Shown piece by piece: positions 1 through 64,000 of a stretch of 64,000 nt of DNA; within the stretch, counting starts at the first letter, position 1, and every line of letters begins with the position of its first letter. The stretch is from the NCBI GenBank assembly GCA_001630475.1, contig KV419399.1, forward strand, positions 208,552-272,551, given 5' to 3'. The position numbers and the translations under genes were made by a program. Source of the stretch: Sistotremastrum niveocremeum HHB9708 (taxonomy: Eukaryota; Basidiomycota; Agaricomycetes; Sistotremastrales; Sistotremastraceae). The notes under the pieces are model-generated. The model made no database searches and was not told the origin of the DNA. It worked only from the letters and a program-made list of their open reading frames with translations.

Positions 1-505
1 CAAGAAAGCATTACGCAGGAGTCTACTCCCCCCAGAGCTCCTTCGGACGCAGCTGAGTAAGTTCCAAGCTTCGAAATTGTTGAGTGATACTCACTGGACA
101 ACTTCGCCTTCAGAAGGGTCTTTGGCTTCTTTCCCAATAGTGACGTCCAAAACAGCGTCACCCAGGAGTCTACTCCTCCAAGGGCTCCTTCGGACGCAGC
201 TGAGTAAGTCCCATTTTTATTTTATTTTATTGAGTGATACTCACCTGTTGACTTTGCCGTTAGGAGGATCTTTGGGTCCCTGCCGAATAGTGACGTGGAA
301 GGTAGTATTACGCAGGAGTCTACTCCTGCGAGAGCTCCTTCGAACGTAGCTAGGTAAGTCCCAACTTTGAGAATCTTGTCTAGTGACATTGACTTAACAA
401 CTTCGCCGTCAGGAGGCTCTTCCGGTCATTGCCTGATAGTGACGTCCAAGACAGCCGCTATGAGGCGTCTACGTCTCCTAATAGAGGCTCTACGCACGAC
501 AATCC
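1..505 (+). repeat. Tandem exon-intron repeat (4 units, ~150 bp period)
   Basis: Four diverged copies of an exon-plus-intron unit lie head to tail. The exon parts are 90, 90 and 93 nt with one partial copy at the window edge. The intron parts share gtaagt at the start, a GAGTGATACTCAC-like core and an ACTTCGCCGTCAG-like end. Because the exon length is a multiple of three, each duplication kept the frame. Confidence 0.8.
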
Positions 506-2876
506 GTAAGCTTGAATCATGTTCAAATTAGTGATGTGAAATATGATATGATATGATATTTTCACCAAATTTTGGAATATCGATATCGTGATCGATATCG
601 CAAATCCCAATATCTCGGAAATATCATATCGATATCGCGATATCGATATTTTGTTTTCAAAATCAAAATATCGCATCGATTTAAATCGATTTTTATCACT
701 TGTGCGATTTAAATCAGTTTGATATCAGTTTTTATCAGTTTAAATTGCAATTTTTTCTCATAACCTTCTGTAATCTACATATACCCTCCAGTATATCATG
801 ATATCATGGTACTGTGGTGCTATATCAACCTCTACATACAGTCCCCAGTGATATCTGTGAATGAATGATGACCTCATGGGAAGGTTCAGCACCTGTGGGA
901 CCTGTGATGGAGGGTGACGGAGGGTGACATGGGTGACATCTGGTCCCCAGAGGGTGGGAACTCACCTATATATGAGGGATATCACAGTATTATAACATAT
1001 AGGAGGCTATATATCACTTGGAAGGTGATATATACTGAGATATTGAGCCCCAGATACCCCAAATTGACCCCAAAATTGACCCCAGATGACCCCAAAATGA
1101 CCTCAGTTTTTATCAGTTTTGATCGATATTTTGTGATATTGCAAATTCTGGGAAGGGTGATATTATCATATCATGATCACCTCCAAAATCAGAATATTGA
1201 TATCACATATCATATCACTTTGCGATATGATATGATATGATATGCGATATTTTGCGATATTAAATATCCGTTTTTGCAACACTAGTTCAAATACTATTAC
1301 GCAAACTGACCTTTCATGTTGTCCCCACACAGGATTTCCTTGGGATCGTCGGACAGTAATGATGAGGAATCTGTCTTGTCCAGGACTCCGTCGAGATGTC
1401 CGTCTGACCCGCAGCATCCGGGGTGGAAACGTATCCTGGCTCATGAGAATCAAGCTGGCCTACATCCCAGAGTGTTAGCACAGATGTACCATCACACATA
1501 CGTCTCCCCACCGCGCCCAGAGTCTATTGGCCCCCACCTCGAAGAGTTGCTCCACCTGGGGCCTTCATACATCGAGGAGGACTACGACACTCCCATCAAA
1601 GACAATCAACTGAGACTTCCGATTGACGACATACCTCTTCCTCAAGAACCAGCACCGGATCCCTACCCTCCTCAATCTGACCCGATCGGTCATCAGCCGA
1701 AGTACATTAAACTCAAGAACAAATTAGCGCACCAGGGTTTTGGCAGGGTCAGAAGCCGCGCTTCTGCTGGTCTGCTGTTCCCGTTGGCTGTAAGCAACTC
1801 ATTCTGTGAAATATTCCATTCTTTTCATCGAGACTTAGGTGCGCAAGGCTCTCGTCCGACGATCCCTTCCTGCTGGGTCTCTTCAAACTCGGTGGGGTGT
1901 ACAGAACGATTCGGCCAACCTTCATGCAGAAATATTCGAAGAAGGTCGTATCCCCATGAATATATCTGACCACATCTTGGTTCTGGGCACCAGTTGTCTT
2001 GTCGGCGAGCTTCCCATCCACTATGGAATCGAAAAGTGTATCCGGGGTGCTAGCCCTTCTCATTTGGTCTTCATCCGACGGATTGAGAACAGAGATGTGA
2101 GTAATGAGCTGTCCATTTGGAGAGGACTGTGATTTACATTATCTCCTTCAGGGCAAGGCACACTGCGCTGATCGCTTCGTCGATGCCTGGGACTGGAGGA
2201 GAGCTGGCGACGATCTAGTTTTGGAATGGCGAGGAGAATCGGCCAGTCCTATTATCGTCTATCCACCTTGGGATATCTCGGGAAATCAACCCAAGCCGTT
2301 CTGGTACCCTGTTGAGGATTTCGCGAGTAAATACCTTGTACAACTGGTTCCGCGTGCCGAAACTTACCTAGGGCTGCGGGAGCTTCTAGGAGACCAGCCA
2401 TATAGCAAAGAGGTGAGTACAGCTGATATGTGTTGGTTTCTTTTCATGACCGAATCATATATAGTATGCCGCCCTTCGCGCTTGGCTTCAAAACCGCCAT
2501 GCTTCCTGGGTATGTCTACCGTCCGAACATCCGCAAAGGTGTATCTTTGACATCAGTGACAGGCACCCTTCTTTGTGCAAGCTGCGGTCAATCACAAATA
2601 TCTGTTGGTCATGGAGTCGAATGAGTATAAACATCAGGCAAGGCTCGAGATGGAGCGTGAGGGGTCGAGACATGAAGTTATGCACGAAACCCCTCGTCAT
2701 ATTCGGGTGCTCGATTTCCTTGAATCGAATGATGTTTGTGCGCAGGCAGCAAGAGCTGCCTGTGCATCGCCTACGGACACCGCCCTCGAGGAGATTCGAC
2801 TTAGGGCTTTGTTGAATCATGAATCTGCGTGGTATCGACGATCCTTGGGTATAGGGCAGATAAGGAAGAGATATTA
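1..2876 (+). CDS. Unknown protein with repeated exons (5' end outside window)
   Basis: I do not recognise this protein. The visible part starts with four copies of a ~30-residue repeat, each on its own ~90-nt exon (about 1-56, 114-203, 264-353, 413-505) and each followed by a ~60-nt intron with a gtaag donor. The unit reads roughly PNSDV..S.TQESTP.RAPS. An intron that now holds a 756-bp element follows, and coding resumes at about 1310 in phase. The downstream part (about 1310-2876) reads through further short introns near 1792-1838, 2098-2153 and 2413-2467 as a moderately charged globular protein with motifs such as DAWDWRRAGDD and YPPWDISGN. The 3' end is uncertain: one frame stops at 2876, and another open frame continues to a donor near 2913. 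The start lies left of the window. Existence of the gene is well supported by phase-consistent splicing; its function is unknown. Confidence 0.55.
529..1284. mobile_element. hAT-like non-autonomous element (756 bp), GATATC-rich
   Basis: The element is flanked by perfect 8-bp direct repeats GTTCAAAT at 521-528 and 1285-1292. Its ends are imperfect inverted repeats: TAGTGATGTGAAAT on the left, and TAGTGTTGCAAAAA as the reverse complement on the right. An 8-bp target duplication and TAG-type ends are the hallmarks of hAT transposons. It has no transposase frame. The interior is packed with GATATCGATATCG and ATATGATATG motifs near both ends. It lies inside an intron of the gene with repeated exons, with intact splice sites at 506 and about 1309. 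Confidence 0.85.
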
Positions 2877-3335
2877 GAGAAGCTGATCGTTGATGGGAGA
2901 GGCTGGCGAGCAGGTAAGTGTCATTTAAGTCGCAGATAGTCCCCTTCATACCAAGATAATGGTTTACGATGTATGTCTTGCTGCACGAAATGTATCATCT
3001 TGTTATTTGACGTCATTGACGACCGTTTGTGAACGCTGTGTGCTTGTGTGTGCCAATGAGTTTTCACGAACATTGCATCGGAACGAAATGACGAGCTACA
3101 AACATGCAAAAGAACTAGTCAATTTCACAGAGTCTGCCAGATTGAAAAGGGCACAAGACATAAACAGGCTGGGATGCTTATTTCGTTTAATGAACATGGG
3201 CTTTGTGAGAATGGTTGGAAGAGAATTGAGTTTCACTGATTACGGGGAGCAAAGGCAATATTCGGAAAGAGCACCCTGATTGATGGAAGTTTCACGTTCG
3301 ATTTCTGAGGTTGAGCCAGAGGTGCATGCGAAGAC

Positions 3336-4291
3336 TCAGATGGAGCAGAACTTGGGACTTGCGATATGTCGCAAAGAGTTGATTCTGTAGCTATCGAATA
3401 CCCAATGAGCTTCATCATGCGATTCAGATACGAGAAGTATCTAGAGTTCCAAGGTCCAGTCCACGTGACTGGTCGTATTGGGCAACCGGACCGAAGTCGC
3501 GACTGGACTGCAGTTGCCAGTTGCCTCGGTTTCTGAAAATCAGGCAACCGGCAACCGCAGTCATGACCAGTCGTGACCACGGTTGCGACCGATACTCAGG
3601 GAAACCCTTAAGGGTCCCCAAACAGGGTGCTCAGAGGGTAATGTAGTGGTATTTTCCTCATGTATGGTCATGTATTCATGGTATATGATATATATACAGT
3701 ATATATATGATCAATAGACACCAATAGACTATATATAAGAGGGTAAAACAATATATTAATCATTAAAATATTACATTTATAGGGCAGGCAACTGGTCATG
3801 ACTGGTCATTTGATGACTGGTTGCCGGACCGCAACTGCAGTTGCAGTTGCCAGTCACAGGAAATTTGGAATTTGGCAACCGGTCGCAGTTGCCAGTCACG
3901 AGGAATTTTGGAAAAAGTCCAGTCGTGACTGGACTTTGGAACTCTAGAAGTATCGGACACGCACCTTTCGTTTGATACCCTTCCCGTTGCTCCCCCGGAT
4001 CCTTCGCCTCGCCACGGATCGCCTTGCCACGGAACCGTTGCCTGGAGGGTGATCTAGCATCAGATAGATGACAAGAATGAAGGACCTACTTGGCAGGGTA
4101 AGCGCATTCTTGGTATTTCTCCAAGCAGCGCTGACAAGGAGTACCTTGATCACATCTTCTTTTAGCTTCTGGGAGCTAGGAATCAGCAACGAACGACCTG
4201 AGGAATTCGTGAGGCCAAACTCACTACTGCACGGATAACAAGCCATGTAAGCTTTCTTCTTCTGAACTGGGTTTGGTAGGACGGAGCTCAT
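3336..4291 (-). pseudogene. Small Zn2Cys6 zinc-cluster protein gene, exon split by a hAT-like MITE
   Basis: After removal of two short introns (about 4176-4231 and 4055-4101) the N-terminal region gives a canonical fungal zinc cluster: C-YP-C-SKAKRR-C-DQGTP-C-QR-C-LEKYQE-C, spacing CX2CX6CX5CX2CX6C. This motif coordinates two zinc ions and binds DNA in fungal transcription factors. Without the inserted element at 3442-3946 the frame runs on through ...GACPILLVSESHDEAH... to a stop at 3336-3338, giving only about 115-120 residues with no fungal transcription-factor middle domain. The element plus duplicated target is 513 bp (a multiple of three) but it carries an early in-frame stop. The ATG at 4291 directly precedes the cluster; an upstream exon at 4300-4415 is possible. 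The zinc cluster is clear, whether the gene still works is not. Confidence 0.6.
3442..3946. mobile_element. hAT-like MITE, family A copy 1 (505 bp)
   Basis: It has perfect 8-bp target duplications GAAGTATC at 3434-3441 and 3947-3954. The terminal inverted repeats are TAGAGTTCCAAGGTCCAGTC on the left and TAGAGTTCCAAAGTCCAGTC on the right (reverse complement). The interior has many copies of CCAGTCACGACTGG-like and GGCAACTGC-like motifs at both ends and an AT-rich core. It carries no coding capacity. Another member of the same family lies at 9075-9583. Confidence 0.9.
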
Positions 4292-4627
4292 GTTGTTGTG
4301 GACGTTCCAGGTCGGATGTGGGCCACACGAGAACGCTGTGATGGTTGATCTCCGAGCCGCGCGTATCGAGTTTCGTGAGGGCGACAGTCGTCGGAGGGGT
4401 GGATGGGCTAGACAAAAGAAATCTAGATTTCCTCGCTATTCAAGAGAGAGGATTTTGAGGCTGGTTGTAATTGGTGCGTTCTAGTCTTGATTGAATGTGT
4501 CTTTATGAATGTGTGGCTTTGAAGACGGCAATGACGCCGTTTCTCAGGGAGCCATAGGTCTGGCTGTGACTTGGTCATGATGATAGACAAGAGTTTGCGT
4601 ACCACAAGTATATTGTGAGTGAATATT

Positions 4628-6577
4628 CTATACATTTGGAGGAGCGTGTCGCCCCGCTGCAGTATCTCTTGCCCAACCAGGGGGTTTGCCCTTCAACGTG
4701 TTCAACGCGCCCGACGGCATGAAGAATACAAAACCGAATCGACCTGGAGTGAGCTCGTCACCTTCGAAATACGGGCTCGGTTCACCACCCTCGAAGGAAT
4801 GCCACAGATCAGACGATCTGAATATTATAACCGATCCGGGTGGGTACCTTGCGCATGATGAGTTCAAGGCTCAACAAATGACAATCAGGACGCACTCAAA
4901 TAACAGTTTCAAATCATGGAGGACGAGGCCCATCTTTCTCAGCAATTTCTCGTCTCCTGCCCGATAGTATCCCCAATTAACAATGGCACAAAGAGCCCCT
5001 TTACCATCTGAACCGTCCCGGTGGGTCAGCAAGGGGAGCTTCCAGACTATACCACGGCCGAGAAAGGCTCCAAGGTCTTGAACATCTTCCGTCCAGGTGA
5101 TACCAGCCTTGTAAGCTGCATTATAAACCTTCCACTCGTTTGGAAACGCGGCTTTGAACATCATACTGATGATCTCGTGCAACAAGGAGAGTTGGAGGAG
5201 AAGCCATTTGCCATTTGCGACCCTGACCGGTCCACCTGTGAGGTCGCTAGAGGATTTCATCATAGACTGGTGAGGAACGTCAATGGCATGACCCTAACTC
5301 GAAGATAAAGCCCTACCTGCGGGTCATGATTGTGTCCGGTCTCATGCCATGACTGCACCAGGTACGTCACTCCCCGCATCTCGGCATAGGTGGAATCTGC
5401 TTACAAGTCAAAATCCGTCCAGGTCTCGAAGAATGAACGCACCTGGTAACTTTGGAACTTCGTCGGTAGCAGGCTCATTACTAGAACCTTCTTCTGTGTC
5501 TTGCCCCAGAGAAAACTCTGAGCTTTCATCCGACTCATCGTCTTCGACATAGGCCCGATAAGTACGGTCTTCGTCCAACTGTTGTGCAAAGGAGAGGGAA
5601 GGAGGTCTGTGTTGGAGAGAACTCAGGTACGCATAAAAAATCAAATAGAAATCACTAGCTGACGTCTCTGAACTAGAACGAATGCCTTCAAGCCTTTGTT
5701 CACTGTCCCCATGGTATTTGTCACTGGTCGAAGTTTCCTGCACATCCCCAGCATCGAAATAGCAAGTGTCTTTATCTTCGGCCATCCGAATGTCTCGAAC
5801 AGCGTTTGCGTCAGCAGGGTCGGTACTTCTGGGAGCGGTCATGTACGGCTCGGCATCGATCTTTCCGTCACGAATATGCCGTGAGTTTCTGGTGATGACA
5901 CGCATCAACTTTTGGGCAGCAAAACGTTGCGTAGCCCAGTGAGCATGTCTCATGACCTGAGCCTACAGAGCGTTGTCAGCATGGTCCGCTCCTGGAAAAG
6001 ATTTGACGGACTGGAACCCCATCCCATATTCTTTTGCTATTCTTCCCCGGTTTAGCCATATATCTCCATGCAAAATATGCGACCAGTCCCTTGCCATTGA
6101 TGTCCTGCCGGTACCCAGAGTGTGTCGTAGGCGGAGGATCTGATTCTAAAAATTCGCGAGCTTCACAAGAGGCCTGCTCCTGGGCTTGCGCAGATCTCAT
6201 GGGTCTCGCTGCTAATTCGTCCAGATTGACGGGTAGAATCCCGCGATTCTGGTTTTTTCCTGCTCGGTATTCAGCTGCGTTGAGAAGATCTGAGGAGCAG
6301 TCGATTTTGAAACTTGCGTACTCTTCACATTTTCTTTCCAACTGTCTAACCGCAAACTTAGAGCCTTTCTCAGAAATCTGCGTCGATCCTTGGGGATAGC
6401 AGTGACCACTCCGCTTGTGAAGCCAGGAGATGGTATTGGAAAAGATGCTGCGATTTGATTCGCTTTTTGTTTGGCGGTGATGGGAGTAGTTCGCTTGCGT
6501 TTTTTCGAGGTCTGAACCGATGTCGAATCTGATGAGATAGCTTTTCTTTTTACACCCTTCGACGTGCTGATAGTCAT
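4628..6577 (-). CDS. Tet-like 2OG-Fe(II) oxygenase domain protein
   Basis: The C-terminal half has the double-stranded beta-helix signature of Tet/JBP-type dioxygenases, which oxidise methyl groups on DNA or RNA bases using Fe(II) and 2-oxoglutarate. The ligand motif H-x-D is seen in LLTHRDGSDG (near 5030), followed by CAIVNWGYYRAGDE and LGLVLHDLKLLFE. A 48-nt intron (about 4851-4898) joins this to YPPGSVIIFRSSDLWHSF, which has the distal His, and GRFGFVFFMP, which has the 2OG-binding Arg. The N-terminal third is lysine-rich and low in complexity (KKRKRTTPITAKQK), as expected of a nuclear protein. An acidic serine-rich middle exon (5408-5953) follows. The start is set at the first ATG, 6577. 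All catalytic residues appear present. The splice pattern between 6200 and 5260 is inferred. Homologues are heavily expanded in Agaricomycetes. Confidence 0.75.
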
Positions 6578-7797
6578 TGGTTGAGTTTGCTGACTAAGCA
6601 AGTGTTGCGGAGTGACATGACCTATCACATGATGGCCCGGAGGCAATAACTTTTACAGAATTGTGTCGAGTCTATATTGCAGAAACTACCAATAAATCGT
6701 GAGCTGCCATCGTTTTACCTCCAAATCCAACTATGAGAATCTCATGCTAACTAGGCCCTCCTTTTCCTGTGCTAGCTTCATTAATGGACCTCGTCAAGGC
6801 AGAGTTGACATTGGGAAAGACGAACCAAGCTATATATGGGTGAAATTCGAATTCGAGCCTGAGCCTTGCAACACGATTCCATTATGTGAGAGCATAGATA
6901 TTATCAGTCTTGAGATCTATAGATAGGGAGTGGAAAGGATTGAGAATCAAAGGAGCTTGATGATCAAGGCCAAAACTGACCCTCCGAGCCCTCAACGTCA
7001 TCGAAAGCATGCTGTACCCGTGCCTCTGAATGCTGGGAAGGTACTGGAAAGAGATTTGAGGGCCTCCCATACTTTCACAGGGAAGAACAGGCTTCAAACT
7101 CTGTTCCCAGCCTGCTAGTCGTACCCTCTCCTGAGGTCGTCTGCCTCCTAAGGAGACAGACTTCGGAAGGCCGTTTGGTGAGCGTTACTCGATAATTTGA
7201 ACCGACGCAGACTCAGAGCAAGGTAGCTAGTCTTGCTATGAGAGCCTGCGGGTTCTATCAAGTTTATCTTGTGGTCGGCTCCAATAGCTGAAAACGTTTG
7301 TCACGTCAAAAAACGCGAAATCAAAGAGATTCAGACTAACGATTCCACGTACAGCATGCTCGACCACATATAGATGCCTCCAAATCGTAACGAGAGGGAT
7401 GCAGGGCCGAATGAGTGTTAGGGATGGCACGCGAAGCCTGTCGATGAGGGTGCACGAAGCGAGACGCGTTCGTGACGTGACATAACGTGCCGCGAACCTT
7501 GCGCTGTGGCACATTTGGCCCTCTTATTCAGTCTTTGGCACACAATTTTTGAGCAACTATATTCAAAATAGCGTGTATGATAAGCAGATTTCAGTAACTA
7601 CAAATATATACAAGTAATAAACATATACAGGACAATGAAAGCTAGAGAGCGGAAGCAGATGGACGGGGTAAAAACAATTTTGGGCAGCTCATTCAACTTG
7701 TTTCAGGAAAGGACGATGGGGAATGCTGGACTTGAAACGTCAAACGTGAATAAGTCAGCAAGACAACTCACGAGATTCAATGAGAGAGGAACGAGAC
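6578..7797. other. Intergenic stretch, no supported gene
   Basis: Only short scattered open frames occur here and none has coding-like continuity or a recognisable domain. I see no repeat or element ends. Confidence 0.5.
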
Positions 7798-8867
7798 TCA
7801 CAAAGACCCTTCAGCTTCTCTTTCCTGAAGTTCCAACTCGGCCTTTGCAATCACCTCTTCGATATTTCTGAGACGGTGTTGTGCGAACACTCCCAAAGGC
7901 ATGTCCCTAGCACGAAAGGGTGGATGTAGATGAGGCACATATCCCGGGATAAGGTGCGCTTCATCATAGTCACATAACATGTACTTGAAATGACCTTTCA
8001 ACCCCACAGGCGCCAGGTACGTCCTTGAACAACCTGGCATGGGGCAAATCCACTCGGGGGGATTACGCCCCTGACGAAGATGCTGAGGGTGGCTTAGGGC
8101 CGCGGCACGATACGCGAGTTTGGCGGCTAGTTCGACGAGTTGGTCGGAACAAGATGGTTCTGGAATTGCACTTGGGGCTGATAGGGAAAGCTGGTATTCG
8201 AGGGAAGGGGGGGCTTCGACGGACGGGGGAGTTTCGACTGAAGGAGGGGTTTGGACGGTAGGGGGAGTTTGGACGGTAGGGGGAGTTTGGACGGTAGGGA
8301 CATAGTCCACAGAAGGGCAGTACTCATGGGACGGCGGTGTCTCGACCTCGGTGAAAGAGGGAGCAGAAGACGGGGGAGATGGGGCTAGGTAGTACTGGGT
8401 GAGCTGAGAGGTTTCTGGTCTGACTGTAGGATCGGCGATCTGGCTCCCAAAAGGTACCCCATTGTGTTGCAGGTTTGAGGATGAGTTGTTGAGCAACACG
8501 CCGGTGGAGGTGGCCACAGCATTGTTGCGACCGGGCACGTCCTGGGGAAAGAAAGTTTGGTGGAAGGTGGGAGCGACCGACGACGCATGAGAGGCATGGT
8601 CGAGTTGGGCATGTGCTATGAAAGCATAAAAATTGGAGTATCTTCCGTGATTACATTCGAAAGGAATGGACTTCGAGATTGTCAGGGACTTCATTGTAGG
8701 AATGAGAAGGAAAGGAAAGAAAAACGTACCGGGTCGGTGAAGATCTGCACCCACGTGGGAACTACGGTTGCTGGTCGCTGCTGATAGGGTGCATGACAAG
8801 AAAATTCTTGACCTGGAGAGGACCAGGGGTGGCCATTGCCAGTAGTGGAGGACGAGACGAGGTTCAT
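7798..8867 (-). CDS. Zinc-finger-like protein with Pro/Thr-rich repeats
   Basis: The C-terminal region has a C2H2-like segment, WICPMPGCSRTY...LKGHFKYMLC, with a CX4C pair and a following His, then a helical tail (NIEEVIAKAELELQEREAE) that should form a coiled coil. The central region is Pro/Ser/Thr-rich with a tandem PPTVQT/PPSVET repeat coded by an 18-bp minisatellite at about 8196-8302. The ATG at 8867 begins MNLVSSSTTGNGHP and joins the main frame through an intron whose donor is at about 8730; the acceptor is uncertain (one in-phase option is near 8546). The architecture suggests a DNA-binding or regulatory protein, but this is inference. I know no named family. Confidence 0.55.
8196..8302. 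repeat. 18-bp minisatellite within coding sequence
   Basis: At least three near-identical copies of GGGGGAGTTTGGACGGTA are followed by diverged copies. Read on the minus strand they encode PPTVQT/PPSVET repeats. The period is a multiple of three, so copy-number change keeps the frame. Confidence 0.85.
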
Positions 8868-9074
8868 TGCTGTGAAATGCCGTCGTCGTCGCACAGTGAT
8901 GGCGTTGACGGCGCCTCCCGAACACTAGCTATACAGTGCGGAGATACCGGCTTTCCCAAGCAACGACGTCATTTCAAAGACCGAACCTACTATAGCACTC
9001 ATTCAAACATGTAGATTCAACTCAAATTCGATATATACAGATAATGATGTTACATTGGCATAGTCGGCGAGCAA

Positions 9075-9583
9075 TAGGGTTCTGAGGTCCAGTCACGACT
9101 GGACTTTTGACCCCCGGAGGGTGCGACTGGCAACTGCCGGTCCGGTTGCCATCCAAAATTTTGCGTGACTGGCAACTGCGACTGCGGTTGCGGTCCGGCA
9201 ACCGGTCACGGCTGCAACCGGTTGTGCAACCAGTCATGGCCACTTTTCCCAGTCACAACTGGTCTTTTCTTAATATTTTAATCATTATTATATTATATAT
9301 GCTGTATATACACCTCATATGATGTGATACATGCCTATAGACACCAATATATACTGTATATGTCACTATAAACCCCCATTTGGGACCCAAAATACCCTCT
9401 GGGTACCCTGGTTGGGGACCCTTAAGGGTCCTCGGTTGCGACCACGGTCACGACCGGTCATGACTGCAGTTGCCGGTTGCCTGAATTTCCAAGAACCTAG
9501 GCAACCGGCAACTGCGGTCCGGTCACGGTCCGGTCGCGACCTGCGGTTGCCACCGGTCACGGCAACTGGACCTTGGAACACTA
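9075..9583. mobile_element. hAT-like MITE, family A copy 2 (509 bp)
   Basis: Perfect 8-bp target duplications GCGAGCAA lie at 9067-9074 and 9584-9591. The ends are TAGGGTTCTGAGGTCCAGT and, as reverse complement, TAGTGTTCCAAGGTCCAGT. It shares the CCAGTCACGACTGG and GGCAACTGC motif arrays, the AT-rich core and a CCCTTAAGGGTC segment with the element at 3442-3946, which is similar in length. It lies between genes. Confidence 0.9.
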
Positions 9584-9898
9584 GCGAGCAAGAGTGGAAG
9601 GGCAACGAAGTGAAACACAACGAAAGGCATCAGTCGGATGGAAAGAGCGGATCGAAGAGCGGATCTGTAAACTGCAAGGTGTCAAGACGATTTGAAGGGA
9701 TCGCAAGTGATGGCAGTAGGACTTACTTGGCCTGTTCAGCTTATTCCTCGACTTCGCGGGCTGGTTCTGCTTCCTGGATTTCTCCATCATCGTCGTAGCC
9801 CGGGCCCTCGTAACCGGAACCGATGAAGTTCAGTTCAGCATCAACAGCTCCCTCAACCACTTCCTCGTCCGGTTCAGCATCTTGACTGCCTTCCTTTC

Positions 9899-10016
9899 CT
9901 CGTCCTCCTCCTCCTCCTTCGGCTTCCTCCTCCTCCTCCTTCGGCTTCCTCCTCCTCCTTCTTCGGCTTCCTCCTCCTCCTCCTCCTCCTCTTCCTCCTC
10001 TTCTTCGGTTTCGTCC
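9899..10016. repeat. Polypurine/polypyrimidine low-complexity tract
   Basis: This stretch is almost pure CCT/CTC/TTC triplets on the plus strand, with interspersed CGGCTTC. On the minus strand it is open in all three frames, encoding Glu, Arg/Lys or Gly-rich stretches. It is slippage-prone and makes the 3' end of the surrounding gene uncertain. Confidence 0.9.
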
Positions 10017-11131
10017 TCGTCTCCATCAATTTGGATAAGCTCACCATCATCCTTGAGTTCTTGGTAGAGCTGTTCTTCATAAGTGTCGATACCCCGAGAA
10101 GGATCTTCCTGCAATCCTTTGGCGTCGAAGACTTCCTTGTCCCACATCTTGAAGAGGTTGATGACAGAGGTCTTCTTTTCCGCCAGTCCTTTAAGCAAAT
10201 ATTTGAGATAACAATTGAAATCTTCTTGATATGGAATATTGCTGATCGGGCCGACTGGATGGAAAGTAGGATCGACAGACACGATCCAACGAGCCTAGGA
10301 ATAGTCCGCGATGTCAGATTATTCACAAATGGAGTAGTGTACGACTTACCCAGATGGCCGCCCCAGCAATCAGTCCAGGCGTAGTACGTCGGACACCCCA
10401 TTGTCGGCCAGAGACCAATCCGTAAAAGACAACGTCTTTGAGTGGGACATAAATGGCGGCGGGTCCCCATAGCATTCCTTGCGCGATCTGGAAGAGAATT
10501 CAGCTCCATCCACTCATCGAAAAGCTCATGTGAGGCAACTCACGGCAATTAGGGTCGGATGACGGAAAACTGCATATGCTCCTTCAGCTGGATCTTCGTT
10601 CTGGTAGAGAATTGGTGCCCAAGTATGATATCCTTCGACTTTTTTGTTACCCTTGGTGCGGGCTTTCTTGTCCCACCCAACAAGCATCTTGAAGCGTTCT
10701 CGACTGGTGGAGCATTTGAGGTCCTTCTGGGGGACCGCGAATATGTTACTGCCGCTCTTTCTACGGAGCATGTTGGCGAGATGAGAGCGGTGATTTTGCA
10801 TAGCCTTGTTGAACTGTATGAAGGGAAGAGAATATTTTCAGTTATTGTGGATTTAGAGACAATGATGTGACTTACCACTTTTTGGAATTGGTATTCGTCA
10901 AAGAAATCGTGGAACTTCTGGGAAACCAACTCGGCGAGATCTTGATATTGCCCTTGTAGGGCGGTCTCCTCGCTATCGAATCGATGGGAAGGATTGTAAT
11001 CTGGGTCAGATCCCAACCCAAAAGTATCGGCAGGATCCCGGAGCCATATCATCCCCATGACAGTGAACTTCTTTGCATAAACTCTGATGCGTTTGAGTTC
11101 ACCGTCACTGAAGCGACGGAGTCGCTTGGTA

Positions 11132-11431
11132 TAAGGTTTAACACGAGTCCCAGCAAAAAACAGGTACCTGCAGGTATACCTGGCAAGGTACCTGCTTACT
11201 AAGCAAGGGGCAAGTACCAAGTATCAACTTTTTGGAAAAAACACTGACCAAGCAGGTACTTGGACCAGGTACCTGCTGTTTTTAGTAGGGAAAACAGGCA
11301 GGTACCCAGGTATGAGTACCTGATTTTGGGGGTTTTTCAGAGGCAAGTATGAGCTCAGGCCCTGAAAAAAGCAGGGAGGTACCTGCCACAGGTACCCAGG
11401 TATGGCAAGTATGGACTCGTGTTAAACCTTA
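11132..11431. mobile_element. hAT-like MITE, family B (exactly 300 bp)
   Basis: Perfect 8-bp target duplications GCTTGGTA lie at 11124-11131 and 11432-11439. The 19-bp terminal inverted repeats are identical: TAAGGTTTAACACGAGTCC. The interior carries many copies of the palindrome-like motif GCAGGTACCTGC. There is no coding capacity. Perfect ends and a perfect target duplication suggest a young insertion. It lies inside an exon of the gene at 9830-12440. Confidence 0.93.
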
Positions 11432-14400
11432 GCTTGGTAGCTGGCTCGGGGTCCTCGGCGTCTTCTTCCATGGTCCCGCTGGAGTTCTGTTCGACCTGAT
11501 CTGCTTCGGGGTCGCCCAAGATCTCGTCGTCGCTATCCAGGACCACATGGGTTCGTTTTGGGCCCTGATCTGCCGCTGCAGCCTCTTTGGGAGCTGCTCC
11601 TGGTTTCGCGTTCGCCGCGCTGAGCTGACGCTCGAGCGTGACGATTCGGCCTTGTAGCTGATGAGTGAGCTGATAGATTTCATTAGACACATCGAATGAT
11701 AGATCTGGATCCCCACTTACCTGAAGAAGTCCTGAAGAAGATGAAGCCTTGGTACCAATACCTCGAGAGACGGCAGGACTTGGTGAACGAGCAGGTAGTT
11801 GACGATTAATCGCGGGAGTACGGGTTGCAGTAGCAGGGTTAGGATGACTGACTGACTCTCTTTGAGAGTGAGACGATGAAACAATTGGTCTAACCAACTG
11901 AGGCGACGCAAGGCGAGGAGCGTTGATTGAAGGTCTGGCCGACGAAGAGATTGGTGAATCAGTTGGACGAGGGGGATTGGATTGCGGCTGCGTATTGGAG
12001 GCTCCGAGTGGTGTACGATGAGAAACAACAGCGAGCTGCTGAGGTCCGCCGGTTTCAGAGAGTGTTCCAGACTGCTGGTCCGTGGATTTGGGAGGGTTGA
12101 CTCTCAAAGTGACTTTCGATTTCTTGGAGGGTGCTGAGGAGGGAGGGACGTTCTCATCTCCATCTTCTGGACCTGCCAAAACCGACGATCCTCGACCAGC
12201 ACCAGCAGCTTTTCCTCCGCGCCCACGCTTGTCCTTCCCCTGCCCCCGCGTATTCGCTCGACCGACTGTCTGAGCCGTACCATCGTGGGGTTCCTCACTA
12301 GGAGGGCCAAGTAAGCGAGTTCTCTTGGTAGATACCGCACCTTCGACAACGTCTGCCAAGTCGGCAGCCTGAGCTTGAGACTGGGAGTTAGCCTTGGTCG
12401 ACTGACGCGTGTTCTTCTTCTTGCTCTTGGAATTTGCCATAGTGAGCGTTGAGTGGATGTTGAATCAGTGATGCAGTGGTTCAAAATAGTTGTTGCCTTG
12501 GAAGTTGAACATGTGTGCTTTAAGTAGTACTAGCAGAAAGGCGGTGGAGCGCCCCAAGTCGCCAATGACATCAGCCGCAGAGAGGAAGCAGATGACGTCA
12601 GCGCTGAGGACTTAGCGATTTCGAGGGCGGCGCCGAAATGCAGCCAGCACTCTCAGTAACTCATGGCGGGTACCAAGGCTCAGGGCAAGAAAAGAGTGAC
12701 TAACTCACTCTATACTCAACACCGTCTCAACCCCCGGTCCTCTTGTCCCTTCTGTGCAGTCGAATATGCTGCTCGCGGTATCCAAAAACATATTACACAT
12801 TGCGGTCAAAATCCTGCAAATCGCAAGAATCCATTCGCAGAATTGGAGGAGATTCAGGATGGAGGATTCGTTCCTGTTGGAGTGGATCTATCGGCAGAGT
12901 CAGGTGCGTACAATTGCCTAGTATAAACCTGAGATCTCTCTTCGCTAACGATGTCCTGGATTGGATGGTTTCTGCCATTGTAGATGTTCCCATGGACCCT
13001 CCCGGCTTCATCGATGAGGACACCGAGACTCATGATGTGGACGAAACGCATCTCTCACATGCAGAAGGTGATTAATCAAGTAATGTTTCCAGCTATGCCA
13101 GTGGTCACACAAGTTCTTCCCAAGATTTGCCCGATCAACACAGCAATCACGAGCAAGAGACACAGTATCTAGATCCATCCAAAAGCTGGATCTCAGTGGT
13201 ATGGCATCCATCTGCCAATCGTCCGGACGAAATCATCCCTCTCTCCCATGGTTACGACCCGTCACCTCCTGCTGTCCCTTTATCTTCTGGCGACGTCCTT
13301 CCTCCGATACATGCCGATCGACTGCCTTGGCATCCGTTTCGTACCAAAGGCGACTTCAAATTCGTTCACATGGTGACAACAAAGCGCATGAAGATCAACG
13401 ATATCGACGAATTCTTGACGGAAATGCACGAAAACAGGGAGTGGACATCTAAATGCAATCTATCTTTCAAGACCTACAAGGATATCGAGGCCATCTTATC
13501 GAAAGCTCGGATGTTGTTTCCGGAGGTGAGGTCCGGTATCCTCTGAGCCTTTCTCGTCCTCATTGACGTCTTGTCTGTAGTTCAAAACCGAAAGGTTGAT
13601 AGTGAACGAAGGCGAATTCTCGTTCAGCATGACAGTGACCTACCGTGACCCATGGGAATGGCTTGAAAGCTTGATCACCGATCCCATCTTTGCCAAGAAA
13701 ATAAACTGGTATCCCTGCCGCAAGTATTTGCACGAGAACGGTTCTCGTGTCAGATTGTATGATGATCTTGAAACCGGTGATAACTGGTGGAACTATCAGG
13801 TGCGTCAGTCTCCACATACACAATTGAGCAGTCATTGATCAACTTTTCAGACCGACATCTCGCCTCAGGCTGAGCCCATTCCTCGCTGCTACCTTCCAAT
13901 TCATTTCTGGTCTGATAAAGCCAAAGTATCAAATCAGTACTCCATGCATCCGGTGTTAATGCGTCCTGGATTTTTGCCCTCAGTGATCAGGAACGGGAAC
14001 GGAAATGGGGGCGGTGTTCTCATGGCATACCTGCCTGTGGTAAGCGCTAGTTTGTGCCTATTGTTCGTGTTTCTCTGATTGTCCAAGCTTCCCGATCTGG
14101 AAGATGAAGCTTCTCTCGACGAGGCTTCAGCAAACAAGCGGGCAATCATAAAGAGGATGATGTATCACGCAAGCATCAAGGTCCTCCTCGCTTCCTTACG
14201 GGGCCCTTCCCATCATGGGAAAATTGTCTGTTGCGGGGACTCAGTCGTTCGGATATGCCACCCTGGCATCCTGGCATACTCTATGGATTACGAAGAGGCC
14301 ACATATGCCCTTTTGAATCGTGGAGTCAATGCACACTTTCCTGATCCGAAATCTAACGTCCCGAATGAAATGCAGAACGATCTCAGCTGGATCTTCAGCC

Positions 14401-14529
14401 GAAGAACCACTGAAGAAATGACTGCAGCGTACAAGAGAAGTCGCGAATGTCGATTTGCTTATCAAATGCTTGAAGTGCTCCAATCTTTTGGGACATATCC
14501 AATCAAGGTACGAGATTATCCCAGATGCA

Positions 14530-15512
14530 TCGCGTTCCTCATAGATTGATTTATCATTCTTCTTGCCATCTCAAGAATTCATTTTGGGACATACGCAATT
14601 CATCCCTGTATCTAGGCTGGTTGTATGACGTTTTGCACATGGATGATACCTCGGGCAAGGGCAAGAAGATATTCTTGTTGATTGTCGAAATACTTAAGGC
14701 TGCGAGAAAAGAGTCCGCACTTAATCAAAGGTATGCCTGCCAAAATATCAACATAATCAACATGCTGAACGGTCGGTCAGATTCTCCGAATCCCCATCTT
14801 ATCCTCAGCTAAAACACTTCGATCGAGTAACGGACATCTCATATACTGACGGCAATACTATCTTCAATATCATTAAGGTGGGTCTCTATGCAATAGAACC
14901 GACGTCTGGCAAGACTAAATTTTCTCCATCAGAATCTGGTTTTCTGTATTGTCGATTTAATGCCCTTGAATTCTCCATGGGTTCACCTTGTCCGAGCCTA
15001 CACCCGTTTTCGTGTCCTGATAGGGCTACGTGTCATGACCGATACCCGCATCGCCCTCGGCAAGAAGCTCCTGGAAATTTACGATTATTGGGCCCATGTA
15101 AGATATCCTTATTGTGATGAGCTTCTCACATCTAACATCGTCTACCTTCTCAAGAAAGTCTATCAGCAAGAGCGTTTATCGCTCGATTATCCCAAGCATA
15201 GTGCCTGTCGGCACGTTTTTGACGATATAAGATCCGCAGGAGTTACTTCCAACTATGTGACAAAGCATGGAGAGAGCTATAACGCTGAGATGAAGGCCTC
15301 ACACAACCAGACAAATTTCAAAGATGTTGAGAAACAGGTGAGATCATTGCACTTCCTTGGATTACATATCTTATCATGAGCTTTCAGATGTGGAAGATTG
15401 ACCAAAACCACGAGGTCCTTGCCCACATGATGGACGGGATACTTCTCCACAACGAGATGGAAGAAGCTCAGTTTGCCCAAGAACTCGCAGATCATCAAGA
15501 GGTTGACCCTGA
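14530..15512 (+). repeat. Left copy of a ~983-bp near-identical duplication around a gap
   Basis: Bases 14530-15512 (983 bp) match 15613-16594 (982 bp) with scattered single-base differences and one 1-nt indel. The left copy ends exactly at the gap and the right copy begins exactly after it, as expected when two overlapping contig ends are scaffolded without merging. Confidence 0.9.
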
Positions 15513-15612
15513 NNNNNNNNNNNNNNNNNNNNNNNNNNNNNNNNNNNNNNNNNNNNNNNNNNNNNNNNNNNNNNNNNNNNNNNNNNNNNNNNNNNNNNNN
15601 NNNNNNNNNNNN
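15513..15612. other. Assembly gap (100 N)
   Basis: Exactly 100 undetermined bases, the usual placeholder for a gap of unknown size. It lies inside the transposase coding region. Confidence 1.
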
Positions 15613-16594
15613 TCGCGTTCCTCATAGATTGATTTATCATTCTTCTTGCCATCTCAAGAATTCATTTTGGGACATACGCAATTCATCCCTGTATCTAGGC
15701 TGGTTGTATGACGTTTTGCACATGGACGATACCTCGGGCAAGGGCAAGAAGCTATTCTTGTTGATTGTCGAAATTCTTAAGGCTGCGAGAAAAGAGTCCG
15801 CACTTAATCAAAGGTATGCCTGCCAAAATATCAACATTATCAACATGCTAAACGATCAGTCAGATTCTCCGAATCCCCGTCTTATCCTCAGCTAAAACAC
15901 TTCGATCGAGTGACGGACATCTCGTATACTGATGGCAATACTATCTTCAATATCATTAAGGTGGTTCTCTATGCAATAGAACGGGCGTCTGGCAAGACTG
16001 ACATTCTCCATCAGAATCTGGTGTTCTGTATTGTCGATTTAATGCCCTTGAATTCTCCTTGGGTTCACCTTGTCCGAGCCTACAGCCGTTTTTGTGTGCT
16101 GATAGGGCTACGTGTCATGACCGATACCCGCATCGCCCTTGGTAAGAAGCTCCTCGATAGTTACGATTATTGGGCCCATGTAAGATATCCTTCTTGTGAT
16201 GAGCTTCTCACCGCTAACATCGTCTACCTTCTCAAGAAAGTCTATCAGCAAGAGCGTTTATCGCTTGATTATCCCAAGCATAGTGCCTGTCGGCACGTTT
16301 TTGACGACATAAGAGCGGCAGGAGTTACTTCCAACTATGTGACGAAGCATGGAGAGAGCTACAATGCTGAGATGAAGGCCTCACACAACCAGACAAACTT
16401 CAAAGATGTCGAGAAACAGGTGAGATCATTGCACTTCCTTGGACGACATATCTTATCATGAGCTTTCAGATGTGGAAGATTGACCAAAACCACGAGGTCC
16501 TTGCCCACATGATGGACGGGATACTTCTCCACAACGAGATGGAAGAAGCTCAGTTTGCCCAAGAACTCGCAGATCATCAAGAGGTTGACCCTGA
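15613..16594 (+). repeat. Right copy of the ~983-bp duplication
   Basis: This is the second copy of 14530-15512. Its frame stays open through VFCIVDLMPLNSPWVHLV, where the left copy is shifted. It continues into the unique 3' part of the transposase at 16595. Confidence 0.9.
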
Positions 16595-17323
16595 GCAGGG
16601 GGCCGAAAGCGAGGCTTCGTATTCTGGCAATGCTCACCACAGACTCGGTTCAAAAGTCTCTCGAATGCAGACCATGAACGAGTTTGAAGCCTCCAACGCC
16701 GAGACGAACGGAATCAAAGATTTAGTAATTCGTCTGGCAAAGTATCTGGCTTTGGGACATCATCAAATAGCAGATTTGCCAAGGTTTCAAGAGGGAATCA
16801 AGGTGGGCATCACTCTAGTCAAATTCGGTCTGCGGTATAACTGTCATTGAATTGTTTTTCCGAACTTAGCTCTCGTTCTATCGGTGTGCGTACATCAATT
16901 ACGAATCAAAGGAAGATTTCCGTATCCGACGAGACATTATACGTTGCAATCCCTCATTCAACGGCCATCCTCGTTACGATACCGTGCTGGTGGACGACAC
17001 CCCCCTGCGCTTTGCCCGAGTCCTGGCCATCTTCGATTGGAAATTCCATAGATCCAGCCCTCCCCTTGCCATGGCTTTAGTCCGGTATTTTCAACCTGCA
17101 ACTTGGACTCCGCGAACAAAATTCGAACGCTGCCGAGTTCTACGAGAACGCTCCGACACTCATTTTATCTACATGAGTTCCATCATCCGGAGTTGCCATA
17201 TGCCGCGTGCATTCGGAAAAGACGGACACTACTTTGTTAACGATCAAACAGATGGAGATATCTTCCTGCGATTAGAAGAAACAGCTATCTAGATCCTTGG
17301 TTTCGCCTGTATAATCAATCAAT

Positions 17324-17488
17324 ATGTCGTTCTTCGATATTTCTCAATTTTCTGTCTTGCTCGGTCCACTTGTCATCGTTTTGCGACTCGCTGGGATTGC
17401 TTTCGGAGCCGAACAAGTTGGAAGCTCATTCAAGACGTCTGGTATCGAGATGCCGTGGACTCATTTCCATGGCTCGAAGTCTTCATAA
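17324..17488 (+). CDS. Small open frame with a hydrophobic segment (54 aa)
   Basis: An ATG at 17324 opens a 54-residue frame, MSFFDISQFSVLLGPLVIVL..., with one hydrophobic stretch that could be a signal or membrane segment. It begins 32 bp after the transposase stop. No family is recognised and chance is quite possible. Confidence 0.2.
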   Translation: MSFFDISQFSVLLGPLVIVLRLAGIAFGAEQVGSSFKTSGIEMPWTHFHGSKSS

Positions 17489-18034
17489 TAATGCGTGATA
17501 AACTTCTCATCATGGCCTCATGAGGATTGTCACAGAACCTAATTCATCTCTTCAACTTGATCATGCATCATTATGGGCATCAGGTGTGTTATCAGGACAT
17601 TATAAGTACATTATGAGTACCTTACGACGAGCTTATCACGCGTTGTGCTTGCCGAGGACCTTATTAGGCAAGTGCCAATTTTCCGACAATTTCCGTTCTC
17701 CCAAGTTGGGGACGAATTGAATTTAATGTCTTGCTTTGAATAAAATACTATTCCACTTAGCTGAACGCTCTGTAACTATCGTCTGCACTATTTACTCGAC
17801 AAGAATGAACGAGGGAAAGCTTGCTCAGAGAGTTCAGAAATCGGTGTGACTGAAACGCGTCCAGGGCACTGCCACCTGACAAATACGCGTACACGTTGCC
17901 ACGACCAGCGAACGATCGCCAGCTCACGGACTCTTTCATCACATCACATATATCTTGGTCTGGTCATCTTAAAACCTGTTCCATACGGCCTTGACCCGCC
18001 CCTTACTATCATTACCTCCTAATTTTGGCCCATC

Positions 18035-18955
18035 ATGGAGCAACAAACGCACGCGCCTCCAGAGGTTAGAAATGTCGTGAACTTCCTTCGGAGTAGTTCT
18101 TCTGGTATGAAGACCAGAGTTGGTGTGTTGAATGGAAAGAGAGTAGATTATTTCAAAGGTACGTCTCAGTTGCCTCCCGACCTTTCACAAAAATACTAAC
18201 AGCCATATCAGGAAAGGGAGCTGTCAAAGCACTCACCAGCCCTGCATATGCGAAATTGAAGAACGTACCAAAAGTAGCCAACGAAACAGAGGCACAAACT
18301 CTGATCCAATCCATAATTCCCTACGCCTTCTTCCTACTCGTTGACCGAGGCGAACCTTCGGGCGGGGCTAATTCACCGAGACATATCCAAATCATCCAAC
18401 AACAGCAATTCGTCATGGACGGCTACTTCGCCTGGTTCTACGAAGGCTCTCAAATAATGACTTACATCGGAGGCGCAGCAATGGTTGCTGTCATGCTTGC
18501 TGGCGTCATGTTTCCATTATGGCCCCCCATCATGCGACTGGGGACTTGGTACCTCAGTATCGCTGTGCTGGGTCTAATTGGCTTGTTCTTCGCAATTGCT
18601 ATCGTCCGTTTAATATTCTACATAATAACGGTAATCGCCACCCCTCCCGGAATATGGATATTCCCAAAGCTTTTTGCTGATGTCGGCTTTGTGAGTGTTC
18701 AACTCTCTGATCAGCTTCCGAACTCTAACTCATGCTTCTCAGGTGGAATCGTTCATTCCATTATATGAATGGGATTACCCTAAGAAGAAGTCGAAGCGAA
18801 AGGAAAAGGAGGGCGGTGAAAAAGACAAGTCAAAAGCCGATCGCAAATCCAAGAAGTCGAAAGAGACTGCGAACGGCATCACCGCACCCGTTCCTCCAAC
18901 CGTCTCTGCGGGTGCAGGACCACGATCTGCGACTGTAGAAGAAGTAGAGGAATGA
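18035..18955 (+). CDS. SEC62: Sec62 protein translocation subunit
   Basis: Sec62 is an integral ER membrane protein that works with Sec63 and the Sec61 channel in post-translational import of secretory proteins. The ATG at 18035 opens MEQQTHAPPEVRNVVNFLRS. A short intron follows near 18159-18211, then GKGAVKALTSPAYAKL. The cytosolic domain ends before two membrane helices: one around MTYIGGAAMVAVMLAGVMFP, the other around LSIAVLGLIGLFFAIAIVRL. A second intron (about 18691-18742) precedes the ESFIPLYEWDYPKKKSKR segment and a Lys-rich, charged C-terminal tail ending ATVEEVEE. Length (about 270 aa), topology and motifs all fit fungal Sec62. It is convergent with the gene at 19330-20825. Confidence 0.95.
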
Positions 18956-19329
18956 ACAGTGTAGTAGATGCTATTGTGGACATACACTACCACTGGTTAT
19001 TCTCTGGTGATTATATTATTATCGGCTCATTGCAATCTTGTTGGCATCTTCGCGACAGTCCAGATTTTGAATGGATCAATGTCTCGGTCGGGTGCGCGAT
19101 GCCCAAAATTGTTTCGACAATCCAATCAGTGCTCTTCTGACAAAATGCGGTCAGGCTTGAAAAATACGAGACCGTCTAATCCAGCAGCATACCAAGGTGT
19201 GGAGCAAGAACAAAGTGCTGGAGTGAATGAGTAGGGGTATATTACAACATGGATATCGACAGCAATGTGACAACAAAAAATCGTTCAGAAAAAGCGCGCT
19301 AGAAGAGAACAGTGACGTTGATTCTTTAG

Positions 19330-20825
19330 TCAACTGGCAGAAGCCACATCGCTTTCGGTGCCAGTGTTTGACTGACAGTCTGAATCGGCGGCCGCCTTCA
19401 CATCATGAAGTGGTACAGGGGGTGGTTGGCTGGCCGCATCGTAAATTTTTCTCGCCCGTTCAACGAGTTCATCTGAACCACTCTCCTGAACGAATTTCTC
19501 CAAGTCAGCAGCATGTTGTCGAGCTGATTCTTCGTCCCCTTTCTTCTGTACAAAAATGCATTAGAGGTCCGTTGAATAGTCAGACATTGATCAAATACCT
19601 TTGCGACGTCCACTAGCCAAGTATATGTCAACCATCCACCAATGAAACAATCGACGCTTTCATCTGGCCTCAGCCCCGGTGTGCGCGCGAGCACCAGAAA
19701 ATCAGCAGCCATTTTATCCATGGGTGCCCCCAACTCAGGCAGTTCTTCTGTAAGGTGCGCTAGCCACACAGAATAGAAGAGGCCACATGCCAAGCATGCA
19801 TGACAGCCACGTTCCGGATATACTTGCATGTTTTCCGACGCGGTTTCCACAGAGTACCCACACCACATTCGAGCTGCATTACTTAACAAAAGGAGCGCAA
19901 ACCTAGCAAAAAGGGACAGTAATTTCATCTGCCAGGCACATATGAGATAAGGAAAACTTACGGGAACTGTCTTTCTGCGCAGCAATACCATGCAATGGTT
20001 TCCAAAGGTCTGCCATGTTCTTTACGAACGTCGAAGATGTCCGACAGGAGGAGATCAAGTTTGTTGTCTTCTATCTGACCAAAATCCTCCTTGAGAATAT
20101 CCAAAGCTTTCTCTCTCCACACCCTCGCTTCTTTCGGTTTATTCGATCTTTCTGCAAGATCGCCCATCTTTACGGAAAGCTCGAACTTGCGCCACTTGTC
20201 GCTTCTCGAGAGGGAGGATTGTCGCTGGACCAAAAACTCATAAGCCTCAGCAATAACTCTTGACGAGTCAATGAGTCTGTTTTGCATTTCCAGGACCTCA
20301 GCATAGTAGATTGCCACTGCGGTGACCTTTCTGTAGCTGTCCTCGTCTAGTATGCTGTCATCAAGAGCTCGGACGTCTTCCCATGCTCTGGCAATAATAT
20401 CAGAACCTTGTCAGGATGTGATCATGGCTGAGATGCGCTAACCTTTCCAAGTGCACTAGACTTAGATCCAGATTTCCATCCATCTTCGCTATGAGGCCTG
20501 CTTTCAGTTCGTTCTTGATGGTGGGTGGCCATCTACTACGTGGGCTGTATACATAGAGATAGCTGTCGACGAGATATCATATAAACGCTTTGCCATGATA
20601 AAGTAGAACGGGACATACGGACGTGCTATATGTCGCTAAACCGAATGCCGTCAGCGTTAGGAGACCGAAAGGCTTGACAGCTCGAAAGCGTCCCGAACTT
20701 GAAGAGAAAGGTCGCCGTGAGATCTCATGCGGCAGAAGAGCAATTCGAGATGAAATCACGCCACGATTACGAATGGGTGACACGAACGATGAGCGAACAA
20801 GAGGCCATAAAGGACCAAATTTCAT
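19330..20825 (-). CDS. MGR3-like mitochondrial TPR protein, paralogue B
   Basis: The ATG at 20825 starts MKFGPLWPLVRSSFVSPIRN and a Ser/Arg-rich stretch that looks like a mitochondrial presequence. A membrane segment follows (FGLLTLTAFGLATYSTS). After an intron comes RWPPTIKNELKAGLIAKMDG, then helical repeats: VTAVAIYYAEVLEMQNR, DKWRKFELSVKMGDLAE, and LETIAWYCCAERQFP. The C-terminus (KKGDEESARQHAADLEKF) ends with a stop at 19330-19332. The pattern fits the fungal MGR3-like family of inner-membrane TPR proteins, adaptors of the i-AAA protease in yeast. Every exon has a counterpart in the adjacent gene at 21189-22706, so the pair is an old tandem duplication. Confidence 0.7.
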
Positions 20826-21188
20826 AAAGCTTCGACGGCGAGCGTTTAGAACTGCCACCGGGCGCTTAGCTCTATCGTCCACTGGCAAGCGAGGTTAAAG
20901 AACGATCCAACATCGGCACATAGAGTTCACAAGAAGCTGTCTCGGAGAGCAATGATACTGAAAGTGAGATGGATATTGAGTTACAGCTGAAACTCTGCTA
21001 CATGAACTAAGTGGGGAAATATATCGATACATCCTGAGTAGGGAATGAATGCGAAGTACTTAAGTGCCATAAATGCATAGTACATGCAGGCCTTAAGGCC
21101 TTGGAAGAATAGAAGAACATTAACATTCGGCGCACACTGATATCAAAGAGACGGGGATGAAGCTCGACAAGTCGTAGAAGAGCACTCT

Positions 21189-22706
21189 TCACTGTGCCGT
21201 CGGTTTATCACCCTGACTGCCAGAACTTGTATTGAGATCCAATTCGACCTGGTGCTTGCCTTTGGGTGATTGCTTTAAAGCACCGATGCCGATCTCCGTC
21301 AAGAATTCTTGAGCAGAGGCAATGACTTCCTCTGACCCCTCCGCTTCATGCTTCTTTGCATCGGTATTGAGTTGATCTATTATCTTCTTAGCGGCATCGA
21401 GATCTCCTGTCCTCTATATGAAAATACTTCGTTAGTCAAAGCACATCATACTTGTTATCACTTACCTGAGCAAGCTTAGCCATAGCCGTGCCAGCGAGCC
21501 ACACCGCCATGGAACACTCCCTATTATCACCATTCAGAAGGGTTGAATCGGCAGCCTTGCCTCCCATCAATACAGAGGCGATGATCATGTTTTGGATAGT
21601 GTTGAAATCCAACCGACTGGGATCGCTGTCATTGAAACGTAGCCATGCATGTCCGATAATAGCGAACAAAGTCCCAGCGCGACATATGTTCTCAACGTCG
21701 GATCGAGTGTTGAGCTCAGTCAGAGTTCCTTGCCCTCCTAACATACTCGCGGCCTTGTTTAACAGTTCGATTGCATACCTAGATCACGGAGGGCAGAGAG
21801 TTAGTAAAAGGATTTAATGGGAAGATCAGGCCGGGAGCGTACGCTGCCTCGCCTCTGCGGAGATGGTACCACGCTAGAGTCATGAAAGGTGTAGCTTGGT
21901 CCTCGCGGTTAGGAACGATGTCTGAGACAACGAGCATGGGTTGCTTGGAGCCATCCGTCTTCTCGTTGAATCCACGCAGGTAGTCTTCAACAGCTCTGGT
22001 TTTCCACTTCCCTTCCTCGATATGCTTATTGTCCAGTTCTGCCAGATCCCCAAGCTTGGCAGCCAATTCAACTTTACGCCACTTGTCCGCTCGAGAAAGA
22101 GATGCTGAACGCTGCGCTAGATAGTTGTAGGCTTCTTCGAGCACGGTCGAGGACTCGTTGTATCGCTTCTTCATTTCCAGCACCTCGGCCAAGTAGATTG
22201 CCACTCCGGTAGCTTTCTTGTAGACATCATAGCCTAGCACGCCTTTGTCAAGATGTTTGGCTTCGTCCCAGGCGCTGTTACGGTCAGGATTCGGTAGCTC
22301 GAGAGTAATTGGACAGGCTCACCTTCTGAGATAAGTGATGCTCAGTTCTAAGTCACCGTCCATCTTGGCTTTGATTCCTCCTCTCAAGTTCGCCTTGACG
22401 GTGGCAGGCCAGCGATAGTATTTCTCGTATATGTAGCTATACCTAGTGAGAGAGACGTGTCATGATTGACGAGAATAACGGATGTCCAAGACATACGGAC
22501 GTGCCATATGTTATCAATCCAACTCCAGCCAGGATAAGAAGATTGAGTTGCTTGCCAGGCCGCGACTCGGAGGTCAGGTCAGAGTAAGCTCGGCGTGTGG
22601 GGACATTGACAGATGGGTTTTGTCTCCAGCCTTCATTTATCGCCCTGCGATAAAGACCTGGTTGAAAAGATGGGCGTGCGAGTGGCCGAAGGAGAGCCAG
22701 TCTCAT
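21189..22706 (-). CDS. MGR3-like mitochondrial TPR protein, paralogue A
   Basis: The ATG at 22706 opens MRLALLRPLARPSFQPGLYR, a typical mitochondrial presequence rich in Arg and lacking acids. A membrane helix (LNLLILAGVGLITYGTS) follows. The next exons give RWPATVKANLRGGIKAKMDGD, ELSITYLRR and AIYLAEVLEMKKRYNESS, then DKWRKVELAAKLGDLAELD and FMTLAWYHLRRGEAAY. The last exon reads RTGDLDAAKKIIDQLNTDA and ends GSQGDKPTAQ at 21189-21191. This is the less diverged copy relative to MGR3-like proteins of the i-AAA protease adaptor type. It is divergent from NMD3 with 210 bp between start codons. Confidence 0.75.
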
Positions 22707-22916
22707 AGGGCCTCTGTAAGTGACGAGTTTGGTGGTTGGGCGCTTACGAACGGAAGTGTTGCTTAGTAATCCGATCGGGTCCGGCAAAGTCGTTGTCAGC
22801 TTTTCTCAAAAATTCACTGACGTTCTCTGCTGACTCTTACAATCCTTAAATACAGCTAATACACCTCCCATCACCGTCATAGACCTTTCCTTGCTACCCT
22901 GTCCACCTCCTCTGCA
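22707..22916. promoter_or_regulatory. Shared divergent promoter region (MGR3-like / NMD3)
   Basis: Only 210 bp separate the two ATGs, so both 5' UTRs and promoters must lie here. I see no clear TATA box. The assignment is by position. Confidence 0.6.
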
Positions 22917-24864
22917 ATGGAGTTCACCCCCGCTCCTGCTGTCCATCGTGTCCTGTGTGCGGATTGTGGTGAGTATTATGTCTTGTGGGCATGTCCCATG
23001 GTAGCTGATCTGTGCTGTTGCATTCAGGTGATCCGATAGAGCCAAATTCAGCGAATCTTTGTATACGATGCCTTCGTAATTCGTGCGTTGTTTGCAATCT
23101 TCTGAGTGTCATTAATTGACAGGACTGCAGCGTCGACATCACGGAAGGCATTCCTAAGCAAGGTCAGCAAATCTCTCGATCTCTATGATGTTTCTGTACT
23201 CATAATTCGTATAGCTTCCCTTGCATTCTGCAGAAATTGCGACCGATTCCTTTCCCCTCCCCAAACCTGGACCATCGCCCAACCTGAATCAAGAGAACTG
23301 CTTGCCATCTGCCTCAAAAAATTGAAGGGACTGAATAAAGTCCGCTTGATTGACGCTGGATTCATATGGACGGAACCTCACTCAAAGCGAATCAAAGTCA
23401 AGCTTACAATCCAAAAAGAGGTATGCACATAGTGCTATTACCCCTTTTCTTCGCTAATTCGTCCGCAAAGGTCTTCACATCGACTGTGATGCAACAGGTG
23501 TTCCAGGTTGAATATCTTGTCCAACACGGGCAGTGTCCTGATTGTGCGAAATTGGCTGCGAAAAACACCTGGAAAGCCCTCGTCCAAGTTCGTCAAAAGG
23601 TCCCTCATAAACGGACGTTCTTGTTCCTCGAGCAGTTGATCCTGAAGCACAATGCTCAAAAAGACACTATATCCGTCAAGGAAGTGAAAGATGGGTTGGA
23701 TTTCTTCTATGCTCAGAGAAGCCACGCGATCAAGATGGTGGAATTCCTGGCAGGTGTTGTTCCAGTCAGGTATGTTGCTTTCATTTCTTTACTGGCTTCT
23801 TCCTAAAGTGAAAATAGAACCAAATCGTCGGAACAGTTGTTGTCGACCGACACCCATTCTAATACCGCCAATTACAAGTTCACATACTCCGTCGAAATCC
23901 TGCCAATATGCAAGGATGACGTTGCATGCATGCCCATGAAACAGGCAAAATCATTAAGTAACATCAGGTATGTCTGTTGATTATTAGCATTTTCGACGGT
24001 CCCTTATATGCATCCAGCCCACTCACCATTGCCACGCGAGTCGGAAACTCTTTACATCTCCTCGACCCCTCAACCCTTCAGACCGCCGATATTTCCGCAC
24101 CAGTTTACTGGCGGAATCCCTTCTACAGCCTTGCATCCGTTTCAGATCTTGTCGAATTCACCGTTCTTGACATCGAGCCCTCGGGCCCGGTGAAAGGAAA
24201 ATGGGTACTGGCAGACGCTCAAGTTGCCATGTCCGGTGCTTTCAGATCCCAGAAAGACGATATGGACGCAGACATGGATGACGGCTCGACATCCCAGATA
24301 TTTCACACGCGTACTCATCTGGGCGCTATTCTTCAACCCGGAGACACCGCATTGGGGTATCATCTAACCAACGCCAACTTCAACAACGATCACTTTTCTT
24401 CATTACCAACTTCCCGTATACCTGATATCATCCTGGTGAAGAAGGCATACCCGAACAGTCGGAAGAAGAATAAGAACAGGAATTGGAGATTGAAGAGTAT
24501 CGCGAAGGAGGTGGAAAAGGGCAACGACGGTTCTGGTGCCGGCCGAGGTGTCGTTGGTCACGGAGGTGGTCGGAACCAGAAGAAAGTGGATGAAGATTAC
24601 GAGATCTTCTTGCGTGAGCTCGAGGAAGATCAGGAAATGCGTGGAGCGATCAATTTGTATAAGGCTGGAGGTGCGAAGCCTAGAAGACCGAAAGGACAGG
24701 GTGCTATGGAGGTTGAAGAGGAGACTCCCGCGCAGCCAGCTGCTGTCGACCACAAAATGTATGAAGACGATGAGACGGGAGAGGAGGAGGATATCGGTCC
24801 TTCCTTGGACGAGTTGCTGGACGATCTACACATTAATGACGAGGAGGGTGATCACTCGGAATAG
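22917..24864 (+). CDS. NMD3: 60S ribosomal export protein Nmd3
   Basis: Nmd3 is the adaptor that links nascent 60S subunits to the exportin Crm1. The ATG at 22917 opens MEFTPAPAVHRVLCADCG. Several ~50-nt introns follow near the 5' end. The N-terminal treble-clef zinc fingers are clear: CADCG, LCIRCLRNS and VDITEGIPKQ, then FCRNCDRFLSPPQTW. Conserved blocks follow: KKLKGLNKVRLIDAGFIWTE, HGQCPDCAKLAAKNTW, VRQKVPHKRTFLFLEQLIL and FYAQRSHAIKMVEFLAG. The C-terminal exon has VYWRNPFYSLA and DIEPSGPVKGKWVLAD, then DIILVKKAYPNSRKKNK and EDYEIFLRELEEDQEMRG. It ends in an acidic tail (DDLHINDEEGDHSE) where leucine-rich nuclear export signals reside in the family. It appears complete, roughly 500 residues. 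Confidence 0.96.
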
Positions 24865-25203
24865 CATCTCCATCGCAAGACTTTCGTGGTTGATATTGAT
24901 TGACATGTATCTTTACACAGGGCTATTTTACTGAGTACTTGTTTTATATTTTCGAGTTCATGGCACTTCCGCCATCAACACTCCCCAAGAAATTACAAAA
25001 GGACTGAAAACGAAAGGCTTCAGATCATCGACGCATTCAGTCGCTGTTGTGTGCTGAGTTGCCAGCAGACCGTCAAGATGCTACTCGTCCGCGATAGAGC
25101 CCACACAAGTTTCACGTGCTGCCCCAAGACGGCCACGCAGCGAGAAGCGTGCCGCAGACCACGGAGTTCTTCCAAGAAAGACGTAGGGCCATATAGACCA
25201 AGC

Positions 25204-26150
25204 TCAATAAACGGCTCTGCCATACATTTCTGCCTCGGCCCGTTCCTCCAGATTGTCCAATCTAGACTCTGGAGTCAACACATATGCAGCGTCTTGATCT
25301 GCTGGGATAGCCCGGGAGGGATGTGCTGGATTTTTAGCAAAACAGAACAATGCTGTATTGCCCACTCGACGGAAGCCGACCTATGCATATGATGAGTCGG
25401 ACATAAAGAGTCACGGAAGAACGATGAACGCACTCGACGGTAGAACTTGATGATTCGAAGCTCGACTTCGTCACGGAAACGCAGCTCACTCGGTGTCATG
25501 GGGGCGAAGGGTCCATTCACAGGTGGTGGCAGCTCATGCGTCAGAACACCGGGCCAGACGAACATAAATGATTGTTTCTTCAACTCTGGGAAGAGGAAGA
25601 GACGCGGAATGGCCCAAGAGCCGATGCCCTTGCAACGATGCTCCCGGTTTATTTCCATCTCGATCAAGTGGACTAGCCGCCCTCCATCGATCTCCGTCTG
25701 GGTCCAACAGGCTTTTCCTGCAGAGGCAATCTTGCTGAGGAAACGGCCTCTTGTGTCGAACAGAGTGGCGAGGCTGGCCAAGTCCTGTAATAAGCGACAA
25801 TCAGAGTGACAGAATCATAATGATATATAATACAAAAGCATGAATACCCTAGACATTGAGTCGAGCTCCCCAAAGAATCCGCTTCTTATCTTTCTGCGGT
25901 TCACAATATTAATTTCGATTTTACCGATTTCTTGACCCTCAGGAGCTATGATTTTGAACTTGAGTTCCTAGAAAAACCGTGTAAGCTGAGCGATATTGAG
26001 CTGAGAAAAAACTATGACGACCTTGAGCCACCTGTCGTCATCGTCGTCGTCGTCTTCCTCCTCCTCCTTTTGAGGCCAGATTCGGGTTTCTTTTTTCATC
26101 GCGTAGCCTTTCAAGTCAGGAGGAGAGTTCTGCTGCAATTGACAGAACAT
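25204..26150 (-). CDS. GNAT-like N-acetyltransferase domain protein
   Basis: The ATG at 26150 opens MFCQLQQNSPPDLKGYAMKK, then an Asp/Glu tract (QKEEEEDDDDDDDR). Introns join this to ELKFKIIAPEGQEIGKIEI, then DLASLATLFDTRGRF and the acetyl-CoA-binding motif A region, IEMEINREHRCKGIGSWAIP (R/K-x-x-G-I-G). Next comes FPELKKQSFMFVWPGVL. A final exon gives FYRRVGFRRVGNTALFCFAK, typical of the last strands of GNAT folds, then NPAHPSRAIPADQDA and a stop at 25204-25206. The substrate is unknown. The family is common in Agaricomycetes. Exon junctions at about 25799-25853 and 25391-25442 are phase-consistent. Confidence 0.65.
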
Positions 26151-29100
26151 GTGGTGTTTCTTTTGATCTGCATTTTCGCAGTGATCCGAGCAGCTATCAA
26201 CACGATCAGATCAGACGAAGTGACATGAAAAGGGTTTCCGCATACTAAGGCACAAGATCGCATGTTGGACAATTATGAAGGGTGATGTCTCCAGTCGATG
26301 GGCAATGCGGGTTATTGCACCCGGGCTTCACGGTGGGCGACAATATTAATACGCGTGGCTTCGATCTAAGGGCAATGGCTTCCCGAACCCATATTTCCCA
26401 AGGTTGTTCAGGTTCCGATGACTTGTTCTCGCTGTTTTCTGCATTGCTGAAAATCAACTTCTTTCAGCGGCATTAAGAGCAACGATTCAATCAAAGCGGC
26501 GGACCTGCTGTCCTTCTTAACAGTTGACTGCTCTACGAGCTCGCTTGCGGTCACATTCGAGCCTTCTAAGCTGGTGTTCTGAGGACTTTTGACATCCATT
26601 GGCGTTCTGAACGACTTTTTCAAAGGCGTTGGTCAAGGCAAAGGGAGCGCAATATCAATATTACGTCCATTCAATTACCAGGCTGAGCGAGGCGCCCTAG
26701 GATGGTTGAGCCCAACCATCATGGCAGGCGGCGCCTGCGAGGCTGCGACAAGACTCCTTGCACCCTTAAAGATGCATCCACGCATCCACCTTTGCAATTA
26801 TGAAGGTATCGTCCCAATATGTATCAGCCATAAAGTCTGATGATCTCAAAGGGAGGACTTGACACATCGTGGACGAAAGCGCGAGTTCAGAGCGATTTCA
26901 ACTCCCGCGCGTCGACTCGCTGGCTTATTGCGCCACTCCAACTCTTCTGCAGAGTCAATATGGCTCTGCAGCGCGTACATCACCGTACTTGACTTGAGTA
27001 TCATTACTTCTATTATTATTAGCTCATATTTTGAGGTTCAAACGAGGCTACTACGAGGAAGAGCCGCCTTAGGGAAACTTCGCCCAGTAACACACGCTGA
27101 AGAGTATGTGCAGCTGACGAGGGACTCGCAAATTTAACATTTCCGAGCCTAAGGTTATGTCTTGCCTCCAGTGGTCAATGTTTGGATTTTCAGGTCTGAG
27201 CAATATGAAGCGAAGATCTCAGGAGAGTTGATGGCGTACAAGGGTCAAGTCGGGAAAAGAAATGCATATCTCAGAGCTTCGCGGTCTGCGAGCCTTGTCT
27301 CTCCAATTTTTGGATCTCTTTGCTTCGCGCCAATCTTTTTGAAACTTTTTTTTTTGTGGAACTCCGGACATTTTCAAATCTGTCGAGACTCCAGTTCAGC
27401 TCATTTCTTAGGATCTTGTAGCATGACTGTCCATCTTGTTTTTCCATGGACTGAGAGATGACTTTACCCATATCTCACCCTCAGGCTGTCTGCCGAACCA
27501 CATGCTCGTCGTCGGATCCCCAAATGCCTCGTGCTCTCCGTGAGGCGTACGAGTTCCCCGTCAAGAGTCCACCTGTGACTTACGAGGCATCACGACAAAG
27601 CACCCTCAACCTTGCTCGGTACTGATACCAAAACGCCATGCGTATCGACCCTCCCAAGACGAGCATTCTCAGTGCCAAGGCATCAACTTGGTGCCACTGC
27701 TGTCCAAAGATTTCCTAAGAGAACGAGGACCGGCATGAAAGTGAAACCTGGACTGTAATGAAGCACATCGTGTCTATCGCCTAGATGTCTCACCTCTACC
27801 AGCTCCAAGGGAGACTGTACTGCCATCATGATGTCTATTGAGGGGCTCAGACGACTAGAGACCTGACTGACACGTGGGAGAACCATCCCTTTAAAATCGA
27901 CAGGCTATACGAGTCTGCGCGATCAGAGAGAGAGGCCGTGTGTCCAGTACGACTTGATATCTAGCTCGTCAAAAGTCCGTCATCTTTGAGTAGGAGGTGA
28001 CGAGCTCTGTGGTACGAGGGCATAGAGAATAACTCATCTGATGACTTTACAGACACAATCAGTGCTTGGAGGTGCTATTTTATGCGGCTAGTATGAGACA
28101 GATCATCTTAGTTGCCTGAATTTTTCTTCGGTCCTTCGCTTCGTGCGAGTCGTACATACATAACGATTTACGCCAGCTAGATGAAGCAATGTAAAAAGTA
28201 GAAATCCAGTTCCAGAGACATTGTTACGATGGGCATCGCTACCGTGAATTAAGCGGACAGGCGCAAACGCCAACGCTTCATCGAGTTGCTGTCCGGTCGT
28301 CTAAGCTGAATCGGGGACGCCGCAAGAATTGTGACAGAAGATGAAAGACTATTTGAGGGTCGCTTCCATGATAGACGATCACTGGAAGAAACGGATCGCC
28401 CTTTTTTGCCAAGTATCGCCGTGCTTGGATTCACAGGTCTGGGAAAACGAGCCCTATCCAGCGTGTCGTCAATATAAATATATAGTGATCTTGCGCATGA
28501 CGTAGGCAGAGGAGAGCACAGACTGGAAGCTAGACTCACCCGCCCACACCAGAGCTGTGAGAACCCTCCCGAGCCTTGCTTGCCTTTTTTTCTGCATCAG
28601 ATTTCGCGGGACCGGGGATAAAGAACCTTTTGGATGCCTTGGGTTGATTACAGTGCACAAGTGGGCGAGTCTAGTGGGTCTCGTTTGCTCCTGGATCGAT
28701 GGCATCATGTCGGCTCGCGTCTGAGTCGCGGGAAGGCGCCTGTCTCTTTTTCTCCAGTTGCATGCAAGCTCCCAGAAAATATGGATGCTAGTCGTCAAAA
28801 CGCGTCTTTCGCGTCCTTCAATATCTATGCTCTTGACGAGTTGGATCTACTCACGATTTCATCGTGATTTCTGGCTTTCACGAGCTTACTTGGACCGCCG
28901 ACCTCCTGGTAGCGTATTACCCAGTTCAAGCTCGCCTCAAGCTCATATTCCTTTGAATCCGTAGATCGCCTCTGCGCAAAATATTTCAATGACTCAGAGG
29001 CGCTATCGACCACCCACAAGCAAAGTCTGCTGCTTCCACTACCCACTTTTGCATCCAACTTGCCTGCATCCTCCCACATTCGAACGTCCACGAGGCATTG

Positions 29101-30784
29101 ACTGTCAGTGACAGTCAAAAATACTGCGACAGTGCAGCCAATGTCTCCGTTGGGAATATCATGACCCTCTATGGGATGAAAGAAACGATGTCTCGGATTC
29201 GGCGATACAATCCCAATCGGTTGTTGTGCCTGTCGCACTATCTCGCAGCGTATCGTCGGTTCTTTCGCCATGAGTCTCGCAAATCTTACGAGCATCATCC
29301 TCTTGGTTTCCAAGAACAACAAAGTCTTGACTGGAGTGGTTCACGTCTTTATCGCACTGGACCTGCTGATCGGGTCGGTCTCGGCATCTGGGTGTGAATA
29401 CCACTGAGCCCCTATTATTATGACTCAGTCTGGAATCGTCACATGCCCCTAAACAAGGCAAGCCTTTATAAGCGATTGCCCGGGACAATGCTCCTTTCCT
29501 TACGCCATCATCATGCCTGGCTTGCTCACAGACGGCAGATTCAGCATCTCCTCTACGCAAGTTCTTGTCCACTGCCGGGACTCCTCCCTAGCTACGATGT
29601 ACCCTACGATCTCGCGCGAGGGAGGGTGTAGCTACAGGACCTGCGCAACGACCAACACCTAGCCGTCGCCACGCTCCCTTGACTCCTCTATCGCTCTTGC
29701 TGTACTCCATCTGGAGTCCGGGGGGTTCACCTGAACCCTCCGGGTACCGTCAGGGAATGGTCATCGTAACCTGCACGAGTTATCGTCAATCGATCTGTCA
29801 CGTCGATGCAAAGTTGATGTCTCAACGGCTCAATGGTCGCTTAAACGTTGATGATTATACCCAATCTTGATAAATGATCTGCTTTGATTTGCCTTCGAGC
29901 ACACTTGATCTGCCTTGCGCGCATACCACGCTGCATATTTGCATAAACTTTATGACACTCTACCTATTCATCCCCATACGCCGTTGCTGCCTTACCACTG
30001 CTGTACCCGAAACCATGTCCCGCATTTATTTGCACTACATTCCAGAGGCCGGTTATCTACGTTTTCGGAGCCATTATCCAGTTGATGACCCTAAACCTTG
30101 CATCTTTGGCAGACATCGCTGCGTTGCACTTTTACTCTTGGCATTGCGTGTCTCATGCTTCAGTGAGTCATTGATGGATACTGCGATACCGGTTTACTCA
30201 TTCTCCGAAGGTGACTAGGTGACGCTGTAGTTAAAGAGAGAAACCATCACACAAACCGTACCCGTCATCAAACTGCATCTGGCACAAGCATGAAAGCGCA
30301 ATGAACAACAACCAAAGATACGTTGATCATGTATACAACTGTAACCAGTCCTGTCTTCCTGATACTCCGGTGCGCTCTCCGAGTGCACTGTGAATCGGGC
30401 GTGGGCAGACTGAGTATTGCTGGACCACTAATTCCTGGATCAAGACGGGAAAGCAAGAGTACGAGGAAGGAGGCTTGGATCGGCTGGCGACATCCGGCTA
30501 GGGGTTGCCGCAGGCATGATCGCAGAATGTAGGCCTTCGCAAGGCTTACATCGCGCATCCGTTGTCATCATGACACGATAATTTTTCCCTCCCCTCTCGC
30601 TTCGTGCGAGTTTTGTGGTTGGATTCATTCTGTTTCTTTATCGCCCGAGGTGAGTGATCTGATTCACTACTAGTACTGTACTGGCATTGTCATCTCGAGA
30701 CGTAGTCGTTCGCATTGTATGCGATGTTCGAATTAATGAATTGATGTTGAGATTACCATGCATGACATCCAGAAACCTGAGTGA
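26151..30784. other. Gene-poor 4.6-kb stretch
   Basis: No open frame here has a recognisable domain or intron-consistent continuation. A cysteine-rich minus-strand fragment near 26250-26320 (GCNNPHCPSTGDI...CPTCDLV) hints at a small zinc-binding exon, but I could not build a gene from it. A 13-bp word CGCTTCGTGCGAG occurs at about 28140 and 30599 without further similarity. I find no element ends or target duplications. Confidence 0.5.
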
Positions 30785-31708
30785 CTACCAAGTTCTGCCG
30801 TCGACAATCCGACGACCTCGTTCTCTCTCCACAGCCTCCTTGCCTCTGGTCCCCGCCCCCGCCTCGATCCTCTTTCCTTTCCCTCCTATTCCATCGCCCA
30901 TTTTCAAGGGTGCATTCCCAGCATGCAACATCCTCATCGCCGCTTTGATGACGTTCATCGGGTTCCTGCTACCCCACACCTTCGCACTGACATCCTTGAT
31001 GCCAGCAGCTTTGAAGACCTGATGTAAATTTGGATTACATTGTAACCCAAATCCAACGGGGCGTGGTCGCATGATGATCCGTGTAGCTCCGAATTTCGTC
31101 TGTATTGTCGTCCATAATGTACGCTCTTCAAAGCGCTCGACGACGTCCATAGATCGAACGGCCTGAGTGAAAGCTTTTTGTGAAGCCTCCGGTATAGCTT
31201 CTGCTTTCCCTTCGCCATATCCAACCAATCCATTTCCGTTGCCCACGACAGTAAGAGCATAGAAAGACGCGATCTTTCCCTTTCCTGTCATTTGGACGAC
31301 TCGTTTCTGAACGAGAGGGTAGCGATGAAGTTTGCCGAGGTCTTTGTGGGGTATGGGGAGATGGTATTGAGGAGAATATTGTTCGATTTCTTCTCGAGAT
31401 GTTAGGACGCGTTCGCCTTTACTGTCCGTCTGCTGAAGATTCCATGGTGGAGGGTCGTTGTAGACCTTGACACTGGTTCCATGGCTCTTTTTAGTTGGAC
31501 GTTGCTCAGAGGCTTGGACGTTGTCGTATATCGGATTGTGGTGGAGGAAGAGGTCTGAAAATTCTGCGGGAGGGCGGGTGCGACGTGTCCTTCCGGTTCG
31601 TCTGGTGGATGTAGACGAGAAAGGTCTGTTTCTACAGACTGTCGACGAGGACGACGAGGCGAATTGTAGCAGCTCTCGTGACCATCCAAATTTTGCCAGA
31701 GCAGACAT
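30785..31708 (-). CDS. MRPS5: Mitochondrial small-subunit ribosomal protein uS5m
   Basis: This is a component of the mitochondrial 30S-type subunit, equivalent to bacterial S5. A single open frame carries the double-stranded-RNA-binding N-terminal S5 fold (KRVVQMTGKGKIASFYALTV, then GNGNGLVGYGEGKAEAIPEA, the classical S5 signature) and the C-terminal domain (KFGATRIIMRPRPVGFGLQ, then FKAAGIKDVSAKVWGSRNPM). The 5' region is a presequence rich in Ser, Arg and Thr. I chose the ATG at 31708 because it opens MSALAKFGWSRELLQFASSS, a good presequence. An ATG at 31762 would overlap the start codon of the divergent PITH gene. The C-terminal extension is basic. No intron is needed. Confidence 0.93.
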   Translation of the reverse strand: MSALAKFGWSRELLQFASSSSSTVCRNRPFSSTSTRRTGRTRRTRPPAEFSDLFLHHNPIYDNVQASEQRPTKKSHGTSVKVYNDPPPWNLQQTDSKGERVLTSREEIEQYSPQYHLPIPHKDLGKLHRYPLVQKRVVQMTGKGKIASFYALTVVGNGNGLVGYGEGKAEAIPEASQKAFTQAVRSMDVVERFEERTLWTTIQTKFGATRIIMRPRPVGFGLQCNPNLHQVFKAAGIKDVSAKVWGSRNPMNVIKAAMRMLHAGNAPLKMGDGIGGKGKRIEAGAGTRGKEAVERERGRRIVDGRTW

Positions 31709-31760
31709 GGCTTTCGACTGCTGTTTGGCTCTGTTTGTCAGAGCCTTCTTCGGCATCGCC
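31709..31760. promoter_or_regulatory. Very short divergent interval (uS5m / PITH protein)
   Basis: With the uS5m start at 31708 and the PITH start at 31761 only 52 bp lie between. Each transcript's leader must overlap the other gene. The CCATGG palindrome at 31759-31764 provides an ATG on both strands. Confidence 0.5.
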
Positions 31761-32606
31761 ATGGCTGATCCTGAGCATTCTATTGTTGACCATCTCGCTG
31801 GGTCTGATACGACGAATTTATATGCGGAAATAGACAGAGACAAGTGAGGTCTGGCAAACTCCCAAAGGGCTTCCACTCAGAGCGGTTCCTGACGTTGCGT
31901 AGCGTTCACGGGCTCAATCTGGCTGTTCCGGAGGACGCGCGGGCTATTATCAAAACTTGGGACCAACGAGAGGATACCTCTGTCTCTGCTGATTCTGGTG
32001 TTGACGATCAGGTCCGATGACTCGAAAGGCTGTACTGTTGGCTGGTGTTTACGAACGATGTCAATCTGCAGCTCATCATCCACATACCTTTCACTCAGCA
32101 AGTCCGTATTCGGTCGATTCTGGTCAAAGTTGGTATGAGGTCACCCCTTGGAAGTGTCATATGTCACGTCTCAAATGATCCTTTCAGGGAGAGGCGAAGT
32201 CGCACCAACTCGGCTACGCGTATACGCTAATTACCCCACAATTATCGACTTTGCAGATGCTGAAGCTATCAAACCTCACATCAACATGTCTCTGCTAGAA
32301 GGCCAAGTTGCTGTCACCGAATACCCAGTCCGAGCCGCTGCTTTCACCAGCATCAATAGCCTGTCATTATTCTTCGTCAGTCTCTGATTTCCCTCGCTTG
32401 ACTTGTGCCTTACGTCGATATCCCAGAGTGAGTCAAGTGGCGGGGATATGAGCAGAATATATTACATCGGATTCAAAGGAGACGTACGAAGTCCACAGCG
32501 CGAACCCGGGAATAGAATAGACGTTCGCGCCCAGAACGCGGCAGACGCCAGCATCGTGGATAGAGTGGGCGAGAAGAGCGCCGCCCGTCAGTCTACCATT
32601 CGCTAG
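31761..32606 (+). CDS. PITH-domain protein (PITHD1/TXNL1 C-terminal type)
   Basis: The PITH domain interacts with the 26S proteasome in thioredoxin-like 1 and its relatives. Five exons fit in phase: 31761-31843, 31903-32011, 32072-32132, 32188-32375 and 32427-32606, giving 206 residues. The sequence runs MADPEHSIVDHLAGSDTTNL, then EIDRDNVHGLNLAVPEDA, QLIIHIPFTQQVRIRSILVK, APTRLRVYANYPTIIDFADA, VTEYPVRAAAFTSINSLSLF and SRIYYIGFKGD, the family's hallmark blocks. There is no thioredoxin domain, so it is the stand-alone PITHD1 type. It ends DRVGEKSAARQSTIR. Confidence 0.92.
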
Positions 32607-33497
32607 CATGGCGTCTGTTTAATAGACATTGTATTATTACACGGTGCATGCTTGAACGCATGCCATCTTTGAAGCTCATTTGGGAAGAGTCCGGTTGTTT
32701 AAATGAAATTTGTACATAACACTTGCATAAACTCCGGAAGAAATGTAGGAACTACGCAGTAGCCGTGGTCGGCGGTCTTGGCCCATATATGGAAAGGCGC
32801 TTTCCTAACTACATAAGTGGCACGCTTGTTCCGGAAGAGAACCAAAGGGTTCACAGCAATCGCTGTCTCTTGGAGATAAATCTACAATACCAGAAAATAT
32901 TGGCAATATTCATAGCCGAGGACAATATTGCTTTGATTAATATCTGGGATCAGTTTCACCATCATGGAGGAGGTGGCACTTGCTACGAGAGATTGAGTCG
33001 GACCGTAACGCAACTGAAACCGTAATTGTCCATTTCCCCGATCATCAGGGTGTTCTGGAAGCCAGACACGCTGCACAGGTACCCGGGTAATGCGGGCGAG
33101 AGACTTCAGACGCGACTTGGACGCGACTTCAAGTCTGGCAGTTCAACAAGCACGTCTGTTCTTTCGAGGACGGAAACACGAATAAAACCCAAGAAATAAC
33201 GAGGAATATTGGACGCGTGCCACCAAGAGAGAGGTCACGTGAAGAGTCGACGCGTTTGTTTATGTGCATCACAAGTTACGTAATGTGTCATATTTAGGCG
33301 TCAATTTAAGTTCGGTTTCTCTTCTTCCCAAGGACCACCACCAGCTCAAGGCTCCTTCACCTCGTCGCTCTCCATCAACACAGGATCATTCACGATTCTA
33401 CACGCGACTACTAGGAGCCTGAAGCTGTCCTCGAACATCTCTATATTCTTGTGTCTTGAAGTCGCGTCCGAACTCTCAACATCACATCCTTCATCCA
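32607..33497. other. Intergenic stretch, no supported gene
   Basis: It contains only short frames. The last ~200 bp are pyrimidine-rich and probably include the promoter and leader of the next gene. Confidence 0.5.
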
Positions 33498-34105
33498 ATG
33501 GCATCGTTCAGAATATTCCTCGACTCGTCGCCTTCCGTCCCCACTGTCCGTCAGGACTTCACCCGTTCCTCACGTCCACCTCTCTTGAACTTGTCGAGTC
33601 CGACGTTCGACAAGGAGAACTCTGGCATAAACGCCTCATCGAAGCCCCGTACGAAGAGAAAGTACGTCACAGAGCCGGGTGCAGGCCCGTTGGCTGTGAA
33701 GAAGAAAGTGAAGAAGTCGGTGCCCACATCAGTTGTGGCCACGTCTTCGAAACCGGCGGCGAAGAGGGCTAAGGGTCCCAAGTTCCCCATCAAGCCGCTC
33801 GCTGATATCAGCGACGCGTTTGAGACGAGTGCTGCACCAGCACCCGCACCTCAGCCCAAGGTATGTTTGTCGTCGTTTTGCACTTTCAAAGTCTTGAATA
33901 GCTTGTTCAGAAGCCTACCAAGACCGCGAAACTGCCAGAACTCGCATCGTTCAATTTCGAGTTTCCCGAACAACTCATTCCTCTTCCTGAATCGCCACCT
34001 TCTACTCCATCCACTTCTAAATCATTCAGCTTCACCCTCAGCGATACCCATGAGCCATACCTCTCGATCCCTCTGCCACCTTCGTCTCCATTGAGAGAAC
34101 TATAG
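33498..34105 (+). CDS. Small basic/proline-rich protein with KEN box; possible securin-like APC/C substrate
   Basis: Two exons are joined by a short phase-0 intron (about 33861-33910) and give about 185 residues. The N-terminal half is basic and disordered. It contains the KEN degron (TFDKENSGINAS) and a lysine-rich patch (KRKYVTE, VKKKVKKS). A PLADISDAFE segment follows. The C-terminal half is acidic and proline-rich: LPELASFNFEFPEQLIPLPE, then SPPSTPSTSK, ending LPPSSPLREL. A basic N-terminus with KEN box and an acidic Pro-rich separase-binding end is the layout of securins, and FNFEFPEQ recalls the DFESFDLPEE region of vertebrate securin. Securins diverge so fast that this is suggestive only. 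It could instead be another cell-cycle-degraded protein. Confidence 0.6.
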
Positions 34106-35341
34106 CAAATTACTTATACTTCTTTAATTCCCTTCTGCGTCACCGCGTCGCCTCAAACGCCAGTTTCTCTATCCAAAACACTACTTGCGCACGTTACTGT
34201 TCCTTTCGCGGTACCATAGGGTTACCTTTGCGAGACAGATACTTCCGCGCGATTACGACCTTCACGATCTTCTCTTCTTTCAATGACCTCATGACTTCTT
34301 ATACATCATTAGTTTGCATACGTTCGCATTACTGTACATTCTTCGTCAAAACAGTTTGTTGCATTTTCGAATGGTCTTGTGAGCACTCGAAGATCGAGAT
34401 TCAAAATTCAACATTGAGACACGATCACGTGCCCCACTGTTCATATAGCAGCGGAGTTGCAAACACTTTTCTTTTCATCCTCACCACATCTCCAGTCTGT
34501 TTTTCATCCGTTCCCATGGCCTCCAGCCTCAACTCCATCACCGTCTTGCTTTCCCTGGACAGAAGCAGAGGTAAGCGTCTGTTCCCTGCTTTGCGCTTTC
34601 ATATCGGATGAGAACCATTATCACCAACCTCCGATGTCTCAGGACAGTGAGGAGACTTCAATAAAAATCTAAGAACAGCCAGCTGACCTTCCCCTCTCTT
34701 CTCCCATACATTCTTTAATGCGTCTTACTGATTTCCTGAGCAGGTTTAATTGATTTCGGGATTCGCGTACTCGGCCCTTGAGCGTTGTTACTTGTGTATC
34801 GTACCCATATCTCATACCCCAAAATCTAATTCGATGCCTGTCTCTATCATACGTCGCGAACCGTCAGCCAGTCTGGGGACCTTCGATTGTCTCAAACAAA
34901 TCCCTTATACGTACCAGACTCGATATCACAAGATCTTCCGGATATTGAGATACCTCCTACGGTACCATCGCCACGAGGCTCAATACCCCTATACGCTATA
35001 TGAAACTCGGTTGTCCCTTTTCACAGGCATTGCTTTTATGCCCCGATATTGTTACGACAGATCCTCCGCTCGAGTCATCTTGGCTCATGCCATGCAACAC
35101 GTGAAGAACAACCGAAGGATCACGCTGACGAGTTCAAGTTATAAAATCTTTGCATTCTTATGTGACAATAAAGACAATTGAAGCCCTGGGTATAAGCTAT
35201 GATGATTGGTTTGGTACTACGAATGACTGCGAACTGAATCAGGAAAGAAGGAACCATGGGAGAAAAGAGGTGCAGCAGCTATCACTATTACTCAATGAGT
35301 ATGTGTTCCTCGATCAACTGCAGCTTCTCCTTACCTCTCGT
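34106..35341. other. Intergenic stretch, no supported gene
   Basis: Open frames exist here (one of 143 codons at about 34750-35181) but they have no domain, biased composition or splice support. Nothing else was seen. Confidence 0.45.
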
Positions 35342-36237
35342 TTAGTAATCAGCTAGGAAGTGCCATTGATTCTCGACGAGCACTTCGCGTCGTTGGCCCC
35401 GAATCATGAACACACCCCACTCTAGCGCGTCTTGAGGCACATCTAGGACCAGATGCGCAATAAATAAAGCCACATGATGCCGGGTGGTCTCAAATGGATG
35501 CGGTGGAAGCGCAGGAGTGTTCCTCGCAAGAGGCGTGGGTTCTCTGAAGAACGATCTGTCAGGTACGGCATCGACATGATATGACTTTACTTACGGCTCC
35601 GCACGTGGGAAGGCACCCTAGAAGAAGATGAGTGAGTACCTTAGTATACTCATGCTAAGAAACCTGTTCGCTTACGGTGTATACCAAAAGATACGGAAAT
35701 TGCATTCTCCTCAACTCGTCCTGAAAGATGCGTTTACCGCGGAGGAACGAATCCCCTCTGGGTTCAAGCACATGGGTGGGGGACCCGTACTCACTGAAGA
35801 AGGAAATTCAACACCAGAACTAGGATTGTAAAGGGTTCAAGAACCTACGCTGGGACAAACAATTGACAACCCGCGATTCGGGCGCACCGAGCAACCAGAC
35901 TCTGGGATCTGAAGCCCGGCAAATCACCAATGTGTCGACCAGAGGCTACCAGACGCTTGACTTCGGCGCTGTCGTTCTGGCCTGCACCAATGGTGCTAAT
36001 AACCACCTCGACAGATCTGAGGGCATGGGCGAGTTGAGACTCTGCAAGGGGACCGTTCTCGTAGTTGATAGGATAAAAGGTGACGTTTGGATGGTTGACT
36101 TGGCTATGAACTGAATCAGGCCGAGTCAGGACTCGAATGCTCAAGTCAGAGGCAGAACGATGAGAGAGGAGCGCGGCAAGAACACGAGAGCCCAGCTTTC
36201 CAAGACCGACGATGGCGAAAGTGCTGAAACCAGACAT
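35342..36237 (-). CDS. NmrA-like / isoflavone-reductase-type NAD(P)-binding protein
   Basis: Four exons fit in phase: 36237-35849, 35793-35676, 35617-35595 and 35555-35342, giving 247 residues. The N-terminus carries a Rossmann fold: TFAIVGLGKLGSRVL has a GxGxxG-like nucleotide loop, followed by LSIRVLTRPDS and VVISTIGAGQN. Exon 2 gives LFVPAEYGSPTHVLEP, the family's VP-x-E/D-Y/F-G motif, and MQFPYLLVYTGAFPRAE. The last exon gives TRHHVALFIAHLVLDVPQ and FMIRGQRREVLVENQWHFL. The family covers NmrA redox sensors and phenylcoumaran-type reductases. Fungal members are mostly uncharacterised. It is about 50 residues shorter than many homologues, mainly in the substrate region. Substrate unknown. 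Confidence 0.85.
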
Positions 36238-37268
36238 GCCTACCAGTACGCGAGAGCTGGGATCGCTCTTAGGTTACGCGGGGGTTCCTGCTGGCCCTTT
36301 ATGTTATCGCGAAAGACACGTTGTCCTGGATTCAGGTGTAAAGGTCCGGACTGGAAAGAGCTTTGCCGTCGCAGCCAGCCCATCGATGTTTCTAGGATCA
36401 CAACGATGGGGCTGATCTACGCATTCTTCGACCGCATTCACGCAACACAATCTGGGTTATTCCCGGCCCACGTTGTACAGATTCTTTGTGGAGTATCGAT
36501 TATGGCCAACGGCAGCATCGGAGATTCAATTCTTTTGGGCGTGGCAAGCAAAACATGCGTTCTCCTCGAGGCCGCTTGCATTATCCCGACTCATCGTCGC
36601 CGGGCCCCTATAGGACGCCCTTTAGCTCCCTGCGATATGTGGATCTGTGGGCAACGCCGTTGGCCGCTGTCAGATCTTTCTTACGCTCAGATTCGGCCTC
36701 GTTTCGCCTTTTGTTCTGTCGCCTGCGAGATCCGCTGTTTTACGGTTGCTGGTACCATGTCTGTGGCGCCCATGCTAGACTCGATATACATCGGATCACC
36801 GTCGTGGCGTCTGTGTGACCAGATGGAACAATGAGCTTGTGTCGTTGGCTCTGATAGATTGCACGATAAGCTACCGGTTTGCCCCATTGGAAGCGTGCAT
36901 TCTCCTGAAAGGGAAATGGTGAAAGACAGCCCAGGGTACGGCCTCTTTCACGCCTGGACCCCATGGACTTTCCTTGTGACGACTCATACTGCATCGACTG
37001 TGGGCGGACAGATCCGAAATCTAATGAGTCTGCACATGTTCCGTTTTGGCATCGATCTGGCTGGATACGGAAGAGGCATGAAACAAGGACGATGGCATCG
37101 ATGGTCTCGACGTCATATACAGGGGCTTTTACTTATTCTGGGTGTGAAAGAAGGCTCATTGCGAAAGCAATCTTTTAATTTCCGAGCTTCATTCTGCTTC
37201 ACTGATCGACAACGTGGCTATGCTATCAACGGAATCTCAGGGAATTATCCTTTTGATATCCAGGAAAC
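36238..37268. other. Region with long open frames but no supported gene
   Basis: The plus strand has a 224-codon frame (36160-36834) and other frames, one reading LRYVDLWATPLAAVRSFL and SASFRLLFCRLRDPLFYGC. The first overlaps the NmrA-like gene antisense. A short cysteine segment (CDDSYCIDCGRTD) occurs near 36970. Some of this may be a real unknown gene, but I could not assemble one. Confidence 0.3.
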
Positions 37269-37612
37269 TCAAGATCCAGGAGGCGCGGTGTCCGCGGACT
37301 CATTGGCCTAGACGATTAATCAGATAATTAGCTGAGCAAAATCAATGAATCTGATGAACTCACGTCGCCGACTGCTGTCCCGACCTCTCCGACCGTATCA
37401 GTGTGTTTATCGTCTGAGCTCCCAAAATATTCTGATGGTGTGATATGAGCGCTGGGGATAATTTCGTTCCAAATGAAAGGGACCATACGTTTTCTCTGGT
37501 CGGCATCTTTGACGCCCTCAGGTTGCCCACCGCCCACGGATGACTTTCCCAAAGGAATGTGCGAGTCTTCGCCAGTTGATTCAACAGGAGGTGATTGTGT
37601 ACCGGAAGACAT
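37269..37612 (-). CDS. Hypothetical small protein (95 aa)
   Basis: Two exons, 37612-37364 (83 codons) and 37307-37269, are joined by a 56-nt phase-0 intron with gtgagt donor and ctag acceptor. The product starts MSSGTQSPPVESTGEDSHIP, has a compact middle MVPFIWNEIIPSAHITPSEY and ends ESADTAPPGS. It is mostly disordered and acidic with one hydrophobic aromatic block, which could be a short binding motif. No family is recognised. Clean splice phasing and a plausible start support it. Confidence 0.5.
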
Positions 37613-39100
37613 GATGATTGTTGTGAACAAGTGATGTGCTCTCGCTTGTCTTATATACCTCCAACGCTCACATTCGCGGGAGAACCGGATTTGGTGGGGC
37701 TGCCCCTGCGTCACTTTTCTACGTCATTTGTATTTACACGTATTTATTTTACTTTCCTTTTATAGATAGCCGAAGCCTTTCTCCACTCATCCACTCATTC
37801 GAAATGTTGTCACACCGTTTCATACCGAGAGAACGTTCAGCATACGAACACAGATGACGCGCAGTTGAGCAGGGAACGCAGGGGAAGCCTTAGAAGGGAC
37901 CGTTCACATTCTATGAATTCAGAAAGGCGTAATGTATGCTTGAATGTGTACGACGAAAGTGCAGCTTGTCGACATCTTCTGTGCGCGTTCAAGAGACCAC
38001 ATCGAATGTCTGCCAAAAGGGGCTCTGTCATCAAAGAAGTGAACCTCAACTTAATGAGTACGAAGCAGGCTCAGACGGGAAGAACATGCACCTCCGGGCA
38101 GGGTAGAGCTTCAATCGTCGAAGTACACTCATCTAGAACCAGGGATCCACTTGCAACTCGCGTTAGAGAGCTTAGCTTAGTAACAATAATGAACTGCACG
38201 TGGGAGCGCTCAAGATTGTGAGACTAGATGCCAGGTTGAGTAGTGGCAAGTGAAAGGCACATGGCCAAGTCTCGTGTTCGATGTTAGGCGTTGCGAGAAG
38301 TGGCAACCGTAAACCAGGGTCCAGGCGCGTTAGGAGCCACGCCTGGCGCACCTTGCGGCTAGACTGACTTTGATGAAAAAGTGGCGGCGCCGAGTCATGC
38401 CGCCGAGGTACAATCACAGAAGCAACGAACGAGTTGCCACGAAGCATCCGCTGTGCATCTCCAAGTCAGACAATGTTCCTGTTTGGTGTACGATCGAGTG
38501 TATAAGCCACCCGGCCCGGCAACGAATCGAGGACGCAAGGTTTCGAAGTCTGGCGGCGACTCCTGATTACTATAGCTACCGAAGTGACAGTGACGATAAC
38601 ACAAGCTGATTGTCCAACTAGGCATAGTAGACCGTAGCAAGGCTTCGACAGACTTCTGTTGTACGCATGGTCGAAGATTGTTTCCGCCCAGGTCGTGCAA
38701 TGTTGACAGCGTGGTCGAAGCCATGGTACAGAATTGAAAAGTGACAGCAAGGCCGGGCTGCGGGTGAACTTTTGAAACACTGGCAGTTTGAAAGAAGGGA
38801 CGAAGACAGTCAACGTCGAGGCCGTCTAGGAACGCACACAATCACCGTGGTCGTGTCAGGAATCCAAAAGCAGTTCGACGTGGCGGCAAGAAACTAGAAC
38901 ATTCGGAAGAAACGCCGTCGACTCCAATGCGAGCAGAACGCTGCAACTCTTGCTGAAACTGGTGACGAAAGAGGTTTGTCACAGCCTCGTCACAGTCTAC
39001 CCTTCGCCTCGCGTGACATCGCGTCGCCGACCAAAAGACAGAGGGCAAGTCGACCAAGGTCCTTACCAATAGCGCCAAGGCCGTATCAGGGGGTCCGCAA
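37613..39100. other. Intergenic stretch, no supported gene
   Basis: Several overlapping open frames occur on both strands (for example 38395-38841 minus) but none shows a domain or consistent splicing. The 3' end must include the LSm8 promoter. Confidence 0.45.
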
Positions 39101-39553
39101 ATGTCCAGCCTACAAGGCTACGTCGACCGTACGAGAAATAGCCCTCTCACTTATCCCCTAAACTGACGAACTGTCTGGTCCTCAGATAAAGTGCTTCTTA
39201 TTTTGCAGGATGGTCGAGCCATCGTTGTTCGTTTGCACTTCCTGTATGTTCCTTCGAAAGGTTGCTGATTGTGGTTGATTTAGGGCACATTGGCCGGGTT
39301 TGATCAACGATCCAATGTCGTATTATCGGACTCGAAAGAACGCGTGTTTAGTTTGGAAGAAGGGGTGGAAGAAGTGCCTTTAGGCCTCTACCTGGTAAAG
39401 GGAGACATGATGTACGTTTTCTTTACCTGGAATTCCGTCGACATGCTGAGGTTGTCCAACAGTGCGCTCGTTGGGGAGGTCGACGCTGCCATTGATGAAT
39501 CGGTCGATTTATCCACTATAAGAGCTGATCCGATACCTCCAATTCGATATTGA
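39101..39553 (+). CDS. LSM8: U6 snRNA-associated Sm-like protein LSm8
   Basis: LSm8 defines the nuclear Lsm2-8 ring that binds the U6 snRNA 3' end in splicing. Four exons, 39101-39128, 39186-39226, 39284-39411 and 39463-39553, total 288 nt and give 95 residues. The sequence runs MSSLQGYVDHKVLLILQDGR, then AIVGTLAGFDQRSNVVLSDS (Sm1 with the family GFDQ.TN-type loop), KERVFSLEEGVEEVPLGLYL, VKGDMIALVGEVDAA (Sm2) and SVDLSTIRADPIPPIRY. Length and sequence match LSm8 rather than other Lsm proteins. The second donor reads gttcgt. No TATA-like box was looked for beyond the ATG. Confidence 0.95.
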
Positions 39554-39942
39554 ACACCATGCACATGTCCCCAATCAGTTGAAGATCCTCGCCAGACGCA
39601 AAAATTGCTCGTCATAATTTCCGCTCCTGCAACATTCAGACACAAATCGGCTGGGCAGTCTCTCGGGCTCATCATTCCATACAGGAGACGAGACGCGCCG
39701 AACCTGAACTCTCGGCGTTTTGTTGAGAGCTGCTGGGCGTTCTCCGCCGGCGTAGGAGCAGCTTGCGAGTTAAACAATCCCCAATTCGCTGCTCCACCAA
39801 TCCGAATCCAACGCGCATTCTCTCGGGGCTAAGATGAACATAAGCTATTAGCGTTCCATTCAGATCAAAGATCCTCGGCGTGTAATCTCGGAAGTACAGT
39901 ACATGAAATAAATTTAGTCTAATGACACAATATTTGGGAAGT
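39554..39942. other. Short interval between convergent LSm8 and condensin genes
   Basis: This interval is about 390 bp. The minus-strand frames here (39388-39777 and 39672-39950) overlap LSm8 or the condensin 3' end and look like chance. It should hold both 3' UTRs. Confidence 0.5.
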
Positions 39943-42900
39943 TCAGTCATCCTCCTCTACCATCAGCATATCATCGACCTCGTCCTCTTCGTCTTCATGA
40001 GGTGCCGGAGAATCCTCAGGTCCGCCTTCCAGGAGATCATCAATCTCTTTATCCAGCCTACGAGCTTGAGCACGTTCCTTAGCGGAACGGGATCCCTTCG
40101 TCGGTCTACAAAGGCAAATGGGTGGGTTAAATCAAAGATATGACATTGTGTACATACCGTGCTCGAGAGTCGTCGTCATCTTCTTCTTCGTCCGAGGGTT
40201 CAGGCGAAGTTGCGACATTTCGAACCGGCGTTTTGGCAGCCCTATTTAAGCCACTTATAAGATGATTTATACTCGAGGTGACAGGACACACCTTGCTCTA
40301 GCCGGTTGTTTTCGACGGGGAGTACGTGCCGGAGGTGCGGGCGTAGCCTCTTCCTCTTCGTCCTCATCTTCGTCGTCCCTCGTCGTCCCGCTTGCCGTTG
40401 TAGCAGTCGTCGCTGCGCTGGCAGATCTGGACAATTTGTCAGTAAGAGAACAACCGTGTTCAGATTCTCCTTACCTTGATTTGCTGGATCGTTTTCGCGT
40501 GGCCGGTAACTCAATCACCTCGTCATCGTCATCGTCATCGGGAATAATATCGTCCAAATATTCGAACAGTTCCGTCAGGCTTTCCAGCTTTCGAAGATCT
40601 ACTTCACTAAAGCCTTTGAGCTGCTCGGCGTATTGCTTCGATAGCGTTTTCGAAAAGCGCGCAAGAGCATTGCGAGCAGTTGTGTCCTTCATAGGACGTC
40701 TCTGAAGAAAGTTGAAATCACGCAGACCAAGAAAATAAATAAAGGGTACTTACCGTCAACACGGAGTCGAATAAGAGCTTGAACTTGTTGATTTGATCGT
40801 CGTCTATAGTCTCGGGGAGATAGAGTTTGCTCAACAGCCCGCACAATACTTTCTTGGTCTCGACTGTGAAAAGAGTGAGTAATCTTGGACAACACACCGA
40901 GGCAGTACTGACCATCCGTATTAACATTCAGTAAACCATACATAATGTCCATAGCGACGTCAAAGTGGACGTTCGGGTCTTTGTCGGTACCCTGCACCTG
41001 GCTAAGATGAATGACATGAGGTTCAGAAGTAAGGAACGTCAAGTCAAACAAACGTACACGGCCTTTTGAGGGTCTAGCCAATCCAAGAGTAATGCACCCA
41101 TCTGAGCCGGCTTCAGAGGTGCATCTTCGTCATCCCTGCACATTTGGCACAGCATCTCGAAGGTCGGAAGGGCAATCTATAACGGCGTGAGGAAATTTCT
41201 TTGAATGTCAGAAAGTCAACACACCTTCTGCAGTCTTCTCTGGTTGACGGGAGAGGAATAACAATACACGGGGAAGAAGTAGCTCAGGCATTGGCGAACT
41301 TGTTGATTATCGGTGGTCTCAGGTGAGAAGTACGTTGCCACTAGGGTTTTCAATATCTTTGGAAGAGTGAGACTGTGCTCGGACGCTATATTGGCTACGC
41401 ACACGTTCATCCGTAACCAGGCCTGAAAGCATCAACTTGGCGACTCCGACTACGAGAATAGATAGAACAGCAGGAGATTCTTCCTCATTCAACACATGAA
41501 CCAAGAAGTCAATGATCTTCTCCGGCTACATTGGAGATGAGGCTTTGTGCATGACGTGTGAAAAGTCCGCTCACAGGAATGCTAGCTTGAGCGCCACTCA
41601 GGAATTCCTTTCCGTGGACCATGAGAATATCAAAGAGGACTTGCAGAACCCTGATCTTCAAGACTTCTGGAGCAGTTTGAACCTGACTGAGGAACAAACC
41701 GAACGAACTAATCGCCATTTTCTAACGCCAATAAAAAGTCAAATAGAGAATACCTTCCAGAATATGCAAGCGTACCTTGGCAATCAAACAGCACAGGCCG
41801 AGGCATAAGAGACCTTTCTCGCGAAGAACCATTTCTTTTCTGCGAACAGCGGGAACAATGAGGTCCGTGAGGACACCTTCGAGGGTCGAGTTCTCCTCGA
41901 AGGTCTGGCAGGCAATCAATTCGTCAATGAAGGGCTCGCATAGAAACCAACCTTTTCTTCACGCACCCCATTTACTCGTTCAAGCATCCCACGACATAGG
42001 TCCAAACAACGGATGTCGATTAACGTTGCACGCGTTTTCTCTTCTTCGGTCATTTCAGCTGGTGGCGGCTTTGGCTGCCGAATTTTTCTGGGACTGTCTC
42101 CAGACATTGTTGACATTGTGGCGTCGGGCTAAACGATATCAGGTCGTTGAAGGTACTGTATAGGAGGCACGAACCATTTCCTCTTCGACATCGGAGCCTC
42201 CAGGATCTCTCAGCTCTTGGATGACCTCGACGACTACACGAATGAGATCCCGTTCTCCAGACGAGAGCGTACGAAGTACGTCGAGACAGGATGTCACAAG
42301 AGACTGTGGGAGACAATCGTGCGATAACATTTCCCCTGCATATACATCAGAGATATGGCGGTATTCAAAAGCCTGGCACTTGACGTACTGACGAGGCCAA
42401 ACACTTTCCGGCGACCTATCTCATCGGCATAGTCAAGGTGTACGGCCATGCGGAGCATTTCTCCAATGACGAACTCTCTGTTCTCGTCTTCGTCCTCCAG
42501 TTCGTCGTCTTCGTCTAAAGCCTCCTTCTGTTTGGCGATGCGTTCAAGATGGACGTTGTAGGCTGACTGGATCTTGAAAGCCAGGGATGTCACGACGGGG
42601 AGGGCGTTTTCTAATCGGGCATCATCCTTTGTAGCAATACAATGCTCAACAAAGACGCGTGCCAAGAACGCTTTGGAAGGTGTTAATTCTTGCCAGTACT
42701 CCTCTGTCATGTAATGAGAATAATGGCCTTGAGCAGTCGGGGAACTCAACGTACCGTCAAATTTGAGGTTTTCAAGCACGTCGACGCGCGTAACGAAAAT
42801 GCTTTTGAGAGCCTCGCTAGCGACACCGCCCTCCTCTCCCTCACCCAGTAAATCAAACAGTTGTAAAAACTCTTCCAGATTGCCGTTAAAGATATCCACC

Positions 42901-44021
42901 CAGCTGCCAAGCAACTTTCCTGCGGCCGCGCGGACGGCAGGTTCACGGTCTCCAAGACCATCGCGAGTGATCTTCTCGCGTTGCGCAATAGTAAGTTGTT
43001 TCGGATGCTTCAGGTTCTCAAGAAGCACCGAGGTGTATAACAGTTTGCGGAGAACCGGATCGATATCTCTGGTCCGAGTAAGGATGTCGGGGAGCGTCTC
43101 AGTCGTCGGCGGTGTATGTAGTAGCGCAGCTCGCCGGACGTCTCTGTATCACACATAAGAGTCCAGCATCTTTGAAGTGGATTGCAATGGGACTCACGGC
43201 GATGAGTCGTATCTCAAGATGTCAACAAGAGCGTCTATGACGCTGATTGCATCATCTCCCAAATCGTCAGGATCTTCTGCACCTGCGAGCTTCGACAACG
43301 CGACCACAGCAACGGCCCTGATGAACGCTTCTTTGTCCTTAACACGCTCCATCAGACTGGATCTCATCAATTGATATACTTCGTCCCTGGATCATAATGA
43401 GTTAACGGCAATTTGCAGTTTGGACTTCAACATACTCTATTTCGCCCAAGTGTGAGATCATCTCTGCCACAAACTGAACACATCGATATCTGACGTTCTT
43501 ATCTTTTGCTACAAAGCCTTTGAGGAAATGACGAATAAGACGCGCGATGAGGCGCGTTGCGAATGTATCTTCTTGACCCTCGTCGTCTGAAGTAGGTTCT
43601 GCTTTGACTTCTTTCGGCTCAGCCGCTACATAGCGAGGTCAGCTCGACATGAATGATCAACTAGAGTGGCAAGGGGGCAAAATCCGAAAGGTTGTCCAAA
43701 GATACATGACTCACACTTCTCATTCATGAACTTGATATACCCTCCGACAAACTTGACGATGCGATCCGCTGGTTGTACTCCCTTCTTGACAGGAAGTACA
43801 CGGTTCAAGGCATCAACAATTGTGTCTTGAAAGGCCTTCTCTCCTACAAGTTTGATGTTCTTGCCATGGTTCAGCGATTCGGTAAACTTCGCAGCTTCAG
43901 CCTGGTTCTTGTAGAGTGCCACGAAATTCTTCGGATGGTTGGCGACAGAATTCTGTGCTTGATCAAAAATAGTGGGAATAACAGCGACGCGATCCTCAAG
44001 AGTCACAGTGCGAGAGGGCAT
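39943..44021 (-). CDS. YCG1: Condensin complex subunit 3 (CAP-G / Ycg1 / Cnd3)
   Basis: This HEAT-repeat subunit of condensin binds DNA together with the kleisin Brn1 and drives mitotic chromosome compaction. The ATG at 44021 opens MPSRTVTLEDRVAVIPTIFD, followed by NSVANHPKNFVALYKNQAEA and later DRIVKFVGGYIKFMNEK. The coding region spans about 4.1 kb in many exons separated by ~50-nt introns. Signature blocks are RKLLYTSVLLENLKHPK, LTIAQREKITRDGLGDREPA (typical Cnd3), VRAAAGKLLGSWVDIF and DDARLENALPVVTSLAFKIQ, then the Cnd3 C-terminal region with FEENSTLEGVLTDLIVPAVR and repeated helices to ~40700. The C-terminus is acidic with RAQARRLDKEIDDLLEGGPE and ends MLMVEEDD at 39943-39945. It is divergent from the DUF155 gene with 132 bp between ATGs. 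Confidence 0.93.
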
Positions 44022-44153
44022 GCTGGGTGGTAAGCGCGTATACCGGTAAGCTGTCCTGCGACGCGTTCGGCTGCAAGTTGAAGATCGCGTCTTCTCAGAA
44101 AGGCAAGTCACGTCGCCATTTGTTTGTACGTATTTGCTCCACCCCTTCCCCGC
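44022..44153. promoter_or_regulatory. Shared divergent promoter (condensin subunit 3 / DUF155 gene)
   Basis: A 132-bp interval lies between the two ATGs. It contains an ACGCGTTCG-type word near 44060 (ACGCGT is the core of the fungal MBF cell-cycle box), which would fit S-phase expression of a condensin gene. One site only; inference. Confidence 0.4.
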
Positions 44154-46015
44154 ATGTCCCTGCCACGACCAGATCGACCAGATATTCCTAGAGGCCCGAG
44201 TATCCCCAGAGCTTCAAAGGGGCCTCGTCCATCACAAGTTCTAGCATCGATACCGGAGAATAATGTTGGGCCTACACTCCCCCTGAGTCGCCGGCCTTCT
44301 ATTTCTGGCAGGACTTCGCTGGCCGGAAAGCCAATACCTCCCCCCAAGGCCCAGAGAACGAGCAAAACATCACAAAAGCTAGTCGTACTACCTTCAGAAC
44401 CTCAGACGAAACCCCTCGTCGGCGAGGATGTCGAGGAAGCCCCATCAGATCGCCGGAGTGACGGAGAGCGCATGTCGAAGGAGCAGAGACATCGCTCGGG
44501 GCACAAAAGACTTACAGCATATTGTGTTGCCGAAGGTTTCAAGATGAAGTTGACTGCTGCATTCCTGAAGAGAGAACACAGTGTGACTCCCAGGGTGTTC
44601 GATGACGCAATTTATGCTGTAAGTACATCCCTTCAGTCGCTACCTGCTGAATTCTGATGATCACAGGTGTATCACCTGCCTCTTCTTCCAGGCTATGGGC
44701 CGAACACCCTAGTGAGATCATCAGTGCCTCCGAAATCACCTGGCGGGAAGACAATATTTGCACGAATGTCGGAAGCGGAAGAACAAGGATATGAAGGCAT
44801 GTATTTCAATGAAGAAACGCAGGAGACGGAATTCTTGTCACAAGACGGATTTATCTCTGGCTCTCCTCAAACACCATTAAAACCGTTGTCCACTCCCATC
44901 GACGACCCAGAACATCGAACGCCGCCGACACCCGCGAGAAAACGTCTGAACACATTACTGCCGAACGAGACTGTAGCAGAAGCTGTAATATTCTCGTATG
45001 GTGTGGCTGTTTTCTTTGGATTTGAGGAGGCACAAGAGAAGGATATATTGGAAGATTTAGAGGAGTCCGGTGCATTGACGAGACGAATACCAGAGGATGA
45101 ATGGGAGATAGAAGAGTTTCACTATGAGGTACTTCTTACGACCGCCACGTGGACTCTAAGTCTGAATCCTCACTCCGACCAGCATGACCCCGATGCCCAA
45201 AGCCCTCGAATATACAACGACTTCTTCAGTAAGTCTCTGCTCAAAGGCGCTGACAACCTGTTTCTGACGTCAGTTCCAAGCTCTCAAATCACAGTCACAT
45301 CTTCTAAAGCTATCTATCGCTCACGCCATCGCACAATCAACACTTCTGGCGAGATTTGAGAGCGTAGCCACCCGAACTCTTCACGATCGTTCCACCTGGT
45401 CGATATCTCGCCAGCTAGCAGCCACTGGCAAATTGAATCTGAAACGGCGTGACGCACTGCGTTTGACGGGCCGGTTGTTTGTGTTGCGACGAGATGTCAA
45501 CCTGGTCTCGAATGTCCTCGATGTGCCCGAATTATTTTGGAGTGAAGCGAGTCTGAAGAACCTATATTCCGCGGTCAGAGAATACTTGGAAATTTCTGGG
45601 CGCGTCTTAGTCCTCAATGAACGACTGCGAGTGGCTAATGAACTGGTACGTGTTCTCCATATGGACAAAACGCGATCTAAGACTGGCTTAGCTTGACATT
45701 ATACACGAACATCTGAATGGCTCAGCGATGGTTCGCATAACATGGATCATTATCTGGTACGCACTATCACTTGCCGAGATCACTGACACTCATGGACGTT
45801 CCTAGGCTCATTGTAGTAGCCATCGTCGTTGAACTCGTGAGTCAATAGTTCCCTCCTTTGTTCTGTGTGTATTGAATCCGCTCTAGGGCGAAGTCTTGGC
45901 TCGCCTTGTTGTCCACTCTTCTCGCTCTTCTAGCGAAATGGCTGGAGCTGTTCATTCATTAACGCGTTCAGAATCATTGGCGATTCTGAACCGGATTATA
46001 TCCCAGTCCTCCTAG
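44154..46015 (+). CDS. RMD1: DUF155 membrane protein, RMD1/RMND1 family
   Basis: The family includes yeast Rmd1 and human RMND1; several members are mitochondrial inner-membrane or endomembrane proteins with a single C-terminal anchor. The N-terminal ~110 residues are disordered and Pro/Arg-rich. The conserved part begins HKRLTAYCVAEGFKMKLTAA, then TVAEAVIFSYGVAVFFGFEE, PEDEWEIEEFHYE, ITVTSSKLSIAHAIAQSTLL and TGKLNLKRRDALRLTGRLFV, then LRRDVNLVSNVLDVPELFW and the predicted anchor MVRITWIIIWLIVVAIVVEL. Short introns near 44620-44666, 45228-45275 and 45645-45692 keep phase. The ATG at 44154 is the first in frame; the stop is at 46013-46015. About 560 residues, complete. Confidence 0.93.
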
Positions 46016-46248
46016 CGACAGGTCGAACCTGACCTTTCGCACATTCGCACTATTTTTCGAGCACATATGGGAATCTGATCGTCATTGGTTCACCTAGACT
46101 ACATTAGTGTAATGGTTATAATACCTGGATTTTCCTTCCGTTACGTGACGAGACCCCATTCAACGTAAGAACCCGAGCGGCTGAGAACAAAGAAACTCGG
46201 GCGCTTGTTGGGACACCGCTCTTTGTCTTCTGTATTCTGGACACTCGA

Positions 46249-48396
46249 ATGAACGGCGGGTCCTCCTCGTCTGTACAGGATACGACGCCGCTAGTTAACA
46301 CATCCAACCCGAGTCACCGTCCTGGTCAAATTGCTTCGTTCGCTCGAAATGCCGTAGGCGTTCCTACGATAGTCCGTACGCCACCCTACGCCTTGCAGTA
46401 TATACCAGTGGCAGTACCTAATGCTCATGCCTATATACCGCCTGGAGTTACTCAACAAAGGACGGAATCAGAATTGTCTGACAAGATGGAGGCTCTCTTG
46501 ACGCGCTGCTTCAACAATCTAAACGAGACTCTGGGACGAAAGATCGACACGCTGGCTCAAAGGATAGAGACTATTGAGGCTTTACACGAGGCCTCAAGAG
46601 TTGCGAGAGAACATGATGTGGATCGTGACCGTGTACGGAAGATTGATATTGGTGAGTTTATGACTGGTCATCATAATCTTCCAAGTCGCTCAAGGTTATG
46701 CAGACTCCCGCCTCGGTTTGGTGGAAGCTCTACTCAAGAACGTCGCAAATGCAGCCTCTCCTCCATCACCTTCCCAATCTACGATAGTTGCCTCATCAGA
46801 AAGCCCCGCCGGCGGATTGAGTTGTGAGTCTTCATGAGCATATATTGTGGCACGGCCTCAGGCTTGGCGTATGTGTTTTGCGCGCAGATACTCCTCCGAG
46901 TCTAGATATCCCGCGTGAGCATTGGCTATTATTCTGCTTGCATATGAGCGAATCTGATGAGTATAAGCAGCTGTCGTCACCGAAGACCAAACTCCCACAC
47001 CATCTCAGTCTGCACCACAAGGCACGCTCTTGTCCACGCATATACGACCATTCTCTGAATTTCCGTTTTAGGCTTGATAACCTTTCTGCAATCTAAGCCA
47101 TGGGACGAGACCGCCGAGAGATCTGTCCTTCCCAAAATTTATGACCACATCAAGACTTACTACTCACCTGATCCGTCTCAATCTGCATCCCAAATTTCAA
47201 CTCCTGATAATCGAAATTCACTAAAGCGGAAGAGATCCGACCTAACCCAAACTGAACCTGAACCTCCCATGAGTCCTTTAACCCCTCTACCCCCAACTCC
47301 GGATCGTCCTGCCAATCCCAGAGTCATACAGCTGAATCCCGAACGTCCAACCACTCCAACGGCCGCTCGCCGCTCTCACAGAGACAGACAAGCTGCTTCG
47401 ACAGCAGCTGCCGTGGTCCCAACGCCGACCCCTTCCCCCAAGAAACCTCGGACTACTGCACCCTCTGTCTCGCATCCGAGAATTGGTGAAGTCGCGACCC
47501 GGAAACCTAAAGCGTCAAAGCCTCGCAAGCATACGAATCCTGCGGGAGCCACAAGTGCCGATCTTCTTGAGGTCGTCAAAATTCGTCAAGATCTGATAGC
47601 TAAGATCGAGAAACAAACACCCAATCTTGTTTGGCCGAAAGCTCTGCAGGAAGAAGAGACAAAGCTTGTGAGCGAATATTTGTACCCCTTCAACTCTTTT
47701 TACTGATTGTCCTACGTCAGTTGATCAATTGCGACGTGTAAGTTCTCCTCCAGTGGTCTAGCATAGTCCGAATCTTGACTGATTGCCTCGCAGTTGCCAA
47801 TTCTGGTATCATTTCGGATGTGTAGGTTTAGATGGAAGACTGGATCGAAATGGTGAAGACTTCGTATGTCCTCCATGTTCGAAGAACATGTTAGTTCTTC
47901 ACGTTCCAGATTGTCCTTTTTTCTGAGTCTAACCCACTGTGTCCAGATATATGGGTGATGCTCCATGTCTTCGAACGTGCCGTCAGCAACTGATAGAGGC
48001 TATCTACAGACACTCGTATCCGAGTCAAGAACACGCACAAGATAGTGAAGTGCATGATGCCCAGTTGCACAAATATCACAACAGAGGAAGAGTTCTTCAT
48101 CGAGAAAGTGATCGCTATGAAAGTAGTGAGTTCGCAAGGGGAAATTGCGAAGCATCCTTGGCTCGTGAAGTGGCAAAGGTGCGTGACCCGAATCCTCATC
48201 TACGAACTCCCTTGAAGATATGGATGTCAGTTACGGGCTGGAGGAGGCTACGTGGGAGCCCTCATCAAATATTCACGACGATTACATAAACGCATTCCAA
48301 GACGAAGTCAAGCTATCAGGAGTACAGGTCGACGGGTTCAATGTTATCTTTCTCCCTGAAGCTCGTAGACTCTTCAAAAACAGTCCCAACGGTTGA
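46249..48396 (+). CDS. PHD-like finger plus chromodomain protein
   Basis: The N-terminal ~190 residues are disordered with a coiled coil (MEALLTRCFNNLNETLGRKI). A long low-complexity Pro/Thr/Ser and Lys/Arg region follows. A conserved module starts at IRQDLIAKIEKQTPNLVWP (near 47590). A 17-nt microexon at 47721-47737 (LINCDV) leads into CQFWYHFGCVGLDGRLDR and EDFVCPPCSKN, the second half of a PHD finger (CxxC...HxxC...CxxC); the first Cys pair is not evident. After further exons KCMMPSC precedes a chromodomain: EEEFFIEKVIAMK, WLVKWQSYGLEEATWEPSSN. Chromodomains bind methylated histone lysines, so a chromatin reader is likely. It ends FLPEARRLFKNSPNG at 48394-48396. The same module is found fused to a kinase at 58691-60790. 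Exon ends around 47890-48030 are uncertain. Confidence 0.75.
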
Positions 48397-48975
48397 GCCG
48401 TGGCGAATGTCCCCTTTGTGTCCCGTTCCGTTTTTACCCCACCTTCTTGTCACGTTGCGCTTTCATTTTATGTATCGCTTTCCTCATTCTCGATGCTTTC
48501 CTTGATCTCCCTCGATGCCGCACTTACATTACTCACGATTCGGAGGCATATGTTGGAACCTGTTCGTATATTCAAACATGTATCATAGTGATCGTTCGAA
48601 TTTTCTCCATCTGTGGACCGCGAAAGAGTTATATTACATCGTCAGGTGAATCGATTGATTACAGAGTGGAGTACTAAAGCAACCCGGTGGCGTGCGACAT
48701 GTCCGTTTTCCAAAAATATAAAGAAAGTCCAGCGGAGAGGGAGGAAAGAAGGCCTCAAAATTGAATCTAAATAAAGATGGGAAAAGAAAGGACATGAAAA
48801 GGGTCATTATTGGCAATCCGATTGTCCGCGGGGGAGAGAAAGAGAGGAAGGATGAGTGGTTGCGAAAGGACAAATGCAATGAGTGACGAGTATGTACAAA
48901 TGATTTCGTTAAGGAAAACATGTTGCATGGTTATGCGAGACGGGGCAGCAGACGCGAGAAGATGTGGTTTCTCGA

Positions 48976-50503
48976 TTATTTTCGTAGATTGTTATAAGCG
49001 GGCGGTAATTCGACCGTCTCTGCTTCTTCTTCCGCAGCAGCACCAGCCGAGGGCCCAGCGTCGTCGTGCTGGATGATATTGATTGGTCGAAGCTGCGGCG
49101 GACCAGCGGGAGTTTTTCTTGAACTGGAAGAAATCGGTCCTTCGGTGCTGACTCGCCCCTGACTGCCAAGCGAAATACCGGACTCCCGACGACTATGGGC
49201 TCCAAGGAACTCGGGACCCCCGACGTTCTCTGTACCGCGCGCTGAGGATATTTCGGACATGGCGGGAACGCTGGGGTCTGGGACACGGAAAGGTTCGGGG
49301 AGGTAAAACTCAGGAGGTTCACGATTGCCGTTCTCATCGTCTCCTGCTTCGCGGGGATCAAGGAGGTCCACAGGATCCTTTTTGGCCTGCTTATGACGGC
49401 GACGGCGAATAAAGAAGAGTACGAGGAGGCCTAGCATGATAAGTCCGGCGACGCCACCCACAACGCCACCTTGATGTCCGCTCATGTGAGTAATAGCGCT
49501 ACGACGAGTCGAGAAGTTATAGCTTACCGGCGATAGCACCCGCGTTCGATTTATGTGAGGATCCTGAACCTGGAGAACCCGGAGACGAAGTCCCGCTAGG
49601 GGAGGTTGAGTCACCTGCCGAGTTCGTAGGGTACGTTCCACCGGCTGGCGATCCCGGCGTTGAGGACGGCGAGCTGCTATCCACACAACTGGTGGTGCCG
49701 TTGCCAGGTTGCAGAATCTCAGTACCGCTGCCGCCTGTCCCTACGCCTCGGCTATCTCCCGCAACTATCGTGAGCTGCACGCCGGGGAGGACATTCGGAG
49801 TCCAGGTGACTGCTGTCTTGCCTGTTTGAGCCGGATCTGTGGTGGTATCGCTTACAGGAACCCTAAAACTATTTCCGCCTGGGATGACGCCGTAAAAATT
49901 GACATCACTATCAAAGGGTGCGCGATTAGAATAGAAAACGCGGTCTAGGGATGAGATACGCACCCTTGAACCGTCGAGGGGTCCCATAGGAAAAAACCTG
50001 ACTGACAGGTGGTGAGGGAGCCAAGTGGATCCTGTGAGAACGTCCATAGTGGAGAGACTTGCTGGGTTGGTAGACAGCTGTTGGTGCCGCTGCCTTGCAC
50101 GTCGACGCTGACAGTTGTGCCTCCTGAACCGAAATTGGACCCATTTTTGTCGCTGACCTGGTACCAACGTTGAACTTCGGCGCGATACGGAGGTAAGAAT
50201 GATCCAGAAACTCACGACGGCGACAAATTGTGAAAATTGAGGATAAGGTAGCGTGAAGCTCAATGAAGAGCTGTCGTTGAATTGGACATCCATGATTTTT
50301 CGAACCTCTATTCCTAATGGACTGCCTCCTTGAGGGATGATTGTCAGGCGATATGGCGCGGTTCCATCTGACCCGACGATGGAAATATTAAGAGGGCCGC
50401 ATTGGGAGGGAGTGTTGTCAATGGTGAACGAGTAGGACAGTGCTAGTGAGGGCCATAGAATTAAGGATGATAAGACACCAAGATGTTGGTGAGCAAAGAG
50501 CAT
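48976..50503 (-). CDS. Mucin-like single-pass membrane protein with C-terminal PPxY
   Basis: The ATG at 50503 opens a signal peptide (MLFAHQHLGVLSSLILWPSL). A conserved extracellular domain follows: CGPLNISIVGSDGTAPYRLT, then a region with repeated beta-like blocks (TGKTAVTWTPNVLPGVQLTI). A Ser/Pro/Gly/Thr-rich stalk (49560-49680) precedes the membrane helix GGVVGGVAGLIMLGLLVLFF. A stop-transfer RRRRHKQAKK and a cytosolic tail of about 150 residues end VELPPAYNNLRK. PPAY is a PPxY motif, the usual docking site for WW domains of Rsp5/Nedd4 ubiquitin ligases, suggesting controlled endocytosis. The layout is common in Agaricomycete proteins of unknown function, perhaps cell-wall sensors. Introns lie near 49945-50000 and 50160-50215. 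Confidence 0.75.
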
Positions 50504-53500
50504 CTCTAGGTCGTGGTTAAGCAGAGAATGGTGTGGTGGCTATGACGAACCGTCTATGATTTGCCGGCCCCGGCCGAATTTCCTGATTGGTCGTTCGTCT
50601 TGCTGACTAATTCAAGTCGCGACATCGTCTTTTCCTGGACCTGCTGTGTTTGCCTAGGCCCTAGACTGTCATCTGTGCAGAGGCAGAGCGTGCAAAAGTT
50701 CGAAGAGCATAATCACAAGTTTGTCATCCTAAATCTTTGGCCTGTCCTTTTTTTGCTCTTTTGATGTTGGTAAATAAAAAGGCTCTCCGCGGAGCCTCCA
50801 ACTCAGTTGACAACACAGGAAATCAACCTTCTCTGTGTTCGCAACAGGCTTCAGAATAAATCAGGCCGAGCTATGCCATGCGCTGGTATTCAGAAGCGTC
50901 GCCTTTTCCAGAATTCGGCGGTTGATTTCAATGATTCGTTCATTTTCATCGCGACGCTTTCGCTGTGCCACCTCTTTCGCCATGAGAAGGCAAGCATCGT
51001 TGCCCTGCTTCATAAAGTATGATTTTATTTTCTAGCAATCCTCTCAGTATCCTGATTTTCCGTGCTACAGCAGAATCGTTTTCTTGATCACAGGGATACA
51101 ACCATCTGTCCAAGCCGAAGTCCAAGGACCAATATGCTGCCCTGCGCATGGCATCAATCGGCCAAATCGCAGTGAGATGCTTCACTTATCGCCGACAAAA
51201 AGGTATTGTGAAGGTCCAGGTCCAGGATCAACAACTGGGCAATTTCAACAATGCGATCGAATACTTCCGATATATATGCACACCGCGCGCTGTCATACTC
51301 TTTCGGAAAAGGGGCGCCAACCATCGAGCTCACCCGAATGCTTTCCGTGATATCAGTGCTACTCGCTTTTGAGAATCTGATACGACACGTCACATCTCAG
51401 GAGTCAGCATCTTCTTCGCGACCCTGAAATGCGCCATCATTGATACTTGCGTTGGACGTTTCATTTAGACTTTGGTCATGATGCCCCTTCATAGCGATAG
51501 CGGATCTCCGGGTAGGTGTCTTTTGACCCTTGGAAAACCAATGAGGCACCGACGACTCAGTGTCTTTGAATACTGATTATATTATCCGAGTCTTCGTGGA
51601 CCTCAAACGTAGGAACATTGTGGTGGCTCTACTAAGCGCCATATGATTCCTATCTTTTTAGGGCGTATCGAATTGTTGGTGTGGCACACCGACAACCACT
51701 CTCATACCGATGCACGGAATGTGTTGCCTCCCGAACACGAATCTGACATTAGCAGAGCTGAGGCCGCAGAGCTCCCGGAACAACCCACCCAAGCTCCCAT
51801 CTATCACTCAAACGCGCGGTTCTATTCGGCCAAATCCACATTAATGCCACCCTCTCACATATTTGGTGGTGGTTTCGTTGAAAATGCAGGTAAATAATAT
51901 GAGTTCTTCGGTCGGAGACCAAACAGTGATGATTGCTTCAGACTTGGTGCTTCTAACATACACACCCTCGGGGGCAGCGAATGATCTAATGACACCTGGA
52001 ATTAAGGTGGCGTGAGACTCACGAGCACTTCGTTTAGGCATTATAGCAATGGAGTCAGTCTCCTATCTATCTGCCAAAATATCTCCATGATCACAAATAA
52101 ACTCAAGCTCCTTCCAGTGAATTCGGTGTCATACCTCGGAGAAGACTTGGTAGGAGCAGGGCGCACCAATTCGGGCGTCTTTAAGGTTAGGTGAAAACAC
52201 GCGTTCCGCTGATTTCCATACCTAGCTTTGTTTCGTCATCCTAATTGAGTTGTCAAGCAAGACGCCGATTTCCATCTGGCCTAGGCGATTCAGGCTCGTG
52301 CGCATTTTGAGTGACGCTACTCAACTGTGAAAATTCAGCGAAGTACTGAACGTATTCGTCTTCTGTTCCTCTATGAAGCACATCTTCCCTAACTCGAGGA
52401 GGCCAATGCACATGGTCTCAATGCACCGAGTCGGATTGTAACATCCTTGACTGGTGTCCCTGCTGACAACAAGGTCCACTTCATTCAATTTACTTTCAGG
52501 GCACGGCTTCCTGAGATCCGTACCTTTGGCGTTGCTGTAACAGACTGGTCCCAGGCTATCGCATCGCAAGAAGAGTTTCCTGAGACCTGAGGCCTGAGAT
52601 ACCGATCTAACCGCGCTCCCCTGTCCTCGACTTGGGTATACTGTGGACTGGCTTCCACCGTATCATCAAACGCGCCTGGCAAATCGATCCTTTTTTCTCC
52701 CAGCCCTGTTACCTATGCTGCAGTGTCGGAAGACGAAATGATAATTTCCTACCGAGTTCCGAATGAAGTTGCTATGTTGGGCCCTTCTGGGAGTCTTAGC
52801 CTCTCTGGTCGATCGGCTATCTTTACTTCATATATTTATGTAAAACAGTCACTTACTTCGTGACACCGGCTATGACGGTTGTTTAGGGTACTACTAGGGC
52901 GCGATCAGTGGCCCATCTACGCCATCTCAACATAGCTTCAGCTACCAGGCTCCAGGCGGTTCCCATTCCATTTTGTTACTCGGGAGTCCGGGACTGAACA
53001 CTAAGATCGAAGTGCGCCACTATGGTCAGTTAACATCATGCGACCATCAAACGTAAACCTTTGAATGTACTAGGAACAAATGACAGGCTGTTGCGCACTC
53101 CTATGTTTGTCTGGTGGATCTTCATCAAGATTCACTGGTATTCGCAATCTGCCAACAAAGTCTTCCGAGATCGATCGCCCTTCCGCATCATCGAAGGCCC
53201 GCACAAATAGGAACTCAGTGCCTCGTGTCAAACCTGAAGGCTTCGATCACTGGTGGCATACCCTTCCGTCACGAGAAACATCCTGTCGAGCTGCTGCCAG
53301 ATAGACGATGCCTGCTACCAGTAGCGCGCCGTATCCATCGCATTGCAATTGATCCACCGGGTTTCCGACGGGTTGGGAGGTGCGAAACCCGACCAAGAAA
53401 CACGGTACATCACTCCCAAGCCATGCGCTCATTATGGTCCCACCGATGTGGCGGTGACTTGAAGTTGGATCCCGTAAAGCTATAGCTGTCTAGCTCTATT

Positions 53501-54036
53501 ACTTACTCCGGTCCCTCCCGGTGATAATATAGCCGATTAACAGGTCGAGCGTTCGAAATACACCAGGATCTATTGATGCAAATAATTGATGCAGAATAAA
53601 ATTTACATCTGACAGGAATGGAGATTAGCTTGCACTCGATAGAACCAAGAAGTCAATCTCCGAACTTCTGGCACCAGTCTCGCTTGATGCGACGTCTCAT
53701 ATCTGCCTCTCAAAACTCCGTGATAAATGGGTTTGGCGAGAGGACAGAATGCTACGCGCAATTGTCGAGGTTTGAATGGACGAGCGCCTTCATGTGAACG
53801 ACCCCCGATGAGGGTGGGTGAAAGATCTTTCAAGATGCATCAGGATGATGTCCGCTAGTTGAATGCACAAAGATCAATGACCATCGCGAGATGAGTAGAG
53901 GGAATACCCCGTAGATCATGTTTTAATCAAGCGGAATCGCTTGGACTACAACGCTCGGGACTACAACATTTCACAGCTGTGAGCTGTCAGCGACGGGGCT
54001 TGCGTCCTGAAGAAGTCCCGATAACACGCCTGTGAA
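50504..54036. other. Gene-poor 3.5-kb stretch
   Basis: A plus-strand frame near 51148-51372 (QVQDQQLGNFNNAIEYFRYI) may be a fragment of something but has no recognisable domain. A possible signal-peptide start (MKLLCWALLGVLASLVDRLS) at 52763 is followed by stops within 30 codons and only broken similarity-free frames, so it may be a decayed secreted-protein gene. No repeats or element ends were seen. Confidence 0.4.
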
Positions 54037-56286
54037 TTAAACTGCATCATCCGGTGGACTAAGGCGAGGACTGAGGCGGGGAGAAGTGATATGGCGAGGT
54101 AGTGATATGGTAGCAGCCCGTCTTCTTCGTCGTCTGAATACGCGCCAAGGCGTTGAGATGAAGTCTCGTACGGCGCCTATCGCCATGTCCAACTCGAAAT
54201 CGCTGAGATACTTGAGCTTGCCGAAGAACTGCAGGATGGCGTAGATCGATACGCAGACGGCGATTTCCAAGCACCAGATGATGAGTTGGGTGATAACGGA
54301 GGAGAAGCGAAGGGATACGAGGAACACACAGGCAGCCACGGAGATAAGCGCCCACATGAAGGAGGCCCATGGCATCGCGAATATGATGGCCAAGGGTTGG
54401 AATCCTAACGAATCATGGAAAGCGTGCCTGAAATACTGCGCCTGGACCTCGGTTATCAGAAAAGTACCGAATGCCTAAATGGACTACTTACCGCGTCATA
54501 AGCATGAGAACTCTTTTGGAACTTGTGGATGTGAATAAGTACGACACTGGAGGCGAGACTTGCGAATGAGAATAATACAGCAGCGATCATAGTCATTTGT
54601 TCTAAGTTCGTGAGGAATGAGGAGAGGGATGAAGTCCATAGAATAAGTATTGACAATGAAGTGAGTGCAGTTCTGTGAAATGGTCAGCTCTAGTTTGAAG
54701 GAAAAACCCAAGGCTTCACATTAATAATACAGCGGCCTGGCACGAAACGATTAAAAAAGGAAGGGAATTCAAATGGAAACAGACGCACCCAGGATGCGAG
54801 ATTTTTCCACTCCTGCAACATATCCGTGATAAACTTTCTCCACGGTGAAGAATACGTGATTTCATCAACCCAAAGATCTCTCAGCGTCTGCAGGTATTGC
54901 GCGGGTGTGTCGAAGAACATGGTAAAGATAACCCGAATGTACCACGGGTTTTGTATATCGGGGTCCGGAAGCAACTGCTGAGTTCTTGACAATCGAGCCA
55001 GGGGCTCTCCATGCAGGTTCAGAAAGTAATTCGAGACTTCTCAGGATGAGAAACCGCATTTCGGGAAACAAAATGGTTACTGACGGAGTTCGGACCATAG
55101 GCGCGCTGTGGTGTCGATGAGATCGACTGGATGGGGCATCATGCAACCGATCAACTCACCAATGACACAATTTTTGTAACCCTTCGCCCTCGGTGAGTCT
55201 ACCCAAAGACATTGAATTGGTTGAGTCAGCAAGGCGTCGTATGGCGTACCGTAACTTGTCTGAAACAGCTTAATAAATGTCTGACACTCGTCGGCGGTGT
55301 ACGGAAAGGTAGTTAAATTTGATGTCATAAAATCTGATGCCAAGATTAGTCTATAGGCAGAACATGACACGTGCAGCTCACCGATGCACCCGTGGGTCAG
55401 TGAAGCCACTAACTCTTCTTCGACAGAGGGGGGAAGCGAGATATGCATCGGGAAATATTCCACGTGATTCCAATAATGTTGCTGCAGAACATTTTCTTTG
55501 TAACACATACAGCAGTTAGTAGCGCATCAGAATATAACATAACACGAGCTCACTGAGGTGTCCTGTTGACGTTACTGGTGGTATATCAAGCTCTTCGGTG
55601 TTTGTGTCATCAATCCAGAATTCCACCCGATGAACGTGATCGACAAAATAATAACGACACGACAGCCCGTCTTCATCAAGCTCCAGCATGAGCTCCGTCG
55701 ATTCCTGAAGCTCGATCCCGTGGGCCGCGACGAGTGAGTGCACTTGATTGGCCCAAAACGTGATGCTGCCAACATGCGCAGGAATTCGTAAATTCGCCTC
55801 GGTGACTATCCTAGCCTCTGGATGGTAGAAGTACGTCTGCCCTGAAACAATTTCAGCGCCGGCATCACGAGGCATTGACGTAAGACGGGAACCTTCGGGG
55901 TGGACGAATTCCAACCAACCTTCAGGTGGTGGTGGTATGCTGGCAGGATGGATAAGAAAACAGAAGCAAGTGAATGAGCTAGGCACATACTCGGAGTCGG
56001 ATATTGCAAAGAGACCAATGGAAATGGGTCGATGTTCCGGAAGTGCCCTTTAACCGCGTGAGCCCTAAATATGACGATTGCAAGAGCAGAAGAGGGCGCA
56101 CTCGAGCAATCCTTTCTGATAACGTCTCGACTGAACCGCGGTCGTCCTTCGCAGCGACTCGCTCTCCGAATACGGTGGTGGGCCAGGTGGCGGTGGGTCA
56201 TCCATTGTGCCATAGTCGAGCTGCGGGTCTGGCGGAGGAGCCAACTCTTGGTCCAGCAAATGGTCCCGCTCAGAGGTACTAGCCAT
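54037..56286 (-). CDS. WW-like domain membrane protein (Agaricomycete family)
   Basis: The ATG at 56286 opens MASTSERDHLLDQELAPPPD, followed by a proline-rich segment with PPPYSESES. After a short intron comes a WW-like block: PPPEGWLEFVHPEGS, QTYFYHPEARIVTEANLR. Only the first Trp of a classical WW domain is present. The central part has RYYFVDHVHRVEFWIDDTN, EEQYWNHVEYFP-like QHYWNHVEYFPMHI and LPPSVEEELVASLTHGCIGE. The C-terminal region has hydrophobic helices, including MWALISVAACVFLVSLRFS and LIIWCLEIAVCVSIYAILQF, and ends with an Arg-rich tail (FRRRRRRAATISLPR). This layout is a large Agaricomycete-specific family of unknown function. Exon joins are partly inferred. It lies 3.5 kb from the PPxY membrane protein. 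Confidence 0.65.
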
Positions 56287-58690
56287 TCGCCACACGAGTA
56301 GATGGGGCAGCGATTATACCAAGAGTCTCGATGCTCGTTGCGAGCTTTTGAAGGGCAGGTAGCGTAACTTCGGGCATAAGCATAACAACATCAGAAAGTC
56401 TGGCATTGGGCGCTTAGAATATCTTGACCTCATTTTCCCAGGACAAATATGTTTCAATATTGAAGCACTTGAAATTTCGAGGACATGGAGTTGATCACCT
56501 AGACTCTCCTGAAGCATTTGCATACCCGTCGGCGAAATCAAAACGCTCTTGTCTCAGTCCCAGTATTCATACCCATTACTTCCATCATTGGATGACCCTG
56601 CTAATTCAATGTGATCATGATCATATCTATCTCAATTAAGACACTGGAGGATCCAACAAGGCGGCATCGCGCCCACAGGCGGTGTGGACGCAACTACATT
56701 CTAATCAACGAATATGATGCTAATCCAGTTATTTTCTTCGTGCCGGCCTCTAATTCCGCTGAATGAACTCTGGCGAAAGTGCGACACGGATTATTATTGC
56801 ATGACAGGGAATATGATTGATGGCCGGTGTCGCAAGGGCGCTTTGTTCACATGGTCTCTTTCTGGTCCTGCATCCTGTAGACAGACCGTAGCGTACCGTG
56901 GCTCCGACTTCCAGATAACGATCGCACGGGCCTCTCCGACGTCTCGTAACCTTAAAGCATGAATCGGTTACAGCACTCTGACGACGAGGCTGTGCTGTTC
57001 TTGCCCGGCGTATCACGACGTCGAGCAAGCCGGAGCCGCTATAGCACTAGTAAATCTAGTCTCAGTAGTAGATCGACAGTAGTTCAATGACATAGCCGGA
57101 TGAGCCCATAGTGCAAAAAGTCCTGGGACCACCATACCGATTTCAGTCGCCAGCTCGCGAGGTGAGATAAACCCTGCAATTCCAGAGCCAATTTAGTTCT
57201 CGATGATGTGATACTCTTGTCAATATTTCAATCCCCGAGCTCGGGCTGACAGATTTAACCTCCTGCATTCATCAGGAGAAGAAACTCCCTGGAACTTCCG
57301 AGAGCGCTGCCGTTGGGAACTTTCGGCCCTCCATCCGGGTCCATACTTCTCCAGGAACCCCTTTCGGATGGGAGCCAAGTTCAAACTTGTTTCCACGCTC
57401 TCGTTCATCATTGCCGGATATCCTGGAAGCGCACTACATAGGCAAGAGTCAGCCAGGGTCGCCCTCGAGGTAGGGGTACGAGGGGTGCATAGCAGCCTTA
57501 ATTCCCGAAGCCGAAAGAAGCTAGATCTGAGCGCGAAGGGATGAGATAGCCTATACCGCCGACAAGGGAGAACGACACACTAAAAAGACATGTGAACTCG
57601 CAGTGCGTTCCAGAGTGGAGTTTTGACAGATGATGGCGATAACGTCTCTGGGAAAAGACAAATGAACCCGAGACGGACGTGCTATCGGATAATCTCATTT
57701 AGTTTGCATAATCAAAGTCAAAGGGACAGCTGTCCTACCTTTGCCGATATTAGATCTCGAGGTGGCATCATGGGAATGAAGAGCTTAAATGTATCAATCA
57801 CGAGACAAACTCACCGTTCCAACGCCCTCGATCGCGAGCACACTCGGAAAAGGCATGTCCGACGAAATGGATGGCCTACCTTGCTCCGAGGAAGAGATGC
57901 ATTTCTGACTTCGCTGACATGAGCTTTGTCGCGATCACAACTTTCACATGTCGTAGGACTACTAACATGTTTTTTAGGATACCGGAGTTGGCTCGAAGGT
58001 TTCACAAGAGGTAAAATGCGACGCATTCGACGGGTGTGTGGAGCAGAGGCGCCTTTCCAGACGCTGGAGACATTACACACTATAGCGCAAGAAGAGCATG
58101 TCTTCTACGAGCGTGGCTTGCTCAGATGCGGTGGCCGTTCATCCGAGTCGTACGTTCCAGAAAGAATCCAGGACAGTCTTCTTGGTATGAAATTCATGGC
58201 GCCATTATGACCAAGGGCGAAGGAAGGCAAGCCCATTGTCTTTCTGTGAATACAAGCGCGGTCCGTAAGATCAGGTAAGACCTTGTTTCAGCTCCTCCAC
58301 CTGGCTTGGCTCAAGCAAAGCTCACAAGCTTCTCTGACGAATCGGATGACAAACTGGGGGCTTCAATGCGAGTACAACTCACCCATCTCTTTTGTAAAGA
58401 AAAATGTGGGGTTAAGGGAAGGTGATGGACAAGAGAAGAGGCTTCCGCCTGGACAAACAACAGCTTGAAAAGAAGGAAGTGTGCATTACGTAATCTTTGG
58501 TTCTGGATTCGAGAACACGGTCCGATTCTCAACGAAATCTCAAGCAAGGCATATAGCTTGATAAATGGTATGAAATACAGCAAAAATTACCTATATCAGG
58601 ACTGCAAAAGTTCTGAAAGTTCAACATGCAAGGCGTTCGTGGCTCCTACTGGCATTTCATATGGAGCTTCAAGGTCTATTCCTCAAGCGT
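56287..58690. other. Gene-poor stretch with possible F-box/LRR remnant
   Basis: A minus-strand frame at 56314-56541 reads MQMLQESLGDQLHVLEISSA, then LLCLCPKLRYLPF, which resembles leucine-rich repeats of the F-box families abundant in these fungi, but it is short and isolated. A plus-strand frame at 57926-58210 is intron-like at its start and has no known domain. No element ends were seen. Confidence 0.35.
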
Positions 58691-60790
58691 CTAGTAAGTC
58701 TTGAAGAGTTTGATAGCTTCAGGAAGACAAGTGACGGGGCGACCATCATCTGCTCTACAACTGAGCTTGGCCGGTACGTCTTGGAATATCCTGATCACGT
58801 CGTGGGGAACATTTGACTCAGGTTCCCATGTAGTCTCTTCAATACTGTACCTGGGGTACATCATTAAACGTCTCAACGCAGGCTATTGATTACGAAAAAA
58901 GACTCACCCCTGCCATTTGATGAGCCAAGGTTGATCTACCCCAGCCTCATCCGTATTTGAATATTTCATGGCAAGGATTTTCTCGATGTAGTATTCTTCT
59001 TCCGTGCTATAAGGGCAGTGAGGTACCATACATTCCACCACGGAAAGGGTGTTTTTAACTCTGATACGATTGCCTAGATATGACGTCGTCAGCCGGTAGA
59101 CGCATCACCAGACAATTGGAATGGCACCTAGGAGACTTTGAGGAAATGGTGAGTGACCGAAATTGGCGAATGAACGATTGACGGAATCACGACTCACATA
59201 TTTTGCGAACAAGGCGGACATATAAAATCTTCTTCGTTCCGATCTAGTCCGCCGGCCAAACCTACGCAGCCGAAATGATACCAAAAGTGACAACTGTGGG
59301 AGGAGAAAATACTCCACGTCAGCCTCACCCAGTCAACAAGTGGCGATATATTCTTACGTATCACATTGAATCCACTAGCACAATTCGAGCATCAGACGAA
59401 GCAGCATTCTCACACCATCTTTCGCTCACAAGGGTCGACTCCGTGTCGTGAGGAGTGGGCCAGACAAGATGGGGGAGTTGCTTCTCGATCTTCGCGATGA
59501 GACTTTGCCTGGCCCCGTACGTAACGTGCCCAGAGGTCCTTGTTCTAGTTTTGCGCCTTGTTGCATGCACGGATGTCGAAGAGGCAAGGTGATTTCTCAA
59601 GTGCGTTGTCCCGAAGCGCAAAGGGCGTAGTATACCGAGAATTCTCAGGCAATCAGGGCGGGAAGATGGGTTGAAATTCCAACACTCTTTGCAAAGAGAC
59701 CAAAGGGTGCGGTAGTGCTCGAAATCGGTTGGAACGCTCGACGCCGTGCCGGTAGCATCGAGGCTCCCGGAGACACTCGTGAACGGAGGTATCCGGTTGA
59801 TCATGGCGAAGATAATGCTGGCCGGTGTTCTACAAGTGGCATAAGGCAGAAGAAAGGAAATCAATTCCTGTATAGAAGAACGGTCATTTTCGTGACAAGG
59901 AAAGAGTATGCCACGGACAAGAACCACACAACCGAAAGCCCAGATGTCACTTTCATGTGTTGCATTCAAGGTCGAGTCGACTGCACAAGCAAGCTCCGGT
60001 GCCATGTACCGAACCGTACCCTTCAGGCCAGTGGTCGTCGAAGCCACCTCGGACGAAAATACCGCGTCAGCGCTGATGAGCCTGGCTAGACCGAAGTCGG
60101 CCAGAACGGCGGTCCCTTCATCCGAAACCAGAATATTGCTCTGTGATGCAGTTCTTCAATTGACATCGATCTAACGGTAAGATAGCTTACGCCTTTCAGA
60201 TCCCCGTGAACTACTCCTTTAGAATGGAGATATGAGAGTCCGCTGCAGATTTCTATCAACTGCAAAACACGATCAGAAAGTAGCAACCTGCAAGAGACGG
60301 ACAAACCAGTTTGACCCGGTCTACCTCAGCGTTGCTCCGAACGTAGTCTATGACTGTTCCATTCTGCATCCACGGAGATACCAGCGAAAAAGTGGAAACG
60401 TCGCTGTCTGCAGAGCCATAGGTGCCATGAAAGAAACAAAACCCCAAGAACGGCAGAATATTCTCGTGCTGCATAGATGACCAAAGCCGCATTTCCCAAT
60501 TCACGTTCTGCGTTGATTTTGAATAAAGACTCGCAGTTCTTCTCGACGGGAAAGAATGCCACTTCACGTACTCGAGCTAAAGATCGCTTCTTTTCGTCTC
60601 CGTCCACGTGAACCTCTCTAAACACCTTGACTGCAACGATCTGCTCATCGATTCTTGCCTGGTAGATATCCGAATAGCCTCCAACTGCACATCGGTTCGT
60701 GCTTCGGTCGAGGCCAGTGATGCGATCTGTCAGGTTTTGTGATTCTTGAGTGCGACTTGATTCGTCTGCACGCAGACTCGGAAATGCCAT
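58691..60790 (-). CDS. Protein kinase fused to PHD-like finger and chromodomain
   Basis: The ATG at 60790 opens MAFPSLRADESSRTQ. The kinase domain has a glycine loop GGYSDIYQARI, VAVKVF with the ATP lysine, NWEMRLWSSMQHENILPFLG with the helix-C Glu, and HSKGVVHGDLKGSNIL as catalytic loop (the Arg of HRD is Gly, common in fungal TKL-like kinases). Then come VLADFGLARL with DFG, GTVRYMAPEL with APE, and ESDIWAFGCVVLELISFLLP. In the same uninterrupted exon the sequence runs on to ARQSLIAKIEKQLPHLVWP, the start of the module seen at 46249-48396. A 17-nt microexon (59358-59374, WIQCD) leads into CHFWYHFGCVGLAGGLDR and EDFICPPCSQN, then VECMVPHCP and a chromodomain: EEEYYIEKILAMK, WLIKWQG, YSIEETTWEPESNVP. 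It ends CLPEAIKLFKTY. All catalytic residues appear intact. Phase-consistent introns near 60522-60588, 60253-60299 and 60140-60190 support the model. Confidence 0.8.
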
Positions 60791-61441
60791 CTTGATCGCC
60801 CAAACTCTTGATTACAAGGGACAATCTTCAGTGCTGACAGGGATAAAGAGCATGGGCCCGAGGCAATGAAGGCGTTCTGCTCGGCGCTGTCGGCTATGTA
60901 GTGAGGGAGAAGGAGAAGTGTCGCTATTCGCTGTCCTGACAGAGGGCACTCAATTTATGCTGATATACTGAAGATCTCAGTTGCGAAGTGGTCAACCAGT
61001 GATGCGAGTCAATCGATAGCATAGCCCATCGTTGGGCGGTCGTCGTGTGAATCAGGGCCTGGTATAGTAAGTCGTCAGTTGACAATTTGAGTGGGCCAAC
61101 TCTTAGGCGCTCGGAGTGTGGCCTGAGGTTTCAGGACCAGTATGCATGCCCTCTTCCAGATATTGCAGGATTGTACGAATAGAAAACAGAGGCAGTCCAC
61201 GCAAACGATCATAGCAATAGATTCATTATACACATGCACAGGAGATATAGAAACAGGGAGCGGAGTGTCAAATTCTTCATGTCAATGATACAGCAAATAC
61301 AGCTTAGAAAGAGATAGCAGATAGCAAGATACAAGAAAGAAATTTCGGGAGAGGTCGCGTCCTACACTGCCATAGGACAGAGAGAACTGGTCTCCATGAG
61401 ACAGACCTCCACGGTGAAGACAGGTGTAAACCGTCATCTCG
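60791..61441. other. Intergenic stretch, no supported gene
   Basis: No coding signal was found. The purine-rich A/G stretch around 61200-61340 is probably 3'-flank of the metacaspase gene. Confidence 0.5.
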
Positions 61442-63399
61442 TCAAAACGTGAAGACAGTGTCGAAAGCTTCTTTATCCTGCAAAATCGAGATCAACCCAA
61501 CGAAGCTGCAAGTCGAATATGCGATAGCTTACCAAAGGCCAAAGACTTCCGAGCTGCAAGATGCAATATTCCATCAGTTCTGAGCACGCTGAGAGAGGGT
61601 CGAGCGTACCTGTGGATGGATACCTTCGAAAGGTTCTTCGGATCCTTGCGACAGCAAGTAACGGCGATATTGGTTACTCGCTTGCGTCATCCGCTTGCTG
61701 TATTGGCTCCTGTGTCAGCACTAAGACCTCTTTTGATTGAAGTCACCTACGAAAGTTCCTCAAGGACATCCATGATGCTAGCCTCGGGCTTCTGGACTGT
61801 ATGACGTCAGTACAGAGAAGGTAGAGCATGGCTACGGCAGACTAACGTAAGAAATCAATCAAAAACTTTGTGGCGTCAGATAGAGCTAAGAAGAGTCAGG
61901 CGAAAATCACATACCTTTCCCATGGCCTCTCCTTTGGTATTTTCAACCGAAATCTCACTGTCATGGCATGCACCAAGAGATAACTGGGAGCGACAATGAG
62001 TCAACGGAAGCGGGATTGTGTGATGAGAAAGGGCGTACAACGACGCTTGGTAATATAGCCTTGTCGAGCTTAGGATCCAGCACCGGATCAAGTGCTTCAC
62101 CTCCCTCGGTCTCCAGCCTAGGGCTCAGAGGCTTAGACAGCTCTCCAAAGATGTGCGTTGGCCTGTACGGTTGACTTGCTTTACCGAACTCTGGTCACAA
62201 GGGATGAGCTGGGATTGTTCGGTGATGGTGTCGAAAGAATTACTGGAGCTGATCATAACGTTCTTATTGAGCACCTTGGAGTACCTGGAATCACTTGCAT
62301 CCTGGACGACGTTTCGCAGGAGGTCCCGGTCTTGATTCTTCTTTGGTATAAGCGCTTTGAACCTTCCTTGCTTGGTCAGATTTCGGAGGCGCCCTCTCGA
62401 GGAGAGAACTGGAATTAATAATCAGAGTCGGAAAAGGCAACAGTAAAGGCTGCCGTACCTTGAGGCGTTTTCTCCACAGTCAAGATCGTCATATGCGGAG
62501 AGGAATCCTCCGATAATTGTGCTTGGTAGTTGTGTTTTAAGTCTTGGTCATTGTTTTAGCGGCGAAGATGGTGAGTGACCTCGTAATTACCCATGACGGT
62601 GCCGCTATGACAGCAGTCAAAGATACCCTAAGCAGACGCTATGACATTCCTTTCAGGATAGATGTCCATAAATAATGCTCACGGTAAGTCGACATCCAGG
62701 CGGGAGTCTCTTCACCAAAAGTTCATAGATCTCCTGTATATTGCATTAGGAGGCGATCTCAAATGCTGCTGATTGGAGAACTCGTACATCGTCAACGATG
62801 TATCTTCCAGTACTGCTAAAATCGATGGGCAAGATCACTGGCGGGGATGTTAGGTGAGAGCTTTCGAAGGCAGCAATAGCATACACTCATCCAGTCCATC
62901 TTCTTCGTCCGGATCATCCACTACAACCCTCTGCCAACCATGTCCCGCAAAGTAGAAAACAAATCGGTCTCCCGGCTCCGCTCCATCGACTAGCTTCACC
63001 ATGCTAGCCAGCTATGAATCAAATTAGTTACATAGCCAGATATGGATTGGGAGTCGTACAATGTTGTCAGCTGTCGGGGGCAAGTGTTCTCCATCATCCA
63101 GCAGTAAAGTGATATCCTCTTCTAAATAGCCATATACAGGAGCTATAAGTTCCTTCTGTCAGTTGTGCGTAACGTGGAAGGGTATGATGCGCACTCTTGA
63201 GTAGATCTCGCAAAGCCCGAGCTGTTTCGTAGTTTCCTCCCAAACTCAATTTCCAAGTATAGGTCGATCCATCCAGTTCGTGAAGGTCACGTTCCAGACC
63301 TGAGTATCTGATTGATACAATGACAGCTCGCCTCTTCCCTGGTCGTACGACCTTGTGCGAGTCGCCCTGCGAGCCGGTCGTAGCGGTAGGAGTAGACAT
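61442..63399 (-). CDS. Type I-like metacaspase (caspase-fold cysteine peptidase)
   Basis: Metacaspases are Arg/Lys-specific cysteine peptidases of fungi and plants, linked to stress response and cell death. The ATG at 63399 opens MSTPTATTGSQGDSHKVVRP, with only a short N-terminal segment rather than a long Pro/Gln-rich prodomain. The caspase fold starts KRRAVIVSIRYSGL, then YGYLEEDITLLLDDGEHLPP. The catalytic His is in GDRFVFYFAGHGWQ and the catalytic Cys in IFDCCHSGTVM (near 62580). Between them lie VILPIDFSSTGRYIVDD and EIYELLVKRLPPGCRLT. The p10-like part has LSLGACHDSEISVENTKGEA, then KRMTQASNQYRRYLLSQGSE and a last exon DKEAFDTVFTF ending at 61442. Many short introns. Some exon joins (62150-62450) are uncertain. 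Confidence 0.82.
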
Positions 63400-64000
63400 G
63401 GTAGTGTGGTGTCCGAGATAGTTAAACTGTGACTTGGGGTCGTCTTCAAGACAAGCCGGATTATAAACAAGAACTAAGAAGACGGAGAGAGTACAAGAAC
63501 GTCGTGGATCTATACATAAGTACGGACAAAATGGATGAGCGACCGTGACGGGAATCAGGTACCCGGCATCCTGCGACCCACGGTCAACTGGACTACTCTC
63601 TGCTCTAGCTCTTACTGGGCGTTAACGGATCTATCAATGGCCTCCTTCTTCTATAGTCTCATAATGTGATCGCTCCCATAAGTAAGCCGTGGTAACTCTT
63701 TTCTTACACTCTTGCGCTCTGTCCAAAGGAATTTATTTTGGGAGCCTGCACTTGATGATGCTCTATGCCGACGTGTATTGGACGCACAATTACCAGATGT
63801 CTAACGTGATCTAAAGGCTGCGTTGGGAGCTACAATAAGGCCTCTCTAATATTTTTGTTCATCCAGATCCTGCTCGAGGCTGCTCCAGCTAGATCACATT
63901 CGGAAGTAATGTCCGACCTAGTTCTACCAACAAGCCCTGACAGCTCCACCCACATTCAATTGCAGTTCATTCATTTGATTCCACTCGTCGTCTCCGGTTT
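63400..64000. other. Upstream flank of metacaspase gene, nothing supported
   Basis: No open frame with coding character was seen; this is likely promoter and intergenic DNA to the window edge. Confidence 0.5.

Follow-up and report, generated by a model that had tools for sequence, protein, structure and literature searches.

A putative kinase–reader gene and its surroundings

We analysed a 64,000-nucleotide stretch of the Sistotremastrum niveocremeum HHB9708 genome, hereafter the window, and find on its minus strand, between positions 60790 and 58691, a single gene in which, from its sequence, an intact protein kinase appears to be fused with a chromatin-reading tail. An ATG at 60790 and a TAG ending at 58691 are the bounds of a 531-codon frame, which our hand-built model divides into 10 exons encoding 531 amino acids with no inner stop. 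The nine introns are all GT-AG and 47-64 nt long. The model is based on splice signals, reading frame and protein similarity, with splice sites picked by hand. In the 531-residue protein, Pfam identifies Pkinase at residues 37-313 (2.9e-37), PHD at 380-417 (4.5e-6) and Chromo at 452-503 (5.3e-9); all three matches exceed their curated cut-offs. The kinase motifs fall at residues 52-57 (VAVKVF), 158-165 (HGDLKGSN), 178-180 (DFG) and 209-212 (MAPE), and those of the tail at 360-367 (LIAKIEKQ) and 448-490 (chromodomain motifs). The parts of the gene are as follows.

60572..60790, minus strand: exon 1, with the start ATG, the G-loop and the VAVKVF lysine; several paralogue matches stop at residue 73
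60307..60507, minus strand: exon 2, with the alpha-C glutamate region (NWEMRLW) of the N-lobe
60191..60259, minus strand: exon 3, with HGDLKG; paralogue matches stop at residue 163
59919..60140, minus strand: exon 4, with SN, DFG, APE and SDIWAFG
59868..59918, minus strand: intron 4, 51 nt and stop-free, taken as coding in the first-pass annotation
59430..59867, minus strand: exon 5 (438 nt, the fusion exon), with the end of the kinase C-lobe, the linker and the lead-in LIAKIEKQLPHLVWP
59358..59374, minus strand: exon 6, a 17-nt microexon encoding WIQCD and part of T; equal in length to 47721-47737
59198..59293, minus strand: exon 7, with PHD ligands C390, H395, C398, C414 and C417 (C387 is on exon 6)
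59128..59135, minus strand: exon 8, an 8-nt microexon; equal in length to 47947-47954, partly by construction
58908..59073, minus strand: exon 9, with CMVPHC and the first part of the chromodomain
58691..58850, minus strand: exon 10, with the remaining chromodomain, the C-terminus and the stop

Two earlier hand-built models made wrong splice choices that broke the frame. Other splice sites also give an open frame, that of a third model with 527 residues in which 59067-59007 is an intron; we rejected it because the paralogous gene described below keeps this stretch as protein (RIRVKNT...V.CM.P.C).

Elsewhere in the window, 10 of the 57 other listed open reading frames were scanned against Pfam, and three had a match. 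A 100-letter run of non-ACGT letters at 15513-15612 is probably an assembly gap.

30788-31876, minus strand: ribosomal protein S5
23962-24861, plus strand: NMD3
18097-18765, plus strand: Sec62

The kinase domain and its family

The N-terminal half of the protein has the features of a eukaryotic protein kinase, combining its strong Pkinase match with K55, DFG and APE (210-212). The catalytic motifs that the first-pass annotation had listed as needed for activity are all found in the model, and the kinase is predicted to be active. The catalytic loop reads HGD, not HRD, a difference that counts against the explanation proposed below. The match to PF07714 (5.9e-33) is weaker than that to PF00069, and a search of solved structures with the kinase at 1e-25 returns one distinct sequence, an EGFR construct (9p9u, 1.1e-28). 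The kinase probably belongs to the TKL type, as judged from its motifs. PMC3937382 gives CW(x)6RPxF as a motif common to TK and TKL, and DL(R/A)A(A/R)N as the subdomain VI motif of TK. The corresponding subdomain VI stretch here is DLKGSN, and the segment CWNFNPSSRPDC has CW(x)6RP. The same source describes a lineage-specific expansion of TKL and FslK kinases in the Agaricomycetes, in which 16 of 241 FslK members have additional domains. Our kinase is like these in its lineage-specific expansion and in the absence of TK-specific motifs, but differs in having C in place of the final F of CW(x)6RPxF; membership is compared here by motif.

The kinase family is large in this genome. From 150 scored candidates we obtain 119 matches at E <= 0.001, a count of exons rather than genes that includes the query gene's own exons. 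Sixteen of the 119 lie within 89 kb on one contig (G000:C50:110291-199193), a probable family cluster. Compared with its paralogues at 14 loci, the kinase part shows pN of 0.31-0.42 and pS of 0.77-0.81; in this set L025 and L026 repeat four others, L015 is excluded because it overlaps L010, only matches longer than 40 residues are used, stop codons are removed, and some codons enter twice where matches overlap.

Paralogue matches also bear on the exon boundaries of the model. Intron 4 is hidden and reads through, because its 51 nt are a multiple of three without a stop. At its position, 4 of the 12 distinct paralogue stretches break (at 237/238 in L011, L012 and L008, and at 237/239 in L017), L016 overlaps, and 7 run across. 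Two genes in L025 run across the site, yet their translation has stops there, as an intron would give. Breaks at residues 73 and 163/164 likewise fit the modelled exon ends.

We also translated the DNA beyond the kinase end at 12 loci (14 rows, L010 being repeated in L025). The resulting stretches differ from one another, and most are not reliable tails since many contain stops. Pfam searches on 4 of the 14 rows gave one TPR match, one sub-threshold Arrestin_N match and two rows without a match. The first of these comes from a kinase paralogue (L007; G000:C54:142447-143007, minus strand) whose frame stays open past the end of the kinase and into TPR repeats (TPR_10, 4e-12). In the second (L013; G000:C41:239383-239862, plus strand), the kinase is followed by the weak Arrestin_N match (0.01). 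This suggests that altered tails may not be unusual in the kinase family, and the gain of a tail fits this family because a paralogous kinase reads stop-free into TPR repeats.

The tail module, its second copy and the join

The first-pass annotation had described the tail as a PHD-like finger with a chromodomain. This description stands in that both domains score above their Pfam cut-offs, and needs qualifying in that the PHD is without zinc ligands 1 and 2. The PHD match (27.0 bits versus a curated 24) starts only at position 9 of the 47-position profile and runs to its end, which leaves out the first zinc ligands. A PHD finger has eight zinc ligands in the order C4HC3; here C387, C390, H395, C398, C414 and C417 are present, and the first two ligands are missing from both copies of the tail that we find in the genome. 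The best PDB match to the tail is the BPTF-type PHD (2fui, 4e-7), followed by DIDO1 (6e-7). BPTF has the first CxC as C-I-C-K, whereas L-V-W-P is aligned there in the kinase gene, and the paralogue is also without the CxC. In both tail copies a CxxxxC motif (CMVPHC, residues 438-443) starts 21 residues past the last PHD cysteine and might substitute for the missing ligands.

The chromodomain scores 36.3 bits versus a cut-off of 25.1. In an alignment with CBX/HP1 sequences, aromatic residues occupy the cage positions, namely the Y of EEEY and the W and Y of LIKWQGY; we take these to be the three-aromatic methyl-lysine cage of HP1. Against the PDB, the chromodomain part matches HP1-type domains, best 1ap0 (1.8e-6), from which it differs by a longer insert before LIKW.

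The second copy of the tail is the C-terminal part of a PHD-chromodomain gene that lies 11 kb away on the opposite strand.

46249..48397, plus strand: paralogous PHD-chromodomain gene; its N-terminal half, including the ATG, is approximate (modelled with stops)
ending at 47667, plus strand: first tail exon of the paralogue
47721-47737, plus strand: second tail exon
47794-47889, plus strand: third tail exon
47947-47954, plus strand: fourth tail exon
48010-48178, plus strand: fifth tail exon
48231-48397, plus strand: sixth tail exon

The paralogue has the same tail, comprising the lead-in, the PHD without ligands 1-2, the CxxxxC, the chromodomain and a C-terminal extension. It differs in having another N-terminal region (in an approximate model) and no kinase; at E up to 0.1, kinase matches in the window are confined to the kinase–reader gene itself, with none in the paralogue. 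The two tail proteins are 58% identical and their exon structures run in parallel. Exons of 17 and 96 nt are equal in length between the two genes, and these had been set in the kinase gene before the paralogue was modelled; the 8-nt exons were picked jointly in both genes to restore the frame, which accounts in part for their identical length. Both tail copies contain microexons (17 and 8 nt), the shorter of which could be overlooked by automatic gene callers.

At the DNA level, the two tails are linked by an inverted repeat of 105 nt at 77% identity (59192-59296 and 47791-47895) and by an inverted match of 50 nt at 78% (59458-59507 on the minus strand and 47587-47636) that marks the start of detectable tail homology; the two repeats lie 11.3 and 11.8 kb apart. 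Inverted repeats and matching exon lengths together argue that the module was copied as DNA, introns included, rather than by retroposition. A tblastn match of the tail covers 59510-59433. In each gene, detectable homology begins within a coding exon (near 59510 in one and 47584 in the other); the actual join may be situated farther upstream, within the linker.

A search of the 34.7 Mb genome with the tail gave three matches, of which the kinase gene has two and the paralogue one. A second tail search, allowing E values up to 1, gave six: two per gene, plus a pair of weak chromodomain hits (0.003 and 0.037). No third clear copy was found in the genome by these searches, which score best candidates only. 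A genome search with PF00385 gave 12 matches from 18 candidates, with neither tail gene among them; this count is incomplete, since both tail genes, whose chromodomains are split by an intron, were missed, and an absence at the level of the family therefore cannot be claimed. With an alignment of the two tail sequences, relatives were also sought among 164 pattern stretches in viral contigs and 416 in prokaryote contigs, and none was confirmed in either collection, neither of which would be expected to hold a fungal orthologue.

Comparing the two tails over 172 aligned codons (gaps excluded) gives a pN of 0.264, a pS of 0.721 and a Jukes-Cantor dN/dS of about 0.13, with a 95% bootstrap range for the uncorrected pN/pS of 0.28-0.47 (2000 resamples). 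The finger exons (38 codons; pN 0.13, pS 0.85) are more constrained than the chromodomain exons (107 codons; pN 0.32, pS 0.70). Because synonymous sites are near saturation, the split between the tails is old, and both copies have probably been constrained for most of the time since, as free drift of one copy would give a ratio of about 0.5 or more. Most of this constraint may predate the fusion.

These data bear on whether the gene makes a functional protein at all. Ours is the single such gene found in the genome, as might be the case for a pseudogene or an unexpressed chimera. However, its 531 codons contain no frameshift or stop across nine GT-AG introns, and pN/pS is low in both halves despite near-saturated synonymous divergence. 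We regard a non-functional chimera as unlikely.

The join itself can be read directly. The first-pass annotation had placed the kinase motifs and the lead-in on one uninterrupted exon; this is true only of the C-lobe end and the LIAKIEKQ lead-in, which share exon 5, as exon 1 encodes VAVKVF, exon 3 HGDLKG, and exon 4 SN, DFG and APE. Its broader claim that the fusion is not a gene-calling artefact is supported, for the join is present in the DNA and the kinase frame is stop-free to the lead-in whether intron 4 is spliced or retained. A kinase gene ending near 59600 and a separate tail gene, wrongly joined, would be the alternative, and the paralogue does show the tail occurring in a gene with no kinase. 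Yet the C-lobe end and the lead-in lie on the single 438-nt exon with no stop between them, and the first stop, reached by reading on through intron 5, is at 59363-59361. Moreover, there is no in-frame Met between residue 259, within the kinase, and residue 439, past the PHD, so that a tail-only protein has no ATG ahead of the PHD. We consider two misjoined genes the least probable of the alternatives, and improbable in absolute terms. Across the 48 codons that start at RILGILR and reach the lead-in, the frame stays open in 12% of mononucleotide shuffles, which with a one-in-three frame match gives the open join alone a chance of about 4%. Taken by itself the open linker is weak evidence, and far more weight falls on the domain matches and the paralogue.

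A candidate chromatin-tethered kinase

Four observations made here, namely an unbroken frame, matches to all three domains, parallel exon structure and constraint on the tail, lead us to propose with moderate confidence, as the best explanation, an old chimeric kinase with a chromatin-reader tail that is predicted to tether the kinase to methyl-marked chromatin. A kinase from a large local family would have gained an in-frame tail after its C-lobe, consisting of the lead-in, the PHD-like finger, the CxxxxC and the chromodomain in which the gene 11 kb away also ends. This module was probably brought in by an old inverted DNA duplication in which introns were kept, and the neighbouring PHD-chromodomain gene would be the donor and the older copy. 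The chromodomain, from its sequence, is expected to bind methylated histone tails; an active Ser/Thr-type kinase would thereby be kept on marked chromatin, where it may phosphorylate histones or bound proteins.

The fusion may instead be real while its tail is not a histone-methyl reader, serving as a protein-protein or localisation module for a kinase with other targets. The PHD match that starts at profile position 9, the first CxC absent from both copies, the L-V-W-P aligned to C-I-C-K of BPTF and the unrelated TPR tail of one kinase paralogue are all consistent with such a module. A Chromo match above the Pfam cut-off, aromatics at the HP1-type cage positions and constraint in the tail sequence argue against it, and we see it as a lesser but substantial possibility. 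The chromatin-reader account can also be put in its fullest form, as a chromatin-tethered, TKL-type kinase under selection, born by inverted duplication of the neighbouring reader module and writing phosphorylation on methyl-marked chromatin, whose PHD may use the downstream CxxxxC for its two missing ligands. Taken with all its parts, this version is speculative, and we put it forward only tentatively.

TAF1 and BRD4 are bromodomain-linked kinases, each pairing a reader of histone marks with kinase activity on a single polypeptide. Theirs is an acetyl-lysine reader with another kinase type, whereas the reader here is a chromodomain. A kinase-chromodomain protein was not found among the matches listed from open-access titles and abstract openings, a scope that most subscription papers fall outside. 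The statement in the first-pass annotation that no protein of this layout was known thus meets no counterexample in that literature, which is weak evidence of absence. The word 'chromo' is absent from the main text of PMC3937382.

Judged by its domains, the protein would be a domain-shuffled fungal kinase, notable for its tail. If made and working as we propose, it would provide a direct, one-polypeptide link from a histone-methyl reader to kinase signalling, and would be an example of an expanded fungal kinase family acquiring new tails. Because the likely donor gene is still present only 11 kb away, the origin of this putative fusion is open to detailed study.
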